Part shown: in pieces, positions 1 through 64,000 of the stretch | Position numbering within the stretch: the first letter of the stretch is position 1 | Layout: each line of letters starts with the position of its first letter | Assembly: GCA_012960315.1 (NCBI GenBank) | Contig: DUBN01000058.1 | Coordinates: 11,696-75,695, forward strand | Length of the DNA: 64,000 nucleotides | Direction: 5' to 3' | DNA from: Acidimicrobiia bacterium | GTDB lineage: Bacteria > Actinomycetota > Acidimicrobiia > Acidimicrobiales > Poriferisodalaceae | Made by a program: the position numbers and the translations under genes | Notes under the pieces: generated by a model | Database searches by the model: none | Told to the model about the DNA's origin: nothing | What the model saw: the letters and a program-made list of their open reading frames with translations, nothing else

Positions 1-1002
1 TACGGCGGTCTTGGCGGCGACTTCGTGACGTACGCCCTCGTAAGTGAAGAATTAGGCCGTCACTGCGCGACGACCGCCCTCACCTTCAACATGCACACGG
101 CCACGGCCCTCCTCGCTGGATGGATAGCCGACGAACTGGGCGTCAATGATGAACAACAAGCTCACCTTGACCGGACACGGCCCCAACTGTGGACCGGAAT
201 GTGTCGCGACCATGTCATCCACAGCCAACCGTTTTCTGAAGGTCGAACCCCTAGCAGTGGCAGCCCAATTGGCACCTCTGCCGCTGCTGTAAAGGGGGGT
301 TATGAGGTCACCGGCAAAAAGATCTTTGCCTCGCTCAGCGGCATCGCCGACATCCATAACGTGGTCGCGCTGGTTGAAGGTGACCACCGGACCCGACTTC
401 TCGGAGTGCCCGCCAACAGCGAAGGCGTAGAAATTGTCGGTGATTGGGATCCCCTCGGTATGCGAGGCACCGACTCCCGCGACCTCTTACTCACTAAAGC
501 ATTCGTCCCCGAAGACAACGAAGTGCTTCCGCCTGGGGTGTTCGATGCCATGGCCCAGCGGTTCCCGTACTTCTACATGACGTTGAGCTTCAGCTACCTG
601 GGGTTAATGCGAGCAATATTAGACCTGACCCGTCAATATCTGCGAGGTGAGCTCGGTGTCGAATCTCGCCGTGACAATCACGTCAAACAGTCAGGGTGGG
701 CCGAAATGCAAATGATCTACGACAAGGCCCAATCGCTGATCTACCGAGTGTTGGGTGAAGCATCAGTTGATCCAACGCCCGTCGCTTTGCGACGCGCTTG
801 GACAGCCACGGTCGCTGTCATGGAAGGCGCCCCGGAAATGGCGTCGCTAGCAATTCGTGTTTGTGGGGGCAGGTCAATGCTTCGACCTAACAAACTCGAA
901 CAGCACTATCGCGACGCTCGTTGCGGAGCGACAATGTTGCCTTGGAGCGTTGAAGTCAGTCTCGACCGACTCGGTAAGTACGGTCTGTACGACGAAAACT
1001 AA
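1..1002 (+). CDS. acyl-CoA dehydrogenase, 5' truncated by window edge
   Basis: The reading frame is open from base 1 (YGGLGGDFV precedes the first internal GTG at 25), so the gene begins outside the window; about 333 residues are visible of the usual 380-400. The product should be an FAD flavoprotein oxidising an acyl-CoA to the enoyl-CoA. Family features are the flavin-contact stretch GGYEVTGKKIFASLSG, the loop DPLGMRGTDSRD (the ACAD LGxRGTxS/T signature) and a C-terminal CGGRSMLRPNKLEQHYRDAR, matching the usual GG-(x)n-YRDAR end. It is followed 50 bp downstream by mmsA on the same strand, which suggests branched-chain or valine-type acyl-CoA catabolism. Substrate chain length cannot be read from sequence. 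Confident for family, unsure for substrate. Confidence 0.9.
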   Translation, partial: YGGLGGDFVTYALVSEELGRHCATTALTFNMHTATALLAGWIADELGVNDEQQAHLDRTRPQLWTGMCRDHVIHSQPFSEGRTPSSGSPIGTSAAAVKGGYEVTGKKIFASLSGIADIHNVVALVEGDHRTRLLGVPANSEGVEIVGDWDPLGMRGTDSRDLLLTKAFVPEDNEVLPPGVFDAMAQRFPYFYMTLSFSYLGLMRAILDLTRQYLRGELGVESRRDNHVKQSGWAEMQMIYDKAQSLIYRVLGEASVDPTPVALRRAWTATVAVMEGAPEMASLAIRVCGGRSMLRPNKLEQHYRDARCGATMLPWSVEVSLDRLGKYGLYDEN

Positions 1003-1052
1003 ACCTGACGGTCTCTCCAGAGGCCACAGCTGGTGGGCGTTAGAGTTACGCG

Positions 1053-2540
1053 GTGCGACGTATCCAACATTTCATTGACGGCGAATTGCGAGCGGGAACG
1101 AGCGGACGTTCAAGCGACGTGTACAACCCCGCAACTGGCGAGGTGCAGGCTCAAGTTGATTTGGCTTCTGTAGCTGAGGTTGACCAAGCTGTCGTTTCAG
1201 CGTCCGCAGCCGCAGTTGAATGGGCTGAGAGTTCTCTGACGCAACGAACCCAAATCATGTTCCGGTTTCGCGAACTGCTCGCTGGTCGCGTTGACGAACT
1301 CGCTCGAATCATTAGCAGCGAACACGGCAAGGTGATCTCAGATGCCGCCGGCGAAGTGGCACGGGGACTCGAAAACGTTGAATTTGCTTGCGGCATCGCT
1401 CATCACCTCAAGGGTGAGATCAACGAACAAGTATCGGCAGGGATAGAGGTTTATAGCTTGCGTCAACCTCTGGGAGTAGTAGCGGGTATCACCCCATTCA
1501 ATTTCCCCGCCATGGTTCCCTCGTGGATGTTCGCAACGGCAATTGCGTGCGGTAACGCGTTTATATGCAAGCCGTCCGAACGAGATCCGTCAGCATCAAT
1601 GCTGATCGCCGAATGGTTCATCGAAGCTGGTCTACCTCCGGGTGTGTTTTCGGTAGTCAACGGTGACAAAGTTGCTGTTGATGCGCTCATCGACCATGAA
1701 GATGTCGCGGCGATCAGCTTCGTGGGTTCAACACCTATAGCCAGCTATGTCTATAACCGGGGTACTGCGATGGGTAAGAGGGTGCAAGCTCTGGGTGGCG
1801 CGAAAAACCACATGCTGGTGTTACCTGACGCTGATATCGACATGGCAGCGGACGCTGCGGTGAGCGCTGCCTACGGTTCAGCAGGTGAGCGGTGTATGGC
1901 GATCAGCGCTCTGATAGCAGTTGGATCCGTTGCTGATGAACTCGTCGAAGCGATCTCAACGCGAATCCCTGGCATCAAGGTGGGTGCAGGCGACGAACCC
2001 GACGCCGAAATGGGGCCACTGATTACTGAAGAACATTGCGCGCGAGTCGCCGGGTACGTAGAACGTGCGCAAGAAGCCGGAGCAGTTGCCGTCGTCGACG
2101 GCAGCCAAGCCGATGTTCCAAAGAACGGGTTCTTCTATGGCCCTACCCTTTTAGATGACGTGACGCCTGAAATGGAGTGCTACCGCGACGAAATCTTTGG
2201 TCCGGTACTGGTTGTTGTTCGAGTAGAAACCTTCAGAGAAGCGATTGATCTCATTAACTCGAATCCGTTTGGAAATGGCACAGCAATCTTCACCCGCGAC
2301 GGGGGAGCAGCACGTCAGTTCCAACACGAGGTTCAAGTGGGGATGGTCGGCATTAATGTCCCCATCCCTGTTCCTGTGGCGTATCACTCCTTCGGAGGGT
2401 GGAAGTCGTCGCTTTTTGGTGACACCCACATGTATGGCCCAGAAGGCGTGCGTTTTTATACCCGTGCCAAAGCGGTGACTGCACGCTGGCCTGACCCATC
2501 CTCTAGCCAGATTGATTTGGGGTTCCCCCGTAATAACTGA
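1053..2540 (+). CDS. mmsA: methylmalonate-semialdehyde dehydrogenase (CoA-acylating)
   Basis: A 495-residue aldehyde dehydrogenase of normal length, GTG start. It converts methylmalonate semialdehyde (or malonate semialdehyde) with NAD and CoA to propionyl-CoA (or acetyl-CoA) plus CO2 or bicarbonate, the last step of valine catabolism. The catalytic cysteine is Cys281 in GSAGERCMA. Where most ALDHs have the general-base ELGGK motif this protein has QALGGAKNHMLVLPDAD; loss of that Glu is typical of the CoA-dependent MMSDH subfamily. The cofactor loop FVGSTPIAS and the C-terminal SFGGWKSS stretch are present. It lies downstream of an acyl-CoA dehydrogenase and probably shares its operon. Its propionyl-CoA would feed the carboxylase and mutase genes elsewhere in this window. 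Confidence 0.93.
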   Translation: MRRIQHFIDGELRAGTSGRSSDVYNPATGEVQAQVDLASVAEVDQAVVSASAAAVEWAESSLTQRTQIMFRFRELLAGRVDELARIISSEHGKVISDAAGEVARGLENVEFACGIAHHLKGEINEQVSAGIEVYSLRQPLGVVAGITPFNFPAMVPSWMFATAIACGNAFICKPSERDPSASMLIAEWFIEAGLPPGVFSVVNGDKVAVDALIDHEDVAAISFVGSTPIASYVYNRGTAMGKRVQALGGAKNHMLVLPDADIDMAADAAVSAAYGSAGERCMAISALIAVGSVADELVEAISTRIPGIKVGAGDEPDAEMGPLITEEHCARVAGYVERAQEAGAVAVVDGSQADVPKNGFFYGPTLLDDVTPEMECYRDEIFGPVLVVVRVETFREAIDLINSNPFGNGTAIFTRDGGAARQFQHEVQVGMVGINVPIPVPVAYHSFGGWKSSLFGDTHMYGPEGVRFYTRAKAVTARWPDPSSSQIDLGFPRNN

Positions 2541-2593
2541 CCACTTACCGGCCGAACGCGACGACCGTCGCTGGTTCGGCCGTTTCTTGTTGG

Positions 2594-3745
2594 CTAGTCC
2601 TTGCGTAATACGTGAACGACGCAAACTGCCCCAATGCCAACCATATGGGCAAGCCCGATACGGGCGTTTGGTTGTTGGCGAGAGCCTGCTTCGTCGCGTA
2701 ACTGGCGCACCACTTCAGCGATCTGCCCCGTGCCTGTGGGACCGATTGGGTGACCCATCGCAAGCAGGCCTCCTGATGGACTCAATGCGCAACGCCCACC
2801 TATATCGAATTCACCCGACTCCACCAGAGCAGCGGCTTCGCCAGGCGCGCACAGGCCCAACGCCTCGGCATACAACAGCTCCTCGATAGCAAACGCGTCG
2901 TGAACTTCGAGCACATCGATGTCAGAAGATTCGATGCCGGCTTCGTCAAAAGCCGCTGCACCGGTTTCGGTAGTGAGCGCAGCATCAATACCTACTCCCT
3001 CGTCATACAGCCCTTCAGTTCTCGTGACGGAGGCGACAACTCGAACTGCTCGAGAGCGATCCAAATTATGGCGCCGGATGCCGTCTTCTGAAGCGATCAC
3101 CACTGCCGCAGCGCCCTCCCCGACTGGGCAGCACTGCAAACGTGTCATCGCTCCCGATATTGGTTCGGCGAGAATCTCTTCCAATGTTCGAACTTTTTGT
3201 CGTTGCGCGTACTGGTTGCTTGCACCGTTTCGATGGTTCTTCAGAGCTACCCTCGCAACTTGTTCCGCGGTCACCCCGTGTAAATGCATGTACTCCGAAG
3301 CAAGCAACGCGAAATGCGTAAACGGCACAACGGCCCCACCCTCAAGATTGTCGATTCCCGCCTGGCCGGGAGCAGCGCCTAGACCCCCGCGAGGTTTATC
3401 GACCCCCAAGGCAAGCACCACGTCGGAACGACCTGCCGCGACTTCCAGGCACGCTTGGGCAACAGCCGAAGATCCTGAAGCCGAAGCGTTCTCAACCTGC
3501 GTCATAGGAATCCCAGTCGCCCCCAGGCGACTCAGCATGACTCTGCTTGACCCCATACCAAGCAGAGCGGTGCCGGTGTAGGCAGCTTCCACATCGGGCC
3601 AGGCAATATCTGCGTCGCGTAAAGCTGACCGCACCGCTGTCACACCCAGCGTGACATAGGTGGTGTCGCTTCGTCGTTGATAGGGATGTAACCCGATCCC
3701 AACGACGTACACGGGCCTATCGGCAAGCACATTGCCGCCGCTCAC
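2594..3745 (-). CDS. thiolase-fold lipid-transfer-type protein lacking the Cys nucleophile
   Basis: A 383-residue SCP2-thiolase/lipid-transfer family protein with a GTG start overlapping the TGA of the upstream DUF35 gene (GTGA coupling). Seen motifs: VENASASGSS near residue 88, EVHDAFAIEELLYAEALG, and C-terminal SGGLLAMGHPIGPTGTGQ (the GHP loop). In condensing or cleaving thiolases of this family the first motif reads VENACASGS with a nucleophilic Cys; here that codon is TCG (Ser88). Loss of this Cys together with an adjacent DUF35 partner resembles the Ltp2/ChsH2-type retro-aldolases of steroid side-chain degradation, so a carbon-carbon lyase acting on a beta-hydroxyacyl-CoA is more likely than a true thiolase. 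That functional reading is inference. Confidence 0.85.
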   Translation of the reverse strand: MSGGNVLADRPVYVVGIGLHPYQRRSDTTYVTLGVTAVRSALRDADIAWPDVEAAYTGTALLGMGSSRVMLSRLGATGIPMTQVENASASGSSAVAQACLEVAAGRSDVVLALGVDKPRGGLGAAPGQAGIDNLEGGAVVPFTHFALLASEYMHLHGVTAEQVARVALKNHRNGASNQYAQRQKVRTLEEILAEPISGAMTRLQCCPVGEGAAAVVIASEDGIRRHNLDRSRAVRVVASVTRTEGLYDEGVGIDAALTTETGAAAFDEAGIESSDIDVLEVHDAFAIEELLYAEALGLCAPGEAAALVESGEFDIGGRCALSPSGGLLAMGHPIGPTGTGQIAEVVRQLRDEAGSRQQPNARIGLAHMVGIGAVCVVHVLRKD

Positions 3746-4137
3746 GTGACCACCTGAAACTGTAAGTCGACCATTACGGTGCCCTCAGGGTCTTCGACGT
3801 CTTCAACTAAGACTCCTTCGACTGCAACTCCAACGCGAACCTCACCGCCAGCCACAATCGCTTTGATGACCGGTCCCCCAACTAGATCAATGACAGCGAC
3901 AGTGAATGGAGTAGGCGGCGACGCATGATGGTGCCGATGCACAGTCGCGACTGCCCGCACCGTTCCCTTCGCCTCAAGATCTAACTCCTCAAGGTCGTCG
4001 TGTTGGGATCCACACTTTTCGCACCCATATGGATCCGGTGGGAACGCCACGCGACGACATCGGGTGCACCGGTGCCCCAACATGATCGGAGGATCGGTCA
4101 GCTTCAATAAATGGGGATGTCGCGCCTGGGTAGTCAT
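3742..4137 (-). CDS. DUF35 zinc-ribbon/OB-fold acyl-CoA-binding protein
   Basis: A 131-residue protein with start placed at the ATG of MTTQARHPHLL; the frame stays open upstream but those residues are not family-like. The N-terminus carries a rubredoxin-like zinc ribbon (GHRCTRCRRVAFPP then CEKCGS, four cysteines as two CxxC pairs), followed by a beta-rich OB-fold region with GTVRAVATVHR and a valine-rich C-terminus. DUF35 proteins bind acyl-CoA chains and form obligate complexes with thiolase-like, hydratase or aldolase partners. Its stop codon overlaps the start of the adjacent thiolase-fold gene, so the two are very likely translated together and form one complex. Confidence 0.88.
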   Translation of the reverse strand: MTTQARHPHLLKLTDPPIMLGHRCTRCRRVAFPPDPYGCEKCGSQHDDLEELDLEAKGTVRAVATVHRHHHASPPTPFTVAVIDLVGGPVIKAIVAGGEVRVGVAVEGVLVEDVEDPEGTVMVDLQFQVVT

Positions 4138-4162
4138 ACAACCTTCAAATACAGAACCGTAG

Positions 4163-4375
4163 TCACAGAAGGGCCTGCACCGCAGCAGTGACCGCCGCAT
4201 AGGCGAGAGTGGCTGTTGCGGAGTTCACTAACAGCGTGACAGCAACAATCACCCACCGAGGTGTTCCCGCCGTGCTGTGGAGCAACGACATAGTGATCGC
4301 CACCGTGAAGTCTGTGAATGCGATCGTCCACGCCTCACCATTCGTTAGCAACGTCCCCCTAGGCACATGACGCAC
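4163..4375 (-). CDS. possible small membrane protein (hypothetical, doubtful)
   Basis: A 70-codon frame with a GTG start, immediately upstream of the DUF35 gene on the same strand (25 bp gap). The translation has two hydrophobic stretches, roughly residues 17-31 and 41-68 (TPRWVIVAVTLLVNSA then ATLAYAAVTAAVQALL), separated by a short polar loop, so it could be a small two-helix membrane protein. I recognise no family. It may be only an open frame in the spacer between divergent genes; the placement and hydrophobic pattern are the only support. Confidence 0.25.
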   Translation of the reverse strand: MRHVPRGTLLTNGEAWTIAFTDFTVAITMSLLHSTAGTPRWVIVAVTLLVNSATATLAYAAVTAAVQALL

Positions 4376-4426
4376 GAGGGCATGATGTCAGGTGGGAGAG
4401 CCAAAGATCTCGCTAGCTTGGCGGGT

Positions 4427-4927
4427 ATGTCTGATGTTTCAGATATCGCCCAATGGTGTGTCGGTCGAGGTCACCGCGAAGTGATGCTTCACACGCGTCG
4501 CCCCAACCTCGTTCACGCGCTTCGCGAAGCAGGAATTGAAATCACCGATGGACCTGCGTCGTTAGTCCTATGGCTCGACGACGCGATCGGTGATTCTTTT
4601 CCCTGGTCGCATGTGATCACCCACGGTGAAGTTGTGGTGGAAGGCTGTCTACCTATAAGCCGCGGCGTGCATGCAATCGCTGTAGAGACAGATCGAGCCG
4701 TCATTGTCACGTCCGATGGCTCGGAATGTCGCCGTATCGAATTTATTGACGGGAGTGTCGCTGCTGTACCCGTGCATCCCGTCGCCTTAGAAACTCTTGA
4801 CGAGTCGGCAAGAAAATCGGGGTTCGATCTCGATGATCGATGGGTTGACTGGTCGTGGGAGCCAACGACCCCTACCGACCCATGCCACTTGTCATTGTTC
4901 CGTAACTTGCAAAAGGGAACTGAATAG
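4427..4927 (+). CDS. hypothetical protein with methyltransferase-like tail
   Basis: About 166 residues from the ATG at 4427, which is preceded by the G-rich GGCGGGT; an in-frame ATG at 4367 would add 20 polar residues. I do not recognise the family. The C-terminus (residues about 128-160, with ARKSGFDLDDRWVDWSWEP and then CHLSLFRN) resembles the last strand region of class I SAM-dependent methyltransferases, which often read AGF-x-V-x-RW-x-DW and then H-x-S-V-x-R. The N-terminal half (HREVMLHTRRPNLVHALREAG) has no clear SAM-binding glycine loop, so a complete methyltransferase is unlikely. It ends 47 bp before the propeller lipoprotein gene on the same strand and may be cotranscribed with it. 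Confidence 0.6.
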   Translation: MSDVSDIAQWCVGRGHREVMLHTRRPNLVHALREAGIEITDGPASLVLWLDDAIGDSFPWSHVITHGEVVVEGCLPISRGVHAIAVETDRAVIVTSDGSECRRIEFIDGSVAAVPVHPVALETLDESARKSGFDLDDRWVDWSWEPTTPTDPCHLSLFRNLQKGTE

Positions 4928-4974
4928 GTGTCCCTGTCGTTCTCTAAACAGTTGACACCACATCGGAGGTTCGT

Positions 4975-7035
4975 GTGCGACGACTCATAGCGTCCGTGTT
5001 GGCGGTCGGGATTTTGTGTGCCTGTAGCGCCGATGGGCGCGATGACATCAGTGACTCGGACCGAACGGTGCCGTTGCCCCCGTCGCAGGTTCAGTTAACG
5101 GCTGCCCTTACCTTGTTTGAGTCTTGTGAACCATTCCTTCGACAGATAAAGACCAATGCCTTAGAGATGGTTGGCCCGTGGGGACTTGACGGGGGTTATG
5201 GGATTGAAATTCTGGAATCCTCAGAAATGCTGCGTGATGGGAGCACACCAGTTGCTGAGTCAGCTCAAGTGGGGTTAACGCCCGGCGTGGACTACAGCAC
5301 CACCAACGTTCAAGAGGTGGGTGTCGATGAACCCGACATTTTGAAAACCGATGGGAGGCGCATTGTCGCCTTAGTCAACGAAGAGCTCCGCGTTGTTGAT
5401 GTTGCAGGTGATCAGCCTCGGTTGCTGGGGAAGCTGCGTTTCGAAAACTTTTGGCTACAAGAAATGTTTCTGGTTGGGGATCGAATTCTCGTGTTTGGAC
5501 AGAGCCACGGCGAAATGAAACTTGCGCCGCAGACCCTCGTTCCAAGACATGGCCGGTACAGCGCCATCAGCACTCTCGTAGAGGTCGATATCAGTGGTTC
5601 GACGCCACGAATTAAACGCCGGCTACATCTGGACGGCGAGTATCTCAGCAGCCGAATGGTTGACGATGTTGTGCGTATTGTCCTGCAAAGCCACCCAACA
5701 GGCCTCGAATGGTCGTATCCGAGTGGATCAGGGTTACGCGCTGAGCGCCGAGCTGAAGAAGAGAACCGTCAACTCATAGAACAATCAACGATCGACAATT
5801 GGATTCCATGGTTTGCTCTGGAAAATGCTCAAGGGGGCCTTATCCGAGAAGGCACCTTGACACCGTGCGAACAGATTTACCACCCAGCGTCGAATAGCGG
5901 CCTGAGGATGTTGAACATCATCACAGTTGATCTCGCGGGAAAGCAGCTCGGAGAAGAACTCGCTAGCACGTCAGTGCTCGCCGATGGGCGAACTGTTTAT
6001 TCCTCTCAAGACAACCTCTATGTCGGTACCACTGAGTGGTTGGATCGGCGTGAATTGGAAGCTAACGAAGATCAAACTTCTGACGCGCGACGGTCGGTAA
6101 CAACGCGAATCCACAAATTCGACATCAGTAACCCAAACAGGACCCTGTACAGAACTTCAGGCCAGGTCAGTGGCACGATCCTCAACCAGTATTCGATGTC
6201 GGAACACGACGGCTACCTCCGTGTCGCGACCACCGACCACGGCTGGTGGTCACCCGGAGGGGCGATAAACAGTGAGAGTTACGTGACGGTACTCGCTGAA
6301 GGTAACGGCGAAATGAACCAGATCGGTCGCGTGGGCGACCTTGGTCATGGTGAACGCATCTACGCTGTGCGATTCCTAGGCGATTTTGCGACTGTTGTGA
6401 CCTTTCGTCAAACCGATCCGCTTTACACGATCGATCTTTCAAATCCCCGATTGCCAAAAGTTTTGGGGGAACTAAAGATTCTGGGGTACTCCGCGTACCT
6501 TCACCCGGTCACTGACACGTTGCTGCTAGGGATCGGCCAAGATGCTCGTGATGATGGACGAACCTTGGGTACCCAGGTGTCTTTATTTGATATCAGTGAT
6601 CTGTCTGACCCGATTCGGATTGATCAATGGCGTCTCCCCGGTGGCCACACTGAAGTTGAATACAACGCGCGAGCTTTTCTTCATTGGCCTCCAGAAAATC
6701 TTTTCGTGTTGCCGGTCACGACCCATCGGGTCGAGACGCCTGAATCTGGACCTTTTTCTGGTGCAGTTGCCCTTGAACTGAGCGGCCAATCTCTCACGGA
6801 ACGCGGGCGACTTACCCACCTAAAAACACCGCCTAAAGTTCATTGCGAACAATGGATTGAAGAAAGTGAAGATGGCAGCGAAATATCGGGCCGCCACTGC
6901 TGGCCCGAGATGGACTGGCGCGCAACGATCCAACGATCTGTCGTGATTCGCGACCAGATTTACACGCTTTCTTCGCTCGGGCTCCTTGCCAGCAACCTCC
7001 AGACCCTTGAACCTCAAGCATTCTTATCGTTCTGA
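4975..7035 (+). CDS. secreted beta-propeller domain lipoprotein (COG4880/PF09826 type)
   Basis: A 686-residue exported protein, GTG start. The N-terminus has Arg-Arg, a hydrophobic core and a lipobox-like LCAC ending near Cys16, so it is probably anchored to the outer face of the membrane. The stretch TTNVQEVGVDEPDILKTDG (residues about 103-121) is the hallmark of the family of secreted proteins with a C-terminal beta-propeller distantly related to WD40. Repeated blade-like segments follow, for example HKFDISNPN, YTIDLSNPRLPKVLGELKI and SLFDISDLSDP. Such proteins are widespread in archaea, Firmicutes and Actinobacteria, but no reaction is established for them. Nothing in the neighbourhood assigns a specific role. 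Confidence 0.88.
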   Translation: MRRLIASVLAVGILCACSADGRDDISDSDRTVPLPPSQVQLTAALTLFESCEPFLRQIKTNALEMVGPWGLDGGYGIEILESSEMLRDGSTPVAESAQVGLTPGVDYSTTNVQEVGVDEPDILKTDGRRIVALVNEELRVVDVAGDQPRLLGKLRFENFWLQEMFLVGDRILVFGQSHGEMKLAPQTLVPRHGRYSAISTLVEVDISGSTPRIKRRLHLDGEYLSSRMVDDVVRIVLQSHPTGLEWSYPSGSGLRAERRAEEENRQLIEQSTIDNWIPWFALENAQGGLIREGTLTPCEQIYHPASNSGLRMLNIITVDLAGKQLGEELASTSVLADGRTVYSSQDNLYVGTTEWLDRRELEANEDQTSDARRSVTTRIHKFDISNPNRTLYRTSGQVSGTILNQYSMSEHDGYLRVATTDHGWWSPGGAINSESYVTVLAEGNGEMNQIGRVGDLGHGERIYAVRFLGDFATVVTFRQTDPLYTIDLSNPRLPKVLGELKILGYSAYLHPVTDTLLLGIGQDARDDGRTLGTQVSLFDISDLSDPIRIDQWRLPGGHTEVEYNARAFLHWPPENLFVLPVTTHRVETPESGPFSGAVALELSGQSLTERGRLTHLKTPPKVHCEQWIEESEDGSEISGRHCWPEMDWRATIQRSVVIRDQIYTLSSLGLLASNLQTLEPQAFLSF

Positions 7036-7135
7036 GCAGCCTTGTTTCTGGCTGTTGATCACTTCCTGAAACAAAAACCTGTTTCGACTGAGACATGACC
7101 GCTCATTAGATCGCACGGTAGGCAATAGTGGAGTC

Positions 7136-7987
7136 ATGAGCGAAGTCACTTGGGGCGAGGCGCCCAGCCTGCAAAACCCGCTGTTAGTTGTGGCATTCGA
7201 GGGTTGGTTCGACGCGGGGGAGTGCGCAACAGGTGCGATCCAATGGATCGTCGATCAATACGAGGCTCGACAGGTCGCCCAAATCGACCCTGAAGAGTTC
7301 TTCGACTTTCAAGAAAATCGCCCACATGTCGAAATTGCTGATGATGGTGAACGACGAATTAGATGGCCGTCTCTTGATGCGCACGTGATCGAAAATGATT
7401 TCCCTCACGATCTAGTGCTGCTGTCAGGTATGGAGCCCCGAATGCGGTGGAGAACGTTTTGTGATTCGGTTGTAGAGATCGCGCGTGACACGGGGTGCGA
7501 AATGGTGGTGACGCTCGGAGCAATGGTCGCAGGAGTGCCGCACTCTCGCCCTTCAGCGGTAAAGGGCAGCGCGGCAAACGCGGACTTGGCGCACAGACTG
7601 GGATTGGACAGGCCCAGCTATCAAGGCCCTACCGGCATCATCGGTACCCTGCACGATGCCCTTGACAATGCAGAACTGCCCGTTATCTCGCTCCGGGTTG
7701 GGGTACCCCATTACGTTGCCGGGCCACCGAACCCCAAGGGAACGAGAGCGTTACTGGCAGAGTTCGAAAAGGTCACTGGCGTCCCGACCGGCTACCGCGA
7801 CCTTGACCACAGCGTCCTTGAATGGGAACAACGAGTGAGCGACGCAGTGGAACAAGACTCTGAGATCATCGGATATGTACGCCAACTAGAAGAGGAAGTA
7901 GATCGTGCGTTACCGACGGATCTTCCGTCTGGAGATGACCTAGCCGCGGAATTCCAAAAATTCCTGCGAGACCAACGTGATGAATGA
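7136..7987 (+). CDS. PAC2 (proteasome assembly chaperone) family protein
   Basis: A 283-residue soluble protein. The opening LLVVAFEGWFDAGECATGAI, the DLVLLSGMEPRMRWRTFCD block and VTLGAMVAGVPHSRPSAVKG are typical of actinobacterial PAC2 proteins, which resemble the proteasome assembly chaperone 2 fold and archaeal PbaA/PbaB. The C-terminal 60 residues are charged and probably helical (RQLEEEVDRALPTDLPSGDD), as in other actinobacterial members. The role is not established in bacteria; a link to the actinobacterial proteasome or to oligomer assembly is inference from the fold. It stands alone, convergent with aroC (13 bp apart), and no proteasome gene is in the window. Confidence 0.88.
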   Translation: MSEVTWGEAPSLQNPLLVVAFEGWFDAGECATGAIQWIVDQYEARQVAQIDPEEFFDFQENRPHVEIADDGERRIRWPSLDAHVIENDFPHDLVLLSGMEPRMRWRTFCDSVVEIARDTGCEMVVTLGAMVAGVPHSRPSAVKGSAANADLAHRLGLDRPSYQGPTGIIGTLHDALDNAELPVISLRVGVPHYVAGPPNPKGTRALLAEFEKVTGVPTGYRDLDHSVLEWEQRVSDAVEQDSEIIGYVRQLEEEVDRALPTDLPSGDDLAAEFQKFLRDQRDE

Positions 7988-8000
7988 CCGATCGTTTCGG

Positions 8001-9089
8001 TTAGACGACGTCTGTGGACTGCTGACGTAACAGATGGTCTGCTAAGACCAAACACACCATCGCTTCGACCATGGGAACCGCTCGAGGAAGAACGCAAGGG
8101 TCATGTCTTCCCTTGGCTTCCAAGGTTTTAGCTTCGTTGTTGCGATTCACGGTTTGTTGAGCCGAACTAATTGTCGCGGTTGGTTTGAATGCAACTCTCA
8201 CCACGAGGTCTTCGCCGTTGCTGATCCCGCCTTGGATTCCGCCACTGTGATTGCTGGTCGTTGTCGGTCGGCCGTCGGCTCCTGGCACGAATGGGTCGTT
8301 GTGTTCTCTGCCCGTCATTAACGTTCCAGCGAACCCGCTGCCGATTTCGACTCCCTTCGCTGCGGGGAGCGAGATTAAGGCTCGAGCGAGTTCAGCATCC
8401 AACTTGTCGAATACTGGCTCGCCGAGTCCAGCGGCCATATTTCGGGCCACGCAAGTAACGATCCCGCCTAAGGAATCGCCGTCTTTTCTGGCAGCCTCAA
8501 TCGCCGTGGTCATTAATTGCGCTGCCGCGACATCGGGACAGCGAGTGGGGTCACTTTCCACTTGATCGCGAGACACGAGATGCATATCGACGTCGGCGTT
8601 GATGCTGCGAACAGCGCTGACCCAGCCGAGCACTTCTATGCCAGCTACGTGCTCAATTACCTTCCGAGCGACCGCGCCGCCTGCGACACGTCCAATGGTT
8701 TCTCGAGCTGAAGCTCGTCCCCCGCCTTGCCAATTTCTGATGCCGTATTTGGCTTCAGTTGTCCAATCCGCGTGACTTGGCCGATACAGGTCGCGCATAT
8801 CCTCGTACGCGCCCGGTTTGGCGTCCTCGTTTCGTACAAGCATGCCGATCGAAGACCCTAAGGTTCTCCCTTCGAAAATTCCGCTAAAGATTTCGACGCG
8901 ATCATCTTCTTTTCGCTGCGTCACGAGCCGACTCTGTCCAGGGCGCCTTCGGTCAAGTTCGATCTGAATGTCGGCCACCTCGAGTTCGAGCCTTGGTGGG
9001 CAGCCGTCTACAACAACCCCAACTCCGCCTCCATGTGATTCACCGAACGTCGTAATACGGAATTGCTCTCCAAAGGTGCTGCCGGCCAT
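8001..9089 (-). CDS. aroC: chorismate synthase
   Basis: A 362-residue enzyme from the ATG of [20 protein letters not shown]; the frame continues upstream but this is the conserved family start. It makes chorismate from 5-enolpyruvylshikimate-3-phosphate using reduced FMN, and so supplies aromatic amino acids and the menaquinone pathway encoded at 34.5-40.4 kb. Diagnostic motifs: FGESHG at residues 15-20, [19 protein letters not shown], and [19 protein letters not shown], with the RRPGQSR loop near residue 47. No shikimate-pathway neighbour is present. A TACTCT hexamer 7 bases before the ATG suggests a leaderless transcript. Confidence 0.97.
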
Positions 9090-9096
9090 AACACCG

Positions 9097-9102
9097 AGAG
9101 TA
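9097..9102 (-). promoter_or_regulatory. putative -10 element of aroC (leaderless)
   Basis: TACTCT on the minus strand ends 7 bases before the aroC ATG. Transcription would start at or next to the start codon, and no Shine-Dalgarno sequence is visible. The -35 is not clear. Confidence 0.4.
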
Positions 9103-9181
9103 GAGGTCGCGACGACGGTCTCACGAAGAGATTGCCCAATCCGACTGATTTCTGGTGCGTTCACCGGCAATGATGGCAGGG

Positions 9182-9919
9182 ATGGAGCTGATCGACGCAC
9201 TTCTTGTTGCCGGAGCTGGCGTCATCGCAGGAATAGTGAACGCGATGGCAGGTGGCGGGTCGTTGCTAACGGTTGCCTTACTCAATGTGTTCGTCGGATT
9301 ACCCGGATTGGTTGCTAACGGCACGAACCGCGTGGGGGTTCTGGTACAAAACGCCTCTTCAGTCGCCGGTTACCGCAAAGAAGGCATCTCGGGTTTGAAG
9401 CGAGCGCTTCCAGTCATTGTTCCGGTGACGGCAGGGTCTCTTATCGGATCGCTCCTTGTGTCCAGCGTCACTGACGCCGCCTTCGAAAGAATTTTTGGGA
9501 TCCTAATGATCCCCTTGGTGTTCCTCAGCTTGCGCACCCCTCGCTCAACGGGCAAACACATCAGCTGGCATCCAGCTCTCACCGCCGCTGTGTTTTTCGG
9601 GATTGGGCTGTATGGCGGGGCTTTTCAAGCCGGAGTTGGACTCCTCATAGTGATCGCGTTATCGAGATCAGGCCTTGACTTGGTCAACGCTAACGCGGTC
9701 AAAGTGGTCGTGATCCTGGTCCTCACGGCCATCGCAGTTCCTGTGTTTATTGCTCGAGGTCAAGTCGATTGGGGTTTCGCTGCGGTATTGGCTGTCGGGT
9801 TTGCGATTGGGGGCTGGGTGGGTGCTCGGATAGCAGTTCGCGGTGGCGATCGGGTTATTAGACCGGTGCTAATTTCAGCAGTAATCGCGCTTGCTGGCCG
9901 AATGATTGGGCTTTACTGA
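9182..9919 (+). CDS. TauE/SafE-family membrane permease
   Basis: A 245-residue polytopic protein starting at [11 protein letters not shown], with GGCAGG just before the ATG; slightly longer in-frame starts exist at 9155 and 9170. The family motif [18 protein letters not shown] lies in the first helix pair, and [14 protein letters not shown] follows; the second half repeats the pattern with [19 protein letters not shown], as expected for the duplicated TauE/SafE fold of 7-8 helices. Members export or import sulfite, sulfonates or other organic anions, but substrates are rarely known. It is divergent from aroC and followed 23 bp later by a MalY-type aminotransferase. The substrate is not assignable. 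Confidence 0.85.
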
Positions 9920-9930
9920 CGGCCAACATC

Positions 9931-9936
9931 TAGCCT
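9931..9936 (+). promoter_or_regulatory. putative -10 element of the aminotransferase gene (leaderless)
   Basis: TAGCCT ends 6 bases before the ATG at 9943, and no Shine-Dalgarno sequence lies between. The gene may therefore have its own leaderless promoter despite following the TauE gene by only 23 bp. Confidence 0.4.
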
Positions 9937-9942
9937 CCGCAC

Positions 9943-11091
9943 ATGATCTTCGACCTTGATCTTGAGCGCGTCCGCAACCGGCCAGGGATTAAATGGGAAC
10001 GGCACGGTAGCGATGTGTTGTCTGCATGGGTTGCAGACATGGATGTGGAAGTCCCCCAATTCATCACTGACGCTGTTGTGTCACGAATCGAATCTGGGGG
10101 TCTGGGCTACGGGTTCTACGACGAACCGATACCGGTTTTAGAAGCCTTCAAAAATCGGATGCAAAAAGCATTCAACTGGGAAATTCAAACATCTGAAGTG
10201 CTACGAGTTCATGATGTCATCCAAGGGTTGGAGTGGGTCATACGCACCCTTACCCCTGACGGATCAGGGATCGTCGTCCAAACCCCGGTGTATCCCCCAT
10301 TTTATTCAACCATTGAAGCATCAGGTCGACACTGGGTCTCCAATCCCCTGATAGAAACCGAAGAAGGCTGGGCGCTTGATTTCGACCATCTCGAAAGCAT
10401 CGCGGCTGATCCGGATGTCTCGACACTGCTTTTGTGTCACCCCCACAACCCTTGCGGGTTGGTGATGACAAGGGAAGATCTCACAAGGGTTGTCGATATT
10501 GCCGAACGTAACGACCTGCTCGTGATTTCAGACGAAATTCACTGCGACTTGGTGTTCGAACCACTGCGACATATACCAGCCGCATCGATTAGTGAATTGG
10601 CGTCGGAACGAACCGTCACAATTACTGCGGCCACCAAAACTTTCAATATGGCGGGTCTGCGGATGGCGTTCGTCCACACCGCATCGGAGCGGTACGGACC
10701 GCAACTCAAGGAAATTTCAACTCGGATGCTCGGAGGCATTAACGGCCTAGGCCAAATAGCAACCGTCGCTGGGTGGGAGCACGGCGATGACTGGATATCG
10801 GAACTCGTCGCAGGTCTAGACCACAATCGCCACCTTCTCTTTGACTTGTTAGCTGAACAGCTTCCTGGTGTCAGGTACCGACTTCCACAGGCCACGTATC
10901 TTTCTTGGCTGGATTGTCGCGAACTTGATCTGGGTGAGAACCCGGCGGAGATCTTCTTGTCACGGTGCCAGGTCGCTTTGAACTCTGGGTTGGATTTTGG
11001 ACCCGAGGGAGCGGGTCACGTTCGACTGAACTTTGCGACCTCACCTGAGATGCTCACCATGATTGTTGAGCGAATGGCGTCCGTGGTCTAA
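9943..11091 (+). CDS. MalY/PatB-type PLP-dependent aminotransferase or C-S lyase
   Basis: A 382-residue fold-type I PLP enzyme. The start DLERVRNRPGIKWERHG and WVADMDVEVPQFITDAV are typical of the MalY/PatB group (cystathionine beta-lyase and related C-S lyases). The PLP lysine is in TAATKTFNMAGLRMAF; the Asp contacting the pyridine nitrogen is in VISDEIHCDLVF; LLCHPHNPCG is the Asn-containing substrate loop; and HVRLNFATS carries the C-terminal Arg. The likely reaction is beta-elimination from cystathionine or another cysteine S-conjugate, or transamination. The stop overlaps the convergent SURF1 gene by 4 bp. Confidence 0.88.
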   Translation: MIFDLDLERVRNRPGIKWERHGSDVLSAWVADMDVEVPQFITDAVVSRIESGGLGYGFYDEPIPVLEAFKNRMQKAFNWEIQTSEVLRVHDVIQGLEWVIRTLTPDGSGIVVQTPVYPPFYSTIEASGRHWVSNPLIETEEGWALDFDHLESIAADPDVSTLLLCHPHNPCGLVMTREDLTRVVDIAERNDLLVISDEIHCDLVFEPLRHIPAASISELASERTVTITAATKTFNMAGLRMAFVHTASERYGPQLKEISTRMLGGINGLGQIATVAGWEHGDDWISELVAGLDHNRHLLFDLLAEQLPGVRYRLPQATYLSWLDCRELDLGENPAEIFLSRCQVALNSGLDFGPEGAGHVRLNFATSPEMLTMIVERMASVV

Positions 11092-11831
11092 CCGACTATC
11101 TCTTCAAGAGTTTCAGCTTCGCCGCGACGCGCTTGGCGTCGCAACACCAGTGGGTACCCAACTGCTCCGACCCCAAAAAATAGGAACCACTGCACGCTGT
11201 AACCCAAATGTGGTCCCACGTCAGTGGGCGGCCGGTCAACAGGGATCGCTCGTTCGATCGGGGGAGTGCTCTGGATTAACTCCACGTATACAGGGGCGAG
11301 CACCAAATTTACCTGCTGGTCAACTCGGGCAACGTCGGTTCGAGCGAGGGTACGAAGCACTCCAGTTGAACGATCGCTCGCGCCGATAGCACCCCGTGTC
11401 TGACTTAACCGGATTCGACCGGTAAGTGATACGGCACCAGCGGGAGCGGCTTGAATCTTGGCCTGACACTCGGCCTCGTGAATCCAGCCGATGACGACGA
11501 GTACACCCTCGAGTTCGCTCGTTGCCAGGGGCGCAGCAAGATGACATCCCGCTGCTTGTTGGTGGCTGCGGTTACGTATCAACACCGCGTCGTCGGTGGA
11601 CCACGTTCCTTCCAGTTGCGCTTCACGGAACTCAATGTCTGTGGATGGTCCGAACAGATCTTGTGCGTTGAGCATCGGGGCGGTCGCTCGATTTAAGACC
11701 GCTTCATTGCGTTGCCCGCGATCTTGGTGGCGGCCAAATTGCCAAAAACCTGCCCAAATAAACGTAGTTAGCAACAACAACGTGAGGAGATGTGCCGCTA
11801 TCCATTTAGGTTGGCGAACAAAGCCGTACAT
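11088..11831 (-). CDS. SURF1-family cytochrome oxidase biogenesis protein
   Basis: A 247-residue membrane protein with start set at MYGFVRQPKWIAAHLL. One hydrophobic helix near the N-terminus (LLTLLLLTTFIWAGFWQFGR, then HQDRG) and a second at the C-terminus (VQWFLFFGVGAVGYPLVL) flank a periplasmic domain, the standard SURF1 topology. W-x-x-x-R-x-x-x-R-N-E around residues 30-45, an LEGTW motif and VVIGWI agree with the family. SURF1 proteins help insert haem or copper into haem-copper oxidases. No oxidase gene is nearby. It is divergent from the CapA-like gene with only 37 bp between the proposed starts. Confidence 0.85.
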   Translation of the reverse strand: MYGFVRQPKWIAAHLLTLLLLTTFIWAGFWQFGRHQDRGQRNEAVLNRATAPMLNAQDLFGPSTDIEFREAQLEGTWSTDDAVLIRNRSHQQAAGCHLAAPLATSELEGVLVVIGWIHEAECQAKIQAAPAGAVSLTGRIRLSQTRGAIGASDRSTGVLRTLARTDVARVDQQVNLVLAPVYVELIQSTPPIERAIPVDRPPTDVGPHLGYSVQWFLFFGVGAVGYPLVLRRQARRGEAETLEEIVG

Positions 11832-11868
11832 CGCGAGCACGCTAGCCGCGGCCTTAGACTCGTCCCCG

Positions 11869-13110
11869 GTGTTACGACGCTGCATCCTCTCCGTATTCGT
11901 GGGACTAGGCCTGCTAGTTCCATCTGGATGCGCTGACCCTGAACCCGAGAGAGCCATCTTCGTTGTGCGCGAAACCACCGCAACGCATAACCCCCAATAT
12001 GTGCCTCAGACCTCTCCAACTTCGGACAGCACCTCCTCCACAGTGGACGCGTCGACTCAACAAGAAGATGAGACGAGTCCCTCTACTACTGAACAAGTAA
12101 CGACCACCGCTACCACCGCTGCCACCGTTGACCCCCCACGAATATGGACCCTCCTAGCAGGTGGAGATGTGCTGTTGGATCGCACCGAGCCCGAAGGCAT
12201 CGATCCCTTCACCAAGGTCCAACCTGATCTCGCATCAGCAGATGTCGCCATCGTGAATCTTGAAATGGCAATAACCGAACGAGGTGAGCCCTATGACAAG
12301 GAATACGTCTTCCGTGCACCGGGGTCAGCAGCGCTAACTCTGGTTGGAGCCGGAATCGATGTGGTCTCCTTGGCTAATAACCACGTCTTCGATTTTGGGC
12401 GCGAAGGGCTGGAAGACACCATTTCGGTGTTGGACGAAGTAGGCATTCTTCGACCTGGAGCCGGATTGAACAACGCGGAGGCCTACGCCCCCAGAATTCT
12501 CACTCTCGACAATGGGGTTCGTGTCGCGTTTGTGTCTGCGACCGCTGTTGTGCCAGGTGGCTTCGCATCAGGTGCTGACCGCCCAGGAGTTGCTGACGCT
12601 AAGTGGGCGACCCCGCGGGTGTTGGCCGCGGTTCGAGCAGCTGCGGCAGGGAATGACGTAGTAGTGGTGAGTTTGCATTGGGGGGTTGAGCGCGAACCTT
12701 GCCCGAATGAAGAGCAACGCACTCTCGCACAACAAATAATTGAAGCTGGAGCTGATCTAATTCTTGGGCACCATCCACACGTTTTGCAACCGATCGAAAC
12801 CTTCGATCGCAGTGTTATCGCGTATTCGCTAGGAAATTTTGCTTGGCATCCTCGTTACGGCATCACTGGCGACACCGGAGTATTGGAAGTTGTGTTCGAT
12901 GGTTCGCGCATAGAGGGGTATCGATTTTACCCCCATGTGTTGAATTACATCGGTGGGGCTTCCCCAATAGCCAGTGGCGACCGTTACGATCGAATCACTG
13001 ACATTGTCGAAGGTCGATGCGAACAATACGCTCCAGAGCCGACGCCCACCACTGAGGTTTCAACTGGCTCTGAAGGAGTTACGACAGCGCCACCGGCAAG
13101 AACGGATTGA
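11869..13110 (+). CDS. CapA-family (PGA_cap) putative lipoprotein
   Basis: A 413-residue protein if started at the GTG of MLRRCILSVFVGLGLL; this gives a signal peptide with lipobox VPSGC at about residue 23. The upstream open frame lies antisense to SURF1 and is not needed. A Thr/Ser-rich linker (residues about 40-90) precedes the CapA domain. Domain motifs: LLAGGDVLLDR, VNLEMAI, SLANNHVFDFGREG, VVSLHWGVE and LGHHPHVLQPIE, the Asp/Asn/His set of a calcineurin-like metal centre. In Bacillus CapA takes part in poly-gamma-glutamate capsule assembly, but no capBC genes are present here, so an envelope hydrolase role is only inference. Confidence 0.88.
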   Translation: MLRRCILSVFVGLGLLVPSGCADPEPERAIFVVRETTATHNPQYVPQTSPTSDSTSSTVDASTQQEDETSPSTTEQVTTTATTAATVDPPRIWTLLAGGDVLLDRTEPEGIDPFTKVQPDLASADVAIVNLEMAITERGEPYDKEYVFRAPGSAALTLVGAGIDVVSLANNHVFDFGREGLEDTISVLDEVGILRPGAGLNNAEAYAPRILTLDNGVRVAFVSATAVVPGGFASGADRPGVADAKWATPRVLAAVRAAAAGNDVVVVSLHWGVEREPCPNEEQRTLAQQIIEAGADLILGHHPHVLQPIETFDRSVIAYSLGNFAWHPRYGITGDTGVLEVVFDGSRIEGYRFYPHVLNYIGGASPIASGDRYDRITDIVEGRCEQYAPEPTPTTEVSTGSEGVTTAPPARTD

Positions 13111-13112
13111 AG

Positions 13113-15014
13113 TCACTGCAATTCGATTCGCGCGATTAGATCGGCCGGTTCAAAGTTCAGAACCTGCCCTAGGAATGAAAGTTCGGCCTCAAGAGCGTTG
13201 GCTATGGTTTCGGCTTTGCGAAATCCATGGCTCTCGCCGTCGAAAAGTACGTAAGCATGTGGAATGCCTGCCCCAGCCAGAGCATTAACAAGTTGATCTG
13301 CCTGAGATGGTGGCACCACCGGATCTTCGGAACCTTGTAACACAATCATGGGGGTTGAAAGTCGCTCAGTGTGATGGATGGGTGAGCGTTCCCTGTAAAT
13401 GTGTTCCTCATCTGGCCACGCTCCGACTAAAGAGTCAAGGTATCGAGCTTCAAATTTGTGGGTCTCTTGTGCTAGTGACGACAGATCAGCGACTCCGTAG
13501 CGAGATATGCCTGCAGCAAAAATGTCGCTGTTACTTAGTGCGCATAACGTCGTGAAACCACCCGCAGAACCGCCTTTTATAGCGAGACGAGAAGGATCGA
13601 CAGCTCCGCATTCGGCGAGGTATGTGGCGGCTCCTATGCAGTCTTCGGTATCTGCTATGCCCCACTGCCCTTTGAGCTTGTTGCGGTATGTCGTTCCAAA
13701 GCCGGTACTGCCTCGATAATTCACGTCGACTACAGCGATTCCGCGGCTAGTCCAATACTGAATACCGGCATCGAACGATGAGCGTGCTCCTGCTGTTGGG
13801 CCTCCGTGGCTCAGCACAAGCAGAGGTGGCACACCAGACGATGAGAAACAACTGGAATTAGTGGGTGGGAAGTGGAACGCATGGGTTGGTTGTCCATGTG
13901 GATCACTGACGACAATCGGTTGGGGAACTGAAATATCTTCCGACGCGAGGGGAACTGCGTCTGAAACACTGAGTTGCTCTGCTGAGCCTGCGCTATCTAA
14001 GGCGTAGACAGCGGCGCTCTTTTCCCAACTGGCAGCGATGGTGACGGCACGGCCATCAGCCAGGATGTCAAGGCCGTTGAATTCGGTGAACCCAGTGTCA
14101 AGTTCACACAAGTCTCCGTTGACAATTTGGCCTATGTGACCCACACCTCGGTTGGCCCAAGTACACCAAATGTTTTCAGCGCTCCAGGCGTATGTTCTTT
14201 GACCAAAAACCCAAGAGGGAAGGCCGAACTCGAGATCAACGTCGACGATGGGTCGCGAGCGTCGAGTGTTGACGTCAACTTCGTGTATGTTCCACCACCC
14301 CGTAGCGTCACTAATGACGTGAAGTAGCCCTTCTGGTGAGAAGCGGGGTTGCTGTAACGCTGGGCCGTCGAGGACCACCTGATGATCGACCCACCCTTCC
14401 TTGCTGCGACGAGCAACGTGTAATCGCACGTGATCCCAAGGCATAGAAGGGTGATCCCAGGACAGATACGCCAACGTGCGACCATCAGGTGAGGTCGTTG
14501 GCGAAGAGTAGAAATCTGCTCCTGAGGCGATCTTGGTGACTGCGCCATCGACGCTGACTGTCGCCAAGAAATTTTGAGGTTGTGGGTCGTGGAGGTGGTG
14601 TTGCTCAACGACCCAAATAGTGTCGTCGCTGTCTACCACGGTGGTTCCGTCGGAGAATCGTTGCGATTTGGGAGAACTCGGTTCGGCAGTTATTGGGCGG
14701 AGGTCATCATGGAGCAGCCATATGCGTTGATCTTCGAACCGCGAAACCAAGATTCCGTGATCGGTTGGTAGCCACCCACCACCGCCGTACTCGTGAACAA
14801 GGGTACGTATGTTCAGATCGGTTGGTCCCAACGTTTGAGACTCGGTCCCGTTGAACTTCACGAGGGCAGTCCGACCCAACTCTGCGGGCCGACTCTCTAA
14901 CCAGAGAACGTCGTTGTCGAAAACTCGGGGCTCTGATCGACGGATCGCACCGCTCGCCAACTCGTGAGAACTGAGTTGTGACGGCCAACTGCCGTAGGGG
15001 CGATCCTTTTTCAA
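13113..15014 (-). CDS. S9 prolyl-oligopeptidase-family serine peptidase
   Basis: About 633 residues from a TTG start (KKDRPYGSWPSQLSS follows); AGG lies 8 bases upstream. A GTG/ATG start at 15080 would add 22 basic, non-conserved residues, so the start is uncertain. The N-terminal two thirds form a beta-propeller, for example FYSSPTTSPDGRTLAYLSWD and QPRFSPEGLLHVISD. The C-terminal alpha/beta-hydrolase has LSHGGPTAG, the nucleophile elbow GGSAGGFTT, the acid QGSEDPVVPPSQ and the base GESHGFRK, a full Ser-Asp-His triad. No signal peptide is visible, so it is probably a cytoplasmic dipeptidyl or acylaminoacyl peptidase. It ends 2 bp from the convergent CapA-like gene. Confidence 0.9.
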   Translation of the reverse strand: MKKDRPYGSWPSQLSSHELASGAIRRSEPRVFDNDVLWLESRPAELGRTALVKFNGTESQTLGPTDLNIRTLVHEYGGGGWLPTDHGILVSRFEDQRIWLLHDDLRPITAEPSSPKSQRFSDGTTVVDSDDTIWVVEQHHLHDPQPQNFLATVSVDGAVTKIASGADFYSSPTTSPDGRTLAYLSWDHPSMPWDHVRLHVARRSKEGWVDHQVVLDGPALQQPRFSPEGLLHVISDATGWWNIHEVDVNTRRSRPIVDVDLEFGLPSWVFGQRTYAWSAENIWCTWANRGVGHIGQIVNGDLCELDTGFTEFNGLDILADGRAVTIAASWEKSAAVYALDSAGSAEQLSVSDAVPLASEDISVPQPIVVSDPHGQPTHAFHFPPTNSSCFSSSGVPPLLVLSHGGPTAGARSSFDAGIQYWTSRGIAVVDVNYRGSTGFGTTYRNKLKGQWGIADTEDCIGAATYLAECGAVDPSRLAIKGGSAGGFTTLCALSNSDIFAAGISRYGVADLSSLAQETHKFEARYLDSLVGAWPDEEHIYRERSPIHHTERLSTPMIVLQGSEDPVVPPSQADQLVNALAGAGIPHAYVLFDGESHGFRKAETIANALEAELSFLGQVLNFEPADLIARIELQ

Positions 15015-15078
15015 AACGGGCCTCAATTTTCTTTTTAGACGAGTGGTCGAACCGTAGCCGGGTATTAGCCTGAGCATC

Positions 15079-15246
15079 ATGTGGGACGTCTTTGTCCCCG
15101 AACCGGCTCAAATCAGTTGGTCCCACGTTCAACTTGGCGACGCATTTTTTGTGGTCTGCGCGGTTTGCGTCCCGGATCGCCCACCGATCCGCGGGCGTTC
15201 CGTGAGCTGGGGGAGTACCACCGACTCCCCCAGCTCACACCTTTTT
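15079..15246 (+). ncRNA. candidate small RNA ending in an intrinsic terminator
   Basis: The 267-bp spacer between the S9 peptidase and xseB holds no convincing gene but strong plus-strand RNA structure. GTGGGAC at 15081-15087 pairs with GTCCCAC at 15120-15126 (a competing GGGAC/GTCCC hairpin uses 15083-15098), CGGATCG at 15173-15179 pairs with CGATCCG at 15185-15191, and a 15-bp terminator closes the unit at 15202-15246. Upstream, TAGCCTGAG at 15066-15074 is identical to the box before the SRP RNA in this window and gives a start near 15079. Both neighbouring genes lie on the minus strand, so a plus-strand terminator has no coding gene to serve. I do not recognise the RNA family; it lacks tmRNA, SRP and tRNA signatures. 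Confidence 0.4.
15202..15246 (+). terminator. rho-independent terminator (plus strand)
   Basis: A 15-bp perfect stem (15202-15216 with 15224-15238, GTGAGCTGGGGGAGT and its complement), loop ACCACCG, followed by TTTTT at 15242-15246. The minus-strand side of the stem has no T run, so it points rightward and not to the end of xseB. Confidence 0.7.
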
Positions 15247-15281
15247 CAGCAAGGGGCGAGGGTTCCGGTCCGAAAAGCTAG

Positions 15282-15485
15282 TCATCGCTCTTCAAGGTCA
15301 GCGACTATTCGTTCAACGTCAACTCTTGTTGATTCCAACCGGCTGCGGCACCACTCGATCAACTCTGAAGCACGTTGCAAGTCAACGGTTAACGAGTCGA
15401 TGTTGACTTCATCGCTGTCTAGCTTCTGGAGGATCAATTCAAGTTCTTCCATAGCTGTTTGGAATGTCAGGTTTTCCTTAGTCAT
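15282..15485 (-). CDS. xseB: exodeoxyribonuclease VII small subunit
   Basis: A 67-residue acidic, helical protein of the normal XseB size. LTFQTAMEELELILQKLDSD matches the family's opening (F-x-x-A-x-x-x-L-E-x-I-V-x-x-L) and a second helix (LQRASELIEWCRSRLESTR) completes the coiled hairpin. It associates with XseA to form exonuclease VII, which degrades single-stranded DNA to oligonucleotides. Its start overlaps the end of xseA by 8 bp, so the two are translationally coupled. Confidence 0.95.
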   Translation of the reverse strand: MTKENLTFQTAMEELELILQKLDSDEVNIDSLTVDLQRASELIEWCRSRLESTRVDVERIVADLEER

Positions 15486-16737
15486 TTGTCTCCTCGATCT
15501 GACGAAGGTGTGACTCGGTAACTGTGCTCAGTATGAGCGAAGAAGCGGTTTCACTCGATATTGCACTCCCAGGCGGAACCGGGCCCTGGACAATTTCGCC
15601 GTTTTTGTTTCGGGTAATGGAAAACCCTCGAGCGAGAACTCGGTCAGGGTGAAGGGCTTGAGCCAGATCGCTAACGCGATCGATGCGTTGACTCTCCCGG
15701 TTGATGACTATTTGAGCCAAACCCTGTAAGCGAACCTTTGTGGTCCCCAGCCGTTCCTCGTTGACATCCAACGTTCGCCGTGTTCGATCGTTAATGGTTC
15801 TCGCCGCCGAAGAAACCAGTGCCATGGCCCGGTCGTGGCGACTCATGGCAAGAGCGGCAAGTTTTTTGGAACCATCAGATAGACGTTGGTTAAAGGCTGC
15901 GACGCGTTGAACTAGGGCGGCGGCGCAAGCAGTGGGTGTTTTGAATGCTGTGTGTGCCACTTCGTCGACCACAGATCGGTCGATCTCGTGGCCGATTCCA
16001 GAAAAGATGGGCACGGGTGATCCAGCGACGGCCCGAGCGACACTTTCGAGATCGAATGCCATCAGGTCGGTGCGCGCTCCTCCGCCGCGAACAACCGCAA
16101 TCACGTCGACGGGATGTTTCGACATTGTGGTGACGGCGTTGACTAGGCCGGCTTCGGCGTCTGCGCCCTGCACCGATGAATGAATGAGCGAAATCTTGAA
16201 TGGGTAAGTACTCAACGCGATTTCGTTGACGAAATCGTTGTAGGCGGCGCTTCCGTCAGAAGTGATCAAACCGATGTGGAGAGGAACTGTAGGGAGGGGG
16301 ACTGCGCTGTTGGCTTCGAGTAACCCGGAAAGAGAAAGGGTTCGGAGAACCTTTTCTTTATCTACTGCCAATTGGCCCAGAGTGTGATGGGGGTCGATAG
16401 CGGTCATTTGCAACTGCACTCGGCCTTGAGGCGCATAAAAACTTAGTTCGCCTTTGATCCGAACTTTGATGCCGTCGACAAGTGGCCCAGATTCGGCTCG
16501 ACTTAAAACGGATTCAACTGCTGGACGGCGTCCCTTCCATAAGGTCACCGACATTTTGTCTACGCGACTTCCAGTGGTATCGGGTTCGATGAGGTCAAAG
16601 TAGACGTGCCCAGAAGAGTGGCTTTTTAGACCGACAATTTCGCCTTCAATCCACAACTCGTCGGGGAAAACGGCATTGAGGGTATCCCGTACTGCTTCGC
16701 AGAGGTCTCCTACCGACCAAGTGTGTGTGTTGGTCAC
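15478..16737 (-). CDS. xseA: exodeoxyribonuclease VII large subunit
   Basis: About 419 residues from a GTG start (VTNTHTWSVGDLCEAVRD) with AGAGG 5 bases upstream; the open frame further upstream is not family-like. The N-terminal OB-fold contains LWIEGEIVGLKSHSSGHVYF. The catalytic part has IGLITSDGSAAYNDFVNE, IAVVRGGGARTDLMAFD, and PIFSGIGHEIDRSVVDEVA followed by KTPTACA, all diagnostic of XseA. A long helical region precedes the C-terminal ALHPDRVLARGFSITRN segment. It cuts single-stranded DNA from both ends and forms an operon with xseB. Confidence 0.96.
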   Translation of the reverse strand: MTNTHTWSVGDLCEAVRDTLNAVFPDELWIEGEIVGLKSHSSGHVYFDLIEPDTTGSRVDKMSVTLWKGRRPAVESVLSRAESGPLVDGIKVRIKGELSFYAPQGRVQLQMTAIDPHHTLGQLAVDKEKVLRTLSLSGLLEANSAVPLPTVPLHIGLITSDGSAAYNDFVNEIALSTYPFKISLIHSSVQGADAEAGLVNAVTTMSKHPVDVIAVVRGGGARTDLMAFDLESVARAVAGSPVPIFSGIGHEIDRSVVDEVAHTAFKTPTACAAALVQRVAAFNQRLSDGSKKLAALAMSRHDRAMALVSSAARTINDRTRRTLDVNEERLGTTKVRLQGLAQIVINRESQRIDRVSDLAQALHPDRVLARGFSITRNKNGEIVQGPVPPGSAISSETASSLILSTVTESHLRQIEETND

Positions 16738-16913
16738 GTGGCCTCTTGCAGATTGTTCCGTTTGATGTGGCTGAGTTGAGCAACACAATATTGGGATGTT
16801 GGATCTGATGTGATGCGCAACAACTCAAGGGTGGGGTGTCTCCTCATGTGGCGAGACTATGTCTGGCGCGTGGTGGGTAAGCCGATGGTGCATCGAGAGA
16901 TGAATTCGCGTTC

Positions 16914-16942
16914 ATGTTGGAACGCGAGTCGCTAGGTAGAAT
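16914..16942 (+). promoter_or_regulatory. putative promoter of tRNA-Ser(CGA)
   Basis: TAGAAT at 16937-16942 sits 7 bases before the tRNA 5' end. A -35 could be ATGTTG at 16914 (17-bp spacer) or TTGGAA at 16917 (14-bp spacer); neither is a strong match. Confidence 0.35.
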
Positions 16943-16949
16943 CAAAGGT

Positions 16950-17039
16950 GGAAGGTTGCCAGAGCGGACGAATGGGGCGGCCTCGAAAGCCGTTGTGGCC
17001 TCCGGGTCACCGTGGGTTCGAATCCCACACCTTCCGCCA
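16950..17039 (+). tRNA. tRNA-Ser (anticodon CGA)
   Basis: A 90-nt type II tRNA with CCA encoded. The acceptor arms are GGAAGGT at 16950-16956 and ACCTTCC before the discriminator G and CCA. The anticodon loop CTCGAAA gives CGA, decoding UCG. A long variable arm (around GGCCTCCGGGTCACC) and the T-loop GGTTCGAATCC are clear. It lies alone between xseA (divergent) and tadA (convergent). Its first 24 bases and its T-arm closely match the second tRNA-Ser at 17520-17610. Confidence 0.97.
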
Positions 17040-17073
17040 CCAATGATTTGGTGCACTGCTTCCTTGGTTGACG

Positions 17074-17520
17074 TCACCGTCGTTCAGCAAAAAAACTTGT
17101 GAGAATTTCCCCGCATTCGTCAGCTAAGACTCCGCTCGTGATTTGAGCTTCGTGGTTCAACCTCGGATCTGCGAGCAAGTTATAGAGCGTCTCAGTAGCG
17201 CCAGCTTTTGGGTCGTGTGCCCCGAAAATGACGTGCTTGATGCGTGCGTTGACTGCGGCGCCAGCGCACATGGGGCACGGTTCTAATGTCGTAACCAAGG
17301 TTGCCGCATCTAGGCGCCATGTACCTAAATGGGTTGCCGCGTCTCGTAGAGCCAAAATTTCTGCGTGGGCAGTCGGGTCGCCGGTGAGTTGACGTTCGTT
17401 GTGGCGTGAGGACACCACTTCGTTTTCAACGATTACCAGCGCGCCTACAGGAACATCCTCATGTTCCATCGCTGCCCTTGCTTCCTCAAGGGCTAGGTGC
17501 ATGGCTTGGTCGTCGTTCAT
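17074..17520 (-). CDS. tadA: tRNA adenosine(34) deaminase
   Basis: A 148-residue zinc deaminase from the ATG at 17520; the frame runs on upstream only through the tRNA-Ser gene. It makes inosine at the wobble position of tRNA-Arg(ACG). Zinc and catalytic residues: His52-Ala-Glu54 in DPTAHAEILALRD and Cys82/Cys85 in TLEPCPMCAGA. The A of its start codon is also the last A of the CCA end of the upstream tRNA-Ser(GGA), so tRNA maturation would remove the start codon from the downstream RNA; the next in-frame Met (residue 7, MHLALEEA) would survive processing. Order SRP RNA, tRNA-Ser, tadA on one strand beside dnaX recalls the Bacillus arrangement of tRNA-Ser, tadA, scRNA and dnaX. Confidence 0.95.
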   Translation of the reverse strand: MNDDQAMHLALEEARAAMEHEDVPVGALVIVENEVVSSRHNERQLTGDPTAHAEILALRDAATHLGTWRLDAATLVTTLEPCPMCAGAAVNARIKHVIFGAHDPKAGATETLYNLLADPRLNHEAQITSGVLADECGEILTSFFAERR

Positions 17521-17610
17521 GGCGGAGAGTGTGGGATTCGAACCCACGGAGGCCGGTTAGACCTCACACGCTTTCCAAGCGAGCCCATTCGTCCGCTCTG
17601 GCAACTCTCC
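17520..17610 (-). tRNA. tRNA-Ser (anticodon GGA)
   Basis: A 91-nt type II tRNA including CCA. Acceptor arm GGAGAGT pairs with ACTCTCC, discriminator G, then CCA. The anticodon loop TTGGAAA gives GGA, reading UCC and UCU. The long variable arm and T-loop (GTGGGTTCGAATCCCAC) are present. Its 5' end is 3 nt from the predicted 3' end of the SRP RNA, and its terminal A is the A of the tadA ATG. One transcript probably carries all three. Confidence 0.97.
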
Positions 17611-17613
17611 TCG

Positions 17614-17745
17614 ATCATCGCCCCACGAGGCGGCCAGGCAATCTGCGGCACACAGCGGAATCCGCTGAGAGCTGCTGCCTCCCGGCCCTGACTCGATTCA
17701 CGGGCCACTGTTGCACAGGACCCGGCCGCCACGTAGAACGATGAT
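17614..17745 (-). ncRNA. ffs: signal recognition particle RNA (4.5S type)
   Basis: The minus strand at 17692-17671 reads GTCAGGGCCGGGAGGCAGCA, the SRP domain IV apical hairpin: conserved CAGG on one side, AGCAG on the other, and a GNRA tetraloop (GGGA rather than the common GGAA). GTGAATCGA precedes it, as in other actinobacterial 4.5S RNAs. The ends close a long helix: ATCATCG at the 5' end (17745-17739) pairs with CGATGAT at 17620-17614, followed by a GGCGGCC/GGCCGCC stretch. Length is about 132 nt. It would bind Ffh for cotranslational targeting. End positions are from pairing and may be off by a few bases. Confidence 0.88.
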
Positions 17746-17750
17746 GCGCT

Positions 17751-17759
17751 CTCAGGCTA
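17751..17759 (-). promoter_or_regulatory. putative -10 box of the SRP RNA transcript
   Basis: TAGCCTGAG on the minus strand, with TAGCCT as the -10 hexamer, gives a start about 8 bases on at the RNA's 5' end (17745). The same nine bases precede the candidate RNA at 15079. The region is only 57 bp and is shared with the divergent dnaX promoter. Confidence 0.4.
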
Positions 17760-17802
17760 CTTGCCGCTAAGCGTCGCAGCACACCAGTAGCATCAGCCTG
17801 CG

Positions 17803-19572
17803 ATGGTCTATCAGTCCCTATACCGGCGGTTCCGCCCGCAAACCTTTGCAGAGATAATCGGTCAAGATCATTTGGTTGCAGCCCTTCGCAACGCCGTGGC
17901 CGAAGAGAGGGTGGGCCACGCATATCTACTCAGTGGTCCACGCGGTACCGGGAAGACGTCTACGGCGAGAATTTTGGCGAAGGCTTTGAACTGCATCCAG
18001 CCTCCTGGTGACGGAGAGCCATGCGGGAAATGCGAAAGTTGCGGAGCATTCGAGTTGGGGAATTCGATGGACCTTGTCGAGCTTGATGCAGCCTCGAACA
18101 ATAAGGTCGAAAACATCCGCGAAATTACCGGGAACGCAGCTCTAGGGAGCCCGGGGAAACGCAAGGTGTATCTCCTCGACGAGGTTCACATGCTGACGAC
18201 GGCAGCTTCGAACGCGCTACTCAAAACGTTGGAGGAACCACCCGACCATGTGATTTTTGTTCTTGCAACAACCGATCCGCAGAAGGTGCTGCCGACAATT
18301 AGAAGTCGGACTCAACACGTTGAGTTGAACCTGATACCGGCTGAAATCTTGATGAGGCATGTCCAAGACATCGGGGAACGGGCCAGCATGGAGCTTGATC
18401 CAGCGGTCGTTGATTATGTCGTTGAACGGGGTGCAGGTTCAGTACGCGACGCTCTTTCGGCATTGGACCAAGTTGTGACCGCTGGGGGTATTCCTGATAC
18501 TCGAGTTTCGGTCGACGCATTAGTTGACGGTATCGCTGGGCATGATTTGACTGCCTCGATGGCAGCTATCGCTGAAACTGTCGCTGCTGGCGTAGACCCG
18601 AGGGATTTAGCGCACCGAACCGCCCGAAAATTACGAGATATTTTCTTGGCGGGCGCGGGAGTTAATCCAGGTCAAGCAACTTTGGAGGAGTTACCGCAAC
18701 TGGCTGAGAAAGCCGCCCAAATGGGCCGGGCTACCAATGTTCGAGCGTTGGAACTTTTGGGAGACGCCCTCATTGGTATGCGCCAGGCTCCGGATCCGCG
18801 GTTGGTCCTTGATTTGGCCGTCGTGCGACTTTTTGCCGAATTTTCTGAAGAGCGTCCTGCCGCGGAACCTGCCCAGTCGGCTCCCGCGGAACCTGCCCAG
18901 TCGGCTCCCGCGGAACCTGCCCAGTCGGCTCCCGCGGAACCTGCCCAGTCGGCTCCCTCACCTAGCCAGCGGGCATCGAAGCCCGCGGCGGCCGCTCGAG
19001 CAGCGCTGGCTGCGACACCGGAGATTGTTCCTTTAGAGACCGCCGTGGTCGGAGCTGATGCTCCGCTGCCCCCACCACCCTCGTCGCCAAACATTGAGGA
19101 GGACACGTCTCGCGAGCCTCCCAATGATGAAACTGCACTGGATCAACAAGAACCGGCTCCTAAATCAGTGCAGCTCTCCGCAACTGAAATATCGGAGTTG
19201 TGGCAGCAGCGGGCCCTTCCCGGACTGAGTGCACGTGCTCGAGCTCGGTTCCAAGCCGCAAAATTGATCGACGTTCAAGAACACACTGTGCGGTTCGAGT
19301 TACCGAATGAAACTCACCGGCAGCGATGCGAACAACTCAAGAGCGATGTTGAGGAATCTCTGAGCAATCTGACCGGCACCAACGTTCAAATTGAACTCGT
19401 TGTTTCGTCTGGCGCCCAAGTTGACGACGTACAAAAACCTCTCGAATCACCTGAGGAAGTGGTTGACCCGGCAGACTTCAAAACAACAAACGACAGCGGC
19501 CCTTCAAGCGTTGAACGGGTGTTGGAAGCTTTTCCTGGCGCGGTCGCGTCCGATGATGATGGCACCATGTGA
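17803..19572 (+). CDS. dnaX: DNA polymerase III subunits gamma and tau
   Basis: A 589-residue clamp-loader ATPase. YQSLYRRFRPQTFAEIIGQ opens the protein; Walker A GPRGTGKT is at residues 45-52, the zinc module uses Cys64, Cys74, Cys77 and Cys80, DEVH (Walker B) is at 126-129, and TIRSRTQ carries the SRC-like arginine. After residue about 350 comes a low-complexity linker with four copies of the octapeptide AEPAQSAP, then Pro/Ala-rich sequence and a conserved C-terminal domain (ELWQQRALPGLSARARARF). TAGCAT lies 9 bases before the ATG, suggesting leaderless or short-leader transcription. It begins the dnaX-ybaB-recR operon. I see no clear slippery site for a gamma-producing frameshift. Confidence 0.97.
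   Translation: MVYQSLYRRFRPQTFAEIIGQDHLVAALRNAVAEERVGHAYLLSGPRGTGKTSTARILAKALNCIQPPGDGEPCGKCESCGAFELGNSMDLVELDAASNNKVENIREITGNAALGSPGKRKVYLLDEVHMLTTAASNALLKTLEEPPDHVIFVLATTDPQKVLPTIRSRTQHVELNLIPAEILMRHVQDIGERASMELDPAVVDYVVERGAGSVRDALSALDQVVTAGGIPDTRVSVDALVDGIAGHDLTASMAAIAETVAAGVDPRDLAHRTARKLRDIFLAGAGVNPGQATLEELPQLAEKAAQMGRATNVRALELLGDALIGMRQAPDPRLVLDLAVVRLFAEFSEERPAAEPAQSAPAEPAQSAPAEPAQSAPAEPAQSAPSPSQRASKPAAAARAALAATPEIVPLETAVVGADAPLPPPPSSPNIEEDTSREPPNDETALDQQEPAPKSVQLSATEISELWQQRALPGLSARARARFQAAKLIDVQEHTVRFELPNETHRQRCEQLKSDVEESLSNLTGTNVQIELVVSSGAQVDDVQKPLESPEEVVDPADFKTTNDSGPSSVERVLEAFPGAVASDDDGTM
18861..18956 (+). repeat. four tandem 24-bp repeats inside dnaX
   Basis: Four copies of CGCGGAACCTGCCCAGTCGG followed by CTCC, in frame, encode AEPAQSAP four times in the DnaX linker. 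The copies are identical at the DNA level, including synonymous positions, so the expansion is recent or homogenised. Repeat number could vary between strains without a frameshift. Confidence 0.95.
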
Positions 19573-19585
19573 GAGTGATTGACCG

Positions 19586-19906
19586 ATGACTGAGAATTGG
19601 GCTGCCGGGCCGACCCTCTCGCAGGCACAGGATCTACAAAATCAGATCTCGGAACAACGCCAAGAAATTTCCTTGACCTCGGTTGAAGGCTCGGCGGGTG
19701 GTGGAGCAGTCAAAGTCTCAATGCAGGCTGACGGAACAGTGGTGGGCGTTGCGATTGATGCCGATGTTGTCCTCAGCGACGAGGTCACCATGCTTGAAGA
19801 TTTAGTGACCGCCGCTTTTCGTGATGCGCTGAAAGAATGTGGCAATGCGCAGGCCGCGGTAATTGCTCGACTAAACGCACTAACGCGGTCAGATCAAGGA
19901 GGTTAG
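19586..19906 (+). CDS. YbaB/EbfC-family nucleoid-associated protein
   Basis: A 106-residue protein in the conserved dnaX-ybaB-recR position. The family's beta-sheet core is seen as VEGSAGGGAVKVSMQADGTVVGVAIDADVV, preceded by a helix (SQAQDLQNQISEQRQE) and followed by a second helix (LEDLVTAAFRDALKEC). YbaB proteins form dimers that bind DNA with little specificity. The gene starts 13 bp after dnaX and carries AAGGAGG near its 3' end, which may serve as the ribosome site for recR. Confidence 0.92.
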   Translation: MTENWAAGPTLSQAQDLQNQISEQRQEISLTSVEGSAGGGAVKVSMQADGTVVGVAIDADVVLSDEVTMLEDLVTAAFRDALKECGNAQAAVIARLNALTRSDQGG

Positions 19907-19912
19907 GGAAAG

Positions 19913-20509
19913 GTGTATGACGGCCCAGTCCAAGACGTCATTGATGAACTCGGTAGATTGCCTGGAATCGGTCCCAAATCCGCGCAACGAATAGCGTTCC
20001 ATCTTCTGAAGTTGCCAAAAACAGAGGCCCAGCGATTAGCGGCGGCAATAATTGAAGTTAAGGAGCGGATCGGATTTTGTGACCGATGCTGCAATATCTC
20101 AGAAAACGAACTCTGCGTTACGTGTACTGACCCGCAGAGACAAACCGGTGCGTTGTGTGTTGTAGAAGAGCCTAAAGACGTTATCGCTCTTGAAAAAGCG
20201 GGATTTCGTGGTACGTATCACGTCTTGCAAGGTGCGTTAAATCCAATGGAAGGAATCGGACCCGAACAGCTTCGGATACGTGAGCTACTCGCCCGCATTC
20301 CAGAAGAAGAAGTCGATGAGTTGATTTTGTGTACTAATCCAAATATTGAGGGTGAAGCAACCGCAATGTATTTAGCTAGGCAAATGCAGCCACTGGGCCT
20401 CAAAGTGACACGCATTGCTAGTGGCCTGCCGGTAGGTGGTGACCTTGAATACGCCGATGAGTTGACGTTAGGTCGAGCCTTAGAAGGTCGGCGCGAACTT
20501 CAACCTTGA
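19913..20509 (+). CDS. recR: recombination mediator protein RecR
   Basis: A 198-residue protein of normal length, GTG start with AAGGAGG about 10 bases upstream inside ybaB. The helix-hairpin-helix ([20 protein letters not shown]) is followed by the zinc finger Cys56-x2-Cys59 and Cys68-x2-Cys71, then the Toprim domain ([19 protein letters not shown], with [10 protein letters not shown] and [15 protein letters not shown]) and the C-terminal [20 protein letters not shown]. With RecO it loads RecA at gaps. It is the last gene of the dnaX operon. Confidence 0.97.
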
Positions 20510-20533
20510 TCGGCAACGTTGGTGGGAGGGCGG

Positions 20534-20633
20534 ATGTCGGAGCTGAGAGCCACTCGCCTTGGTGTATCGCGGGCACACCGTACATAAGCCGATTAGCTGC
20601 CAACTCCGACATCCAAAGAGTTGGGACTCTTTG
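20534..20633. other. structured spacer between recR and thiolase gene
   Basis: The 179-bp convergent spacer contains ATGTCGGAG at 20534-20542 exactly complementary to CTCCGACAT at 20604-20612, enclosing a smaller GGTGT/ACACC hairpin, and then an 8-bp hairpin CAAAGAGT-TGGG-ACTCTTTG at 20614-20633. There is no strong T run on either strand (CATTTAT follows on the plus strand). It may be a weak bidirectional terminator or processing structure; no coding sequence is seen here. Confidence 0.4.
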
Positions 20634-20688
20634 CATTTATGTTACAAACATTTCAGTTTAATGACAAATCACCCTGTGTGTTCGAGAT

Positions 20689-21870
20689 TTAGGTGACTTC
20701 AATCACTAGAGCGTCCCCTTGACCTCCGCCGCCGCACAGAGCAGCAGCGCCCAACCCACCACCGCGCCGGTGGAGCTCATTCATCAAGGTGAGAGCTACG
20801 CGGCTTCCTGACATACCAATTGGGTGACCAAGGGCAATGGCGCCGCCATTGACGTTGACGATCTCATCGCTCACCCCAAGGTCCTCTGTGGCTGCTAACC
20901 CCACTGCCGCGAACGCTTCGTTTAGCTCAAACAGCGACAAATCTTCGACGGTGAACTCAGTTTTGGAAAGTGCGTGACGAATGGCTCGAGAAGGCTGCGT
21001 TAGAAGGGAAGTACCAGGGCCCGACACCATGCCATAGCTCACTACCTGCGCTAACACATCAAGCTCAAGTTCTTTGGCCTTTGCTGCTGACACCAGTATT
21101 AGCGCACATCCGCCGTCGGAGATTTGGGAGGCATTGCCAGCGGTCACTGCGCCGTCGGCTGCGAACGCGGGCCGAAGATTCCCAAGGCTCAGGGCGGATG
21201 TCCCTGGGCGTACCCCTTCGTCAATGTCAACCAAAAGTGGGTCTCCACCTCGCTGGGGTATCGGCACAGGAGATATCTCAACTTCTAGACGACCCTCTTT
21301 TTGTGCCGCTACGGCTCTGTCGTGTGATTGAGCGGAGAACTCATCCATTGCCGACCGATTAATCGAAGCTGCAGCTGCGTCTCGTTCGGTGCCGTCACCC
21401 ATGTGGCCGTCGTCAAATGCGCACCATAACCCATCGTGGATCATTGCGTCACGGACTTCGCCGTGGCCCATTTTGAACCCGCCGCGACCTTCAGCCATGA
21501 GGTATGGAGCGTTGGTCATTGATTCCATCCCGCCAGCGACGACCACGTCGGCGTCACCGGCGGCGATCATCTGATCGGCTAGATATATGGCGTTGAGGCC
21601 AGACAAACAAACTTTGTTAATCGTAAGAGCGGGGACATCCATTGGTATGCCAGCGGCCACCGCAGCTTGGCGCGCGGTGATCTGGCCTTGACCGGCTTGA
21701 AGAACCTGCCCCATGACGACATGGTCGACTTGATCGCCGGTCAATCCAGCCCGCTCTAATGCCGCTGAGATGGCGTGCGCCCCTAATTGAGCACCCGTTA
21801 AACTCGCTAGGCCTCCGTTGAAACGACCGATGGGTGTGCGTGCTCCCGAAACTATTACCGAGCCAGGCAT
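20689..21870 (-). CDS. acetyl-CoA C-acetyltransferase (thiolase)
   Basis: A 393-residue thiolase of standard length. The nucleophilic Cys is in TINKVCLSGLNAIYLAD (near residue 90), the catalytic His in NVNGGAIALGHPIGMSGSR, and the second Cys in AAALCGGGGQGDALV. SGARTPIGRFNGGLASL is the usual N-terminus. It can condense two acetyl-CoA to acetoacetyl-CoA or run in reverse in degradation. Next to crotonyl-CoA carboxylase/reductase (divergent, about 130 bp), the biosynthetic role at the entry of the ethylmalonyl-CoA pathway or PHB cycle fits best. Unlike the protein at 2594-3745 it has all catalytic residues. Confidence 0.95.
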   Translation of the reverse strand: MPGSVIVSGARTPIGRFNGGLASLTGAQLGAHAISAALERAGLTGDQVDHVVMGQVLQAGQGQITARQAAVAAGIPMDVPALTINKVCLSGLNAIYLADQMIAAGDADVVVAGGMESMTNAPYLMAEGRGGFKMGHGEVRDAMIHDGLWCAFDDGHMGDGTERDAAAASINRSAMDEFSAQSHDRAVAAQKEGRLEVEISPVPIPQRGGDPLLVDIDEGVRPGTSALSLGNLRPAFAADGAVTAGNASQISDGGCALILVSAAKAKELELDVLAQVVSYGMVSGPGTSLLTQPSRAIRHALSKTEFTVEDLSLFELNEAFAAVGLAATEDLGVSDEIVNVNGGAIALGHPIGMSGSRVALTLMNELHRRGGGLGAAALCGGGGQGDALVIEVT

Positions 21871-21998
21871 GGCGTTCCTTTTCGTCAGAGTTTTTCGTCT
21901 TCTAACTCTGTGAGTGTAGATTTCGTGGCCGGTCAGTGCTTAGGCGAACTGACCAACCCTCGCTAGGATTAACCAAACCTACGTTACCGGAGAGTAAC

Positions 21999-23372
21999 TT
22001 GTCCTCCATGCAACACATCCTTGAGGCCATACAGGCAGACGCATCGGGCGAAGATATCGCCGCTCTTCCAATTCCCGATAGCTATAGGGCTGCGTTTGTG
22101 CGACGCGACGAACAAAACATGTTCGAAGACCGTGAATCCTTTGAAAAAGACCCACGGGAGTCAATACGCGTGGCAGAAGTGCCTACCCCTGAACTTGCGC
22201 CCGATGAGGTCTATATCGCAGTGATGGCAAGTTCGATCAACTTCAACACGGTGTGGACCTCGATCTTTGAACCACTACCAACCTTCGGATTTCTTGACCG
22301 CCTCGGTCGCGAAAGTAGTTGGGGGGCCCGCCATGCACTCGATTATCACGTCATAGGGTCTGATGCTTCGGGAGTGGTGCTGAAAGCTGGATCCGCCGTA
22401 CGCAACTGGAACCCCGGCGATCGGGTCGCGGTCCACTGCAACTACGTCGATGATCAAGACCCAGCCGCCCATGAAGATTCGATGCTTGCCTCAAATCAAA
22501 GAATATGGGGATTTGAAAGTAATTTCGGCGGGCTCGCTGACCTTTCGATCGTGAAAGCGAACCAGTTGATGCCCAAACCAGCTCACCTGACATGGGAAGA
22601 ATCATCCGTCAACGCTCTGTGTGGGTCAACGTCCTATCGCATGCTTGTCGGCGACAACGCAGCCAGGATGAAACAAGGTGACAGCGTCCTGATTTGGGGC
22701 GCGTCGGGTGGGCTTGGCAGCTACGCCTGTCAACTCGTTCAAAACGGGGGAGGCACACCCATAGGGGTGGTCAGCTCACCAGAAAAGGTCGACCTATTAC
22801 ACCAACTCGGTGTTGAGCATGTGATTGACCGCAGCGAAGAGGACTATCAATTCTGGACAGACGAGCACACTCAAGACGAAAGAGAATGGCGTCGTCTAGG
22901 TAAGCGGGTGCGTGGCTTTATCGGAGACGACCCAAACATCGTGTTCGAACATCCCGGCCGGTCAACAATGGGTGCTTCGGTGTTCGTCACTAAACGAGGT
23001 GGCAAAATCGTGACGTGTGCCGCAACTACCGGTTACATGATCGAATATGACAACCGCCACCTCTGGATGCGGCTCAAACAAATCGTTTCCAGCCACTTCG
23101 CGAACTACGCGGAAGCTTGGGAAATGAACCGGCTTATTGACCAGGGACGAATCCAACCCACCCTTTCGAAGACGTTCTCGCTAGTCGACGTTGGCGAAGC
23201 GGCATACCAAGTGCATCACAATCAGCACGAAGGCAAGCTCGGAGTGTTGTGCTTGGCTCCCGAGGCCGGGCTCGGAATAAGCAATCCCGAAAAGCGCGAA
23301 GCTATTGGTGAGAACAAAATCACCTTGTTCCAACGTCATGCTGAGTCGCTTGAGAAGACGGTAGGGGGTTGA
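21999..23372 (+). CDS. ccrA: crotonyl-CoA carboxylase/reductase
   Basis: About 457 residues from a TTG start with GGAGAG 4 bases upstream; an ATG three codons later is the alternative. An MDR-fold enzyme that reductively carboxylates crotonyl-CoA with NADPH and CO2 to ethylmalonyl-CoA. Family-specific sequence: YIAVMASSINFNTVWTSIFEP, NCNYVDDQD-like HCNYVDDQDP, MLASNQRIWGFESNFGGLAD, and NADPH loop IWGASGGLGSYACQL; FEHPGRSTMGASVFVTKRGG is also typical of Ccr and not of plain quinone reductases. It is followed 1 bp later by the epimerase gene. Together with ecm at 52.6-54.6 kb it marks the ethylmalonyl-CoA pathway, used for acetyl-CoA assimilation or extender-unit supply. Confidence 0.95.
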   Translation: MSSMQHILEAIQADASGEDIAALPIPDSYRAAFVRRDEQNMFEDRESFEKDPRESIRVAEVPTPELAPDEVYIAVMASSINFNTVWTSIFEPLPTFGFLDRLGRESSWGARHALDYHVIGSDASGVVLKAGSAVRNWNPGDRVAVHCNYVDDQDPAAHEDSMLASNQRIWGFESNFGGLADLSIVKANQLMPKPAHLTWEESSVNALCGSTSYRMLVGDNAARMKQGDSVLIWGASGGLGSYACQLVQNGGGTPIGVVSSPEKVDLLHQLGVEHVIDRSEEDYQFWTDEHTQDEREWRRLGKRVRGFIGDDPNIVFEHPGRSTMGASVFVTKRGGKIVTCAATTGYMIEYDNRHLWMRLKQIVSSHFANYAEAWEMNRLIDQGRIQPTLSKTFSLVDVGEAAYQVHHNQHEGKLGVLCLAPEAGLGISNPEKREAIGENKITLFQRHAESLEKTVGG

Positions 23373-23373
23373 C

Positions 23374-23775
23374 ATGATCCTTACCGAAATTGATCACGTC
23401 GCAATAGCTGTTCATGATCTCGAAGCGGCCATCGCCTACTACGAGCAAGCGTTCGGCGCCGCAGTGCACCATCGCGAGACGGTCGACAGTGATGGGGTGG
23501 AAGAAGCACTCCTAAAAGTTGCAGACAGCTATATTCAACTCACCGCCGCAACCCGTCCAGATTCTCCCATTGCAAAACACCTCGAAAAAAGAGGTGAAGG
23601 CCTGCACCACATCGGGTATCGAGTTGATGATTGTCAAGCTGCCATGGACGCAATGATTGCCGCAGGGGCAACCCCGATCGACAAGGCGCCCCGTCCTGGG
23701 TCACGCGGCACGACGGTTGCTTTTATCCACCCCAAAGGCAGTTTTGGGACATTGATCGAACTGGTTGAGGAATAG
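23374..23775 (+). CDS. mce: methylmalonyl-CoA/ethylmalonyl-CoA epimerase
   Basis: A 133-residue VOC-fold protein. Metal ligands: His in EIDHVAIAVHDL, the central His in GEGLHHIGYRVDD, and Glu in LIELVEE at the C-terminus, the pattern of methylmalonyl-CoA epimerase. It interconverts the S and R epimers of methylmalonyl-CoA and, in this pathway, ethylmalonyl-CoA. Coupling to ccrA (ATG one base after the ccrA stop) supports the ethylmalonyl role: the Ccr product must be epimerised before the mutase acts. Confidence 0.93.
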   Translation: MILTEIDHVAIAVHDLEAAIAYYEQAFGAAVHHRETVDSDGVEEALLKVADSYIQLTAATRPDSPIAKHLEKRGEGLHHIGYRVDDCQAAMDAMIAAGATPIDKAPRPGSRGTTVAFIHPKGSFGTLIELVEE

Positions 23776-23796
23776 AACCTAAGGGGACTAAGAGAA

Positions 23797-24411
23797 ATGG
23801 CCGATTACCTCGACGCAGAAGTTGGGCTTGGCCCGCACCCTCTTCCATGGCCCCAAGGTGATCACTACGACCCTGAACTCTTACGCGACGGCGACCGGCG
23901 CAACGTTTTGGACACCTACCGATATTGGCGACGTGAAGCTATCGTCGCCGACCTTGATTCAAGACGGCACCCATTCCATGTGGCGATTGAGAACTGGCAA
24001 CACGACCTCAACATCGGGACCGTCGTTCGCAACGCCAATGCCTTCTTGGCATCAGCCGTCCATATTGTTGGTCAGCGAAAGTGGAACCGTCGAGGAGCGA
24101 TGGTCACTGATCGATATCAACACTTAGAGCACCACCCGACGGTGGAAGACTTCGTTGGATCTATGGCTGACCGAGATATCTTGGTTGTAGGCGTCGATAA
24201 CCTCCCCGGAGCACAGCCAATCGAAACCACTGCACTCCCACGAAAATGTGTGTTGGTTTTCGGTCAAGAAGGACCGGGATTATCTCCTGAAGTGCGAGAG
24301 AGCGCCGAATTAGTGCTGTCAATCACCCAATTTGGCTCGACGCGATCGATCAACGCTGGAGTTGCTTCGGGTATAGCAATGCACACCTGGATTCGCCAAC
24401 ACGCGATCTGA
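23797..24411 (+). CDS. SpoU/TrmH-family RNA 2'-O-methyltransferase
   Basis: A 204-residue SPOUT methyltransferase. The three family motifs are present: NIGTVVRNANAF (motif 1 with the catalytic Arg), VLVFGQEGPGLSPEV (motif 2), and SITQFGSTRSINAGVASGIAM (motif 3), which form the knotted SAM site. It would methylate a ribose in rRNA or tRNA; the exact nucleotide cannot be predicted. No extra N-terminal substrate-binding L30-like domain is evident. It follows the epimerase by 21 bp and may share its transcript, without an obvious functional link. Confidence 0.9.
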   Translation: MADYLDAEVGLGPHPLPWPQGDHYDPELLRDGDRRNVLDTYRYWRREAIVADLDSRRHPFHVAIENWQHDLNIGTVVRNANAFLASAVHIVGQRKWNRRGAMVTDRYQHLEHHPTVEDFVGSMADRDILVVGVDNLPGAQPIETTALPRKCVLVFGQEGPGLSPEVRESAELVLSITQFGSTRSINAGVASGIAMHTWIRQHAI

Positions 24412-24516
24412 CCACGAAACTTCACGTTGGTCCTCAGAAGGCACCCGTACACAACTAGGGTCAGGGCGGCAATTGTTTCGGGACGAGACGATGCCCCAAG
24501 ACCTAAGGATGTAAAC

Positions 24517-25530
24517 ATGGCTTCGAAGTGGCGACATCTCCTCGCCGTATTGGCGATATTCGGACTTTTCACTGCTGCTGCATGCAGTAGCGATGATGGA
24601 GGCGGAGTATCTGGCGGATACACAATTGGGCTGGTCACTGACACCGGCAAAGTTGATGACAAAAGTTTTAACCAGTCGGCATGGGAAGGCGCTCAAAATG
24701 GCGCCGGAAATATTCTCGGTGCGACTGCTAGCTATATCGAAACCGAAGAATCTAAGGATTACGCAAACAACATCCAGCTTTTCCTTGACGACGGGGCGAA
24801 AATCATCGTTACCGTCGGTTTCGGCTTGGGTGGAGCAACCATCGAAGCCGCCCAAGCTAACCCCGACGTGCTGTTCATCGGTGTTGACCAGTGGCAGAAC
24901 GAAGCCCTTCCCAATCTCGTAGGGCTGATGTTCCCCGAAGCCAACGCCGGATTTATGGCAGGGGCGCTCGCCGGAATGTTGACAGAAACCAACATCGTTG
25001 GAGCTGTTCTGGGAACCGACCTAGTTCCCCCAGTTGTGTTCTTCAAAGAGGGTTGGGAAAACGGTGCCCGCTACACCAACCCCGAAGTACAAACCATCTC
25101 GACCTATCACCCAGGTGGTCTTGACGTAGCGTTTGGTGACCCAGAATGGGGAGCCACAACCGCCCGTCAAGCGCTTGACCAAGGCGCCGACATCATCTTC
25201 GGTGCGGGCGGCGCCACCGGCAACGGTGCGCTTATTGAGGTAGCTGGCGAAGCCGGAGCCCTTTGTGTAGGCGTCGACCAGGATCAATGGTTCACTGTGC
25301 CTGAAGCCCATCCGTGCCTGGTAACCAGCGCGATGAAGCTCATCAACATAGGCGTAGCGCATCTGATCGCGGAAGCGTACGCAGGGACTATGGAAGGCGG
25401 AAACTACTTTGGTGAAGTTGGTCTCGCCCCGTTCCATGATTTCGACGGCGTTGTGACCAGTGAAATGCGATCCACACTTGAAGAGGTCATGGCGGGACTC
25501 GCCGATGGTTCCATAAATCCCATGCCTTGA
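24517..25530 (+). CDS. BMP-family ABC transporter substrate-binding lipoprotein
   Basis: About 337 residues from the ATG of MASKWRHLL, with AAGGATG just upstream. A lipoprotein signal ends at TAAAC (Cys near residue 22). The mature part shows the BMP/Med pattern: GLVTDTGKVDDKSFNQSAWEGA, DGAKIIVTVGFGLGGAT, NVLFIGVDQ-like VLFIGVDQWQ, LVGLMFPEANAGFMAGALAG, DIIFGAGGATGNGALIE and CVGVDQDQW. Such proteins (PnrA, BmpA, YufN) bind purine and other nucleosides. It heads the transporter operon with two permeases and a double ATPase, and is separated from the first permease by a strong hairpin that could keep the binding-protein mRNA more abundant. Confidence 0.93.
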   Translation: MASKWRHLLAVLAIFGLFTAAACSSDDGGGVSGGYTIGLVTDTGKVDDKSFNQSAWEGAQNGAGNILGATASYIETEESKDYANNIQLFLDDGAKIIVTVGFGLGGATIEAAQANPDVLFIGVDQWQNEALPNLVGLMFPEANAGFMAGALAGMLTETNIVGAVLGTDLVPPVVFFKEGWENGARYTNPEVQTISTYHPGGLDVAFGDPEWGATTARQALDQGADIIFGAGGATGNGALIEVAGEAGALCVGVDQDQWFTVPEAHPCLVTSAMKLINIGVAHLIAEAYAGTMEGGNYFGEVGLAPFHDFDGVVTSEMRSTLEEVMAGLADGSINPMP

Positions 25531-25549
25531 TAGAAAACTGGACTTGAAT

Positions 25550-25580
25550 GGGGGCACCATCCACTCCGGATGGTGCCCCC
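25550..25580 (+). promoter_or_regulatory. intercistronic stem-loop after the binding-protein gene
   Basis: A perfect 13-bp stem, GGGGGCACCATCC with its complement, loop ACTCC, 19 bp after the stop of the substrate-binding gene and 10 bp before the first permease ATG. There is no T run, so it is more likely an mRNA 3'-end stabiliser or partial terminator, as in other ABC operons where the binding protein is needed in excess. Confidence 0.6.
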
Positions 25581-25590
25581 GAGTCGTTTA

Positions 25591-26661
25591 ATGAGCCGTT
25601 CCACACTCCGTAGCGTTGCCGTTCCTTTGGCAGCAGTAATTCTTGGGCTTTTGATTGGGGCCCTCCTGATCGTGTCTCAAGGCGCGTCACCTGTCACCGC
25701 CTATTCCTCGCTCATCCAAGGCGGGTTAGGCGATGGAGACGCGCTATTACGAACACTGCAAAAAGCCACACCCTTGATCTTCGGTGGACTAGCTGTTGCG
25801 TTCGCTTTCAAAGCCGGGTTATTCAATATCGGAGGTCAAGGCCAATTACTGGTGGGCGCAGTGTTCGCCGCCGCTGTTGGGTTCGGCGTCGACGGATTGC
25901 CTACCTTCATTCATTTGCCTGCCGCACTCATAGCCGGAGCACTTGCTGGGGCCATATGGGGCGGTATCGCTGGAGCGTTAAAAGCAACTACCGGTGCTCA
26001 CGAAGTCATTGTCACCATCATGCTCAACTTCGTCGCCGGAAACCTCACCGATTGGCTATCCGCCAATCCCTGGAAAGATAACTCGGGTAACAACATTGTC
26101 GCCCGAACCCCATTGGTTGAAGATTCGGCCACTATTCCCACGCTTGGGGCCGTACCGGTGGGGTTTCTGTTGGCAGTAATTACCGCTATCGGATGTTGGA
26201 TGATCCTTGAACGATCTACTTACGGATTTGAAGTTCGTAGCGTGGGCCAAAACAGAAACGCCGCACATTACGCAGGTATCAAAGTGGGCTGGACTATGGC
26301 CTCCACCATGGCAGTAGCGGGAACGCTCGCAGCGTTAGGCGGCGCCGTAGAGAGTCTCGGTGTAGATGGCCGATTCGAGGCCGGAGTGAACGTCGGCCTC
26401 GGATTTGAAGGCATCACGATCGCGCTGTTAGCTCGAGCCAACCCACTAGGTGTCATACCTGCAGCTTTGCTGGTGGGATTGATGGAAGCCGGTGCGTCGA
26501 GAATGCAGTTTAAAGCCGGGGTCGCTCCTGAGCTTATTGACGTTATTCAGGCCCTGATCCTCTTTTTCGTCGCCGCTCCGATGATTGTGCGTTGGCTCCT
26601 TCGTATGCGCCAAGGGGACTCAGAACAACTCCGATTGGGCGCTGGATGGGGCAACTCATGA
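25591..26661 (+). CDS. nucleoside ABC transporter permease 1
   Basis: About 356 residues from MSRSTLRSVAVPLAAV; an upstream in-frame start would lie in the hairpin. A polytopic BPD_transp_2 permease with 8-10 helices. LAVAFAFKAGLFNIGGQGQL is the signature of the YufP-like permeases that partner BMP proteins, and TTGAHEVIVTIMLNFVAGNL and LGFEGITIALLARANPLGVIP are the conserved cytoplasmic contact regions. No Shine-Dalgarno is visible. Its stop overlaps the ATG of permease 2. Confidence 0.92.
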   Translation: MSRSTLRSVAVPLAAVILGLLIGALLIVSQGASPVTAYSSLIQGGLGDGDALLRTLQKATPLIFGGLAVAFAFKAGLFNIGGQGQLLVGAVFAAAVGFGVDGLPTFIHLPAALIAGALAGAIWGGIAGALKATTGAHEVIVTIMLNFVAGNLTDWLSANPWKDNSGNNIVARTPLVEDSATIPTLGAVPVGFLLAVITAIGCWMILERSTYGFEVRSVGQNRNAAHYAGIKVGWTMASTMAVAGTLAALGGAVESLGVDGRFEAGVNVGLGFEGITIALLARANPLGVIPAALLVGLMEAGASRMQFKAGVAPELIDVIQALILFFVAAPMIVRWLLRMRQGDSEQLRLGAGWGNS

Positions 26662-27650
26662 AGGCCCGCCAACGCCAACTGCTATGGATCGCAGTCGTGC
26701 TGATCGTTGTTCTCGCCTGCAGTTTCTACTCAGCCAATGGTCCACAAACCACGGCTGTGTTAGCAGGAACAGTTCGCGCCGCAACGCTGCTGACCTTAGG
26801 GGCGCTGTGCGGCATGATCGGCGAACGTTCGGGCGTAGTGAACATCGGGATCGAAGGTCAGTTCTTGATGTCGGCGTTCTTCGCGTTCACTGTTACCTCA
26901 ATCACGGGCTCACTGTTCATGGGAGCTATGGCGGGTATAGCAACTGGACTCACTATGGGTTGGATGTTGGCTGCGATGGCGGTCGGCCTCAAGGTGGACC
27001 AAATCATCGCCGGTACGGTATTGAACATCGGAGCCCTAGGTCTGACCTCGTTCTTCTACGACGGCAGTCGATCGTTAGGCGTCGGCAAATACACAAATAT
27101 TGATCTCGGATCACTCGCCGATCTTCCGCTTGTCGGAACAGTGTTTTTCAGTCGACCACCGATTACCTATCTCACAATGGTTTTGCTAGTCGTAGTCCAC
27201 GTTGCACTATTTCGATCGGTGTGGGGAATGCGAACCCGTGCGATTGGCGAACACCCCGGCGCAGCAGACACCGTCGGAATTGACGTGTTGCGGTTGCGGT
27301 ACATCAATGTCACTCTTGCCGGCGGATTCGCAGGTCTTGGAGGCTCATACCTTGCACTAGAAGCCGTCGGCACCTTCAGTCGCGGAATGTCTGGAGGACG
27401 GGGATTTTTGGCCCTGGCGGTCATGATTTTCGGTCGGCGTAGCCCCTTTGGGGCATACGCGGCGGCATTGTTCTTTGGTTTCACCACCGCGCTGCAAAAT
27501 CACTTTCAGCTCAACAGCGTCTTTGACATCCCACCTCAATTTGTCGGGATGTTGCCATTCGTCGTAACGATCATCGTTGTCGCGCTCAGTGGCCTGATGG
27601 GATCCATGCGAGACCCAGCGGCACTTGGACAAACCTACGAGAAGGGCTGA
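26658..27650 (+). CDS. nucleoside ABC transporter permease 2
   Basis: About 330 residues; the ATG at 26658 overlaps the preceding TGA (ATGA), favouring this start over ones 4 to 22 codons upstream. YufQ-like member of the same family: LLTLGALCGMIGERSGVVNI plus GIEGQFL in the first half, AAMAVGLKVDQIIAGTVLNI in the middle and SGGRGFLALAVMIFGRRSPF near the end. It forms the membrane channel with permease 1. Confidence 0.92.
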   Translation: MKARQRQLLWIAVVLIVVLACSFYSANGPQTTAVLAGTVRAATLLTLGALCGMIGERSGVVNIGIEGQFLMSAFFAFTVTSITGSLFMGAMAGIATGLTMGWMLAAMAVGLKVDQIIAGTVLNIGALGLTSFFYDGSRSLGVGKYTNIDLGSLADLPLVGTVFFSRPPITYLTMVLLVVVHVALFRSVWGMRTRAIGEHPGAADTVGIDVLRLRYINVTLAGGFAGLGGSYLALEAVGTFSRGMSGGRGFLALAVMIFGRRSPFGAYAAALFFGFTTALQNHFQLNSVFDIPPQFVGMLPFVVTIIVVALSGLMGSMRDPAALGQTYEKG

Positions 27651-27652
27651 AC

Positions 27653-29164
27653 GTGACCGATCTTCTCCTCGCAGCGCGAAACGTAACCAAACAGTTTCCG
27701 GGCGTTCTTGCCAATGACGACGTATCCGTTGAACTGAAACCGGGCCGGATTTTAGCTCTGTTGGGTGAAAACGGGGCAGGCAAAAGCACGCTCGTGAACG
27801 TCTTATTTGGCATGTATCGACCCGACGGTGGTCAGATCATCATCAAAGACGAAGTCGTCGACTTACGCGGACCTGATGATGCCATTTCTCGGGGCATTGG
27901 GATGGTGCATCAGCACTTTCAATTGGTGCCTCCCATGCGCGTTGTTGAGAACATTGTCTTAGGTGCAGAGCCAACTAAGCGGGGTCTGGTAGATCTTGAC
28001 GAAGCACGTCTTCGCGTCGTTGAACTTTCCACAAAATACGGTCTAGAAGTTGATCCGGACGCGCTAGTCGAAGATCTCCCCGTTGGTATGCAACAACGAG
28101 TCGAGATACTAAAAGCGCTGTATCGAAACGCTGATGTTCTGATTTTGGATGAACCAACTGGAGTTTTGACTCCACAAGAAGCAGACCACTTATTGCGAGT
28201 TCTTCGGGGTTTGACTGAAACGGGCGTAGGTATCGTCTTCATTACCCACAAGCTGCGAGAGGTTCTCGCAATCGCTGACGACATCGTGGTTTTGCGCGAA
28301 GGTCGAGTGGTGGGAACTACGACACCTGATCAGGCCACCGAAAGCGGTCTGGCCGAAATGATGGTTGGACGTAGCGTCGTGCTCCGCGTTGAAAAACAGG
28401 CTGCGCAACCAGGGGATGTTGTGCTGCAAGTCGATGACTTGAAAGTCAACGACGATCGAGGTCAGCTAGCCGTCGATGGGGTAAGCCTCCAAGTGCGGGC
28501 CGGTGAAATAGTGGGCGTGGCTGGGGTCGAAGGAAATGGTCAACGAGAATTGGTGGAAGCAATCACCGGTCTACGGCACGCTTCGTCTGGTGCGATGGCA
28601 ATAGGGGGCAAACCATTAACAAATAGTTCGACCCGACAGATCGCAGCAAATGGCGTTGGGCATATTCCTGAAGACCGTGAAAAGCACGGCATAATCGCCG
28701 CCTACTCACTAGCTGAAAATTCTGTTCTCAACCGGTACCACCGCACACCCTTCTCGAGCCGAGGCATCATGCATCGAGAAGTCATATACGAACACGCCCA
28801 ATCTGTAGTCGAAGAATTCGATGTTCGAACGCCTAGTGTCACCGTGGCTGCCTCGAGCCTGAGTGGGGGCAACAAACAGAAGTTGATTGTTGGTCGCGAA
28901 TTCAGTGAAAACATCAAGCTCCTGGTTGCAGCACAGCCAACTCGCGGAATTGACATTGGGGCCATTGAATTCATTCACCGTCGAATCGTGGAACAACGCG
29001 ACAAAGGAGCCGCTGTGTTGCTCGTATCGGCTGAACTCGATGAAATCCTTAGTCTCGCTGACCGCGTAGCGGTGCTCTACGACGGCAAACTCGTGGATGT
29101 CCTCGACGCGAACGTCGCCACTCGAGAGAGAGTTGGTCTGCTAATGGCGGGGATCACCGATTAG
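27653..29164 (+). CDS. nucleoside ABC transporter ATPase, two fused ATP-binding domains
   Basis: A 503-residue protein, GTG start 2 bp after permease 2. Domain 1 (residues about 5-240) has Walker [11 protein letters not shown]-loop VHQHFQL, signature [15 protein letters not shown] and Walker [10 protein letters not shown]. Domain 2 (about 255-500) has a degenerate P-loop VEGNGQREL, signature [15 protein letters not shown], and [12 protein letters not shown], where Walker B lacks the usual DEPT. This asymmetry is normal for the sugar/nucleoside class (RbsA, YufO). It powers import with the BMP protein and both permeases. Confidence 0.94.
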
Positions 29165-29175
29165 TAAATTGTCGG

Positions 29176-31155
29176 TTAGATCACTCGATCACTGCCACCG
29201 TCTATGGGAATCTGAGCACCAGTTATTCGGCTAAACGAGTGGCCACACATCGTTGCCACCAGCTCCCCAATATCGTGACTCGTGATTTCTCGGCCAAGAA
29301 GGTTGCGCGCCCTGTACTCATCGGCCGTCAATCCGTAGTTTGCTGCTCTTTCTTCAATGAGGTCGTTGGACCACAGACCCGTGTCAAACACGCCATCAGG
29401 ATGAATAATGTTTACAACGATCCCATCAGGAGCCCACTCCAGCGCAGCTACCCGTCCTAGCTGAGTCATCGCTGCTTTGGAGGTGCTGTACGCGGCTGCG
29501 CCCTTCCCTGGGGCCGACACATTCTTTGATCCGACTAAAAGCACACGACCACCATTAGGCGCTATGCGCAGAAATGGGTGCGTGGCTCGAAGCAAATTCG
29601 TCACCCCGTTCAGGTTCACGGCCAACGTACTGTCCCAGTCGCCCTGAACGAGATCAGCGATGTGGTCCGATGCCCCAAAGACGCCGGCGGCGGCGACCAC
29701 CATGTCGATTCCTCCGAACCGACGAACCCCAGCATCGACAGCACAGCGCAGTGCGTCTGGGTCTGTGACATCTGCAACCAGTTCACAAAACGACGGATCG
29801 TTATCCCCACCGTTTGCGGGCGTGTTGATATCTATGCCAATAACAGTGGCACCTTCTTCGAGAAGAGCTTGCGCACAAGCGCGACCAATCCCCGACGATG
29901 AGCCGGTAACTAAAGCAACTTCGCCAGACATGGGGGGGTTTGAACCGGACTTCCCCAATTTTGCTTGCTCAAGTTCCCAATATTCGACTTCAAAAAGATC
30001 CGATTCCGGAAGTGCAACGAATCCCCCTAATCCTTCTGCGGCTTCAATGACGTCGATCGTATGTAAGTAAATGTCTGACGTGATTTTGCAATCAGATACC
30101 CGTTTGCCGGCAGTGAGGAGCCCCAACTCTGGGTCGAGGACAACGCGAGGAGCTGGATCTAGTTCTCGAATACCGGGGAAACGTGCTCGATTGCGTTCAA
30201 AATATTTGTGGTAATCCTCAACAAAGCTTGCGACGTCTCTGCCCACTAATGGGAACTGCTTGGTTCGGATGATGTGATCAGGTGTTGCGGGCCCACGACA
30301 CGCGACGTCTTTGGCATCCGTCCTTGCTGCGAAGGAGTTAGATCGGACATTGGCGGTGCGAGTTAGAAGCATCGGAAAACCAGCCGCAGCGGAAAGCTCG
30401 TTGCGAAGGGTTGCCTGGTCGATGGTTACACCTTCGGTCCCCACGCTTTCGGCAAGAGCCGCAGAAGCTGCGATGTCGACCGCCGCAACAGATTTCAGGT
30501 ACTCCTCCGCTTCAGTGATTACCTGAATCATCTTTGAGTAAGCCATTTCGGTTGTGTCGCCGAACGTAAACACACCGTGGTTCATGAGGACCATGGCCAT
30601 CGTTTGGGAATTGGATTGTTGATCGAATTCACGAGCACAGGCTTTTGCGAGATCGAACCCCGGCATCACGTACGGCACCACCACAACTTTGTCGCCCCAC
30701 AATTCCCTAACTCTTTCCTCTCCGTTAGCCGTGTTGGTGAGAGCCAAGGCGGCGTCAGCATGAGTGTGTTGCACAGCCACAAACGGTAACGAGGCATGCA
30801 AAATTGCCTCGACCGATGGATTCGGAGCGGAAGCATCAAGCAGGTTAAGCCTCAACTGGTTCACCATTTCGGTATCAGTCAACGACGGCAGAGTGGCTAA
30901 ACGCCTGACTGAATCGAGGCGCAGAGGAGCAAAACCTTGCGGTTCGATTGTTGCAAGATCCCAGCCGCTACCTTTCACGTACAAGACATCAAGTTCTTCA
31001 CCATGAACGTCAACTTCTCGAGTTTTGATCGATGTGTTCCCTCCTCCGTGGAGAACGAGAGCAGCTTCAGACCCGAGAAGTCTTGACCCGTAGACACATT
31101 CGCCCAATGCCCCAAGAAATTTTGAGGCGTCTTTCGTGTCCCATCGATTTTTCAT
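29176..31155 (-). CDS. fused class II aldolase and short-chain dehydrogenase
   Basis: A 659-residue two-domain protein. The N-terminal class II aldolase (residues 1-395) has HGGGNTS at 36-42, Glu117, zinc-binding His130 and His132 in QHTHAD, and His193 in MNHGVFTFG. The C-terminal SDR (about 410-659) has cofactor loop TGSSSGIG at 417-424, Ser543, and Tyr556-x3-Lys560. The architecture is that of the bifunctional rhamnulose-1-phosphate aldolase/lactaldehyde dehydrogenase. Here, however, it overlaps the mtnA gene by 4 bp with no rhamnose genes nearby, so cleavage of 5-deoxyribulose-1-phosphate or 5-methylthioribulose-1-phosphate to DHAP and an aldehyde, with the aldehyde oxidised or reduced by the second domain, is a better guess. 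Function is inference; the domain assignment is firm. Confidence 0.92.
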   Translation of the reverse strand: MKNRWDTKDASKFLGALGECVYGSRLLGSEAALVLHGGGNTSIKTREVDVHGEELDVLYVKGSGWDLATIEPQGFAPLRLDSVRRLATLPSLTDTEMVNQLRLNLLDASAPNPSVEAILHASLPFVAVQHTHADAALALTNTANGEERVRELWGDKVVVVPYVMPGFDLAKACAREFDQQSNSQTMAMVLMNHGVFTFGDTTEMAYSKMIQVITEAEEYLKSVAAVDIAASAALAESVGTEGVTIDQATLRNELSAAAGFPMLLTRTANVRSNSFAARTDAKDVACRGPATPDHIIRTKQFPLVGRDVASFVEDYHKYFERNRARFPGIRELDPAPRVVLDPELGLLTAGKRVSDCKITSDIYLHTIDVIEAAEGLGGFVALPESDLFEVEYWELEQAKLGKSGSNPPMSGEVALVTGSSSGIGRACAQALLEEGATVIGIDINTPANGGDNDPSFCELVADVTDPDALRCAVDAGVRRFGGIDMVVAAAGVFGASDHIADLVQGDWDSTLAVNLNGVTNLLRATHPFLRIAPNGGRVLLVGSKNVSAPGKGAAAYSTSKAAMTQLGRVAALEWAPDGIVVNIIHPDGVFDTGLWSNDLIEERAANYGLTADEYRARNLLGREITSHDIGELVATMCGHSFSRITGAQIPIDGGSDRVI

Positions 31156-32210
31156 TGGGAGGCTCCAGCTCGTAAAAGGGCGTCAGCGATAGATACCTGA
31201 AAGGGCGCTCGCAAGACGCCAACTTCAGTGATGATCGCTGTAATGAGATTTTGAGGTGTGACATCGAACGCCGGGTTGGCAACGGCCACACCTTCAGGGG
31301 TTACTCGCTTTCCCTGAATTTCGTGGACTTCGCTTCCGTCGCGCTCTTCTATCTCGATGTAGTTACCGCTGGGCAGAGCGGCGTCAATTGTGGACGTAGG
31401 CGCAGCTACGTAGAAAGGGATCCCAGCTTCTCGCGCCGCTAACGCATGAGCAACTGTCCCGATTTTGTTTGCGGTATCACCGTTTGCCGCAATGCGGTCA
31501 GCTCCGACTATGTATGCATCCACTTTGCCTGACAGCACCGTTGAAGCCATCGCTGCATCCGGTAAAACAGTGACGTCGATGCCTGCATCATCGAGTTCCC
31601 AGGCGGTCAATCGGGCTCCTTGGAGAAGAGGTCGGGTTTCAGATGCCAGAACTCGAAGTGGTTCACCCGCTTCGGCCTTGGCATACATCGGCGCTAGCGC
31701 AGTACCGTTTCCTGCCGTCGCTAAACGCCCCGCGTTGCAGTGAGTCCCGATAGTGACCGCCGTCCGCAATAGTTCATGACCCAATCGGCCGATCTCTTCG
31801 CAAGCCGCAGCATCCTCTTCGGCCACTTTGAGAGCTTCAGCAAGCAGAGCAGACCGTAAATCGTCAAGGGTTTCAGTTGAGGACACTGCGTGATCTATCA
31901 CCCGATCTACTGCCCAACGAAGGTTGACCGCGGTGGGGCGGGCATCACCAATAAATGTTCGTAACTCCTCGAGTCGTCTGGTTGCCGCTCCAAAAGTTGA
32001 AGATGCCTGTTCGTCTAACCCCACAACTAACGCCAACGCTCCGAACGCCCCCAATGCGGGCGCACCACGAATAGCGAGGCGATCAATCGCGTCAACGGCG
32101 GCGGCAGCTGTCCGTATTTCGACAATTTTTAGTTCTGCAGGCAAGAGCGTCTGATCAATAATTCGGATGTGATTTTCGACCCATTCAATTGGGGGTGTCA
32201 GGTTTTTCAT
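31152..32210 (-). CDS. mtnA: methylthioribose-1-phosphate isomerase family (MtnA/DrdI)
   Basis: A 352-residue eIF2B-like isomerase. AIRGAPALGAFGALAL, the catalytic Cys158 in THCNAGRLATAGNGTALAP and Asp238 in YIVGADRIAANGDTANKIGT are the MtnA signature. It converts 5-methylthioribose-1-phosphate to the ribulose form; close homologues (DrdI) use 5-deoxyribose-1-phosphate. Its stop overlaps the aldolase-SDR start and its own start overlaps the upp stop, giving a tightly coupled upp-mtnA-aldolase operon. None of the classical methionine-salvage genes (mtnB, mtnC, mtnD, mtnK) is in the window, which favours the shunt-type route through the aldolase. Confidence 0.95.
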   Translation of the reverse strand: MKNLTPPIEWVENHIRIIDQTLLPAELKIVEIRTAAAAVDAIDRLAIRGAPALGAFGALALVVGLDEQASSTFGAATRRLEELRTFIGDARPTAVNLRWAVDRVIDHAVSSTETLDDLRSALLAEALKVAEEDAAACEEIGRLGHELLRTAVTIGTHCNAGRLATAGNGTALAPMYAKAEAGEPLRVLASETRPLLQGARLTAWELDDAGIDVTVLPDAAMASTVLSGKVDAYIVGADRIAANGDTANKIGTVAHALAAREAGIPFYVAAPTSTIDAALPSGNYIEIEERDGSEVHEIQGKRVTPEGVAVANPAFDVTPQNLITAIITEVGVLRAPFQVSIADALLRAGASQ

Positions 32211-32830
32211 GACAACGTTCCGTACAGGCGATCGCCGGCGTCTCCGAGCCCTGGAATTATGTAACCAAGTTCGTTGAGGCCTTCATCAAGTGCGGCTGCC
32301 ACGATTCGAACTAGCGGATGATGTGTGGCGACATGTTCGACACCTTCGGGCGCTGCAACGACACACATCAAGGTGATGCTTTCTGGGTTTTGTGCTGCTA
32401 CCCGGTTGAGCGCTGCCACCGCGCTGTGTCCTGTGGCCAACATGGGGTCAACTACTAGAACGTGACGCCCTGCGAGAGCGGGAAGTTTCACTAGGTATTC
32501 GTTGGCCTCGAGGGTTTCGTGATCTCGGACAAGACCTATGAACCCCACATCGGCATCCGACAGAATCTGCAACACTCCGTCAAGCAGACCGTTTCCCGCG
32601 CGAAGTACCGACACCACTACTGGTGTGCCTCCCCGTAATTCTCGTCCAGTCGTCTCCGTCAAAGGAGTTTCAATAGTTAACGGAGATGTTGGTAATTCGG
32701 TTGTAGCGGGACCAACCATTAGCTGGCCGATCTGCCCAAGTAACCGCCGGAACTCTTCGACTCCAGTTGCAGTTGATCGCAGACGATCAGTCCACGCTGA
32801 TAGAACGGGATGATCAATGACGGTAAACAC
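32207..32830 (-). CDS. upp: uracil phosphoribosyltransferase
   Basis: A 207-residue PRTase making UMP from uracil and PRPP. The PRPP loop is VLVVDPMLATGHSAVAAL; other conserved parts are RAGNGLLDGVLQILSDADVG, IGLVRDHETLEANEYLVKLP and the uracil-binding C-terminal GYIIPGLGDAGDRLYGT. First gene of the upp-mtnA-aldolase operon and divergent from psuG across 71 bp. Uracil released from pseudouridine-5'-phosphate cleavage or imported nucleosides could be recovered by it. Confidence 0.95.
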   Translation of the reverse strand: MFTVIDHPVLSAWTDRLRSTATGVEEFRRLLGQIGQLMVGPATTELPTSPLTIETPLTETTGRELRGGTPVVVSVLRAGNGLLDGVLQILSDADVGFIGLVRDHETLEANEYLVKLPALAGRHVLVVDPMLATGHSAVAALNRVAAQNPESITLMCVVAAPEGVEHVATHHPLVRIVAAALDEGLNELGYIIPGLGDAGDRLYGTLS

Positions 32831-32901
32831 GGTCCCACAGTAGAAGCAGGCGCGACCCTATGTCGCATGGCTGACATGCTGGAGCCACCAAGGAGGTACA
32901 G

Positions 32902-33801
32902 ATGATCGTTGTGGGTGACGAAGTACGATCGGCACTATCGGCGAAAACGGCTGTGGTTGGGCTGGAATCAACGATCTTTTCGACCCTGGGGTTACCGTCT
33001 CCTGCAAATTCGGAAGCGTTGGCTAGATGCAACGCTGCAGTTCGTAACGCGGGCGCCGTTCCAGCGCTCACAGCCGTTATCGACGGTGTGATCTGGGCTG
33101 GGGTTCCTGAAGAAATGGAGGAGCGTGTCCTGGGTGCTTCGGTCAAGGTGGCTGCCCGGGATCTCGGCGCCGTAAGTGCTCAGCGGTTAGCGGTCGGGGC
33201 GACCACGGTTTCGGCGAGTCTCGCCATCGCTGACCAAGTCGGCATCGAAGTGTTTGCGACGGGTGGCATTGGTGGAGTCCATCGGGGTAGTGAAATCACT
33301 GGAGATATTTCCTCTGACTTAGATGCCATCGCTCGACACGGAATAACAACCGTCAGCGCTGGCGCTAAAGCATTTTTAGATTTACCGCGCACTTTGGAGT
33401 ACTTAGAGACGCGCTCGGTCCCAGTGGTCGGATGGCGGACCAATCACTTCCCCGCCTTCTACACACAAAACTCTGGGCTTGAAGTTCCACATCGCGTCGA
33501 CGACGCCACATCAGCTGCACGCATTCACGTCGCACGACGTGAACTGGGACAAGGAGGCGTACTCCTCGCTGTGCCGATCCCAAGTCATGCGGAGCTAGAT
33601 GGGCAACAAATCGCAGACGCTATTGAAAAAGGTCTCCATCTGGTCAGCAGTCGGCGGCTTTCGGGACCTCAGATAACCCCCGTAGTGCTCGCTGAGGTAG
33701 AGAAAGTAACTGGCGGTGACAGCGTCACGGCCAACCTCGCACTGGCGGAACACAATGCCGACATTGCGGCACAGGTTGCGTTAGCGATAGCGCAATTGTG
33801 A
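32902..33801 (+). CDS. psuG: pseudouridine-5'-phosphate glycosidase
   Basis: A 299-residue enzyme with a perfect AAGGAGGT 4 bases before the ATG. It splits the C-C glycosidic bond of pseudouridine-5'-phosphate to ribose-5-phosphate and uracil. Family sequences: VGLESTIFSTLGLPSPAN, IWAGVPEEMEERVLGAS, EVFATGGIGGVHRG and the lysine-bearing SAGAKAFLDLPRTLEYLET. A pseudouridine kinase (psuK) is not seen beside it or elsewhere in the window. The uracil product could go to the divergent upp gene. The stop overlaps the following TauE start (GTGA). Confidence 0.95.
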   Translation: MIVVGDEVRSALSAKTAVVGLESTIFSTLGLPSPANSEALARCNAAVRNAGAVPALTAVIDGVIWAGVPEEMEERVLGASVKVAARDLGAVSAQRLAVGATTVSASLAIADQVGIEVFATGGIGGVHRGSEITGDISSDLDAIARHGITTVSAGAKAFLDLPRTLEYLETRSVPVVGWRTNHFPAFYTQNSGLEVPHRVDDATSAARIHVARRELGQGGVLLAVPIPSHAELDGQQIADAIEKGLHLVSSRRLSGPQITPVVLAEVEKVTGGDSVTANLALAEHNADIAAQVALAIAQL

Positions 33802-34535
33802 GCGGACTGGAGTTTTTGGTAGTAGCGCTCGCAGTAATACTGGGATCACTAGTAAAAGGGGTAACTGGTCTTGGCCTCCCTCTCACGGCGGTGCCGGTGA
33901 TCGCTTTTTTTGTTGGGGTTGAAGATGCCGTGGTGATAATGGCGGCACCGACTGCGGTAAGTAACGCAATGTTGGTTCGAGAACATCGACACGAACTCCG
34001 GTCAGCGGAACATTTACCGCTGTTTGCTGGGCTTGGCGCGGTGGGCGCTGTTCTCGGAGCGTGGGCGCTTCCTCGCATCAACGAACGGGTACTTCTCATG
34101 GTGTTAACGCTGCTGTTGGCGGCGTTCCTTGCTTGGAGATTTTCTTCTGCTTCGCCAAGATGGTCCCCAACGGTGCAGCGATGGGGGAGAGCACCCGTTG
34201 CGTTGACTTGCGGTGTGGCTCAAGGAGCAACAGGGATTTCGGGCCCGCTTGTTGCTGCGTGGTTTCAGGGTCTTGGTGTGTCTCGCGAACGGTTCGTAGT
34301 TTCGAACACTTCCATTTTTTTGTTCACAGGTTTAACTCAGTTGGCAACGTTGTCTTTCACCGGTCAGTGGTCTAGTCAACGACTATGGGGTGCAGCGTTA
34401 GCGGCGTCACTAGTCAGTATGGCCTTGCCCTTTGGGATACGGATTGGGCGTCGATTGAACCCGGAACGGTTCGAAACCGCGGTGAACATAGTAATTTCTG
34501 TATGCACGATCAGTCTTGTCGTTCGACTCTTCTAA
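33798..34535 (+). CDS. TauE/SafE-family membrane permease
   Basis: A 245-residue polytopic protein, GTG start overlapping the psuG stop. The first repeat has LGSLVKGVTGLGLPLTAVPV, the second CGVAQGATGISGPLVAAWF; about eight helices in total. The family moves sulfite, sulfonates or other small anions. It shares only the fold with the permease at 9182. Coupling to psuG suggests the two are expressed together, although the substrate and any link to nucleoside salvage are unknown. Confidence 0.85.
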   Translation: MSGLEFLVVALAVILGSLVKGVTGLGLPLTAVPVIAFFVGVEDAVVIMAAPTAVSNAMLVREHRHELRSAEHLPLFAGLGAVGAVLGAWALPRINERVLLMVLTLLLAAFLAWRFSSASPRWSPTVQRWGRAPVALTCGVAQGATGISGPLVAAWFQGLGVSRERFVVSNTSIFLFTGLTQLATLSFTGQWSSQRLWGAALAASLVSMALPFGIRIGRRLNPERFETAVNIVISVCTISLVVRLF

Positions 34536-34543
34536 GTCGGCGA

Positions 34544-34549
34544 TAGCGT
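34544..34549 (+). promoter_or_regulatory. putative -10 element of menE (leaderless)
   Basis: TAGCGT ends 7 bases before the GTG start of menE and no Shine-Dalgarno sequence intervenes. It lies just after the TauE stop codon. Confidence 0.35.
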
Positions 34550-34556
34550 CGCTAAT

Positions 34557-35654
34557 GTGAATCGTCTCGTCGCTCTTTGTCTTCCCGGAGGGCCCTCTTT
34601 CGTTGATGCCGTTCAACGCGTATGGGACGAAGGCGATGCTGTGCTTCCGGTGGATCAACGGCTCCCCAAACAATCACAATCGGACTTGTTTGAACATATG
34701 GGAGTATCGGCGATCGTCGACTCTTCGGGCGTTACTCCTGTAACGGGAAGACCTGTCGACACGGGAGACGCGTTGGTCGTCGCAACCAGTGGAAGCACAG
34801 GCGTGCCGAAGGGTGTCGTACTTACCCACGACGCTTTGGCAGCTAACGCCCATGCGACAAATTCTTATATTGGCGCTGAGCACAACGTTGACAAATGGCT
34901 GGCTTGTCTGCCTTTGAGCCACGTAGGAGGGTTTTCTGTCATAGTCCGAGCGCTCCATTCCGGGATAGCTCTTGAAGTGCACAATGGATTCGAGGCTGAT
35001 CGAGTAATCGAAGCTGCCCGCAACGGAGCGACTCTCGTCTCGCTTGTACCCACAGCAATGAGCCGCATCGACGTGGCGCTCTTCAGAAAGGTCCTAGTCG
35101 GCGGCTCGGCTGTACCACCGAGCCGTCCACCTAACGTGGTTGCGACCTATGGGATGACAGAAACTGGCAGTGGGGTTGTCTATGACGGCCGTCCGCTTGA
35201 CGAAGTTGAGCTTCGAATAAATCAAGACGAAATACAACTTCGATGCCCAATGCTCTTCAGGTGTTATAGAGATGGCGCCGATCCGAAAACGAACGATGGG
35301 TGGTTCCCCACGGGTGATGCAGGCAGCCTGGACAGTGATGGTTTACTCACTGTCCACGGTCGAAAAGGCGACATGATTATCACAGGTGGCGAAAATGTTT
35401 GGCCCGTCGCGGTTGAACGAATACTTGAAAAAGTGCCGGGGGTGGTGGAGTGCGCAATCGTTGGACGTCCGGACGCGGAGTGGGGCCAAGTTGTCACAGC
35501 CGTAGTCGTACCTTCGGCGGAACCACCAACTATGGAAGAGATCCGCGAACATGTGAAAGCTTCGCTCCCCGGATACTGTGCTCCTCGCGATCTTGAGCTA
35601 ACGGATCGGCTCCCTCGGACCGCGTTAGGAAAGTTGCAACGGCACCTATTGTGA
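34557..35654 (+). CDS. menE: o-succinylbenzoate-CoA ligase
   Basis: A 365-residue, short AMP-binding enzyme, GTG start. ATP loop VATSGSTGVPKGVVLTH, acyl-adenylate motif YGMTETGSG, GWFPTGDAG, and the C-terminal hinge and lysine in RTALGKLQ. Its length is that of actinobacterial MenE rather than a 500-residue fatty acyl-CoA synthetase, and it converges (9-bp overlap) with menC, so the menaquinone assignment is strong. It activates o-succinylbenzoate to its CoA ester before naphthoate ring closure by MenB, which is not in the window. Confidence 0.92.
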   Translation: MNRLVALCLPGGPSFVDAVQRVWDEGDAVLPVDQRLPKQSQSDLFEHMGVSAIVDSSGVTPVTGRPVDTGDALVVATSGSTGVPKGVVLTHDALAANAHATNSYIGAEHNVDKWLACLPLSHVGGFSVIVRALHSGIALEVHNGFEADRVIEAARNGATLVSLVPTAMSRIDVALFRKVLVGGSAVPPSRPPNVVATYGMTETGSGVVYDGRPLDEVELRINQDEIQLRCPMLFRCYRDGADPKTNDGWFPTGDAGSLDSDGLLTVHGRKGDMIITGGENVWPVAVERILEKVPGVVECAIVGRPDAEWGQVVTAVVVPSAEPPTMEEIREHVKASLPGYCAPRDLELTDRLPRTALGKLQRHLL

Positions 35655-36626
35655 AATCGAAGTGTTGGTGAATCTTTGCTCCCGGCGAAAGATGCGTCCC
35701 TTAACTGGCCGTACGTCCGCAGGTAACTCATCGACGAAGAGAGCCGCTGTGCCGAGTCCGTGAATCTCATGTGGAGCGAGGTCGAGCGCCAAATCTCTAG
35801 CTGCTCTGAGCGCAATCGGTCCATCTAGAAATGATGAAATTAGAACGCGAATGTTGTGTTCGCCAGCTCGAGAAGCGAGTTGACGAGTGAAGCCGGGGCC
35901 ACCTAAGACGGAAGGTTTCAAGACGAACGTGTGAACCGCGTCGAGCTCCAAAATGCGGTCTATTTGAAGTGCGCCGCTTAGGTGTTCGTCAGCCCCTATG
36001 TCGAGACCAGTTTGTGTGCTTATTGCACGCCATTCGGAAGGGTCTTGGGTGGGTTCTTCGACGAGGTCGATTTGCTCGTCGGCAACTGCACGCAGCACCT
36101 GGGATGCTTCGTTGGTTGACCAACCACCATTGGCGTCCAGCCGAAGAAGGGCTATTTCGTTGGTCAGCGTTGCGGCGACGCGGATTCTCTCGATGTCGGC
36201 GCTGGTGTTGGTTGCGGCGACCTTGAGCTTTACTGCGGGATAACCGGCATCGATCGCTTGAGCAACCTGGGCCTCGACGTCGGAAATTTCAGACGCGCCC
36301 ACCAATGCTTGAACCGCGATCGATGCAGGCGGCAAAGAGTCTCCTCTTTTCGCGAAAGCTAAATACTCCAAAGCGGTTGCTGCCCCGCTTAATGCTGCGG
36401 GAGAAGTAGGTAACTGGTCCGGATTCTGAACCCAGTTATTGAGGGCGGTCTCAGCTTCCTGGAAAGATTCAAGACCGAATCCTGGTAGGGGAGAGGCCTC
36501 TCCATAACCACAAAATTTTCCCTCTTGAACAGATATTTCGATGATATGTCGTTCACTTGTGCTGCCATGGGCTGTTACGAGAGGACTACGAAGATGAAGC
36601 ACCCGTCTCTGCAGCGTTATGAGCAC
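35646..36626 (-). CDS. menC: o-succinylbenzoate synthase
   Basis: A 326-residue enolase-superfamily enzyme. GYGEASPLPGFG is the N-terminal capping part; catalytic residues are the KxK pair in VKLKV, metal ligands Asp in LRLDANGGW, Glu in DLVEEPTQ and Asp in GADEHL, and the second Lys in FVLKPSVLGG. It dehydrates SHCHC to o-succinylbenzoate. It is the last gene of the menF-menD-menH-menC run, overlapping menH by 10 bp, and it converges on menE. Confidence 0.93.
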   Translation of the reverse strand: MLITLQRRVLHLRSPLVTAHGSTSERHIIEISVQEGKFCGYGEASPLPGFGLESFQEAETALNNWVQNPDQLPTSPAALSGAATALEYLAFAKRGDSLPPASIAVQALVGASEISDVEAQVAQAIDAGYPAVKLKVAATNTSADIERIRVAATLTNEIALLRLDANGGWSTNEASQVLRAVADEQIDLVEEPTQDPSEWRAISTQTGLDIGADEHLSGALQIDRILELDAVHTFVLKPSVLGGPGFTRQLASRAGEHNIRVLISSFLDGPIALRAARDLALDLAPHEIHGLGTAALFVDELPADVRPVKGRIFRREQRFTNTSISQ

Positions 36627-37423
36627 CCGAAATGCTCCAAGATTGCTGCTGCGGTTGCGTCGGGTTGTTCGAGATGAGTTGCATGACCCGATTCGTTAAT
36701 AACGCGATGGACTCCGTGCGGTAACTTTGTTGCCATTTCTTCGGCGATTCCCTGAAATTTTTGGTCATGTTCCCCCGAGAGGAGAAGTGTTGGTACCTCA
36801 AGGTTTTTGAGCTTTTCATGCAGCGGAAGCATTGTTCCCGTACCACTCGCGCGAAGACTATTTGCGAGACCTAAGGGGTGGCTGGAACGCCGTTGGCGTA
36901 GAGATCCGGCCCACTGCTCGGAAGTTAGTCGACCCTGAAGGCTGGCCCACATTGGTGAATCCACCCAACTATCCACAAAGCTCATGATTCCTTTTTGGGA
37001 AATTGAATTCGCTAGGTTGTGATCGCTATTCAGGCGTTGGAGCCGTTCATCATTGTCGACAATTCCAGGGCTCGCGCCGATGAGAGCAAGGGACCTGACC
37101 ATCGCAGGGTGGTTTATTGCGAGTGTGAGTCCTACGCGACCGCCGAGTGAGTAACCAACAACGTGGACCCGAGGGGTATCAAGTTGCGTGAGTAGCGCTG
37201 TGAGTTGTCGCGAGATGTTAGGCAGTGAATAGGGGTCTAAGGATGATGGTGATTCGCTTTGGCCATGACCAATTAAGTCCGGGATGATTCTGTGGCCCGT
37301 CAGTCGTTCGGCTAATGGCGCCATTGCTAAAGCTGAGCCTGTGAAGCCATGCAGGATCAAAAGTGGGTCCCCGCTACCGAAGACGCTGACTTCTAAGCGG
37401 ACTCCGTCACAAGTCAGTTTCAT
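36617..37423 (-). CDS. menH: SHCHC synthase, alpha/beta hydrolase (MenH)
   Basis: A 268-residue alpha/beta-hydrolase. LLILHGFTGSALAMAPL carries the oxyanion region, the nucleophile Ser is in VVGYSLGGRVGLTLA, the acid Asp in LLSGEHDQKF and the base His in INESGHATHLEQP. It eliminates pyruvate from the MenD product to give 2-succinyl-6-hydroxy-2,4-cyclohexadiene-1-carboxylate. Sequence alone would fit many hydrolases; the position between menD and menC, with overlaps on both sides, fixes the role. Confidence 0.92.
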   Translation of the reverse strand: MKLTCDGVRLEVSVFGSGDPLLILHGFTGSALAMAPLAERLTGHRIIPDLIGHGQSESPSSLDPYSLPNISRQLTALLTQLDTPRVHVVGYSLGGRVGLTLAINHPAMVRSLALIGASPGIVDNDERLQRLNSDHNLANSISQKGIMSFVDSWVDSPMWASLQGRLTSEQWAGSLRQRRSSHPLGLANSLRASGTGTMLPLHEKLKNLEVPTLLLSGEHDQKFQGIAEEMATKLPHGVHRVINESGHATHLEQPDATAAAILEHFGCS

Positions 37424-39123
37424 ATTGAAGCGACTGATTGCTGAATGGCTTGGCTAATCCGCTGGTGCTGATCCAGATCAAGGTCGGCATCAACGGGGAT
37501 GGTGATTACTCGCAGCCCGCCGTGCCGTTCCAAGTGAACGGTCAAGGTTTGCAGATCAGTTACTTGCCTGTGTTCGATCCCTAAAGCTTTAACGACTTCA
37601 CTGATGTTCAGATTTTGTGGTGTCGTAAAGAGTTGCTGGAACAGGCTGGCGTCAACGACTTTAGAGATCGGTAGGTAGTCAAAGATGCCGCCACCTTGGT
37701 TCTCAACCACGATGATGGTCAACGTTAGGTCGTCGTTGATCGCGGCGACCAGACCACCGAGGTCGTGCTGAAAGGCTAAGTCGCCGATCAGCAGTGTTGT
37801 TGGGCGGCCCGAAGCTGCGGCCCCGGCAGCACTGGAGATCATTCCGTCGATTCCGCTTGCGCCCCGATTCCCGTGCACCACAAGTGGATCTGATCGATAT
37901 TCCAAAAAGCTGTCGACATCGCGAACTGGCATTGAATTAGATACATACAGCAGGTGATCTTTCGGCAACCGGCGCCCTAATTCTCGAGCGACAGCGGGCT
38001 GCAACAATGTTTCGTTATCAAGAATTAGATCGATAGCAGCGGTTGCATTTGCATCGGCCTCGAGCCATTGTCGCCGCCAACTGGGATCGAACATTGATGG
38101 ATTGATGAGCTCGGAGATTGATTGGAGTCCTTCGGGTCCAGCAGAGACCAGCTCGGTAACCGTGAAGCTGGGGTCGGTCCAACTGTTTGATGGATCAAAC
38201 ATGGTCATTGGGGGCCGATGCTGCTCCAGCCACAAACGCAGGGGTTTGCAAGTTGGAGCGCCTCCCAACCGAACCACTATTTGTGGAATGGCATTGTCGG
38301 CCCAGGTGGACCGGAGAAGATGGTCATGATGGTTGATCACTGCAACGTCGTGTGCTGGGACGCGCAATTGGGAAAGTGGCTCTGCGAGAAGTGGGTACCC
38401 GGTCTTTTTGCAGAAATCTTGGACCGCAGTCCGCCATCTGGTTCCAGTGTGCATTGGCCCTGCAACAACTATTCCTCGGGGTTTGTTCTCGAAACTGGCC
38501 GCTAAACGTTTAGCAACATGGAAATCCAGACTTAGCTTGGGTGGTTCGAGAGATAGCGGTTCGATGGGTGGAGGTCCGTCAGTTTCACCTTGAGGTTCGA
38601 GAGGTTCTCGAAATGGCCAGTCAAGATGTACTGGCCCGGGGCGTAGTCCCATCGAGGTTTGAACAGCGCGTGCCGCGGCCCGTTGAAACCAAATTGTTGA
38701 CGACTGGTCTGCGATCGGTAATTCGGTGAACCATCGAACGCTGCTGCCATAAATGTTGGTTTGGTCAATGGTTTGGCCAGCCCCCCATCCCCGCAACTCA
38801 GGGGGCCGATTGGCGGTCAAGACGATCATTGGGGTCTCTGACCAGTGAGCCTCAGTAATTGCTGGGAGGTAGTTTGCGGCGGCGGTTCCCGAAGTGCAGA
38901 CGAGTGCTACCGGTTTGTTGGACGACTTGGCAAGCCCTAACGCGAAGAAAGCAGCGGAGCGTTCATCAAGTCGAATCCAGGTTCGCAATCCAGGGGTGTT
39001 GGCCAATGTGAGCGCCAATGGCGTTGATCTGGAACCGGGAGAGATAACGAAATGTTCAACACCTTGGGCTACGAGTTCTGTTGCGAAAGCTGCACAGGCG
39101 TCGTACACCGGGTCGGTAGTCAT
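37420..39123 (-). CDS. menD: SEPHCHC synthase (MenD)
   Basis: A 567-residue thiamine-diphosphate enzyme joining 2-oxoglutarate (as succinic semialdehyde) to isochorismate. The N-terminal domain has VISPGSRSTPLALTLANTP, the catalytic Glu region DERSAAFFALGLAKSS, and TANRPPELRGWGAGQTIDQ. The C-terminal domain has NRGASGIDGMISSAAGAA and a GDLAFQHDLGGL stretch that binds ThDP-Mg. It overlaps menH by 4 bp and follows menF by 4 bp. Confidence 0.96.
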   Translation of the reverse strand: MTTDPVYDACAAFATELVAQGVEHFVISPGSRSTPLALTLANTPGLRTWIRLDERSAAFFALGLAKSSNKPVALVCTSGTAAANYLPAITEAHWSETPMIVLTANRPPELRGWGAGQTIDQTNIYGSSVRWFTELPIADQSSTIWFQRAAARAVQTSMGLRPGPVHLDWPFREPLEPQGETDGPPPIEPLSLEPPKLSLDFHVAKRLAASFENKPRGIVVAGPMHTGTRWRTAVQDFCKKTGYPLLAEPLSQLRVPAHDVAVINHHDHLLRSTWADNAIPQIVVRLGGAPTCKPLRLWLEQHRPPMTMFDPSNSWTDPSFTVTELVSAGPEGLQSISELINPSMFDPSWRRQWLEADANATAAIDLILDNETLLQPAVARELGRRLPKDHLLYVSNSMPVRDVDSFLEYRSDPLVVHGNRGASGIDGMISSAAGAAASGRPTTLLIGDLAFQHDLGGLVAAINDDLTLTIIVVENQGGGIFDYLPISKVVDASLFQQLFTTPQNLNISEVVKALGIEHRQVTDLQTLTVHLERHGGLRVITIPVDADLDLDQHQRISQAIQQSVASI

Positions 39124-39127
39124 TGGA

Positions 39128-40408
39128 TTACGGGGTTAAGTCGAGAGCGCCTAGAAGAGCTTCGAACTTCGTAGCGGTTTCAGCGAGTTCATGCTCGGGT
39201 TCGGCGCCTTCAACAATCCCACCTCCGGCGAAGAGAGTGAGAGATTGGTTGTCGAGCAGCGCTGATCTGAGCGCAACTCGGAACTCACCATGACCTTCGA
39301 GCGTCATCCAACCAACCGGAGCCGCGTACCAGCCGCGATCCATGGATTCGTTTTGATCAATCCAATCTTGAGCGCTTTGCCTTGGTAAACCAGCTACAGC
39401 GGGCGTCGGATGCAGCGCTGCTACCAGATCGAGAATGTGGGTGCCGTGGGCGACGGTACCTCCGATTGGCGTGTGTAGATGCTGAATACGGCGCAGCTTC
39501 ATCACTCCGGTAGGGCTAGGGGGATCTAACGCGACTCCAGCAGCGGTGAGTGCTTCAGTGATGTCGCTCACGACGATGTCGTGTTCATTGCGTTCTTTAG
39601 GGCTGGATAGTAATTCAGCCCGCAATTGGGCATCGGCGCCGGGGTGTTCATGGCGAGGTCGCGAGCCTGCCAAAGCCGCGGTTTCGACTCTGTTGAGACG
39701 GGCACTGACAAGTTGTTCGGGAGTAGCACCAAGAAATATTTGAGTTCCGTGTGCTAGAGCGAAGGTCGCACACGAAGGATGCCTGCGTTTCAACCGTTCT
39801 AAAACGGCTGCAGGATTGAGTTGGGCTGGAACGGATAGCGAACGAGCGGTCACTACTTTGGTCATTTTGTGATCGTTAATTTGTGAAAGTGCGCGCGAAA
39901 CGAGGTCTAAGTAATGAGTGTCTTCATGATGATCAACCTTTTCCACCCATCCAAGGTTGTTATCGAAACTAGAAGTTAAGGATGGCAGGTCTGCGCCTTC
40001 GACATGGGTGAGCCAAGTCGAGCCTTTAGAGCGCACCACGAACACTTCGGGTAACACCAATTCGCCTCCACCGAAGACCGCCCAGTCAGGGTGACGTTCG
40101 ATTTCGCGATCGCTGAACGCAAAGCCTCCCACTAGGACTCCCGAGGAAAATTCCGGACCCGGTTCACCAATTATTCGGATATTCAGTGTGCTCAAAGCTT
40201 CCCGTACAGATGCAAATCGTCCCTGGCGTTCTTCGGCCCGAAACGTTCGTGCTACGCCAAGGGCGGCGAATTCAAAATCTTCATCAGGTACAGCCCAATA
40301 CGCTTTTTGAAAGTGCTTTGAGGTAGCCCAAAGCGCCAAAGGATCAACAGATTCGCTTAGGCGCCTTTGCACCAGGGTCAACGTCTCAGTTTCGGCCAAG
40401 GTACTCAT
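39128..40408 (-). CDS. menF: isochorismate synthase (MenF)
   Basis: A 426-residue chorismate-utilising enzyme. The C-terminal catalytic half has KMTKVVTARSLSV, CATFALAHGTQIFLGATPEQ, ETAALAGSRPRH, LLSSPKERNEHDIVV, LHTPIGGTVAHGTHILDLVA and RGWYAAPVGWM, the isochorismate/salicylate/anthranilate synthase family pattern. It isomerises chorismate to isochorismate and starts the menaquinone branch. Its start overlaps the stop of the MerR-family gene by 4 bp, so the regulator heads the men operon. Confidence 0.94.
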   Translation of the reverse strand: MSTLAETETLTLVQRRLSESVDPLALWATSKHFQKAYWAVPDEDFEFAALGVARTFRAEERQGRFASVREALSTLNIRIIGEPGPEFSSGVLVGGFAFSDREIERHPDWAVFGGGELVLPEVFVVRSKGSTWLTHVEGADLPSLTSSFDNNLGWVEKVDHHEDTHYLDLVSRALSQINDHKMTKVVTARSLSVPAQLNPAAVLERLKRRHPSCATFALAHGTQIFLGATPEQLVSARLNRVETAALAGSRPRHEHPGADAQLRAELLSSPKERNEHDIVVSDITEALTAAGVALDPPSPTGVMKLRRIQHLHTPIGGTVAHGTHILDLVAALHPTPAVAGLPRQSAQDWIDQNESMDRGWYAAPVGWMTLEGHGEFRVALRSALLDNQSLTLFAGGGIVEGAEPEHELAETATKFEALLGALDLTP

Positions 40409-41052
40409 GACTGAAGGCCGTCCGCCAAAAGGTAACGGCCTACTTGTTCGATCAAGGTCTGTCGAAAATGTTGAGCCACCAATTCAGTCACGACTGGGAT
40501 GATGTTCTCAACAGTTGCCGCCTGCGATGAGTTTTCTTCACCAGAAAGTTGATTGGCGAACAATGCCACTGCATCTTTGGCGACGCTTTCCACATGATCG
40601 GCGTGACGCACGGCAAGTTGTATGAGTTGATCGAAAGGCACGCCAGCGTCGAGTAGTCCGGCGCCTGCCTTGAGCATCGCGAGCGTCTCAAGCCCGAACC
40701 TATCGCCGCCTGTTCTAGTCGGCCGAATTAGGCCTGCATCAACGGCGAGGTGCACAATCTCCGCGTTGACACCCGAGGTCTTTACCAATTCATCAAAGGT
40801 GAGCGAATCAGTGACGTTATTGAGCGAATTTAAAAGTGGGTGCGCGGCGGATTCAGTTAAGCGTTGGATTTGAGCCAAGCTGAATCCATCCTGTGAGAGT
40901 TGGCGGATCTCGGTAAGCCGAGACGCGTGAGAATCGTCATAGACCGCTACTCGTCCTTGTCGAACGGGCGGATGCAACACGCCGATTTTTTGGTAGTAGC
41001 GGATCGTGTCAACGCTGAGATCGGCGTCTCCAGCTAATTGCTCAACCCGCAT
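40405..41052 (-). CDS. MerR-family transcriptional regulator
   Basis: A 215-residue regulator. The N-terminal winged helix (residues 1-70) reads MRVEQLAGDADLSVDTIRYY followed by QKIGVLHPP and LTEIRQLSQDGFSLAQIQRL. A second helix-turn-helix-like stretch follows (FDELVKTSGVNAEIVHLAVD, then AGLI), and the C-terminus is helical with no cysteine cluster, so a metal sensor is unlikely. It is the first gene of the operon merR-menF-menD-menH-menC by a 4-bp overlap. Two dyads in its promoter suggest autoregulation and so control of the men genes. The ligand is unknown; a link to fatty-acyl signals from the neighbouring CoA synthetase is possible. Confidence 0.9.
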   Translation of the reverse strand: MRVEQLAGDADLSVDTIRYYQKIGVLHPPVRQGRVAVYDDSHASRLTEIRQLSQDGFSLAQIQRLTESAAHPLLNSLNNVTDSLTFDELVKTSGVNAEIVHLAVDAGLIRPTRTGGDRFGLETLAMLKAGAGLLDAGVPFDQLIQLAVRHADHVESVAKDAVALFANQLSGEENSSQAATVENIIPVVTELVAQHFRQTLIEQVGRYLLADGLQS

Positions 41053-41058
41053 GTCTTT

Positions 41059-41093
41059 AGTCTAGGAGTAATAACTCCCAGAGTCACTACTCT
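41059..41093 (-). promoter_or_regulatory. merR-men promoter with two dyad operators
   Basis: Minus-strand -35 GTGACT (41087-41082), 17-bp spacer, -10 TAGACT (41064-41059), then 6 bases to the ATG, so the transcript is probably leaderless. The spacer holds the perfect dyad GGAGT-AATA-ACTCC (41065-41078), where MerR proteins typically bind. A second dyad AGAGT-CACT-ACTCT (41080-41093) covers the -35. Both share GAGT-N4-ACTC and are 15 bp apart. Confidence 0.55.
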
Positions 41094-41117
41094 TAGAATC
41101 TGATGGAGAGATAGCGC

Positions 41118-42653
41118 CTAGTTAATCTGCTTCTCCATCCCTTCCCAATACGGGGCGCGGAGCTTAAACTTCTGGAGTTTTCCAGTAGCAGTCCGAGCTA
41201 GTTCCTCTCTGACTTCAACTGAAGTTGGGCACTTATAGTGAGCCATCTTGTCTCGGCAGTAATCGATGAGTTCTTGCTCGGTCACGGAATGGTCTTCGCC
41301 CAGCACCACGAGCGCTGTGACCGTCTCCCCCCACTTTTCGTGCGGTACCCCAATAACCGCCACTTCAGCTATCGCGGGGTGGCTAAAGATCACATCTTCG
41401 ACTTCGATAGATGAGACGTTCTCGCCGCCAGAAATGATTACGTCTTTTTTCCGGTCTGAAATGGTGACGTGATGTTCATCATCCATCATTCCGCCGTCGC
41501 CTGTGTGGAACCAGCCGTCAACGATGGCCTCGGCCGTAGCTTGGGGTTGTTCCCAATACCCCTCAAGCACCACGTTTGAACGGGCCAATATTTCGCCGTG
41601 TTGGTCGACGTCGATCTTTACTCCTATTGTCGGCGCACCCGCACGGCTCAGCTTTCGGGCTTTCTCTTGGGCGTCGAGGTCATCCCATTCAGAGCGGCAC
41701 CGGTTCATTGTCAAAAGAGGCGACGTCTCAGTGAGACCATAAATCTGAATAAATTCCCATCCCAACTCCTCTTGCATTCGGGCGATGGTTTGGGTCGGAG
41801 GCGGCGCGCCAGCGACGACCATTCTCACTCGCCCTTTGCCTGGAATTTCCCCTTCCCAGTCTTGAGCGGCGTCTAACACTGCTGCTACGACCGCTGGTGC
41901 CCCACACAAATAGGTGATGTCGTGTTCCTCGACGCGGCGAAGAATTTCGTCACCTCGCACCTCTCGAAGTACCACATGTTTGCCTCCCATTCCGGTAATG
42001 GCGTAGGGCATACCCCAGCCGTTGCAATGGAACATTGGCAGGGTGTGAAGATAGTTATCCCTGTCACTCACCCCGGCGTGCCAACCAAAGGTTGTTGCGT
42101 TTACCCACAACGCCCTATGAGTTTGCTCCACACCTTTTGGTCGGGCGGTCGTGCCCGATGTGTAGTTAATTGTCGCTGTTGCGTCCTCGTCAGGGCTCCA
42201 GATCTGAGGCTCACCCCCGGCCAAATACATTTGGTCATCGCTGTCTGTGCCCATCACGACAAAGTGATCAACCTCGATGTCTTTACACGTGTCCTCGAGG
42301 GAAGGATCGACTAGAAGCATCGATGCCCCACAGTGGTCAACGATGTAGGAGATCTCATCGTGGCTTAGCCGAAAGTTGATTGGCACAAATATTCGGCCGT
42401 ACCCTGAAACTCCCCAAAATGAGGTCATCAGGCGTCCGCTATTTTGCGACACCATAGCTACGCGCTCGCCAACTCCGATACCTAAATCGTCAAGTTTCGC
42501 GGCCTGTTCGCGTACTTTGACCCCAAATTCGCCCCAAGTGAGTTCGCCTAATCCGCCACCAGGCGTGTCAGGTTCATCTACAAGAGCGATGCGGTCGGCG
42601 TAGACGTTCTCGGCTCGGTATAAGAAATCGGAGATCGTGAAAGGCACCTTCAT
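41118..42653 (-). CDS. acyl-CoA synthetase (AMP-binding)
   Basis: A 511-residue ligase from the ATG of MKVPFTISDFLYRAE with GAGGGA upstream. ATP loop NYTSGTTARPKGVEQTHRA, acyl site YGLTETSPLL, GWFHTGDGGM, the hinge SDRKKDVIISGGENVSSIEV and the catalytic Lys in RTATGKLQKFKL. It forms an acyl-CoA from a carboxylic acid with ATP and CoA; the HCNGWG region resembles medium/long-chain or alkanoate ligases. It sits upstream of the MerR gene on the same strand, but the 65-bp gap carries the merR promoter, so it is probably a separate unit. Confidence 0.92.
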   Translation of the reverse strand: MKVPFTISDFLYRAENVYADRIALVDEPDTPGGGLGELTWGEFGVKVREQAAKLDDLGIGVGERVAMVSQNSGRLMTSFWGVSGYGRIFVPINFRLSHDEISYIVDHCGASMLLVDPSLEDTCKDIEVDHFVVMGTDSDDQMYLAGGEPQIWSPDEDATATINYTSGTTARPKGVEQTHRALWVNATTFGWHAGVSDRDNYLHTLPMFHCNGWGMPYAITGMGGKHVVLREVRGDEILRRVEEHDITYLCGAPAVVAAVLDAAQDWEGEIPGKGRVRMVVAGAPPPTQTIARMQEELGWEFIQIYGLTETSPLLTMNRCRSEWDDLDAQEKARKLSRAGAPTIGVKIDVDQHGEILARSNVVLEGYWEQPQATAEAIVDGWFHTGDGGMMDDEHHVTISDRKKDVIISGGENVSSIEVEDVIFSHPAIAEVAVIGVPHEKWGETVTALVVLGEDHSVTEQELIDYCRDKMAHYKCPTSVEVREELARTATGKLQKFKLRAPYWEGMEKQIN

Positions 42654-42736
42654 GATGTGTTCCCTCGGTCTAGTGCTCGATGTCGAGGCCAACAGTAGAC
42701 CGGTAAGGTCCTATGAAGTCCAATGAGATGACCTAA

Positions 42737-43618
42737 ATGCCTATTGAAGTGCACTTAATTGATGGAACGTATGAGTTATTCAGACACTTTTACGCGGTGC
42801 CGTCTCGCCGAACTGAGAGCGGGCAGGAGGTAGCTGCCGTACGCGGCGTTCTCGGCAATGTCCTCGGTTTGTTGGAGGCGGGCGCGACGCATTTAGCAGT
42901 GGCGACCGACCACATCATCCCGTCTTTTCGGAACGATCTATGGGCGGCTTATAAAGATGGCTCCGAAGTTGACCCAGAGATCGCGCAACAATTCGAACCC
43001 CTGGAAAGGGGCCTTCAGGCACTCGGAATTGAAGTTTGGCCGATGGTTGAATTCGAAGCGGACGATGCCCTCGCTGCCGGCGCTGCCATGGCCAGTCGAG
43101 ATGACAGAGTTGAGAAGGTGCTGATTTGCACTCCTGATAAAGACCTCGCCCAATGTGTCGGTGCCAAAATTTTTCAATGGGATCGACGCAAGGATCTGAT
43201 TTTCGACGAAGACGCCGTTATCCAGAAGTATGGGGTAACTCCTGAATCCATTCCGGATTATCTGGCCTTAGTAGGTGACACGGCCGACGGGTTCCCCGGA
43301 CTCAGTGGGTGGGGTCCCAAATCTTCGGCGACGGTCTTGCACTATTACCGTTCGATTGAGATGATTCCAGACGACGCCGCGCTTTGGGAAGTAGCAGTTC
43401 GGGGTAGCGACAAGTTGGCTGCGACTTTGGCGGATCAACGCGATTTAGCGTTACTTTTCAAACAGATCGCTACGGTTCGCACCGACGCGCCGGTGGCGAC
43501 CAATGTTGATCAACTCGCGTGGATGGGTCCGACTACGGCGTTCGAAGAATTCTGTACTGCTAACCGTATGGAGTCACTACTGCAACGAACGTGGAAGCTG
43601 ATGCCCGAGCCGCTCTAG
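42737..43618 (+). CDS. 5'-3' exonuclease (flap nuclease domain)
   Basis: A 293-residue stand-alone PIN-like nuclease related to the N-terminal domain of DNA polymerase I. Metal-binding acids: Asp in LIDGTYELFRHF, Asp in VATDHIIPSFRNDLW, the EFEADDALAAGAAMA cluster and CTPDKDLAQCV. The helix-hairpin-helix part reads ALVGDTADGFPGLSGWGPKS. It probably removes RNA primers or flaps. No polymerase domain follows; polA would be elsewhere. Its neighbour downstream is a VOC protein 9 bp away. Confidence 0.9.
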   Translation: MPIEVHLIDGTYELFRHFYAVPSRRTESGQEVAAVRGVLGNVLGLLEAGATHLAVATDHIIPSFRNDLWAAYKDGSEVDPEIAQQFEPLERGLQALGIEVWPMVEFEADDALAAGAAMASRDDRVEKVLICTPDKDLAQCVGAKIFQWDRRKDLIFDEDAVIQKYGVTPESIPDYLALVGDTADGFPGLSGWGPKSSATVLHYYRSIEMIPDDAALWEVAVRGSDKLAATLADQRDLALLFKQIATVRTDAPVATNVDQLAWMGPTTAFEEFCTANRMESLLQRTWKLMPEPL

Positions 43619-43627
43619 GATGAAGCA

Positions 43628-43987
43628 ATGGAACTGGGACCGGTCCACCACGTATCAATTAATTGTTCTGATGTTGAGGGCACCGCGCCCTTCTATACCG
43701 ACGTGCTGGGTCTAACAACTCTCGACCGTCCAGATTTTCCCTTTAATGGGCGATGGCTTCAAACCCCTGGAGGTGGCGAGGTTCATCTCATTGAAGTGGA
43801 GGGATGGCAACCCCCCAAAGGCCAGCACTGGGCCTTTCGAGTAGAGGACATTGATGCAACCGTCGCGGAGCTACGAGAAAAGGGTGTCGAAGTGAAAGAC
43901 CCGCGAGATCTCCCGGGGACCACGGCGCGACAAACCTTCTTTTTTGATCCATCCGGCAACATGATCGAACTGAATCAGCCTGCGTGA
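43628..43987 (+). CDS. VOC-family protein (glyoxalase-like)
   Basis: A 119-residue single-module VOC protein. Metal-ligand positions are seen in GPVHHVSINCSD, GGGEVHLIEVEG, GQHWAFRVEDID and the terminal NMIELNQPA. FFFDPSGNMIEL is the common end of glyoxalase, fosfomycin-resistance and dioxygenase relatives. The reaction cannot be assigned. It starts 9 bp after the exonuclease gene and is probably cotranscribed. Confidence 0.85.
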   Translation: MELGPVHHVSINCSDVEGTAPFYTDVLGLTTLDRPDFPFNGRWLQTPGGGEVHLIEVEGWQPPKGQHWAFRVEDIDATVAELREKGVEVKDPRDLPGTTARQTFFFDPSGNMIELNQPA

Positions 43988-44066
43988 CCCAATGAGCTCG
44001 ACGGGGTAAAAAGTTATCCCAACGTCAGTATCTGCTCAAACAACGGACAGAGATCGGGTAACGGTC

Positions 44067-46382
44067 TTATTGCGTGCTCAACCCCGCTCGAAAAAGGCCC
44101 TCCCGCTCAGCGGCCCGCACTGCGTCTCCCGGTTCATCAAGGCGGGTGAGCGTGACTTCGACGACATTCGCCGAGCATCTGAAGTCAGAAGGGTAGGGTC
44201 CCACAGGCGACCCTGTGTCAGTACCGACGTCGAAGGTTTCGCCACTCATCGAGAACACGACCGGAACAGTGCGCTCAAGACGCGCGCGTGCGACGGCACG
44301 TTCATCCACTACCAAGACAAGGTCCCCGCCTTGGCCGAAACCACCTTCGTAGTCGAACAACGCCTCAACTAGGTGGGTTCCAGGGTCCAGCGTTGGGCCT
44401 ATTAGCGTCGTTATATCGTGGCCGTAACAGTTGTAGGTGAAGCGCGGACTTCCCTCATTCAGCCACATCGACCACCCGGACATGTTTCCGCCCTGGCAGG
44501 CGACAACGCCTTCATCGTCGGTACCAGTGATCACCTCGGCAGAGATTTGCCAAGAGCAGTTCTTTAGCCGCACCACGGCGCTTTCTGGCAATCTCACGTG
44601 GGCCGTGGTGTAGGTCATTTTGGTGAGCCCACCGAGCGTCTGAGGTACTGCAAGTTCCCCACCTCGTGCCGACCCGGCATCGCGTAACGGGTACACACCA
44701 AATTTGCGTGCTTCAGTATCGAACATCTCAACAAGTTCCGCGAGGAGCTCTGGACGCTGAGCAGCGAGGTCGACTGATTGCGAGAAGTCGTTCGCTACGT
44801 CGTACAACTCCCAATTTTCTTGAGGTCCGTCGAAGTCAAACCCCTCCATCCTGATCCACGGCACACGACCGTGGAAGCATGATGCGATCCAACCCTCGTT
44901 GTAAATCGCTCGGTTGCCGAGGATCTCGAAGTACTGCGTGGTGCGGCGACTCGATCCATCTGTTGCGAAGGAGTAGCCCATGGGCACCCCGTGCAACGGG
45001 ATTTGGTCGATGCCATTCACCGTTTCGGGAACAGAAATACCAGCGGCCTCAAGAATTGTTGGAACGATATCGACCACATGGTGGAATTGAGATCGCAGTC
45101 CACCTTCGTCGTTGATGGTGCCTGGCCATTCGACAGCGAGTCCGTTTCGTGTCCCTCCAAAGTGTGAAGCGACCTGTTTCATCCACTGGAACGGAGCATC
45201 CAGAGCCCACGCCCAACCGACGTTGAAATGATTCTCACACTTAGCGGTACCGAAATCATCCATGTGTTCAAGTAGCCATTCGGGGTCCTCATGCACTCCA
45301 TTCTGAAACGAGGGGGCGCTCCAGGCTCCATGGATGGTGCCTTCGGCAGAGGCACCGTTATCGCCGGAGAGATAAATGACAAGGGTTTCACGGCCCTCGC
45401 TTCTGGCTGCGTCGATTACGCGCCCAATGTGATGGTCGGTATGGGCGAGGAAACCGGCAAAGCATTCCATCAGTCGAGCTGCCACCGGCCGGTAGCGCTC
45501 CGGGTACTCCGCCCAAGAGGGGATCTCTTCGGGCCGTGGTGTGAGCGCTGTGTCTGCAGGAATTACCCCCAGGCGGAGTTGCTCCGCGTAGATCTCATCA
45601 CGAAGATCGTCCCATCCGTTGTCGAACTTTCCCCGGAACTGATCGATCCATTCGCGGGGAGCGTGATGTGGGGCGTGCACTGCCGGAGTGGAGAAGTAGC
45701 AGAACCACGGGCGATGGGGTGCTGACACTCGGTGGCGTTCGATCCAAGTGACTGCTTGATCCGCTAAGTCCTCGGTCAGGTGGTAACCCGGTGTTTCGAC
45801 ATGGGGTGAAATCGGTGTGGTTTGGTCGTAGACAGCCGGTTCCCATTGCGATGCTTCGGCACCGATGATGCCATAGAAGCGGTCGAAGCCCATTCCGGTC
45901 GGCCAGCGGTCAAAGGGACCGGCGGGCCCCTGTTCCCATGATGGTGTCAAATGCCACTTGCCGAAGCACGAGGTCGCATAGCCCGACATTTGGAGTATCT
46001 GGGCCACAGTTGCGGCTTCGACCGGTATCGCCGAGTCGTAGCCAGGGAACGAGTTGGCGATCTCGGTGATACCTCCCATATGGACGGTGTGGTGCTGACG
46101 TCCAGTAAGTAGGGCGGCTCTCGTTGGTGAACACAAGGCAGTGGTGTGGAACTGGTTGTAGAGCAGTCCACGGTCGGCAACCCCTTGAAATGAGGGTGCC
46201 TGAACTGGCCCACCGAAAGAAGAAAACGAGCCAAATCCGACATCGTCCAACATGATGAGTAACACATTCGGACCATCGGAAGAGCCCTGACGTTGACCCA
46301 TTCGGCGGGCCTCGGAATCACCGAGCAGCCTCGCAATGTCGCCAGTAAAGGGCTCTGACGGCCTCGGCAAACCTTCAGTCAT
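44067..46382 (-). CDS. type I arylsulfatase
   Basis: A 771-residue sulfatase. Metal site LLIMLDDVGFGSFSSFGG, the formylglycine motif CSPTRAALLTGR with Cys84, GYATSCFGKWHL, and LIYLSGDNGASAEGT-like VIYLSGDNGASAEG, all characteristic. The long C-terminal region (about 560-771) is beta-rich and shared with bacterial aryl/alkyl sulfatases of this size. Cys84 must be converted to formylglycine by a maturase that is not in the window. No signal peptide is evident, so it may act in the cytoplasm. It overlaps the upstream MBL-fold sulfatase-like gene by 4 bp. Confidence 0.93.
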   Translation of the reverse strand: MTEGLPRPSEPFTGDIARLLGDSEARRMGQRQGSSDGPNVLLIMLDDVGFGSFSSFGGPVQAPSFQGVADRGLLYNQFHTTALCSPTRAALLTGRQHHTVHMGGITEIANSFPGYDSAIPVEAATVAQILQMSGYATSCFGKWHLTPSWEQGPAGPFDRWPTGMGFDRFYGIIGAEASQWEPAVYDQTTPISPHVETPGYHLTEDLADQAVTWIERHRVSAPHRPWFCYFSTPAVHAPHHAPREWIDQFRGKFDNGWDDLRDEIYAEQLRLGVIPADTALTPRPEEIPSWAEYPERYRPVAARLMECFAGFLAHTDHHIGRVIDAARSEGRETLVIYLSGDNGASAEGTIHGAWSAPSFQNGVHEDPEWLLEHMDDFGTAKCENHFNVGWAWALDAPFQWMKQVASHFGGTRNGLAVEWPGTINDEGGLRSQFHHVVDIVPTILEAAGISVPETVNGIDQIPLHGVPMGYSFATDGSSRRTTQYFEILGNRAIYNEGWIASCFHGRVPWIRMEGFDFDGPQENWELYDVANDFSQSVDLAAQRPELLAELVEMFDTEARKFGVYPLRDAGSARGGELAVPQTLGGLTKMTYTTAHVRLPESAVVRLKNCSWQISAEVITGTDDEGVVACQGGNMSGWSMWLNEGSPRFTYNCYGHDITTLIGPTLDPGTHLVEALFDYEGGFGQGGDLVLVVDERAVARARLERTVPVVFSMSGETFDVGTDTGSPVGPYPSDFRCSANVVEVTLTRLDEPGDAVRAAEREGLFRAGLSTQ

Positions 46383-48082
46383 CCGAACCCCGGGTGGTCG
46401 ATCGCTTCGAGAGCGTGCAGCACCCGCGTCGTGTCACCCTCGACTGACAAATCTCCCAAATCCACAGCGCTACGAACGTTGCTGGAGCCGGTGAGAATCT
46501 GGTTCCAGACCTCTCGAGGCCCTGTAAGCGATGCCTCAGCATCGTGACCATCGGTTGGGCAAGCGATGTGGTTACGGAAGTGAAGACCCGTGCGTTCACC
46601 GTCAAGTACCACAGCGAGGTGTAGATCAATTCCGATGAGGCGGTCAGGATCGACGAGAACCCGGAGGACAGATACAGCTGCCTCAACAGACCACCGCGCT
46701 ACCTGACGTCGACTAAACCGATGGGTTTTTAGCCTCGACACGTCAATGGTGCCATCGAGATCAAGAGCTCGTGTCAGGCACCAGTTACGAATATTGGCTG
46801 AGGTCGTGCGTCGAGCAGCAGTCCGAAGGACATCCGCGAGCAGCTGCTGGTCCTGTTCGGTAGCACCCGGGCGGTGTACGAGTCGACCAGCTAATGACAG
46901 AGCCCAGCGCAGATCATTGTCGGTGCCTTTGAGCGCCTCGATGCACAGGACCCTTACCTGCTCAACTCCTCCCATTGCCGAGACCATTCGTTCTGCCTCA
47001 TCGGCGGTATCAAGTGGAAGCAGACCTACGGGATCGCCATCGAAAAATCCGAAGAGGCCGCTCCGAATCTGACGGACATGGTGTTCGGCTAAGCCGTAGT
47101 GCTGTTGCGTTAACCAGTCATCGTCATACATTGCCGGTAGCTGGATCCGGTGCGCGAGTTCTGGACCTGTTGCCCCGCGGTTTGTCCAGCGAACAGTCTG
47201 ATCCCAAAGAAACTGGATTGAGTCACGATACGCAGTCACCCTTTGCTCTATTTGCTGGCTCCCCGACAAGGGGGGACCGTGGGTTGCCACGAGGTGCTCA
47301 GCTTCGAGGGAGCGCAAGTGGTCGAGTCCGTTGAGCAGTACCCGAGGATCACGGTACTCCTCCCCTCGGATGGCAAATATGTTGAAGAGAGCGGGCCATA
47401 CCAGGTTGTGAACGGCCACGTTGAGGTGAGGAAACCAAAGGGTGACTGAGTCATCAGCATCGGAAGGCGCCGGGGTCACAAACATCTCGAGCCCTGCCAC
47501 GGTTACCGTGACTGGATCCGCGAATGTATGGTCAGCCGGTAGGTAACCCGGCGTTGAGGGTGCGTGATGTGCCATGCGGTAAGCGAGCCCCAAGCCGACG
47601 TTGACGAGTCCGTCAGGTCCCTCATCAGGCAATTGAATACCGAACTGCTCCACGAGCCCGCGGCTGTAGGCAGGTGCGATCTCCATCGCCGACCGCTCAA
47701 GGTTCTGTGTGATGCGTTCATGTCCCCAGATTGCGATGATTGGCTCTTGCTCCGTTAGAGCCACGGTGCCGTTCACGTAATGAAAATGCGTGTACACCAC
47801 CGCAACCACTGGTTCTGTCGAGACCTGGCGCAGGTGTTCTAAGGCACTTCGCATTTCCTCAACAGATTCACCGGTATCGATCGCGATGATGCCTTCAGGA
47901 CCGCGGACGAACGTTTGGTTAGACAGGCCGTTGCCCACTAGACACCAAACGCCGTCACATACCTCGTACATGCTCGGAACCAGACGATCCGTGTGCTCGT
48001 GGAGTGACCTGTCGGCAAGCCGTCCTTGCGCATCGGCCACAACACGGGAGTCGTCATCGGCAAGCGTCCGCCAGTCGCCCAT
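46379..48082 (-). CDS. metallo-beta-lactamase-fold alkylsulfatase-like protein
   Basis: A 567-residue protein of the BDS1/SdsA1 architecture: an MBL domain (residues about 40-300), a helical dimerisation domain (about 310-430, with LQLPAMYDDDWLTQQHYGLA-like QLPAMYDDDWL) and a C-terminal SCP2-like domain (about 450-567). The MBL motif that is normally H-x-H-x-D-H reads THFHYVNGT, so the Asp and last His are Val and Asn. A later His in LVATHGPP is kept. It may bind one metal or have a changed chemistry. Coupling to the arylsulfatase by a 4-bp overlap supports a role in organosulfate use. Function beyond family is inference. Confidence 0.85.
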   Translation of the reverse strand: MGDWRTLADDDSRVVADAQGRLADRSLHEHTDRLVPSMYEVCDGVWCLVGNGLSNQTFVRGPEGIIAIDTGESVEEMRSALEHLRQVSTEPVVAVVYTHFHYVNGTVALTEQEPIIAIWGHERITQNLERSAMEIAPAYSRGLVEQFGIQLPDEGPDGLVNVGLGLAYRMAHHAPSTPGYLPADHTFADPVTVTVAGLEMFVTPAPSDADDSVTLWFPHLNVAVHNLVWPALFNIFAIRGEEYRDPRVLLNGLDHLRSLEAEHLVATHGPPLSGSQQIEQRVTAYRDSIQFLWDQTVRWTNRGATGPELAHRIQLPAMYDDDWLTQQHYGLAEHHVRQIRSGLFGFFDGDPVGLLPLDTADEAERMVSAMGGVEQVRVLCIEALKGTDNDLRWALSLAGRLVHRPGATEQDQQLLADVLRTAARRTTSANIRNWCLTRALDLDGTIDVSRLKTHRFSRRQVARWSVEAAVSVLRVLVDPDRLIGIDLHLAVVLDGERTGLHFRNHIACPTDGHDAEASLTGPREVWNQILTGSSNVRSAVDLGDLSVEGDTTRVLHALEAIDHPGFG

Positions 48083-48267
48083 ACTCGGATCCTACGTCGG
48101 GTGCGCGCTGTTGCGTCCGCCTGCAGCTGTGATTTGGAGGTGTTTTTGAGTTGCTGGGCCTATCGGAGCGCGAGCATCAAAATTTCCTGTGAATGAGAAG
48201 GTGTGCCAAGGGAGACGGGCTGAGCACCTCATGGACGCTACGCTCAATTGCCGTGTCAAACCCCAGC

Positions 48268-49809
48268 ATGTCTGAACGGTTGAATGACCTTGAACAACGT
48301 CGCCAAGCGGCCCTTAGCGCGGGTACCGAACGCGCTGTGGCTCGACAGCGCGAAAAAGGAAAGATGCTTGCCCGCGAGCGCATCGAATACCTGCTCGACC
48401 ACGGCTCGTTTCATGAACTTGACATGCTCGCTCGTCACCGGGCTCACGATGTGGGGTTAGACGATCGGCCCTACACCGACGGCATCATCACCGGATGGGG
48501 AACTATTGATGGCCGAAAAGTTTTCGTCGCTAGTCAAGATTTTACGGTGTTCGGTGGTGCCCTCGGTGAGGTCTTTGCCGAAAAGATGCACAAGATAATG
48601 GATCTGGCAGAGTCCGTTGGTGCTCCGATGATCGGATTGAACGACGGCGCTGGCGCTCGAATTCAAGAAGGTGTTGTTTCGTTGGCGGGCTACGGAGGTA
48701 TCTTCCGGCGAAATGTTCAAGCATCAGGGGTGATTCCACAAATCAGCGTGATCCTGGGTCCCTGCGCCGGTGGAGCGGTCTACTCACCCGCGATGACTGA
48801 CTTTATTTTTATGGTTCGCGACACCAGTCACATGTTCATCACAGGTCCAGATGTGGTGAAGACCGTCACCGGCGAAGAGGTCACCTTAGAAGAACTGGGT
48901 GGGGCCGGTTCTCACAGCACAAAATCAGGTGTTGCATGTTTCGTTGGTGAAGACGAACAAAGTGTCCTTGACAACGTGAAATACCTTCTGTCTTTTCTGC
49001 CGTCAAACAATGTTGATAACCCACCCTTATCCCCGAGTAGTGATGATCCTGAACGCGATTGTTTGACGCTAAGAGACATCCTGCCAGATAGTTCCAACGT
49101 CCCTTATGACATGAAAAACGTTATTGCCGAAGTCGTTGATGACGGTGAATTTCTCGAATATCACGCCGGGTGGGCTGGATCAATCGTCTGCGGTTTCGGG
49201 CGCATAGACGGCCGCTCTGTGGGCATAGTTGGCAATCAGCCCATGGTGATGGCTGGGGTGCTTGACATCGAGTCATCAGAAAAAGCGGCTCGCTTCGTGC
49301 GATTCTGCGACGCTTTCAATTTGCCTTTGTTGACCTTCGTTGATGTCCCGGGTTTCCTACCTGGTGTGGATCAAGAGCACGGCGGCATTATTCGTCACGG
49401 AGCGAAACTTCTTTACGCATATTGCGAGGCCACAGTTCCCCGAGTGCAGGTGATTACCCGCAAAGCTTATGGCGGGGCCTATGTGGTGATGGACTCTAAG
49501 TCCGTGGGATGTGATGTTTCTTTCGCTTGGCCTACAGCGGAACTGGCCGTCATGGGCCCTCAAGGAGCGGTTGAAATTCTGAACCGGCGGGAGCTACAGC
49601 AAGCCGCTGATCCCGATGCACGCAAGGCTGAACTTGTTGACGAATACACCGAAAAGTATGCGAACCCATACATCGCAGCTGAACGCGGCATCGTGGACGC
49701 TGTAATTGACCCAAGCGAGACACGCCAAAAGGTCGTGGCTGCATTCCGAATGATTGAAAGCAAACGGGAAGAACTACCCAAACGCAAGCACGGGAATGTT
49801 CCACTGTGA
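48268..49809 (+). CDS. pccB: acyl-CoA (propionyl-CoA) carboxylase beta subunit
   Basis: About 513 residues from the ATG of [16 protein letters not shown]; the upstream frame lacks family sequence. Carboxyltransferase: [20 protein letters not shown], the first oxyanion region [15 protein letters not shown], and second [16 protein letters not shown] near residue 420. It transfers CO2 from carboxybiotin to propionyl- or acetyl-CoA. The next gene is an epsilon subunit, as in actinobacterial AccD/PccB operons; the biotinylated alpha subunit is not in the window. It would deliver methylmalonyl-CoA to the B12-dependent steps. Confidence 0.95.
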
Positions 49810-49994
49810 GCATCCCACTGTTGGGAATGATTCGCCCTTCTCCGAGCGACGAAGAAGCGGCGGCAATTGCCTCCGCCGTCGAACTCCTTTGGCCGCGTCC
49901 GACCTCAGTGAGCGCTGAAACACCACGCTCTAATTGGAGATTCAGCGGACGTCGGTGGGACGAACCGACCAAGTGGCCGCGTCGGACGTACTAA
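49806..49994 (+). CDS. accE: acyl-CoA carboxylase epsilon subunit
   Basis: A 62-residue protein, GTG start overlapping the pccB stop. [17 protein letters not shown] and then [11 protein letters not shown] is the pattern of the actinobacterial AccE/PccE family, which stabilises the alpha-beta carboxylase complex. The short central region is variable, as in other members. Position right after the beta subunit makes the call firm. It also supports the actinobacterial assignment of the window. Confidence 0.9.
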
Positions 49995-50037
49995 CTCCTT
50001 AAACGCCCACCGAGACGCCTGTGCAGATGAGCGCTTT

Positions 50038-51390
50038 CTACATTCCTATCCAGGAGCCGTGGAAACCGAAAGGTACGCGTTGAGGGAGCACAATTTCAGC
50101 CAGGGGTTCCGATGTCGGATCTTCGGCGTTAAGAATTAACAAAGAACTTCGATTTTCGGATCGGTCATACACGTATCCCATCAACCAGCCGCCGTCTTCA
50201 TTGGTAGATCCGGGCCGGGGCACGAAAACGAACTCGCCAGGATCACGACCTTTGCCGAGATCCCAGGTGAATGAATCACCAGTGTCGAAGTCGTACTTCA
50301 CGAGGGTGCCAGCTTCAGGATCAGCTGCATCTCTCTTAGAGCCAACGGCATAGCCAAACCGATTTTTCAAACCAACCCGGCTATCAGCTACTCGACCAAA
50401 CTCGATTGGGCGGTCATCTAACTGCGTTTCGGTGACCCGGCCCGCGACGGTGTCAATCTCCCATCGCCACAAGTTCGCTTTAGTATCAAATTCGGTGCTC
50501 CCCGTTTCCCACATGGTGGGGTATCTGGCGACGTCAATGATGACCTGACCATCGTCGTCGTAGCTGTTGATGGGGTGAAATACGTAACAAGGGTCGATAT
50601 CTAGCCACTGAACGTCAGCATCACTATCGCCGCGGTCCATAACCCCGAGTCGAGCTCCGTTGTCTCGCTGGAACGAAAACGGCATCCCTCCCGCGACGGC
50701 TACGTCAAAGTCGAACACGACAGGTAAGTCCATGAACACGACGCGGCTCGCTGTGATGTTGAAGTCGTGCATCATTACGGGTGCCGGGATCTCGATGTTC
50801 TTCTGCTGTACAAGCTCACCGGTCGCTGACACGCGAAGAAAGGTCAGGTATGCCGGGGGCAAGAACCCATATCCGAAGGCCAGCATTTCCCCAGTTGTAG
50901 GACAAATTTTTGGATGAGCGGTAAAAGGTCCATCAAGTTGACCCCCAAAAGAGTGCGGTCCGATGGTCTCTAATTCCTCTGAAATTTCCCACGGCAGGTG
51001 GCCCTCTTCGAGGCAGAGGATGCGGCCGGCGTGACGCACCACATGGGTGTTGGCTTTCGAGTTTTCGCTGCTGAAGTCCAGATTTTCGAGGTCAATTACT
51101 GGCTTTGTTGGGTTGTCATAAAACGGTGTTCGTACCCAACGATTTCGGTACCACTCGGCTTGACCATCGCGGAGTCGGACGCCGTGGACCATCCCATCTC
51201 CGAGAAACCAGTGAGCCGATTCACCGGTAATCGGGTTCGCACCGTTGCGTAAATAGCGTCCGTTAAGTTCAGGTGGGATCGACCCTCGTACTTCTAGATT
51301 GTCAGAAGTGACCTCGTCGAAGACTGGGGCAAAATTGCCCCGAAGGTGAAAAGGTGCGCCATCGGTGATGGTCATAGTGATGCTTTCCAT
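50038..51390 (-). CDS. carotenoid cleavage oxygenase (RPE65 family)
   Basis: A 450-residue seven-bladed-propeller oxygenase; a second Met at residue 6 is a possible start. Four iron-binding histidines are visible: His159 (FTAHPKICP), His208 (VMMHDFNIT), His272 (YVFHPINSYDD) and His444 (FGFHGSWIG). The N-terminal GRYLRNGANPITGESAHWFLG is typical. It cleaves a conjugated C=C bond of a carotenoid, apocarotenoid or related stilbene-like molecule with O2. No carotenoid biosynthesis or rhodopsin gene is present here, so the substrate is open. Confidence 0.93.
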   Translation of the reverse strand: MESITMTITDGAPFHLRGNFAPVFDEVTSDNLEVRGSIPPELNGRYLRNGANPITGESAHWFLGDGMVHGVRLRDGQAEWYRNRWVRTPFYDNPTKPVIDLENLDFSSENSKANTHVVRHAGRILCLEEGHLPWEISEELETIGPHSFGGQLDGPFTAHPKICPTTGEMLAFGYGFLPPAYLTFLRVSATGELVQQKNIEIPAPVMMHDFNITASRVVFMDLPVVFDFDVAVAGGMPFSFQRDNGARLGVMDRGDSDADVQWLDIDPCYVFHPINSYDDDGQVIIDVARYPTMWETGSTEFDTKANLWRWEIDTVAGRVTETQLDDRPIEFGRVADSRVGLKNRFGYAVGSKRDAADPEAGTLVKYDFDTGDSFTWDLGKGRDPGEFVFVPRPGSTNEDGGWLMGYVYDRSENRSSLLILNAEDPTSEPLAEIVLPQRVPFGFHGSWIGM

Positions 51391-51454
51391 GCCGGTTAAG
51401 AGTCCCGTCTATAGTCTCACGCCGAAACAGCACTGACCATGGCAGGATCTTGAG

Positions 51455-52585
51455 GTGACTGACAACGATCTGCCTCTCGCCAATCTACGAGTTGTCGATA
51501 TTTCCACGGTGTTCGCTGGCCCACATTGCGCAAGATACTTAGCTGACTTTGGTGCTGACGTCGTCAAGGTCGAACGTCCCAGTGGAGACACGTCGCGCAA
51601 TATCGGGTGGCGCGACAAGGACGGTGAAACGCTCTGGTGGAAGCTAGCTAACCGCGGCAAACGAGCCATCACCTTAGATTTGAGACACCCTGAAGATGTG
51701 GCGACACTGCGGCGGATGCTCAGTGTCGCTGATGTTCTAGTGGAAAACCTTCGACCCGGAAAACTTGAAGCCCTTGGGTTCGTTCCCGATGAGTTGTTTC
51801 AGGTAAATCCCAGATTAACAATTACGCGAGTCACTGGTTTCGGACAGAGCGGTCCCTATCGAGACCGCGCTGGGTTCGCGACGTTGGCAGAAGCAATGAG
51901 CGGATTTGCTTCCATGAACGGTGAAGCTGATGGTGCGCCGCTCTTGCCGCCGATTGCTCTGACAGACGAACTTGCAGGTTTGGCAGCCGCCTTCGCGACC
52001 ATGGTTGCTGTGCACGCAGGAGGCGGACAAACCGTCGATGTCAATCTTCTTGAGACGATGATGCAGGTCATGGGCCCACTGATCTCAGCGTGGCATACGG
52101 AGAGGTATTTGCAGCCGCGGCTGGGTTCTGGGATTGCTTACAGCGTGCCTCGCGGGACGTACCAAGCTTCAGATGGTGGTTGGATTGCGGTTAGTACATC
52201 AAGCGACTCGGTTGCATCTCGGGTCATGGAACTTATTGGTGTAGCTGACGATGAAAGGTTCCAGACCTTCGAAGGTCGAATTTCGAACCGAGAAGAAGTT
52301 GACCGCCTAATGGCTGAATGGATTGGCCAACGGACTCTGTCGGAAGCCCTTGAGACCTTCGAGGCGGCAGAAGCCGCCGCGGCGCCAGTACTCGATGTGG
52401 GTGAACTCTCCTCTGATCCTCACGTGGCCGCCCGTGATGCTTTGGTTGAAGTGGACGGTCTAGTGATGCAGGGACTCGTAGCTCAACTTTCTAGAACTCC
52501 AGGCGAAGTTCGCTGGGTTGGTCGTGTTCTTGGGGCGGACAACGAAACGATGCCCGGCCCTGACACCGACTGGTTTGAAGACTAA
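51455..52585 (+). CDS. CaiB/BaiF-type class III CoA transferase
   Basis: A 376-residue protein, GTG start. LRVVDISTVFAGPHCARYLA plus DFGADVVKVE opens the family fold; NRGKRAITLDLRHPED and DVLVENLRPGKLEALG follow, and ITRVTGFGQSGPYRDRAGF leads to the region bearing the catalytic Asp in relatives. Members move CoA between an acyl-CoA and a free acid, or act as racemases. The divergent neighbour is the carotenoid oxygenase and the convergent neighbour is ecm. The substrate is not assignable. Confidence 0.92.
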   Translation: MTDNDLPLANLRVVDISTVFAGPHCARYLADFGADVVKVERPSGDTSRNIGWRDKDGETLWWKLANRGKRAITLDLRHPEDVATLRRMLSVADVLVENLRPGKLEALGFVPDELFQVNPRLTITRVTGFGQSGPYRDRAGFATLAEAMSGFASMNGEADGAPLLPPIALTDELAGLAAAFATMVAVHAGGGQTVDVNLLETMMQVMGPLISAWHTERYLQPRLGSGIAYSVPRGTYQASDGGWIAVSTSSDSVASRVMELIGVADDERFQTFEGRISNREEVDRLMAEWIGQRTLSEALETFEAAEAAAAPVLDVGELSSDPHVAARDALVEVDGLVMQGLVAQLSRTPGEVRWVGRVLGADNETMPGPDTDWFED

Positions 52586-52603
52586 CGCTGCGCGATGACG
52601 TGG

Positions 52604-54562
52604 TTAGTTCAGTCGTGCCGACTCAACTAACTCAACTAAATCTTGCATGATCCGCACCAATTCATAGTCCTTAGGTGTGTAAACCCGTGAGACTCCAGCC
52701 TCCAATAACGCGTCGCGGTCTTCATCAGGAATGATTCCACCGACCACCACAGGCGAAGTGACCTCTTGATCCCTTAGGGCCTTCAACACAGCGGGCACTA
52801 GTTGAAGATGGCCACCGGACAAGATGGATAAGCCGATCACGTCAACGTCTTCGTCCCGGGCGGACGCAGCGATGTGTTCGGGTGTGACGCGAATTCCTTC
52901 GTAGATAACTTCCATCCCTGCATCTCGAGCAGCGACGGCGATTTGTTCGGCGCCGTTGGAATGACCATCAAGCCCCGGCTTTGCGACTAGTAACCGTGGC
53001 GGACCTCCGACGATATTGCCTGACCGCTTCGCTACTTCTCTTAAACCCGCTGAACTTCCTCGTGCCGCTTGTACTCCCGTGGGACTTCGAAATTCACCGA
53101 AGACTTCGCGAAGGACCTGAGTCCATTCGCCCGTTGTCACCCCGGCCTTCGCTGCGGCGATCGTGTGCGGCATAATATTTTCTTCGCCCGTCGCAGCCTC
53201 TCTCAGGTTTTGTAAGGCGCGATCTACTTTGGCTTGCGACCGCGACGATCGCCAAGAAACCACATCCGCAATCATTTCGCTTTCTACCCGCGGGTCAACC
53301 TTCAAAAAGCTTCCGTCTCCACCCAGCGGTGAAGGCGCTGTCTCCTGGAATGCGTTGACCCCAACCACGGTCAACTCACCGGCTTCGATTTGGCGCATGC
53401 GTTCCGTGTTGCTAGCAACGAGACGGGTTTTTAACTCCCCGATGGCGGCAAATGCGCCGCCCAACTCAATTACTTCTGCCAACTCAGCTTGAGCATCGCG
53501 AACTAACTCCGCGGTTCGGCCTTCGATGACGTGTGAACCATCGAAAATGTCGTCGTGTTCAAGTAAATCTGTTTCCAAAGCGAGCACCTGTTGCATCCGA
53601 AGAGACCACTGCTGATCCCACGGTTTGGGTAACCCCAGTGCTTCGTTCCAAGCGGGTAGCTGAATCGAACGAGCGCGCGCCCGCTTAGACAACGTGACAC
53701 CTAAAGCTTCAAGGATGATCCTTTGGACGTTGTTTTCGGGTTGTGCTTCGGTCAGGCCTAAGGAGTTCACCTGCACGCCGTAGCGGAAACGTCGAAGTTT
53801 TGGGTCATCGACTCCGTAACGACTTTCACAGAGTTCGTCCCACATTTGGGTGAAAGCCCGCATTTTGCAGACCTCCTCAACGAACCTTATTCCCGAGTTC
53901 ACAAAAAATGAGATGCTGCCTACCACCGTTGGGAATTTCTCTGCAGGCACTTGGCCTGAGTCACGCACGGCATCTAATACATCAATGGCGTTTGCCAAGG
54001 AGTACGCAATTTCTTGAACCGGCGTAGCCCCAGCTTCTTGGAGGTGGTAACTGCAGATATTGATCGGATTCCACAGGGGAACATGCACCGAGCAGTAAGC
54101 GATCATGTCCACGATCAACCTTCTGCTGGCGTCAGGCGGGAAAATGTGGGTACCGCGGCTCAAGTATTCCTTGACGATGTCGTTTTGAGTTGTGCCTCTC
54201 AGCTGAGTCGGGTCCACTCCTTGGTCTTCAGCGTTTGCGATGTAAAGACCCAACAGCCACGCCGCAGTCGCGTTAATGGTCATTGACGTGTTCATCTGCC
54301 CCACCGGGATTTGGTCGAGCAGGGTGTTCATTTGACCAAGGTGGTAGATGGGAACTCCGACTTTTCCCACTTCGCCACTAGCCAGGGAATGGTCCGGGTC
54401 GTAGCCAGTTTGAGTGGGTAAATCGAACGCTATAGATAGCCCCGTTTGGCCCTTCCCCAAATTGTTTCGGTACAACTCATTCGAAGCTTGGGCGGTGCTG
54501 TGGCCCGAATAGGTGCGCATAACCCACGGCTGATCTCGTCGTGATTCGGATGCCTCGTCCAC
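52604..54562 (-). CDS. ecm: ethylmalonyl-CoA mutase (B12-dependent)
   Basis: A 652-residue single-chain mutase, GTG start with AAGGAG 5 bases upstream. RTYSGHSTAQASNELYRNNL and SIAFDLPTQTGYDPDHSLA open the TIM-barrel; NPINICSYHLQEAGATPVQE, RFRYGVQVNSLGLTEAQPEN and ARSIQLPAWNEALGLPKPWD match the Ecm/MeaA subgroup rather than standard methylmalonyl-CoA mutase. The cobalamin domain (519-652) carries DGHSNG at 532-537 with the cobalt-ligating His534, then SILSGG. It converts ethylmalonyl-CoA to methylsuccinyl-CoA, the step after Ccr and the epimerase encoded at 22.0-23.8 kb. Methylsuccinyl-CoA dehydrogenase and mesaconyl-CoA hydratase are not recognised in the window. Confidence 0.93.
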   Translation of the reverse strand: MDEASESRRDQPWVMRTYSGHSTAQASNELYRNNLGKGQTGLSIAFDLPTQTGYDPDHSLASGEVGKVGVPIYHLGQMNTLLDQIPVGQMNTSMTINATAAWLLGLYIANAEDQGVDPTQLRGTTQNDIVKEYLSRGTHIFPPDASRRLIVDMIAYCSVHVPLWNPINICSYHLQEAGATPVQEIAYSLANAIDVLDAVRDSGQVPAEKFPTVVGSISFFVNSGIRFVEEVCKMRAFTQMWDELCESRYGVDDPKLRRFRYGVQVNSLGLTEAQPENNVQRIILEALGVTLSKRARARSIQLPAWNEALGLPKPWDQQWSLRMQQVLALETDLLEHDDIFDGSHVIEGRTAELVRDAQAELAEVIELGGAFAAIGELKTRLVASNTERMRQIEAGELTVVGVNAFQETAPSPLGGDGSFLKVDPRVESEMIADVVSWRSSRSQAKVDRALQNLREAATGEENIMPHTIAAAKAGVTTGEWTQVLREVFGEFRSPTGVQAARGSSAGLREVAKRSGNIVGGPPRLLVAKPGLDGHSNGAEQIAVAARDAGMEVIYEGIRVTPEHIAASARDEDVDVIGLSILSGGHLQLVPAVLKALRDQEVTSPVVVGGIIPDEDRDALLEAGVSRVYTPKDYELVRIMQDLVELVESARLN

Positions 54563-54611
54563 GCGAACTCCTTGCCTTAGCGATTGGGCATAAGGATGTT
54601 TCGGTTAGCCC

Positions 54612-55337
54612 TCAATCGTCGAGCAAAGCGAAATTCATCGGTCGAGACCAAACTTCGGCCAAGGGTCGGTCGACGGCTTCAGCTAATAGTTCTAGGTAAG
54701 CATCGCGGTTGATTTCCACGACTCCCAAGCTCTCTAAATGCGGAGTGTTCCATTGCACATCAATCAAAGCTCCACCCGTCACTTTCATGGCGTCAACCAA
54801 CGCAACCAACGCCACCTTTGATGCGTTAGGGGCTGAATGAAACATTGATTCGCCAGCAAAGAAGGAACCGATGGCCACTCCATACAGACCTCCCACGAGT
54901 TCACCGTCGCTCCAGGCTTCGATGCTGTGGGCCCAGCCCATTCGGTGAAGCTCAAGGTATGCCTCGCGAACGTTCGCGTCGATCCATCCGTGAGGACGGA
55001 CTGGGCTTGCGCAAGCATCGATGACTTGGTCGAAAGCATGATCTACGCGGATATCGAAATCTCGGCAGGCTCTGCGAAGTGACCGACCTACCCGCAGATA
55101 GGAAAGTGGGAGAACCCCACGAGGATCTGGGGACCACCAACCAATGGTGTCACCCAACGGCATGGGGAAAAGACCTGAACTGTAGGCAGACAACAAAGTG
55201 CCTGGTTCCAGGTCCGCACCCGCCCCCACCAATCCATTTTCGTCGGCGGTATGGGCTGGTGGAAATGTCCAGAGGCTTGGTTGTGGCTCAGCTGGCCCAG
55301 TCAAAGTATCCCCACGCATACCGGTGAGCATACGCAT
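54612..55337 (-). CDS. aat: leucyl/phenylalanyl-tRNA--protein transferase
   Basis: A 241-residue protein; in-frame Met codons at residues 3 and 7 leave the exact start open. FPPAHTADENGLVGAGADLE, LLSAYSSGLFPMP and WWSPDPRGVLPL are the conserved first half; GWAHSIEAWSDGELVGGLYG plus SFFAGESMF and LIDVQWNTPHLESLG form the catalytic acyltransferase (GNAT-like) part. It adds Leu or Phe to N-terminal Lys/Arg, marking proteins for the ClpS-ClpAP N-end rule route. It stands 50 bp downstream of ecm's start on the same strand. Confidence 0.95.
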   Translation of the reverse strand: MRMLTGMRGDTLTGPAEPQPSLWTFPPAHTADENGLVGAGADLEPGTLLSAYSSGLFPMPLGDTIGWWSPDPRGVLPLSYLRVGRSLRRACRDFDIRVDHAFDQVIDACASPVRPHGWIDANVREAYLELHRMGWAHSIEAWSDGELVGGLYGVAIGSFFAGESMFHSAPNASKVALVALVDAMKVTGGALIDVQWNTPHLESLGVVEINRDAYLELLAEAVDRPLAEVWSRPMNFALLDD

Positions 55338-55366
55338 GTCTTGAGCGAGAGCCCAAAGAGGAATGC

Positions 55367-56188
55367 CTAATCAGTTATATCCTTGTAACTATCAGTTTGA
55401 GAAGACGTTGCTTTAGAGACCGTTACTGAGGTGACTGAGACTGGATTTATGGGAACGTCGGAGGAGTCGGTTTCGACCCTTTGGATAGCCAGGGCCACAT
55501 CGAGTCCTTCGATGACGTGACCCATTAGTGAGTAGTTCGGGTCTAGTGCAACGCCTAGAGGCCCGGTAATCACGAAAAACTGAGAGCCATTGGTGTTGGG
55601 CTCCCCCTTGTTGGCCATCGCCAACGACCCAACTAGGTAGCCGTCCTCTGGTCCGTATCCGCCTGCGAATTTGTAGCCGGGTCCACCGCTCCCGCTCATC
55701 CCTTGGACGTCTCCACCTTGAATCACAAATTCTGGGATTACACGATGAAAGATTGTTTGGTCATAGGCGTGGTGGCGGGCGAGAAATATGAAGTTGTTGA
55801 CGCTGCGGCTATCTAGTGTCGGATCAAGGACCGCTACGAAATTTCCTAGATTTGTTGAAAATTCAGCGGCATACAGTTGACCAGTATCAATACAAATTTT
55901 CGGTGGCGTAGCAAACTGAGTTTTTTGCGCTGAGGAGCCGTCGGGTGCTGGACATCCTTCTATCCCAAGTATTTTGGCGCCAGCAGAAGTGGCTTCCGCC
56001 GGTTGGGAATCGGATTGACTGTCGCCGCCTGTCAAGCTCCATAAAAAGGCCACCAGGAATACTGCTGCGGCGATCGCGACCCAGCGGATGATGACCTTGT
56101 TTCGCTTAACCATCTTGTCTGCACGTTCCGAGGCGTCGGTCTGTGCGTCACGTCTAGCTCTTTGTCGTTCACGTTTGTTGGTGCTCAT
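55367..56188 (-). CDS. membrane-anchored cyclophilin-type peptidyl-prolyl isomerase
   Basis: About 273 residues from MSTNKRERQRARRDAQ. A basic cytoplasmic N-terminus leads to one helix (VIIRWVAIAAAVFLVAFLWS, residues about 31-50), then a linker and the cyclophilin domain (about 95-265): LDSRSVNNFIFLARHHAYDQ, IFHRVIPEFVIQGGDVQG, NTNGSQFFVITG. The His/Arg active-site pair of FHRVIPEFVIQGGD is intact. It would catalyse proline isomerisation on the outer side of the membrane. It is divergent from lysC across about 130 bp. Confidence 0.92.
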   Translation of the reverse strand: MSTNKRERQRARRDAQTDASERADKMVKRNKVIIRWVAIAAAVFLVAFLWSLTGGDSQSDSQPAEATSAGAKILGIEGCPAPDGSSAQKTQFATPPKICIDTGQLYAAEFSTNLGNFVAVLDPTLDSRSVNNFIFLARHHAYDQTIFHRVIPEFVIQGGDVQGMSGSGGPGYKFAGGYGPEDGYLVGSLAMANKGEPNTNGSQFFVITGPLGVALDPNYSLMGHVIEGLDVALAIQRVETDSSDVPINPVSVTSVTVSKATSSQTDSYKDITD

Positions 56189-56303
56189 AACCTGACTTGC
56201 TGGTCTGTTTGGGAGACCGTTCAGCACTGAAGGTAGCAACGCTGCCTCTGTAAACCCATCAATTACGCGGTAAATCACTTAGGGCATACGACAAGTGCAG
56301 AGG

Positions 56304-56309
56304 TACCCT
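56304..56309 (+). promoter_or_regulatory. putative -10 element of lysC (leaderless)
   Basis: TACCCT ends 8 bases before the GTG of lysC, with no Shine-Dalgarno between. No lysine riboswitch is visible in the short spacer. Confidence 0.35.
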
Positions 56310-56317
56310 CGAATCTT

Positions 56318-57529
56318 GTGGCACTTGTCGTTCAAAAGTTTGGTGGTACTTCGGTGGCTGACGCGGATCGCATGCGTGAGGTTGCCGACCACGTCAAACG
56401 CACCCGCAGTCGAGGCGACGACGTCGTTTTAGTTGTCAGTGCCATGGGTAAGGAGACAGATGAACTCCTTCGTTTGGCCGACGAAGTCAACAGCGAGCCC
56501 CCTGGTCGTGAAATGGACATGTTGATTACCGCTGGGGAGCGAAAATCTATTGCCTTGATGTGTATGGCCTTGCATGCAGCGGGTGTTCCCGCTGATTCCT
56601 TCACGGGAAGTCAGGCAGGATTTAAGACTGACAACAACCACCGCAACGCGAAGATTCTGTCTGTAGACCCACATCGGGTCCGCGATTCGGTCGATAAGGG
56701 CCGCGTCGCGGTGGTAGCGGGCGCGCAAGGAATGTCAACCGACAACAACGTCACCTTCCTAGGCCGTGGCGGTTCAGACACAACCGCCGTCGCGCTTGCA
56801 CATGGGTTGGGTGCCGATGCTTGTGAGTTGTACACCGATGTTTCTGGTGTGTTCACTACAGACCCGCGCGTATGCCCCTCTGCGAAACGAATGGAATCTA
56901 TTTCGTTCGATGAATTGCTTGAAATGACCGCTGTGGGTTGTCCTAAACCGGCAATGCGTTCGGTAGAAGTGGCCCGAGCTTTCGGTGTGCCGCTCCACGT
57001 GCGGTCAGCATTTACCTGGGAACCAGGGACATGGGTACTTGAGGAGGACCCTGACATGGAGAGAGCGATTATCAAAGGGGTTATCCCCGATACCAGTCAG
57101 GCCAAAATCACCCTAAGCGGTGTCCGAGACGAACCTGGTCTCGCAGCTAAAGTTTTCCGCACTTTGGCTAACGCTTCAGTGAACGTTGACATGATTGTGC
57201 AAAACGTCAGCGAAAGTGAACGCACCGACATTTCGTTTACTGTGCCCCTAGAAGACCTTGAAGTAGCAACAGCTACATGCGAAAGCCTCGCGGATGATTT
57301 GGGTTTCGCAGGTGTCACAACGGATTCAAATCTCGGTCGCGTATCGGTTATCGGAGTTGGAATGGCATCTAACCCCGGTGTGGCCGCAACTATGTTTGAA
57401 ACTCTTGCTGACAACGACGTCAATATTGAAATGATCGCTACTTCGCCGATTCGAATTAGCTGTGTTGTAGCTGAACAAGATGTTGATCGGGCAACCGCTG
57501 CGTTACACACTGCTTACGGGTTGGATTAA
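56318..57529 (+). CDS. lysC: aspartate kinase
   Basis: A 403-residue enzyme, GTG start. LVVQKFGGTSVADADRMREV is the kinase signature; LITAGERKSIALMCMALHAA and TFLGRGGSDTTAVALAHGLG, with ELYTDVSGVFTTDPRVCPSA, complete the amino-acid kinase domain (1-about 235). Two ACT domains follow (about 265-335 and 345-403; ISFTVPLEDLEVAT and NVNIEMIATSPIRISCVV), so it is probably feedback-inhibited by lysine and/or threonine. It phosphorylates aspartate and is followed 55 bp later by asd. Confidence 0.96.
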   Translation: MALVVQKFGGTSVADADRMREVADHVKRTRSRGDDVVLVVSAMGKETDELLRLADEVNSEPPGREMDMLITAGERKSIALMCMALHAAGVPADSFTGSQAGFKTDNNHRNAKILSVDPHRVRDSVDKGRVAVVAGAQGMSTDNNVTFLGRGGSDTTAVALAHGLGADACELYTDVSGVFTTDPRVCPSAKRMESISFDELLEMTAVGCPKPAMRSVEVARAFGVPLHVRSAFTWEPGTWVLEEDPDMERAIIKGVIPDTSQAKITLSGVRDEPGLAAKVFRTLANASVNVDMIVQNVSESERTDISFTVPLEDLEVATATCESLADDLGFAGVTTDSNLGRVSVIGVGMASNPGVAATMFETLADNDVNIEMIATSPIRISCVVAEQDVDRATAALHTAYGLD

Positions 57530-57542
57530 CGCGAATCGTTAA

Positions 57543-58613
<1,071 letters not shown>

Positions 58614-58628
58614 TCATTAAGCGAGTGG

Positions 58629-59342
58629 TCAGTTGACCATCGCACCATCAACGACGACAGGTTGATGGTCGGACAGGCCTGCGTGTCCACCATCCCAGAT
58701 CGGTTCTACATGGGCAGTGACACCATCTAGTAGCCGTGTGGGAAGGAACACGAAATCGCAGTTGTACCGATATTCGGTTTTTCCGGGTCCAATCCATCGC
58801 AGCGTCCGATCCGGTTCGTCACCGTGAGCGACCCCAAGAGCATGGTGATAGGCCGACAGCATGCCGATCGATTCGAGACGGTCAAGGTTCAGGCGATGAG
58901 GAGCTGATGACGGCCCTTGCATCGAAGTGTTGAAGTCCCCAGCGATGACCGTGTTGCCAGCCCCGAGACGGCTGTGCCACGTGTCGATTAGTTCAGCGAC
59001 TTGAGCGGCGTAAGAAAGGTCGCTGACGTCTTTATGGATGACTGTCCAGACGGCGAGCACGTCGAAAATCGGTAGCGCGTTGTAGGAGACGCGGACTGGG
59101 AGCACCCAAGGCCGTTGTGGCCCATCGTCGATGGCTTCAACGGTCCACCCGTTGAACCCCAATACGCCGAGACCTTTCTTGGGGTTGTGGCCCTTCCACG
59201 CGAATGAGAACTGTCGGTCGACCTGACTCGGAAGGTCCTGCGCGCACTCTGGTACGACAGCGACATCTGCTCGAAGGTGTTCGAGCAACCACAATTTTCG
59301 GTGTAACGCCATGCGACAGTTCCATGCGACGAGTCGCATCAA
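58629..59342 (-). CDS. endonuclease/exonuclease/phosphatase-family protein
   Basis: A 237-residue EEP-fold hydrolase; the second Met (59339) is an equal start. The fold's catalytic points are visible: Asn in LVAWNCRMALHRK, Glu in VAVVPECAQD, the GNTVIAGDFNTSM strand with Asp and Asn, and terminal LSDHQPVVVDG with the catalytic Asp-His. Relatives cut DNA or hydrolyse phosphodiesters and phosphoinositides. No signal peptide is seen. It follows a MazG-like gene by 6 bp on the same strand, so a nucleotide-related role is plausible. Confidence 0.85.
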   Translation of the reverse strand: MMRLVAWNCRMALHRKLWLLEHLRADVAVVPECAQDLPSQVDRQFSFAWKGHNPKKGLGVLGFNGWTVEAIDDGPQRPWVLPVRVSYNALPIFDVLAVWTVIHKDVSDLSYAAQVAELIDTWHSRLGAGNTVIAGDFNTSMQGPSSAPHRLNLDRLESIGMLSAYHHALGVAHGDEPDRTLRWIGPGKTEYRYNCDFVFLPTRLLDGVTAHVEPIWDGGHAGLSDHQPVVVDGAMVN

Positions 59343-59348
59343 AATGCC

Positions 59349-59651
59349 TTAGAGCCGGTCGATGGACATGTCAGGACATTCACAGGGCTGGTTCTTACAT
59401 CGAGGACAGCCATTGGCGTAACGCGAGACAGCTTCTTCGAGCGACAAATCCAACTGTGCCGCGAGCGAAGCCACCCACGCCAGAACATCGCCGAGTTCGT
59501 GGAGTTGCTGTTCGGGAGTGCCTTTGCGGACCGCTTGGGCAAGTTCGCCTAGTTCTTCAGTCAGCCAAGCAACGGTGGCCGCAAGCCCGCGTTCGCTGTC
59601 GCGAAGCCCGTAGGTCTTTTCCATAAGATCCTGGAGTTCCGATAACTGCAC
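59349..59651 (-). CDS. MazG-like nucleotide pyrophosphohydrolase with C-terminal Cys cluster
   Basis: A 100-residue protein. The helical NTP-PPase core has LTEELGELAQAVRKG (EExxE metal motif) and LHELGDVLAWVASLAAQLDL (ExxD), which bind magnesium. After residue 80 the short tail CPRCKNQPCECP holds four cysteines in a compact cluster, suggesting zinc binding. MazG relatives clear non-canonical or excess NTPs. It probably shares a transcript with the EEP-fold gene downstream. Confidence 0.85.
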   Translation of the reverse strand: MQLSELQDLMEKTYGLRDSERGLAATVAWLTEELGELAQAVRKGTPEQQLHELGDVLAWVASLAAQLDLSLEEAVSRYANGCPRCKNQPCECPDMSIDRL

Positions 59652-59775
59652 AACACGACGTTATGCCCCGAAGCTCGTGTTAACAGGCATTCAACCTTCA
59701 GGCGTGAAACAGTGGGAGAGTGGCGCCGAATAGCTGTCCTCTTTTTTTGAACCGAATCATTGGGTGTGACATTCG

Positions 59776-60429
59776 ATGAAACAAACTCTCACCACTATCG
59801 TCGTGCTGCTTCTTGCTGTTGCTTGCACTGTCGTGATTGTCATTGGGGTATCTGGGACAGAAAAGAAAAATGCGGGAGACGAAATAGCGCAACCAATTTC
59901 CAGTCGCATCGTCGGAGCATCAACCGGCTCCGGACAAACAGCGGACAAAGCGGTCGAATTCATCCACGATGGCCCTTCTCAAAGACTCAATAATGCAGCG
60001 ACGGGAGTCGTTACATGGCTGTCGAAACCAGGTGATGTAGTTGAATTTGGCACTGTTCTCTACGCAGTCGAGCACCGACCCGTTGTCTTGATGAAGGGTG
60101 CCCTGCCGATGTATCGAGAGATCGCGTACAAAATTTCTGACGGTCCCGATGTCGCGCAACTTGAACGCAATCTCGTGAATTTCGGGTTTGTTCTCGACGA
60201 AGCCACCACGGGAGATCCGACTGACCTCACTGTCGATCAACATGTCACTCCGTTGACGGTGTCGGCCATACGGGCATGGCAGTTGTCGATGGGGTTGACG
60301 TCGACGGGAATTGTTCGACACGGTGACGTGATATTTCGACCGGAACCGGTCCAAATATCGGTCTTGAATGCTGCGGTTGGCGACAGTGTCGACGGCGGCA
60401 GTGTTCTTTCGGTCACCCTTAACCCGTAA
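59776..60429 (+). CDS. envelope protein with membrane-fusion-like and peptidoglycan-binding-like parts
   Basis: A 217-residue protein with an N-terminal hydrophobic segment (TTIVVLLLAVACTVVIVIGV, residues 6-25) as signal anchor. The middle (VVTWLSKPGDVVEFGTVLYA, then VEHRPVVLMKG) resembles the lipoyl/barrel part of adaptor (HlyD-like) proteins. Residues about 115-190 (VAQLERNLVNFGF and VSAIRAWQLSMGLTSTGIV) look like a peptidoglycan-binding-1 repeat, as in actinobacterial adaptor proteins that accompany ABC exporters. It is shorter than those and no ABC genes are adjacent. Function uncertain. Confidence 0.7.
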   Translation: MKQTLTTIVVLLLAVACTVVIVIGVSGTEKKNAGDEIAQPISSRIVGASTGSGQTADKAVEFIHDGPSQRLNNAATGVVTWLSKPGDVVEFGTVLYAVEHRPVVLMKGALPMYREIAYKISDGPDVAQLERNLVNFGFVLDEATTGDPTDLTVDQHVTPLTVSAIRAWQLSMGLTSTGIVRHGDVIFRPEPVQISVLNAAVGDSVDGGSVLSVTLNP

Positions 60430-60460
60430 AGGTAAGGGCGCACCTTTCACAAACAAGAGC

Positions 60461-60466
60461 TAGTTT
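60461..60466 (+). promoter_or_regulatory. putative -10 element of the PhyH-family gene (leaderless)
   Basis: TAGTTT ends 6 bases before the ATG at 60473. No Shine-Dalgarno is visible in between. Confidence 0.35.
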
Positions 60467-60472
60467 CAGACC

Positions 60473-61375
60473 ATGGAAAGAGCGGCTTTAGAAACCCGTT
60501 TGAGCTCCGAAATTCAGGAGCTCGGCCTGGAAGATTTCGTCCTCAAGCTAGAAGTTGATGGGCTGTGTGTGGTGCCGCCCGAGAAAACTGGTGTGCAACC
60601 AGAGACAATAAAAGCTATTCGCGATCAGCTTCTGGTCGAAGCCGAACAAATTGTCGGATGCGGATTCCAGTTGGACGAAGGACCAGATACGCCGCTCACT
60701 ATGAGCGCCGATGACAACGTCATCGCCCGCTTCAGTGGAGATAGCGGAGAACCAACTCAATTTCTCGTGCAGCAACTCTGTGCCCGTGACCGTTTATTCC
60801 GCGATCTCGCCATCAACCCCGTCGGCTTGGCGCTGATTCGGCACATGATCGGAAACAACGCCACGCGTTTTAGTAGCCACAACGCTTTCATCAAATGGCA
60901 AGGCGAGTTCGGTTACGGACGCAACCTCGGATTGCATTGCGACCAAATGGCGGTGCCTCGACCGTGGGGCCGTAATGCTCTCACAGCGAACACCAACTGG
61001 TGTCTAACTGATTACACCCAAGAAGATGGAGCTATGGCTTACGTGCCGGGGTCACACCGGCGTATGGAACACCCGCGTTTTCCTGAAGCCGTTGAACTGG
61101 CGGTACCCATAGAAGCTCCTGCTGGATCACTGATCGTGTTTCATGGAGCGACCTGGCATGGAGCTTTTCCGCGGATGACTCCGGGTATGCGTCTATCCAT
61201 CGCTAACTATTTCCGCCATTACATGATCCTCCCGCAAGACGATATTAAAAACCTCTTCCCGCAGGAACTTGCCGATGATTGTTCCGACCCGGAGATGTTC
61301 AGACTGCTTGCAGGATTCGTAGACGAATTTCCCTATACGCAACAAACAGAAAGAATTCCTCGGTTCGTTTCTTGA
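60473..61375 (+). CDS. phytanoyl-CoA dioxygenase (PhyH) family oxygenase
   Basis: A 300-residue Fe(II)/2-oxoglutarate oxygenase. Iron ligands are His155 and Asp157 in LGLHCDQMA and His229 in FHGATWHGAF; Arg240 (TPGMRLSI) should bind 2-oxoglutarate. DGAMAYVPGSHRRMEHPRFP is the family's conserved strand. It hydroxylates a small molecule or acyl-CoA chain. It stands between an envelope-type gene and a convergent MDR oxidoreductase, and neither fixes the substrate. Confidence 0.9.
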   Translation: MERAALETRLSSEIQELGLEDFVLKLEVDGLCVVPPEKTGVQPETIKAIRDQLLVEAEQIVGCGFQLDEGPDTPLTMSADDNVIARFSGDSGEPTQFLVQQLCARDRLFRDLAINPVGLALIRHMIGNNATRFSSHNAFIKWQGEFGYGRNLGLHCDQMAVPRPWGRNALTANTNWCLTDYTQEDGAMAYVPGSHRRMEHPRFPEAVELAVPIEAPAGSLIVFHGATWHGAFPRMTPGMRLSIANYFRHYMILPQDDIKNLFPQELADDCSDPEMFRLLAGFVDEFPYTQQTERIPRFVS

Positions 61376-61388
61376 CGGGTGGGTGGAT

Positions 61389-62402
61389 CTATACGGACGC
61401 GTCGGCGTTGATCACTATCTTTCCAAAGAACCTGCGTTCCTCAAGAGCCTGATGTGCAGCGATGCCGTCCTCTAATGCGACGCGGGAGTCAATGACGGGT
61501 GAGAATTCACCCGTTCTGGTCAGTTCAAGTAACTGGTCAAGGTCGCTTCGTTTCCACCCATTCGAGCCTCGTATGTCCATCTCCGCGGTCCAAATGAACC
61601 GTAAGTCTGTTGGAGGGTCAAACCCTGCTGTGGCACCGCAGGTCAAGAGTCGACCGCCGAGTTTCACGCACCTAAGAGAGGACGCCCACGTGTCGCCGCC
61701 GGTGAAATTCACAACGACGTCGTAGCCGCCGCCACCAAAAAGGCTGCCGGTGTGTTCGCGGCAATATTTCACAAAATCAGTAGTGCTGTAATTAATGGTT
61801 TCGTCGGCGCCTAAAGATCGGAGTTGGTCACACTTCTCATCAGTCCCTGCAGCCGCAATCACAGAAGCGCCCCGCATCTTGGCCAGTAGCAAGGCGCTGG
61901 TTCCAACACCGCCGCTGGCCCCCAGGATTAATACCGAATCACCGGCAGTGACTTCTCCGCGAGTCAACATCATTCGGTGGGCCGTGCCGTACGCGACAGG
62001 TAAGCACGAAGCATCGTCAAAGGAGACGTCGTCTGGAAGTGCGATCAGTTGTTCCGCTCGAACCACCACAAATTCGGCGTACGCCCCCCACAAGGTATCT
62101 CCGATCATCCACATCTTTCCGTCGTGGTAAGTGACCGGGTCCACCAAGATTCGATCCCCGCGACTCCAGTCGCGCACACCGTCTCCGACTTCAGCAACCA
62201 CGCCCGCGCAGTCGCATCCAGGGATGCCCGGAAGAGGAACTTTTATACCGGGCATGCCCTGACGAGTGAACACATCGTGATAATTCAACGAACAAGAGCG
62301 AACAGCAACCCGCACCTGATCGGGTTGTAATACAGGTTCCTCAATGTCTCGATACTTCAAGACGTCGATTGGTCCATGTTCGTTGAAGACGATCGCTTTC
62401 AT
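61389..62402 (-). CDS. zinc-type alcohol dehydrogenase/quinone oxidoreductase (MDR)
   Basis: A 337-residue MDR enzyme. GroES-like part: VRSCSLNYHDVFTRQGMPG and PGIPGCDCAGVVAEVGDGV; cofactor loop VLILGASGGVGTSALLLAKM and then ADETINYSTTDF. The catalytic zinc ligand pattern (Cys then GHE) is not evident, which favours a zinc-independent quinone reductase or enoyl reductase. Its start overlaps the CoA ligase stop by 4 bp, so it is coupled to lipid or acyl metabolism. Confidence 0.9.
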   Translation of the reverse strand: MKAIVFNEHGPIDVLKYRDIEEPVLQPDQVRVAVRSCSLNYHDVFTRQGMPGIKVPLPGIPGCDCAGVVAEVGDGVRDWSRGDRILVDPVTYHDGKMWMIGDTLWGAYAEFVVVRAEQLIALPDDVSFDDASCLPVAYGTAHRMMLTRGEVTAGDSVLILGASGGVGTSALLLAKMRGASVIAAAGTDEKCDQLRSLGADETINYSTTDFVKYCREHTGSLFGGGGYDVVVNFTGGDTWASSLRCVKLGGRLLTCGATAGFDPPTDLRFIWTAEMDIRGSNGWKRSDLDQLLELTRTGEFSPVIDSRVALEDGIAAHQALEERRFFGKIVINADASV

Positions 62403-63892
62403 GTGGAGTGTCCTTGTGTCAGTAATAGTTCTGTAGCTCGTTCAACAAGACCAGCACGATCAACTTTGGCTGTGGAAGCAAGCGGGATCTCTTCAACGAA
62501 CCAAATATGACGGGGGTGGGCGTATGCGGGGCCGTTTTCAAGTGCGAATTGCTTGAGTTCCTCAACACTCATCTGTGCTCCGGATTCAATTCGAACAAAT
62601 GCGGCGGGTAACTGGCCCTTTAGCTCATCAGCCACCGGCACGACTACTGCTTGATGAACCGCCGGGTGCTGTTCCAACATTTGCTCCACCGAGTCTGGGT
62701 AAATGTTTTCGCCTGCGCAAACGAACATGTCATCAACCCGACCGACGAAGAAATACCAGCCGTCGTCATCTCGGCTCATTAGATCGCCTGTGTGGTACCA
62801 CCCATCGGTGAGCTTGTCGGCGTTGACGGCAGGAAGATCGTGGTAGCCGTTCATGACTCCCTTAGAGCGAACCCATAGTTCACCATGGTTCGATTCGGCA
62901 CCGTTCTCGGGGTCAACAAGCTTGAGTTCTACTTTGGGGTGCTGGTAGCCGAGAGTAATTTTTGGTCTAGGGAGACCATCGGGATGAGGACCAAACTCCA
63001 AGACCGCTTCAGTAGTTCCGTAACCATTGGTTACAAAAGCGTCCGGGAACAATGCCTGAACGTCATCGAAAAGGGCTTCAGTCATTGGTGCAGAGCCAAT
63101 TAAGACTCGTTGCACCGACGACAGGTCATAGCTGCGCTGAGATTCGTTTAGTTCCGCAGTAACGAGGGCATACATTGTTGGAACCCCCCCGCACATAGTG
63201 ACCTGCTCTTCGTCGATTGCTTCCAAGTACCCGCGCGCCGAAAATTGGGGCAAGAGAACTACAGTTCCCCCACTCGCAAAGGCGAGCTTTGAACCCATCG
63301 AAGCGTTCTTGTGATACAGCGGAGCCGATACCACCATGACTTCGCCGGGAAGTGTTGCGCCGTACTCAAGGACGGTGAACGTCACATTCTCGTGAGACAG
63401 CAACACCCCCTTTGGACGTCCGGTTGACCCGGAGGTATAGATCTGGATAGCGACTTCAGACGGATCGACTTCAGCAAGGTTCTCCACAGGCGCGCCGGCC
63501 ATGAGTTGTGCCCATTCTTGTGAACCTGTGGTGATTGCCGGCACGTCGGATAGAACACCAGCGTGTCCTGGATCTGTGATTAGCAGCTTCAAATCTGCGT
63601 CTTGAACGATGTATTGGAGGGTTGCCGTAGGGAGCCGTGTATTGAGTGGAACAAAAACCATTCCTGCAGCAGGAGCGCCGAACATTACGACGTAGTACTC
63701 GCTGAGATTGCTTGCCAGCATCCCCACCCGCGAGCCTGGTGCCAGCCCACGATCTACTAGCGCGGCCGCAAATACCTTCACTTGGTTTTGTATTTGGGCG
63801 ACTGTCAACCTTTCGACCGGGTCTTTGGAGCGATCAACCAGGGCAATGCCCTCTGGGTCAGGATTTTGATCAAGAAGCTCGGCGATATTCAT
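62399..63892 (-). CDS. acyl-CoA synthetase (AMP-binding)
   Basis: A 497-residue ligase. ATP loop IYTSGSTGRPKGVLLSHENV, acyl site NGYGTTEAVLEFG, GWYHTGDLMSRDDDG, hinge VGRVDDMFVCAGENIYPDSV and C-terminal Lys in LASTAKVDRAGL. It activates a carboxylic acid to its CoA ester. The middle gene of SDR, ligase and MDR on the minus strand, with an 8-bp gap from the SDR and a 4-bp overlap with the MDR. The combined set suggests degradation of a cyclic or branched acid, but the substrate is unknown. Confidence 0.92.
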   Translation of the reverse strand: MNIAELLDQNPDPEGIALVDRSKDPVERLTVAQIQNQVKVFAAALVDRGLAPGSRVGMLASNLSEYYVVMFGAPAAGMVFVPLNTRLPTATLQYIVQDADLKLLITDPGHAGVLSDVPAITTGSQEWAQLMAGAPVENLAEVDPSEVAIQIYTSGSTGRPKGVLLSHENVTFTVLEYGATLPGEVMVVSAPLYHKNASMGSKLAFASGGTVVLLPQFSARGYLEAIDEEQVTMCGGVPTMYALVTAELNESQRSYDLSSVQRVLIGSAPMTEALFDDVQALFPDAFVTNGYGTTEAVLEFGPHPDGLPRPKITLGYQHPKVELKLVDPENGAESNHGELWVRSKGVMNGYHDLPAVNADKLTDGWYHTGDLMSRDDDGWYFFVGRVDDMFVCAGENIYPDSVEQMLEQHPAVHQAVVVPVADELKGQLPAAFVRIESGAQMSVEELKQFALENGPAYAHPRHIWFVEEIPLASTAKVDRAGLVERATELLLTQGHST

Positions 63893-63900
63893 CGAATTGA

Positions 63901-64000
63901 TTATCCCAAAACTTCAGGTTCGCAGGTCATCAAAATTTCGGCGACAGTCGCAGTATTTGGGAGCCTGACAATTGTGGCGACCGTTTCGGCGAGATCCGCG
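63901..64000 (-). CDS. short-chain dehydrogenase, C-terminal fragment (runs off the window)
   Basis: The minus strand is open from base 64000 to TAA at 63903-63901, encoding ADLAETVATIVRLPNTATVA followed by EILMTCEPEVLG. The PxxxAxTVxxxxxLPxxxxVxEI pattern is the usual last helix and strand of SDR oxidoreductases. Only about 32 residues are visible, so substrate and cofactor cannot be judged. It is the first seen gene of the SDR-ligase-MDR operon. Confidence 0.65.
   Translation of the reverse strand, partial: ADLAETVATIVRLPNTATVAEILMTCEPEVLG

Follow-up and report, generated by a model that had tools for sequence, protein, structure and literature searches.

The closest described counterpart of the RNA reported here is 6C/B11 (RF01066) of mycobacteria and other actinobacteria, a free-standing gene whose RNA has two adjacent hairpins with C-rich loops within about 75-90 nt, the second of them being a terminator with a T run (PMC10470900). 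The 6C RNAs inspected here share this layout. In B11 of M. abscessus, repression comes about through pairing of either C-rich loop with a G-rich 5' UTR, as demonstrated with compensatory mutations (PMC10470900). In the current analysis we have confirmed a plus-strand RNA unit in the spacer between an S9 peptidase gene and xseB, likewise a free-standing gene with two such hairpins side by side within a similar length. The loops of 6C are runs of about six or more C, whereas those of the spacer RNA are CCACC throughout the 33 aligned sequences, an A interrupting the C run. Unlike 6C, the spacer RNA has in addition a variable 5' domain.

The spacer locus and its promoter

The window is the whole stretch of DNA that was analysed, 64,000 nucleotides in length. 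The genes flanking the spacer are both encoded on the minus strand, and the features of the locus are as follows.

13113 to 15014, minus strand: S9 peptidase gene (PF00326), probable start TTG at 15014; conserved neighbour by synteny
15051 to 15056, minus strand: probable -10 element (TACGGT) of the divergent S9 peptidase promoter; relatives have TAGCGT, TACGTT or TACGGT aligned on the minus strand
15066 to 15071, plus strand: -10 element TAGCCT of the RNA promoter; aligned TAnnnT boxes in relatives (TAGCAT, TAAGAT, TAGGAT, TATGAT)
15078 to 15246, plus strand: predicted small RNA of about 169 nt, from about 7 nt past the -10 to the T run; fold z -5.2
15083 to 15098, plus strand: 5' hairpin GGGAC-GTCTTT-GTCCC, kept throughout the genus; six members have 29 of 29 cells paired
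15168 to 15197, plus strand: core hairpin 1 of 11 bp, with one bulged base and the loop GCCCACC (15179-15185); paired cells 98.3%, two-sided changes in 6 pairs
15202 to 15238, plus strand: core hairpin 2, the terminator stem, with CCACC at 15218-15222 in its loop; paired cells 98.7%, two-sided changes in 7 pairs
15242 to 15246, plus strand: T run (T5) of the intrinsic terminator, read from the sequence
15282 to 15485, minus strand: xseB, exonuclease VII small subunit (PF02609), convergent with the RNA; conserved neighbour by synteny

The 5' end of the RNA was placed from the position of the -10 element. The frame of the S9 peptidase is open up to 15080; the start position kept in relatives is the TTG at 15014, where the gene probably starts, and the RNA would therefore lie outside the S9 reading frame. 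The 168-nt unit has a folding energy of -78.9 kcal/mol as against -56.3 kcal/mol for dinucleotide shuffles (z -5.2), and none of 200 shuffles is as low. The initial annotation had described a plus-strand terminator preceded by two further perfect 7-bp stems, and all three are present in the sequence. The terminator is comprised of a 15-bp perfect stem (15202-15238), the bases A-C-C and T5, with the T run on the plus strand only, and the two inverted repeats are CGGATCG/CGATCCG at 15173-15191 and GTGGGAC (15081-15087) with GTCCCAC (15120-15126). A conserved protein frame through the spacer would have spoken for a coding gene; none persists, since indels of a single base within the core throw it out of phase.

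The RNA has a promoter of its own, as a free-standing small RNA gene does, with a weak -35 in the window's genus. In this genus and the nearer relatives only the -10 element is clear; the best -35 in the window's genus is a degenerate TGGTCG with a 16-nt spacer. The most distant genera have TTGACA-N17/18-TAnnnT located 36-103 nt upstream of the core, and genus g4 has TTGACG-N17-TATGCT. Genus g7 (L038-L042, L064-L067) has TTGACA-N17-TAnnTT or similar, and its terminator hairpin is without the T run, with the stem and the CCACC loop retained.

The nine bases TAGCCTGAG upstream of the RNA had been taken for a box identical to that of the SRP RNA. Exactly two copies do occur in the 64 kb, at 15066-15074 (plus) and 17759-17751 (minus), but relatives have TAGCATGAC, TAAGATGCC or TAGGATGCC at this place, keeping TAnnnT and not the 9-mer, so that the identity stands and the special box does not. 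Allowing one mismatch, 6 matches to TAGCCTGAG are found in the 64 kb as against 8.2 expected; the 9-mer alone is therefore weak evidence. From these comparisons it is most readily explained as a standard -10 hexamer followed by three bases. The bacterial small SRP RNA (RF00169), confirmed by Rfam at 17727-17629 on the minus strand, has the same -10 TAGCCT and following GAG as the spacer RNA; the two RNAs are unrelated and resemble each other in the promoter only.

The SRP RNA probably extends past the Rfam match, over 17743-17606 (minus): a closing stem is possible between CATCATCG (near 17741) and CGATGATCG (near 17606), and the RNA would then begin about 8 nt downstream of the TAGCCTGAG box. 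Beside it two tRNA-Ser genes with anticodons CGA and GGA, at 16950-17039 (plus) and 17520-17610 (minus), flank a deaminase-like gene (named by eye), making up a small cluster of stable-RNA genes.

Core hairpins, loops and the 5' part

The 3' part of the RNA, about 87 nt, is made up of two adjacent hairpins. In an alignment of 33 sequences fitted to the covariance model, 98.5% of cells are paired and two-sided changes occur in 13 of 25 pairs (71 cells, which come from ten genera of one family and are not independent events). Such compensatory changes in relatives are what the initial annotation had proposed to look for. None of 500 shuffles reaches as high a covariation score, and the slid controls all collapse. 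An alignment of 17 sequences made without the structure (A1) gives two-sided changes in 10 pairs and 33 cells, and again no shuffle of 500 scores as high; RNAalifold, unaided, recovers both hairpins. Read on the plus strand, there are 57 G-U cells as against 4 A-C cells; an A-C here is a G-U on the other strand, and the constrained RNA is therefore the plus strand. The earlier proposal of a small RNA gene on the plus strand with its own promoter and terminator gains strong support from covariation, from G-U pairing specific to one strand, from synteny and from the conserved promoter. Sequence comparison establishes in this way the RNA gene, its strand, its structure and the conservation of its loops.

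CCACC is found in the loops of both hairpins in all 33 sequences, with varying neighbouring pairs. The second loop of the window is one C shorter (UACCACCGA) and CCACC is retained. The conservation of the loops on drifting stems suggests that they are the working part of the molecule, contacting other molecules, probably mRNAs.

The 5' part varies in sequence and length beyond the 5' hairpin, and conservation of this domain is seen within the genus. In the hairpin, GGGAC (15083-15087) is able to pair with GTCCC (15094-15098), and this local pairing is kept in six of six genus members; the six show one compensatory change, in a sample of few sequences for which 82 of 500 shuffles are as good. 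It had been proposed that GTGGGAC can switch between this partner and the more distant GTCCCAC. Both pairings are indeed possible in the sequence, but the long-range one is not maintained across the genus (paired cells 75.6%, two-sided changes none) and the local hairpin is conserved, so that the switch is not supported. The loops could also pair with a GTGGG of the 5' domain, but this pairing occurs in only about half of the genera, is absent in several of their species and could be due to chance. Many sequences also fold just upstream of the core, with a mean z of only -1.0, and an extra conserved hairpin is not claimed there.

Distribution and relation to known RNA families

Searching at the DNA level detects the 3' part in 18 of 39 genomes of the host family (E <= 0.001). 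A covariance model of the 3' part (R1; window 15158-15246), built from the 17-sequence alignment, matches 36 of the 39 with E <= 1.5e-6 and one strong locus in each. Two of the three remaining genomes (65% and 77% complete) are without a match, and the third (G004, 77% complete) has a weak match only. All loci with full flanks are situated between xseB and the S9 peptidase gene, except L061 and L062, in which the S9 gene is found and xseB is not recognised; this synteny holds even at about 42% xseB identity. R1 gives no convincing match among genomes of the order (298) and of the class (395), which belong mostly to other families. The sole match outside the family (G316, E 0.0015) lacks the pair of CCACC loops in the stretch that was inspected, and we take it for a chance match. 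None of 29 xseA loci of other families has the RNA, and at none of them did we find the S9 gene next to xseB. A scan of named genomes with a narrow pattern returned one locus (L068), on the same contig as G005, and no plasmid match for the RNA was obtained.

The initial annotation had also suggested an Rfam search. With Rfam 15, judged by gathering score and E-value for the window and six relatives, no family matches the spacer RNA above its gathering score, and our literature search found no description of it. The 6C model (gathering threshold 47 bits) has its best matches in the window's own genome at 22.2 and 20 bits, both at other loci, and gives no match in the spacer at E <= 10; conversely, R1 does not find the 6C loci. 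A terminator hairpin as in 6C is present at 15202-15246, genus g7 being without its T run. Membership in 6C is rejected on the absence of a model match at the locus, the failure of R1 at 6C loci and loops that are not poly-C. By comparison with 6C, we propose a new RNA family, outside 6C, that may work like it. Two Streptomyces RNAs, Scr4115 (RF02829) and Scr3202 (RF02833), bear a weak structural likeness to the terminator part (23-24 bits); these scores are far below the gathering scores of 58 and 52, the matches are absent in the relatives searched, and the likeness is read as chance.

The spacer RNA adds a strongly covarying RNA gene to actinobacterial lineages for which our literature search found no small-RNA work. 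If it acts as proposed below, small RNAs with twin C-rich loops would exist in at least two distinct actinobacterial versions, 6C and the spacer RNA, and this would speak for repeated evolution, or a very early split, of chaperone-free mRNA silencing.

Proposed action, alternatives and candidate targets

Transcription on the plus strand would start at the promoter that diverges from the S9 peptidase gene and stop at the intrinsic terminator, and the stable stems of the RNA would hold the two CCACC loops open and unpaired. The loops would then pair in trans with GGUGG(G) stretches of mRNAs, mainly near ribosome-binding sites, and lower translation, like the twin C-rich loops in 6C/B11. A dedicated small RNA gene reducing translation by such loop pairing is the reading that we prefer, with moderate confidence; the base-pairing and the repression we infer from the analogy with 6C/B11.

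Conserved loops suit a protein-binding RNA equally well. The main rival, somewhat unlikely in our estimate, is that the two CCACC hairpins are protein-binding sites of a sponge or scaffold like CsrB/RsmZ and not antisense loops. The occurrence of the same loop twice on stable stems of drifting sequence is consistent with this, as is the lack of enrichment of complementary sites near starts. Known sponges, however, carry many copies of their site, whereas there are only two here, one of them within the terminator; no candidate protein is at hand, and twin C-rich loops have a precedent in base-pairing (PMC10470900). A bolder proposal, which we regard as unlikely, is a post-transcriptional switch undescribed in actinobacteria, in which the RNA, specific to its family, would use its two CCACC hairpins to titrate one dedicated RNA-binding protein or a core RNA.

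The RNA might instead act locally, regulating the adjacent S9 peptidase gene or xseBA as a divergent or antisense RNA. This would agree with the tight synteny in the family, with the S9 gene not being found beside xseB in families without the RNA, and with the overlap of the divergent RNA and S9 promoters. It is nevertheless quite improbable: no part of the predicted transcript reaches into either coding sequence, and the scheme leaves the conserved CCACC loops without a role. The structure lies 36-43 bp past the xseB stop and its stem would form in a minus-strand transcript too, so it might simply be the 3' end or terminator of the xseA-xseB transcript with no plus-strand RNA. This is made very improbable by the T run on the plus side only, the excess of G-U over A-C cells on that strand and a promoter that points into the RNA in many genera; moreover, a terminator needs neither an invariant loop nor a second covarying hairpin. 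Chance open frames cross the region, but a reading as a leader, an attenuator or a short coding gene is scarcely credible, as the next downstream gene is on the opposite strand and no frame survives the single-base indels.

For the preferred action by loop pairing with mRNAs, complementary sites were searched in 1.92 Mb of the window's genome. GGTGG is not enriched upstream of starts (0.86 times the coding background); GGTGGG stands at 1.56 times, within the range of permuted six-letter motifs (1.05-1.92 times). A genome-wide search combining seed and duplex energy yielded no class of targets. One candidate, the proteasome beta subunit gene, was rejected: its G-rich site falls inside the 3' end of the preceding reading frame and is GGCGG in most relatives. 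As GGUGG sites are not enriched and this candidate is not conserved, the targets, if any, are therefore few. Another candidate is a methylmalonate-semialdehyde-dehydrogenase-like gene at position 1053 of the window, named by eye from the sequence.

The frame preceding prcB in L229-L258 ends in ...YVQKGGE-stop, resembling the C-terminus of Pup, a protein tag, and the host family probably encodes a Pup-proteasome cluster.
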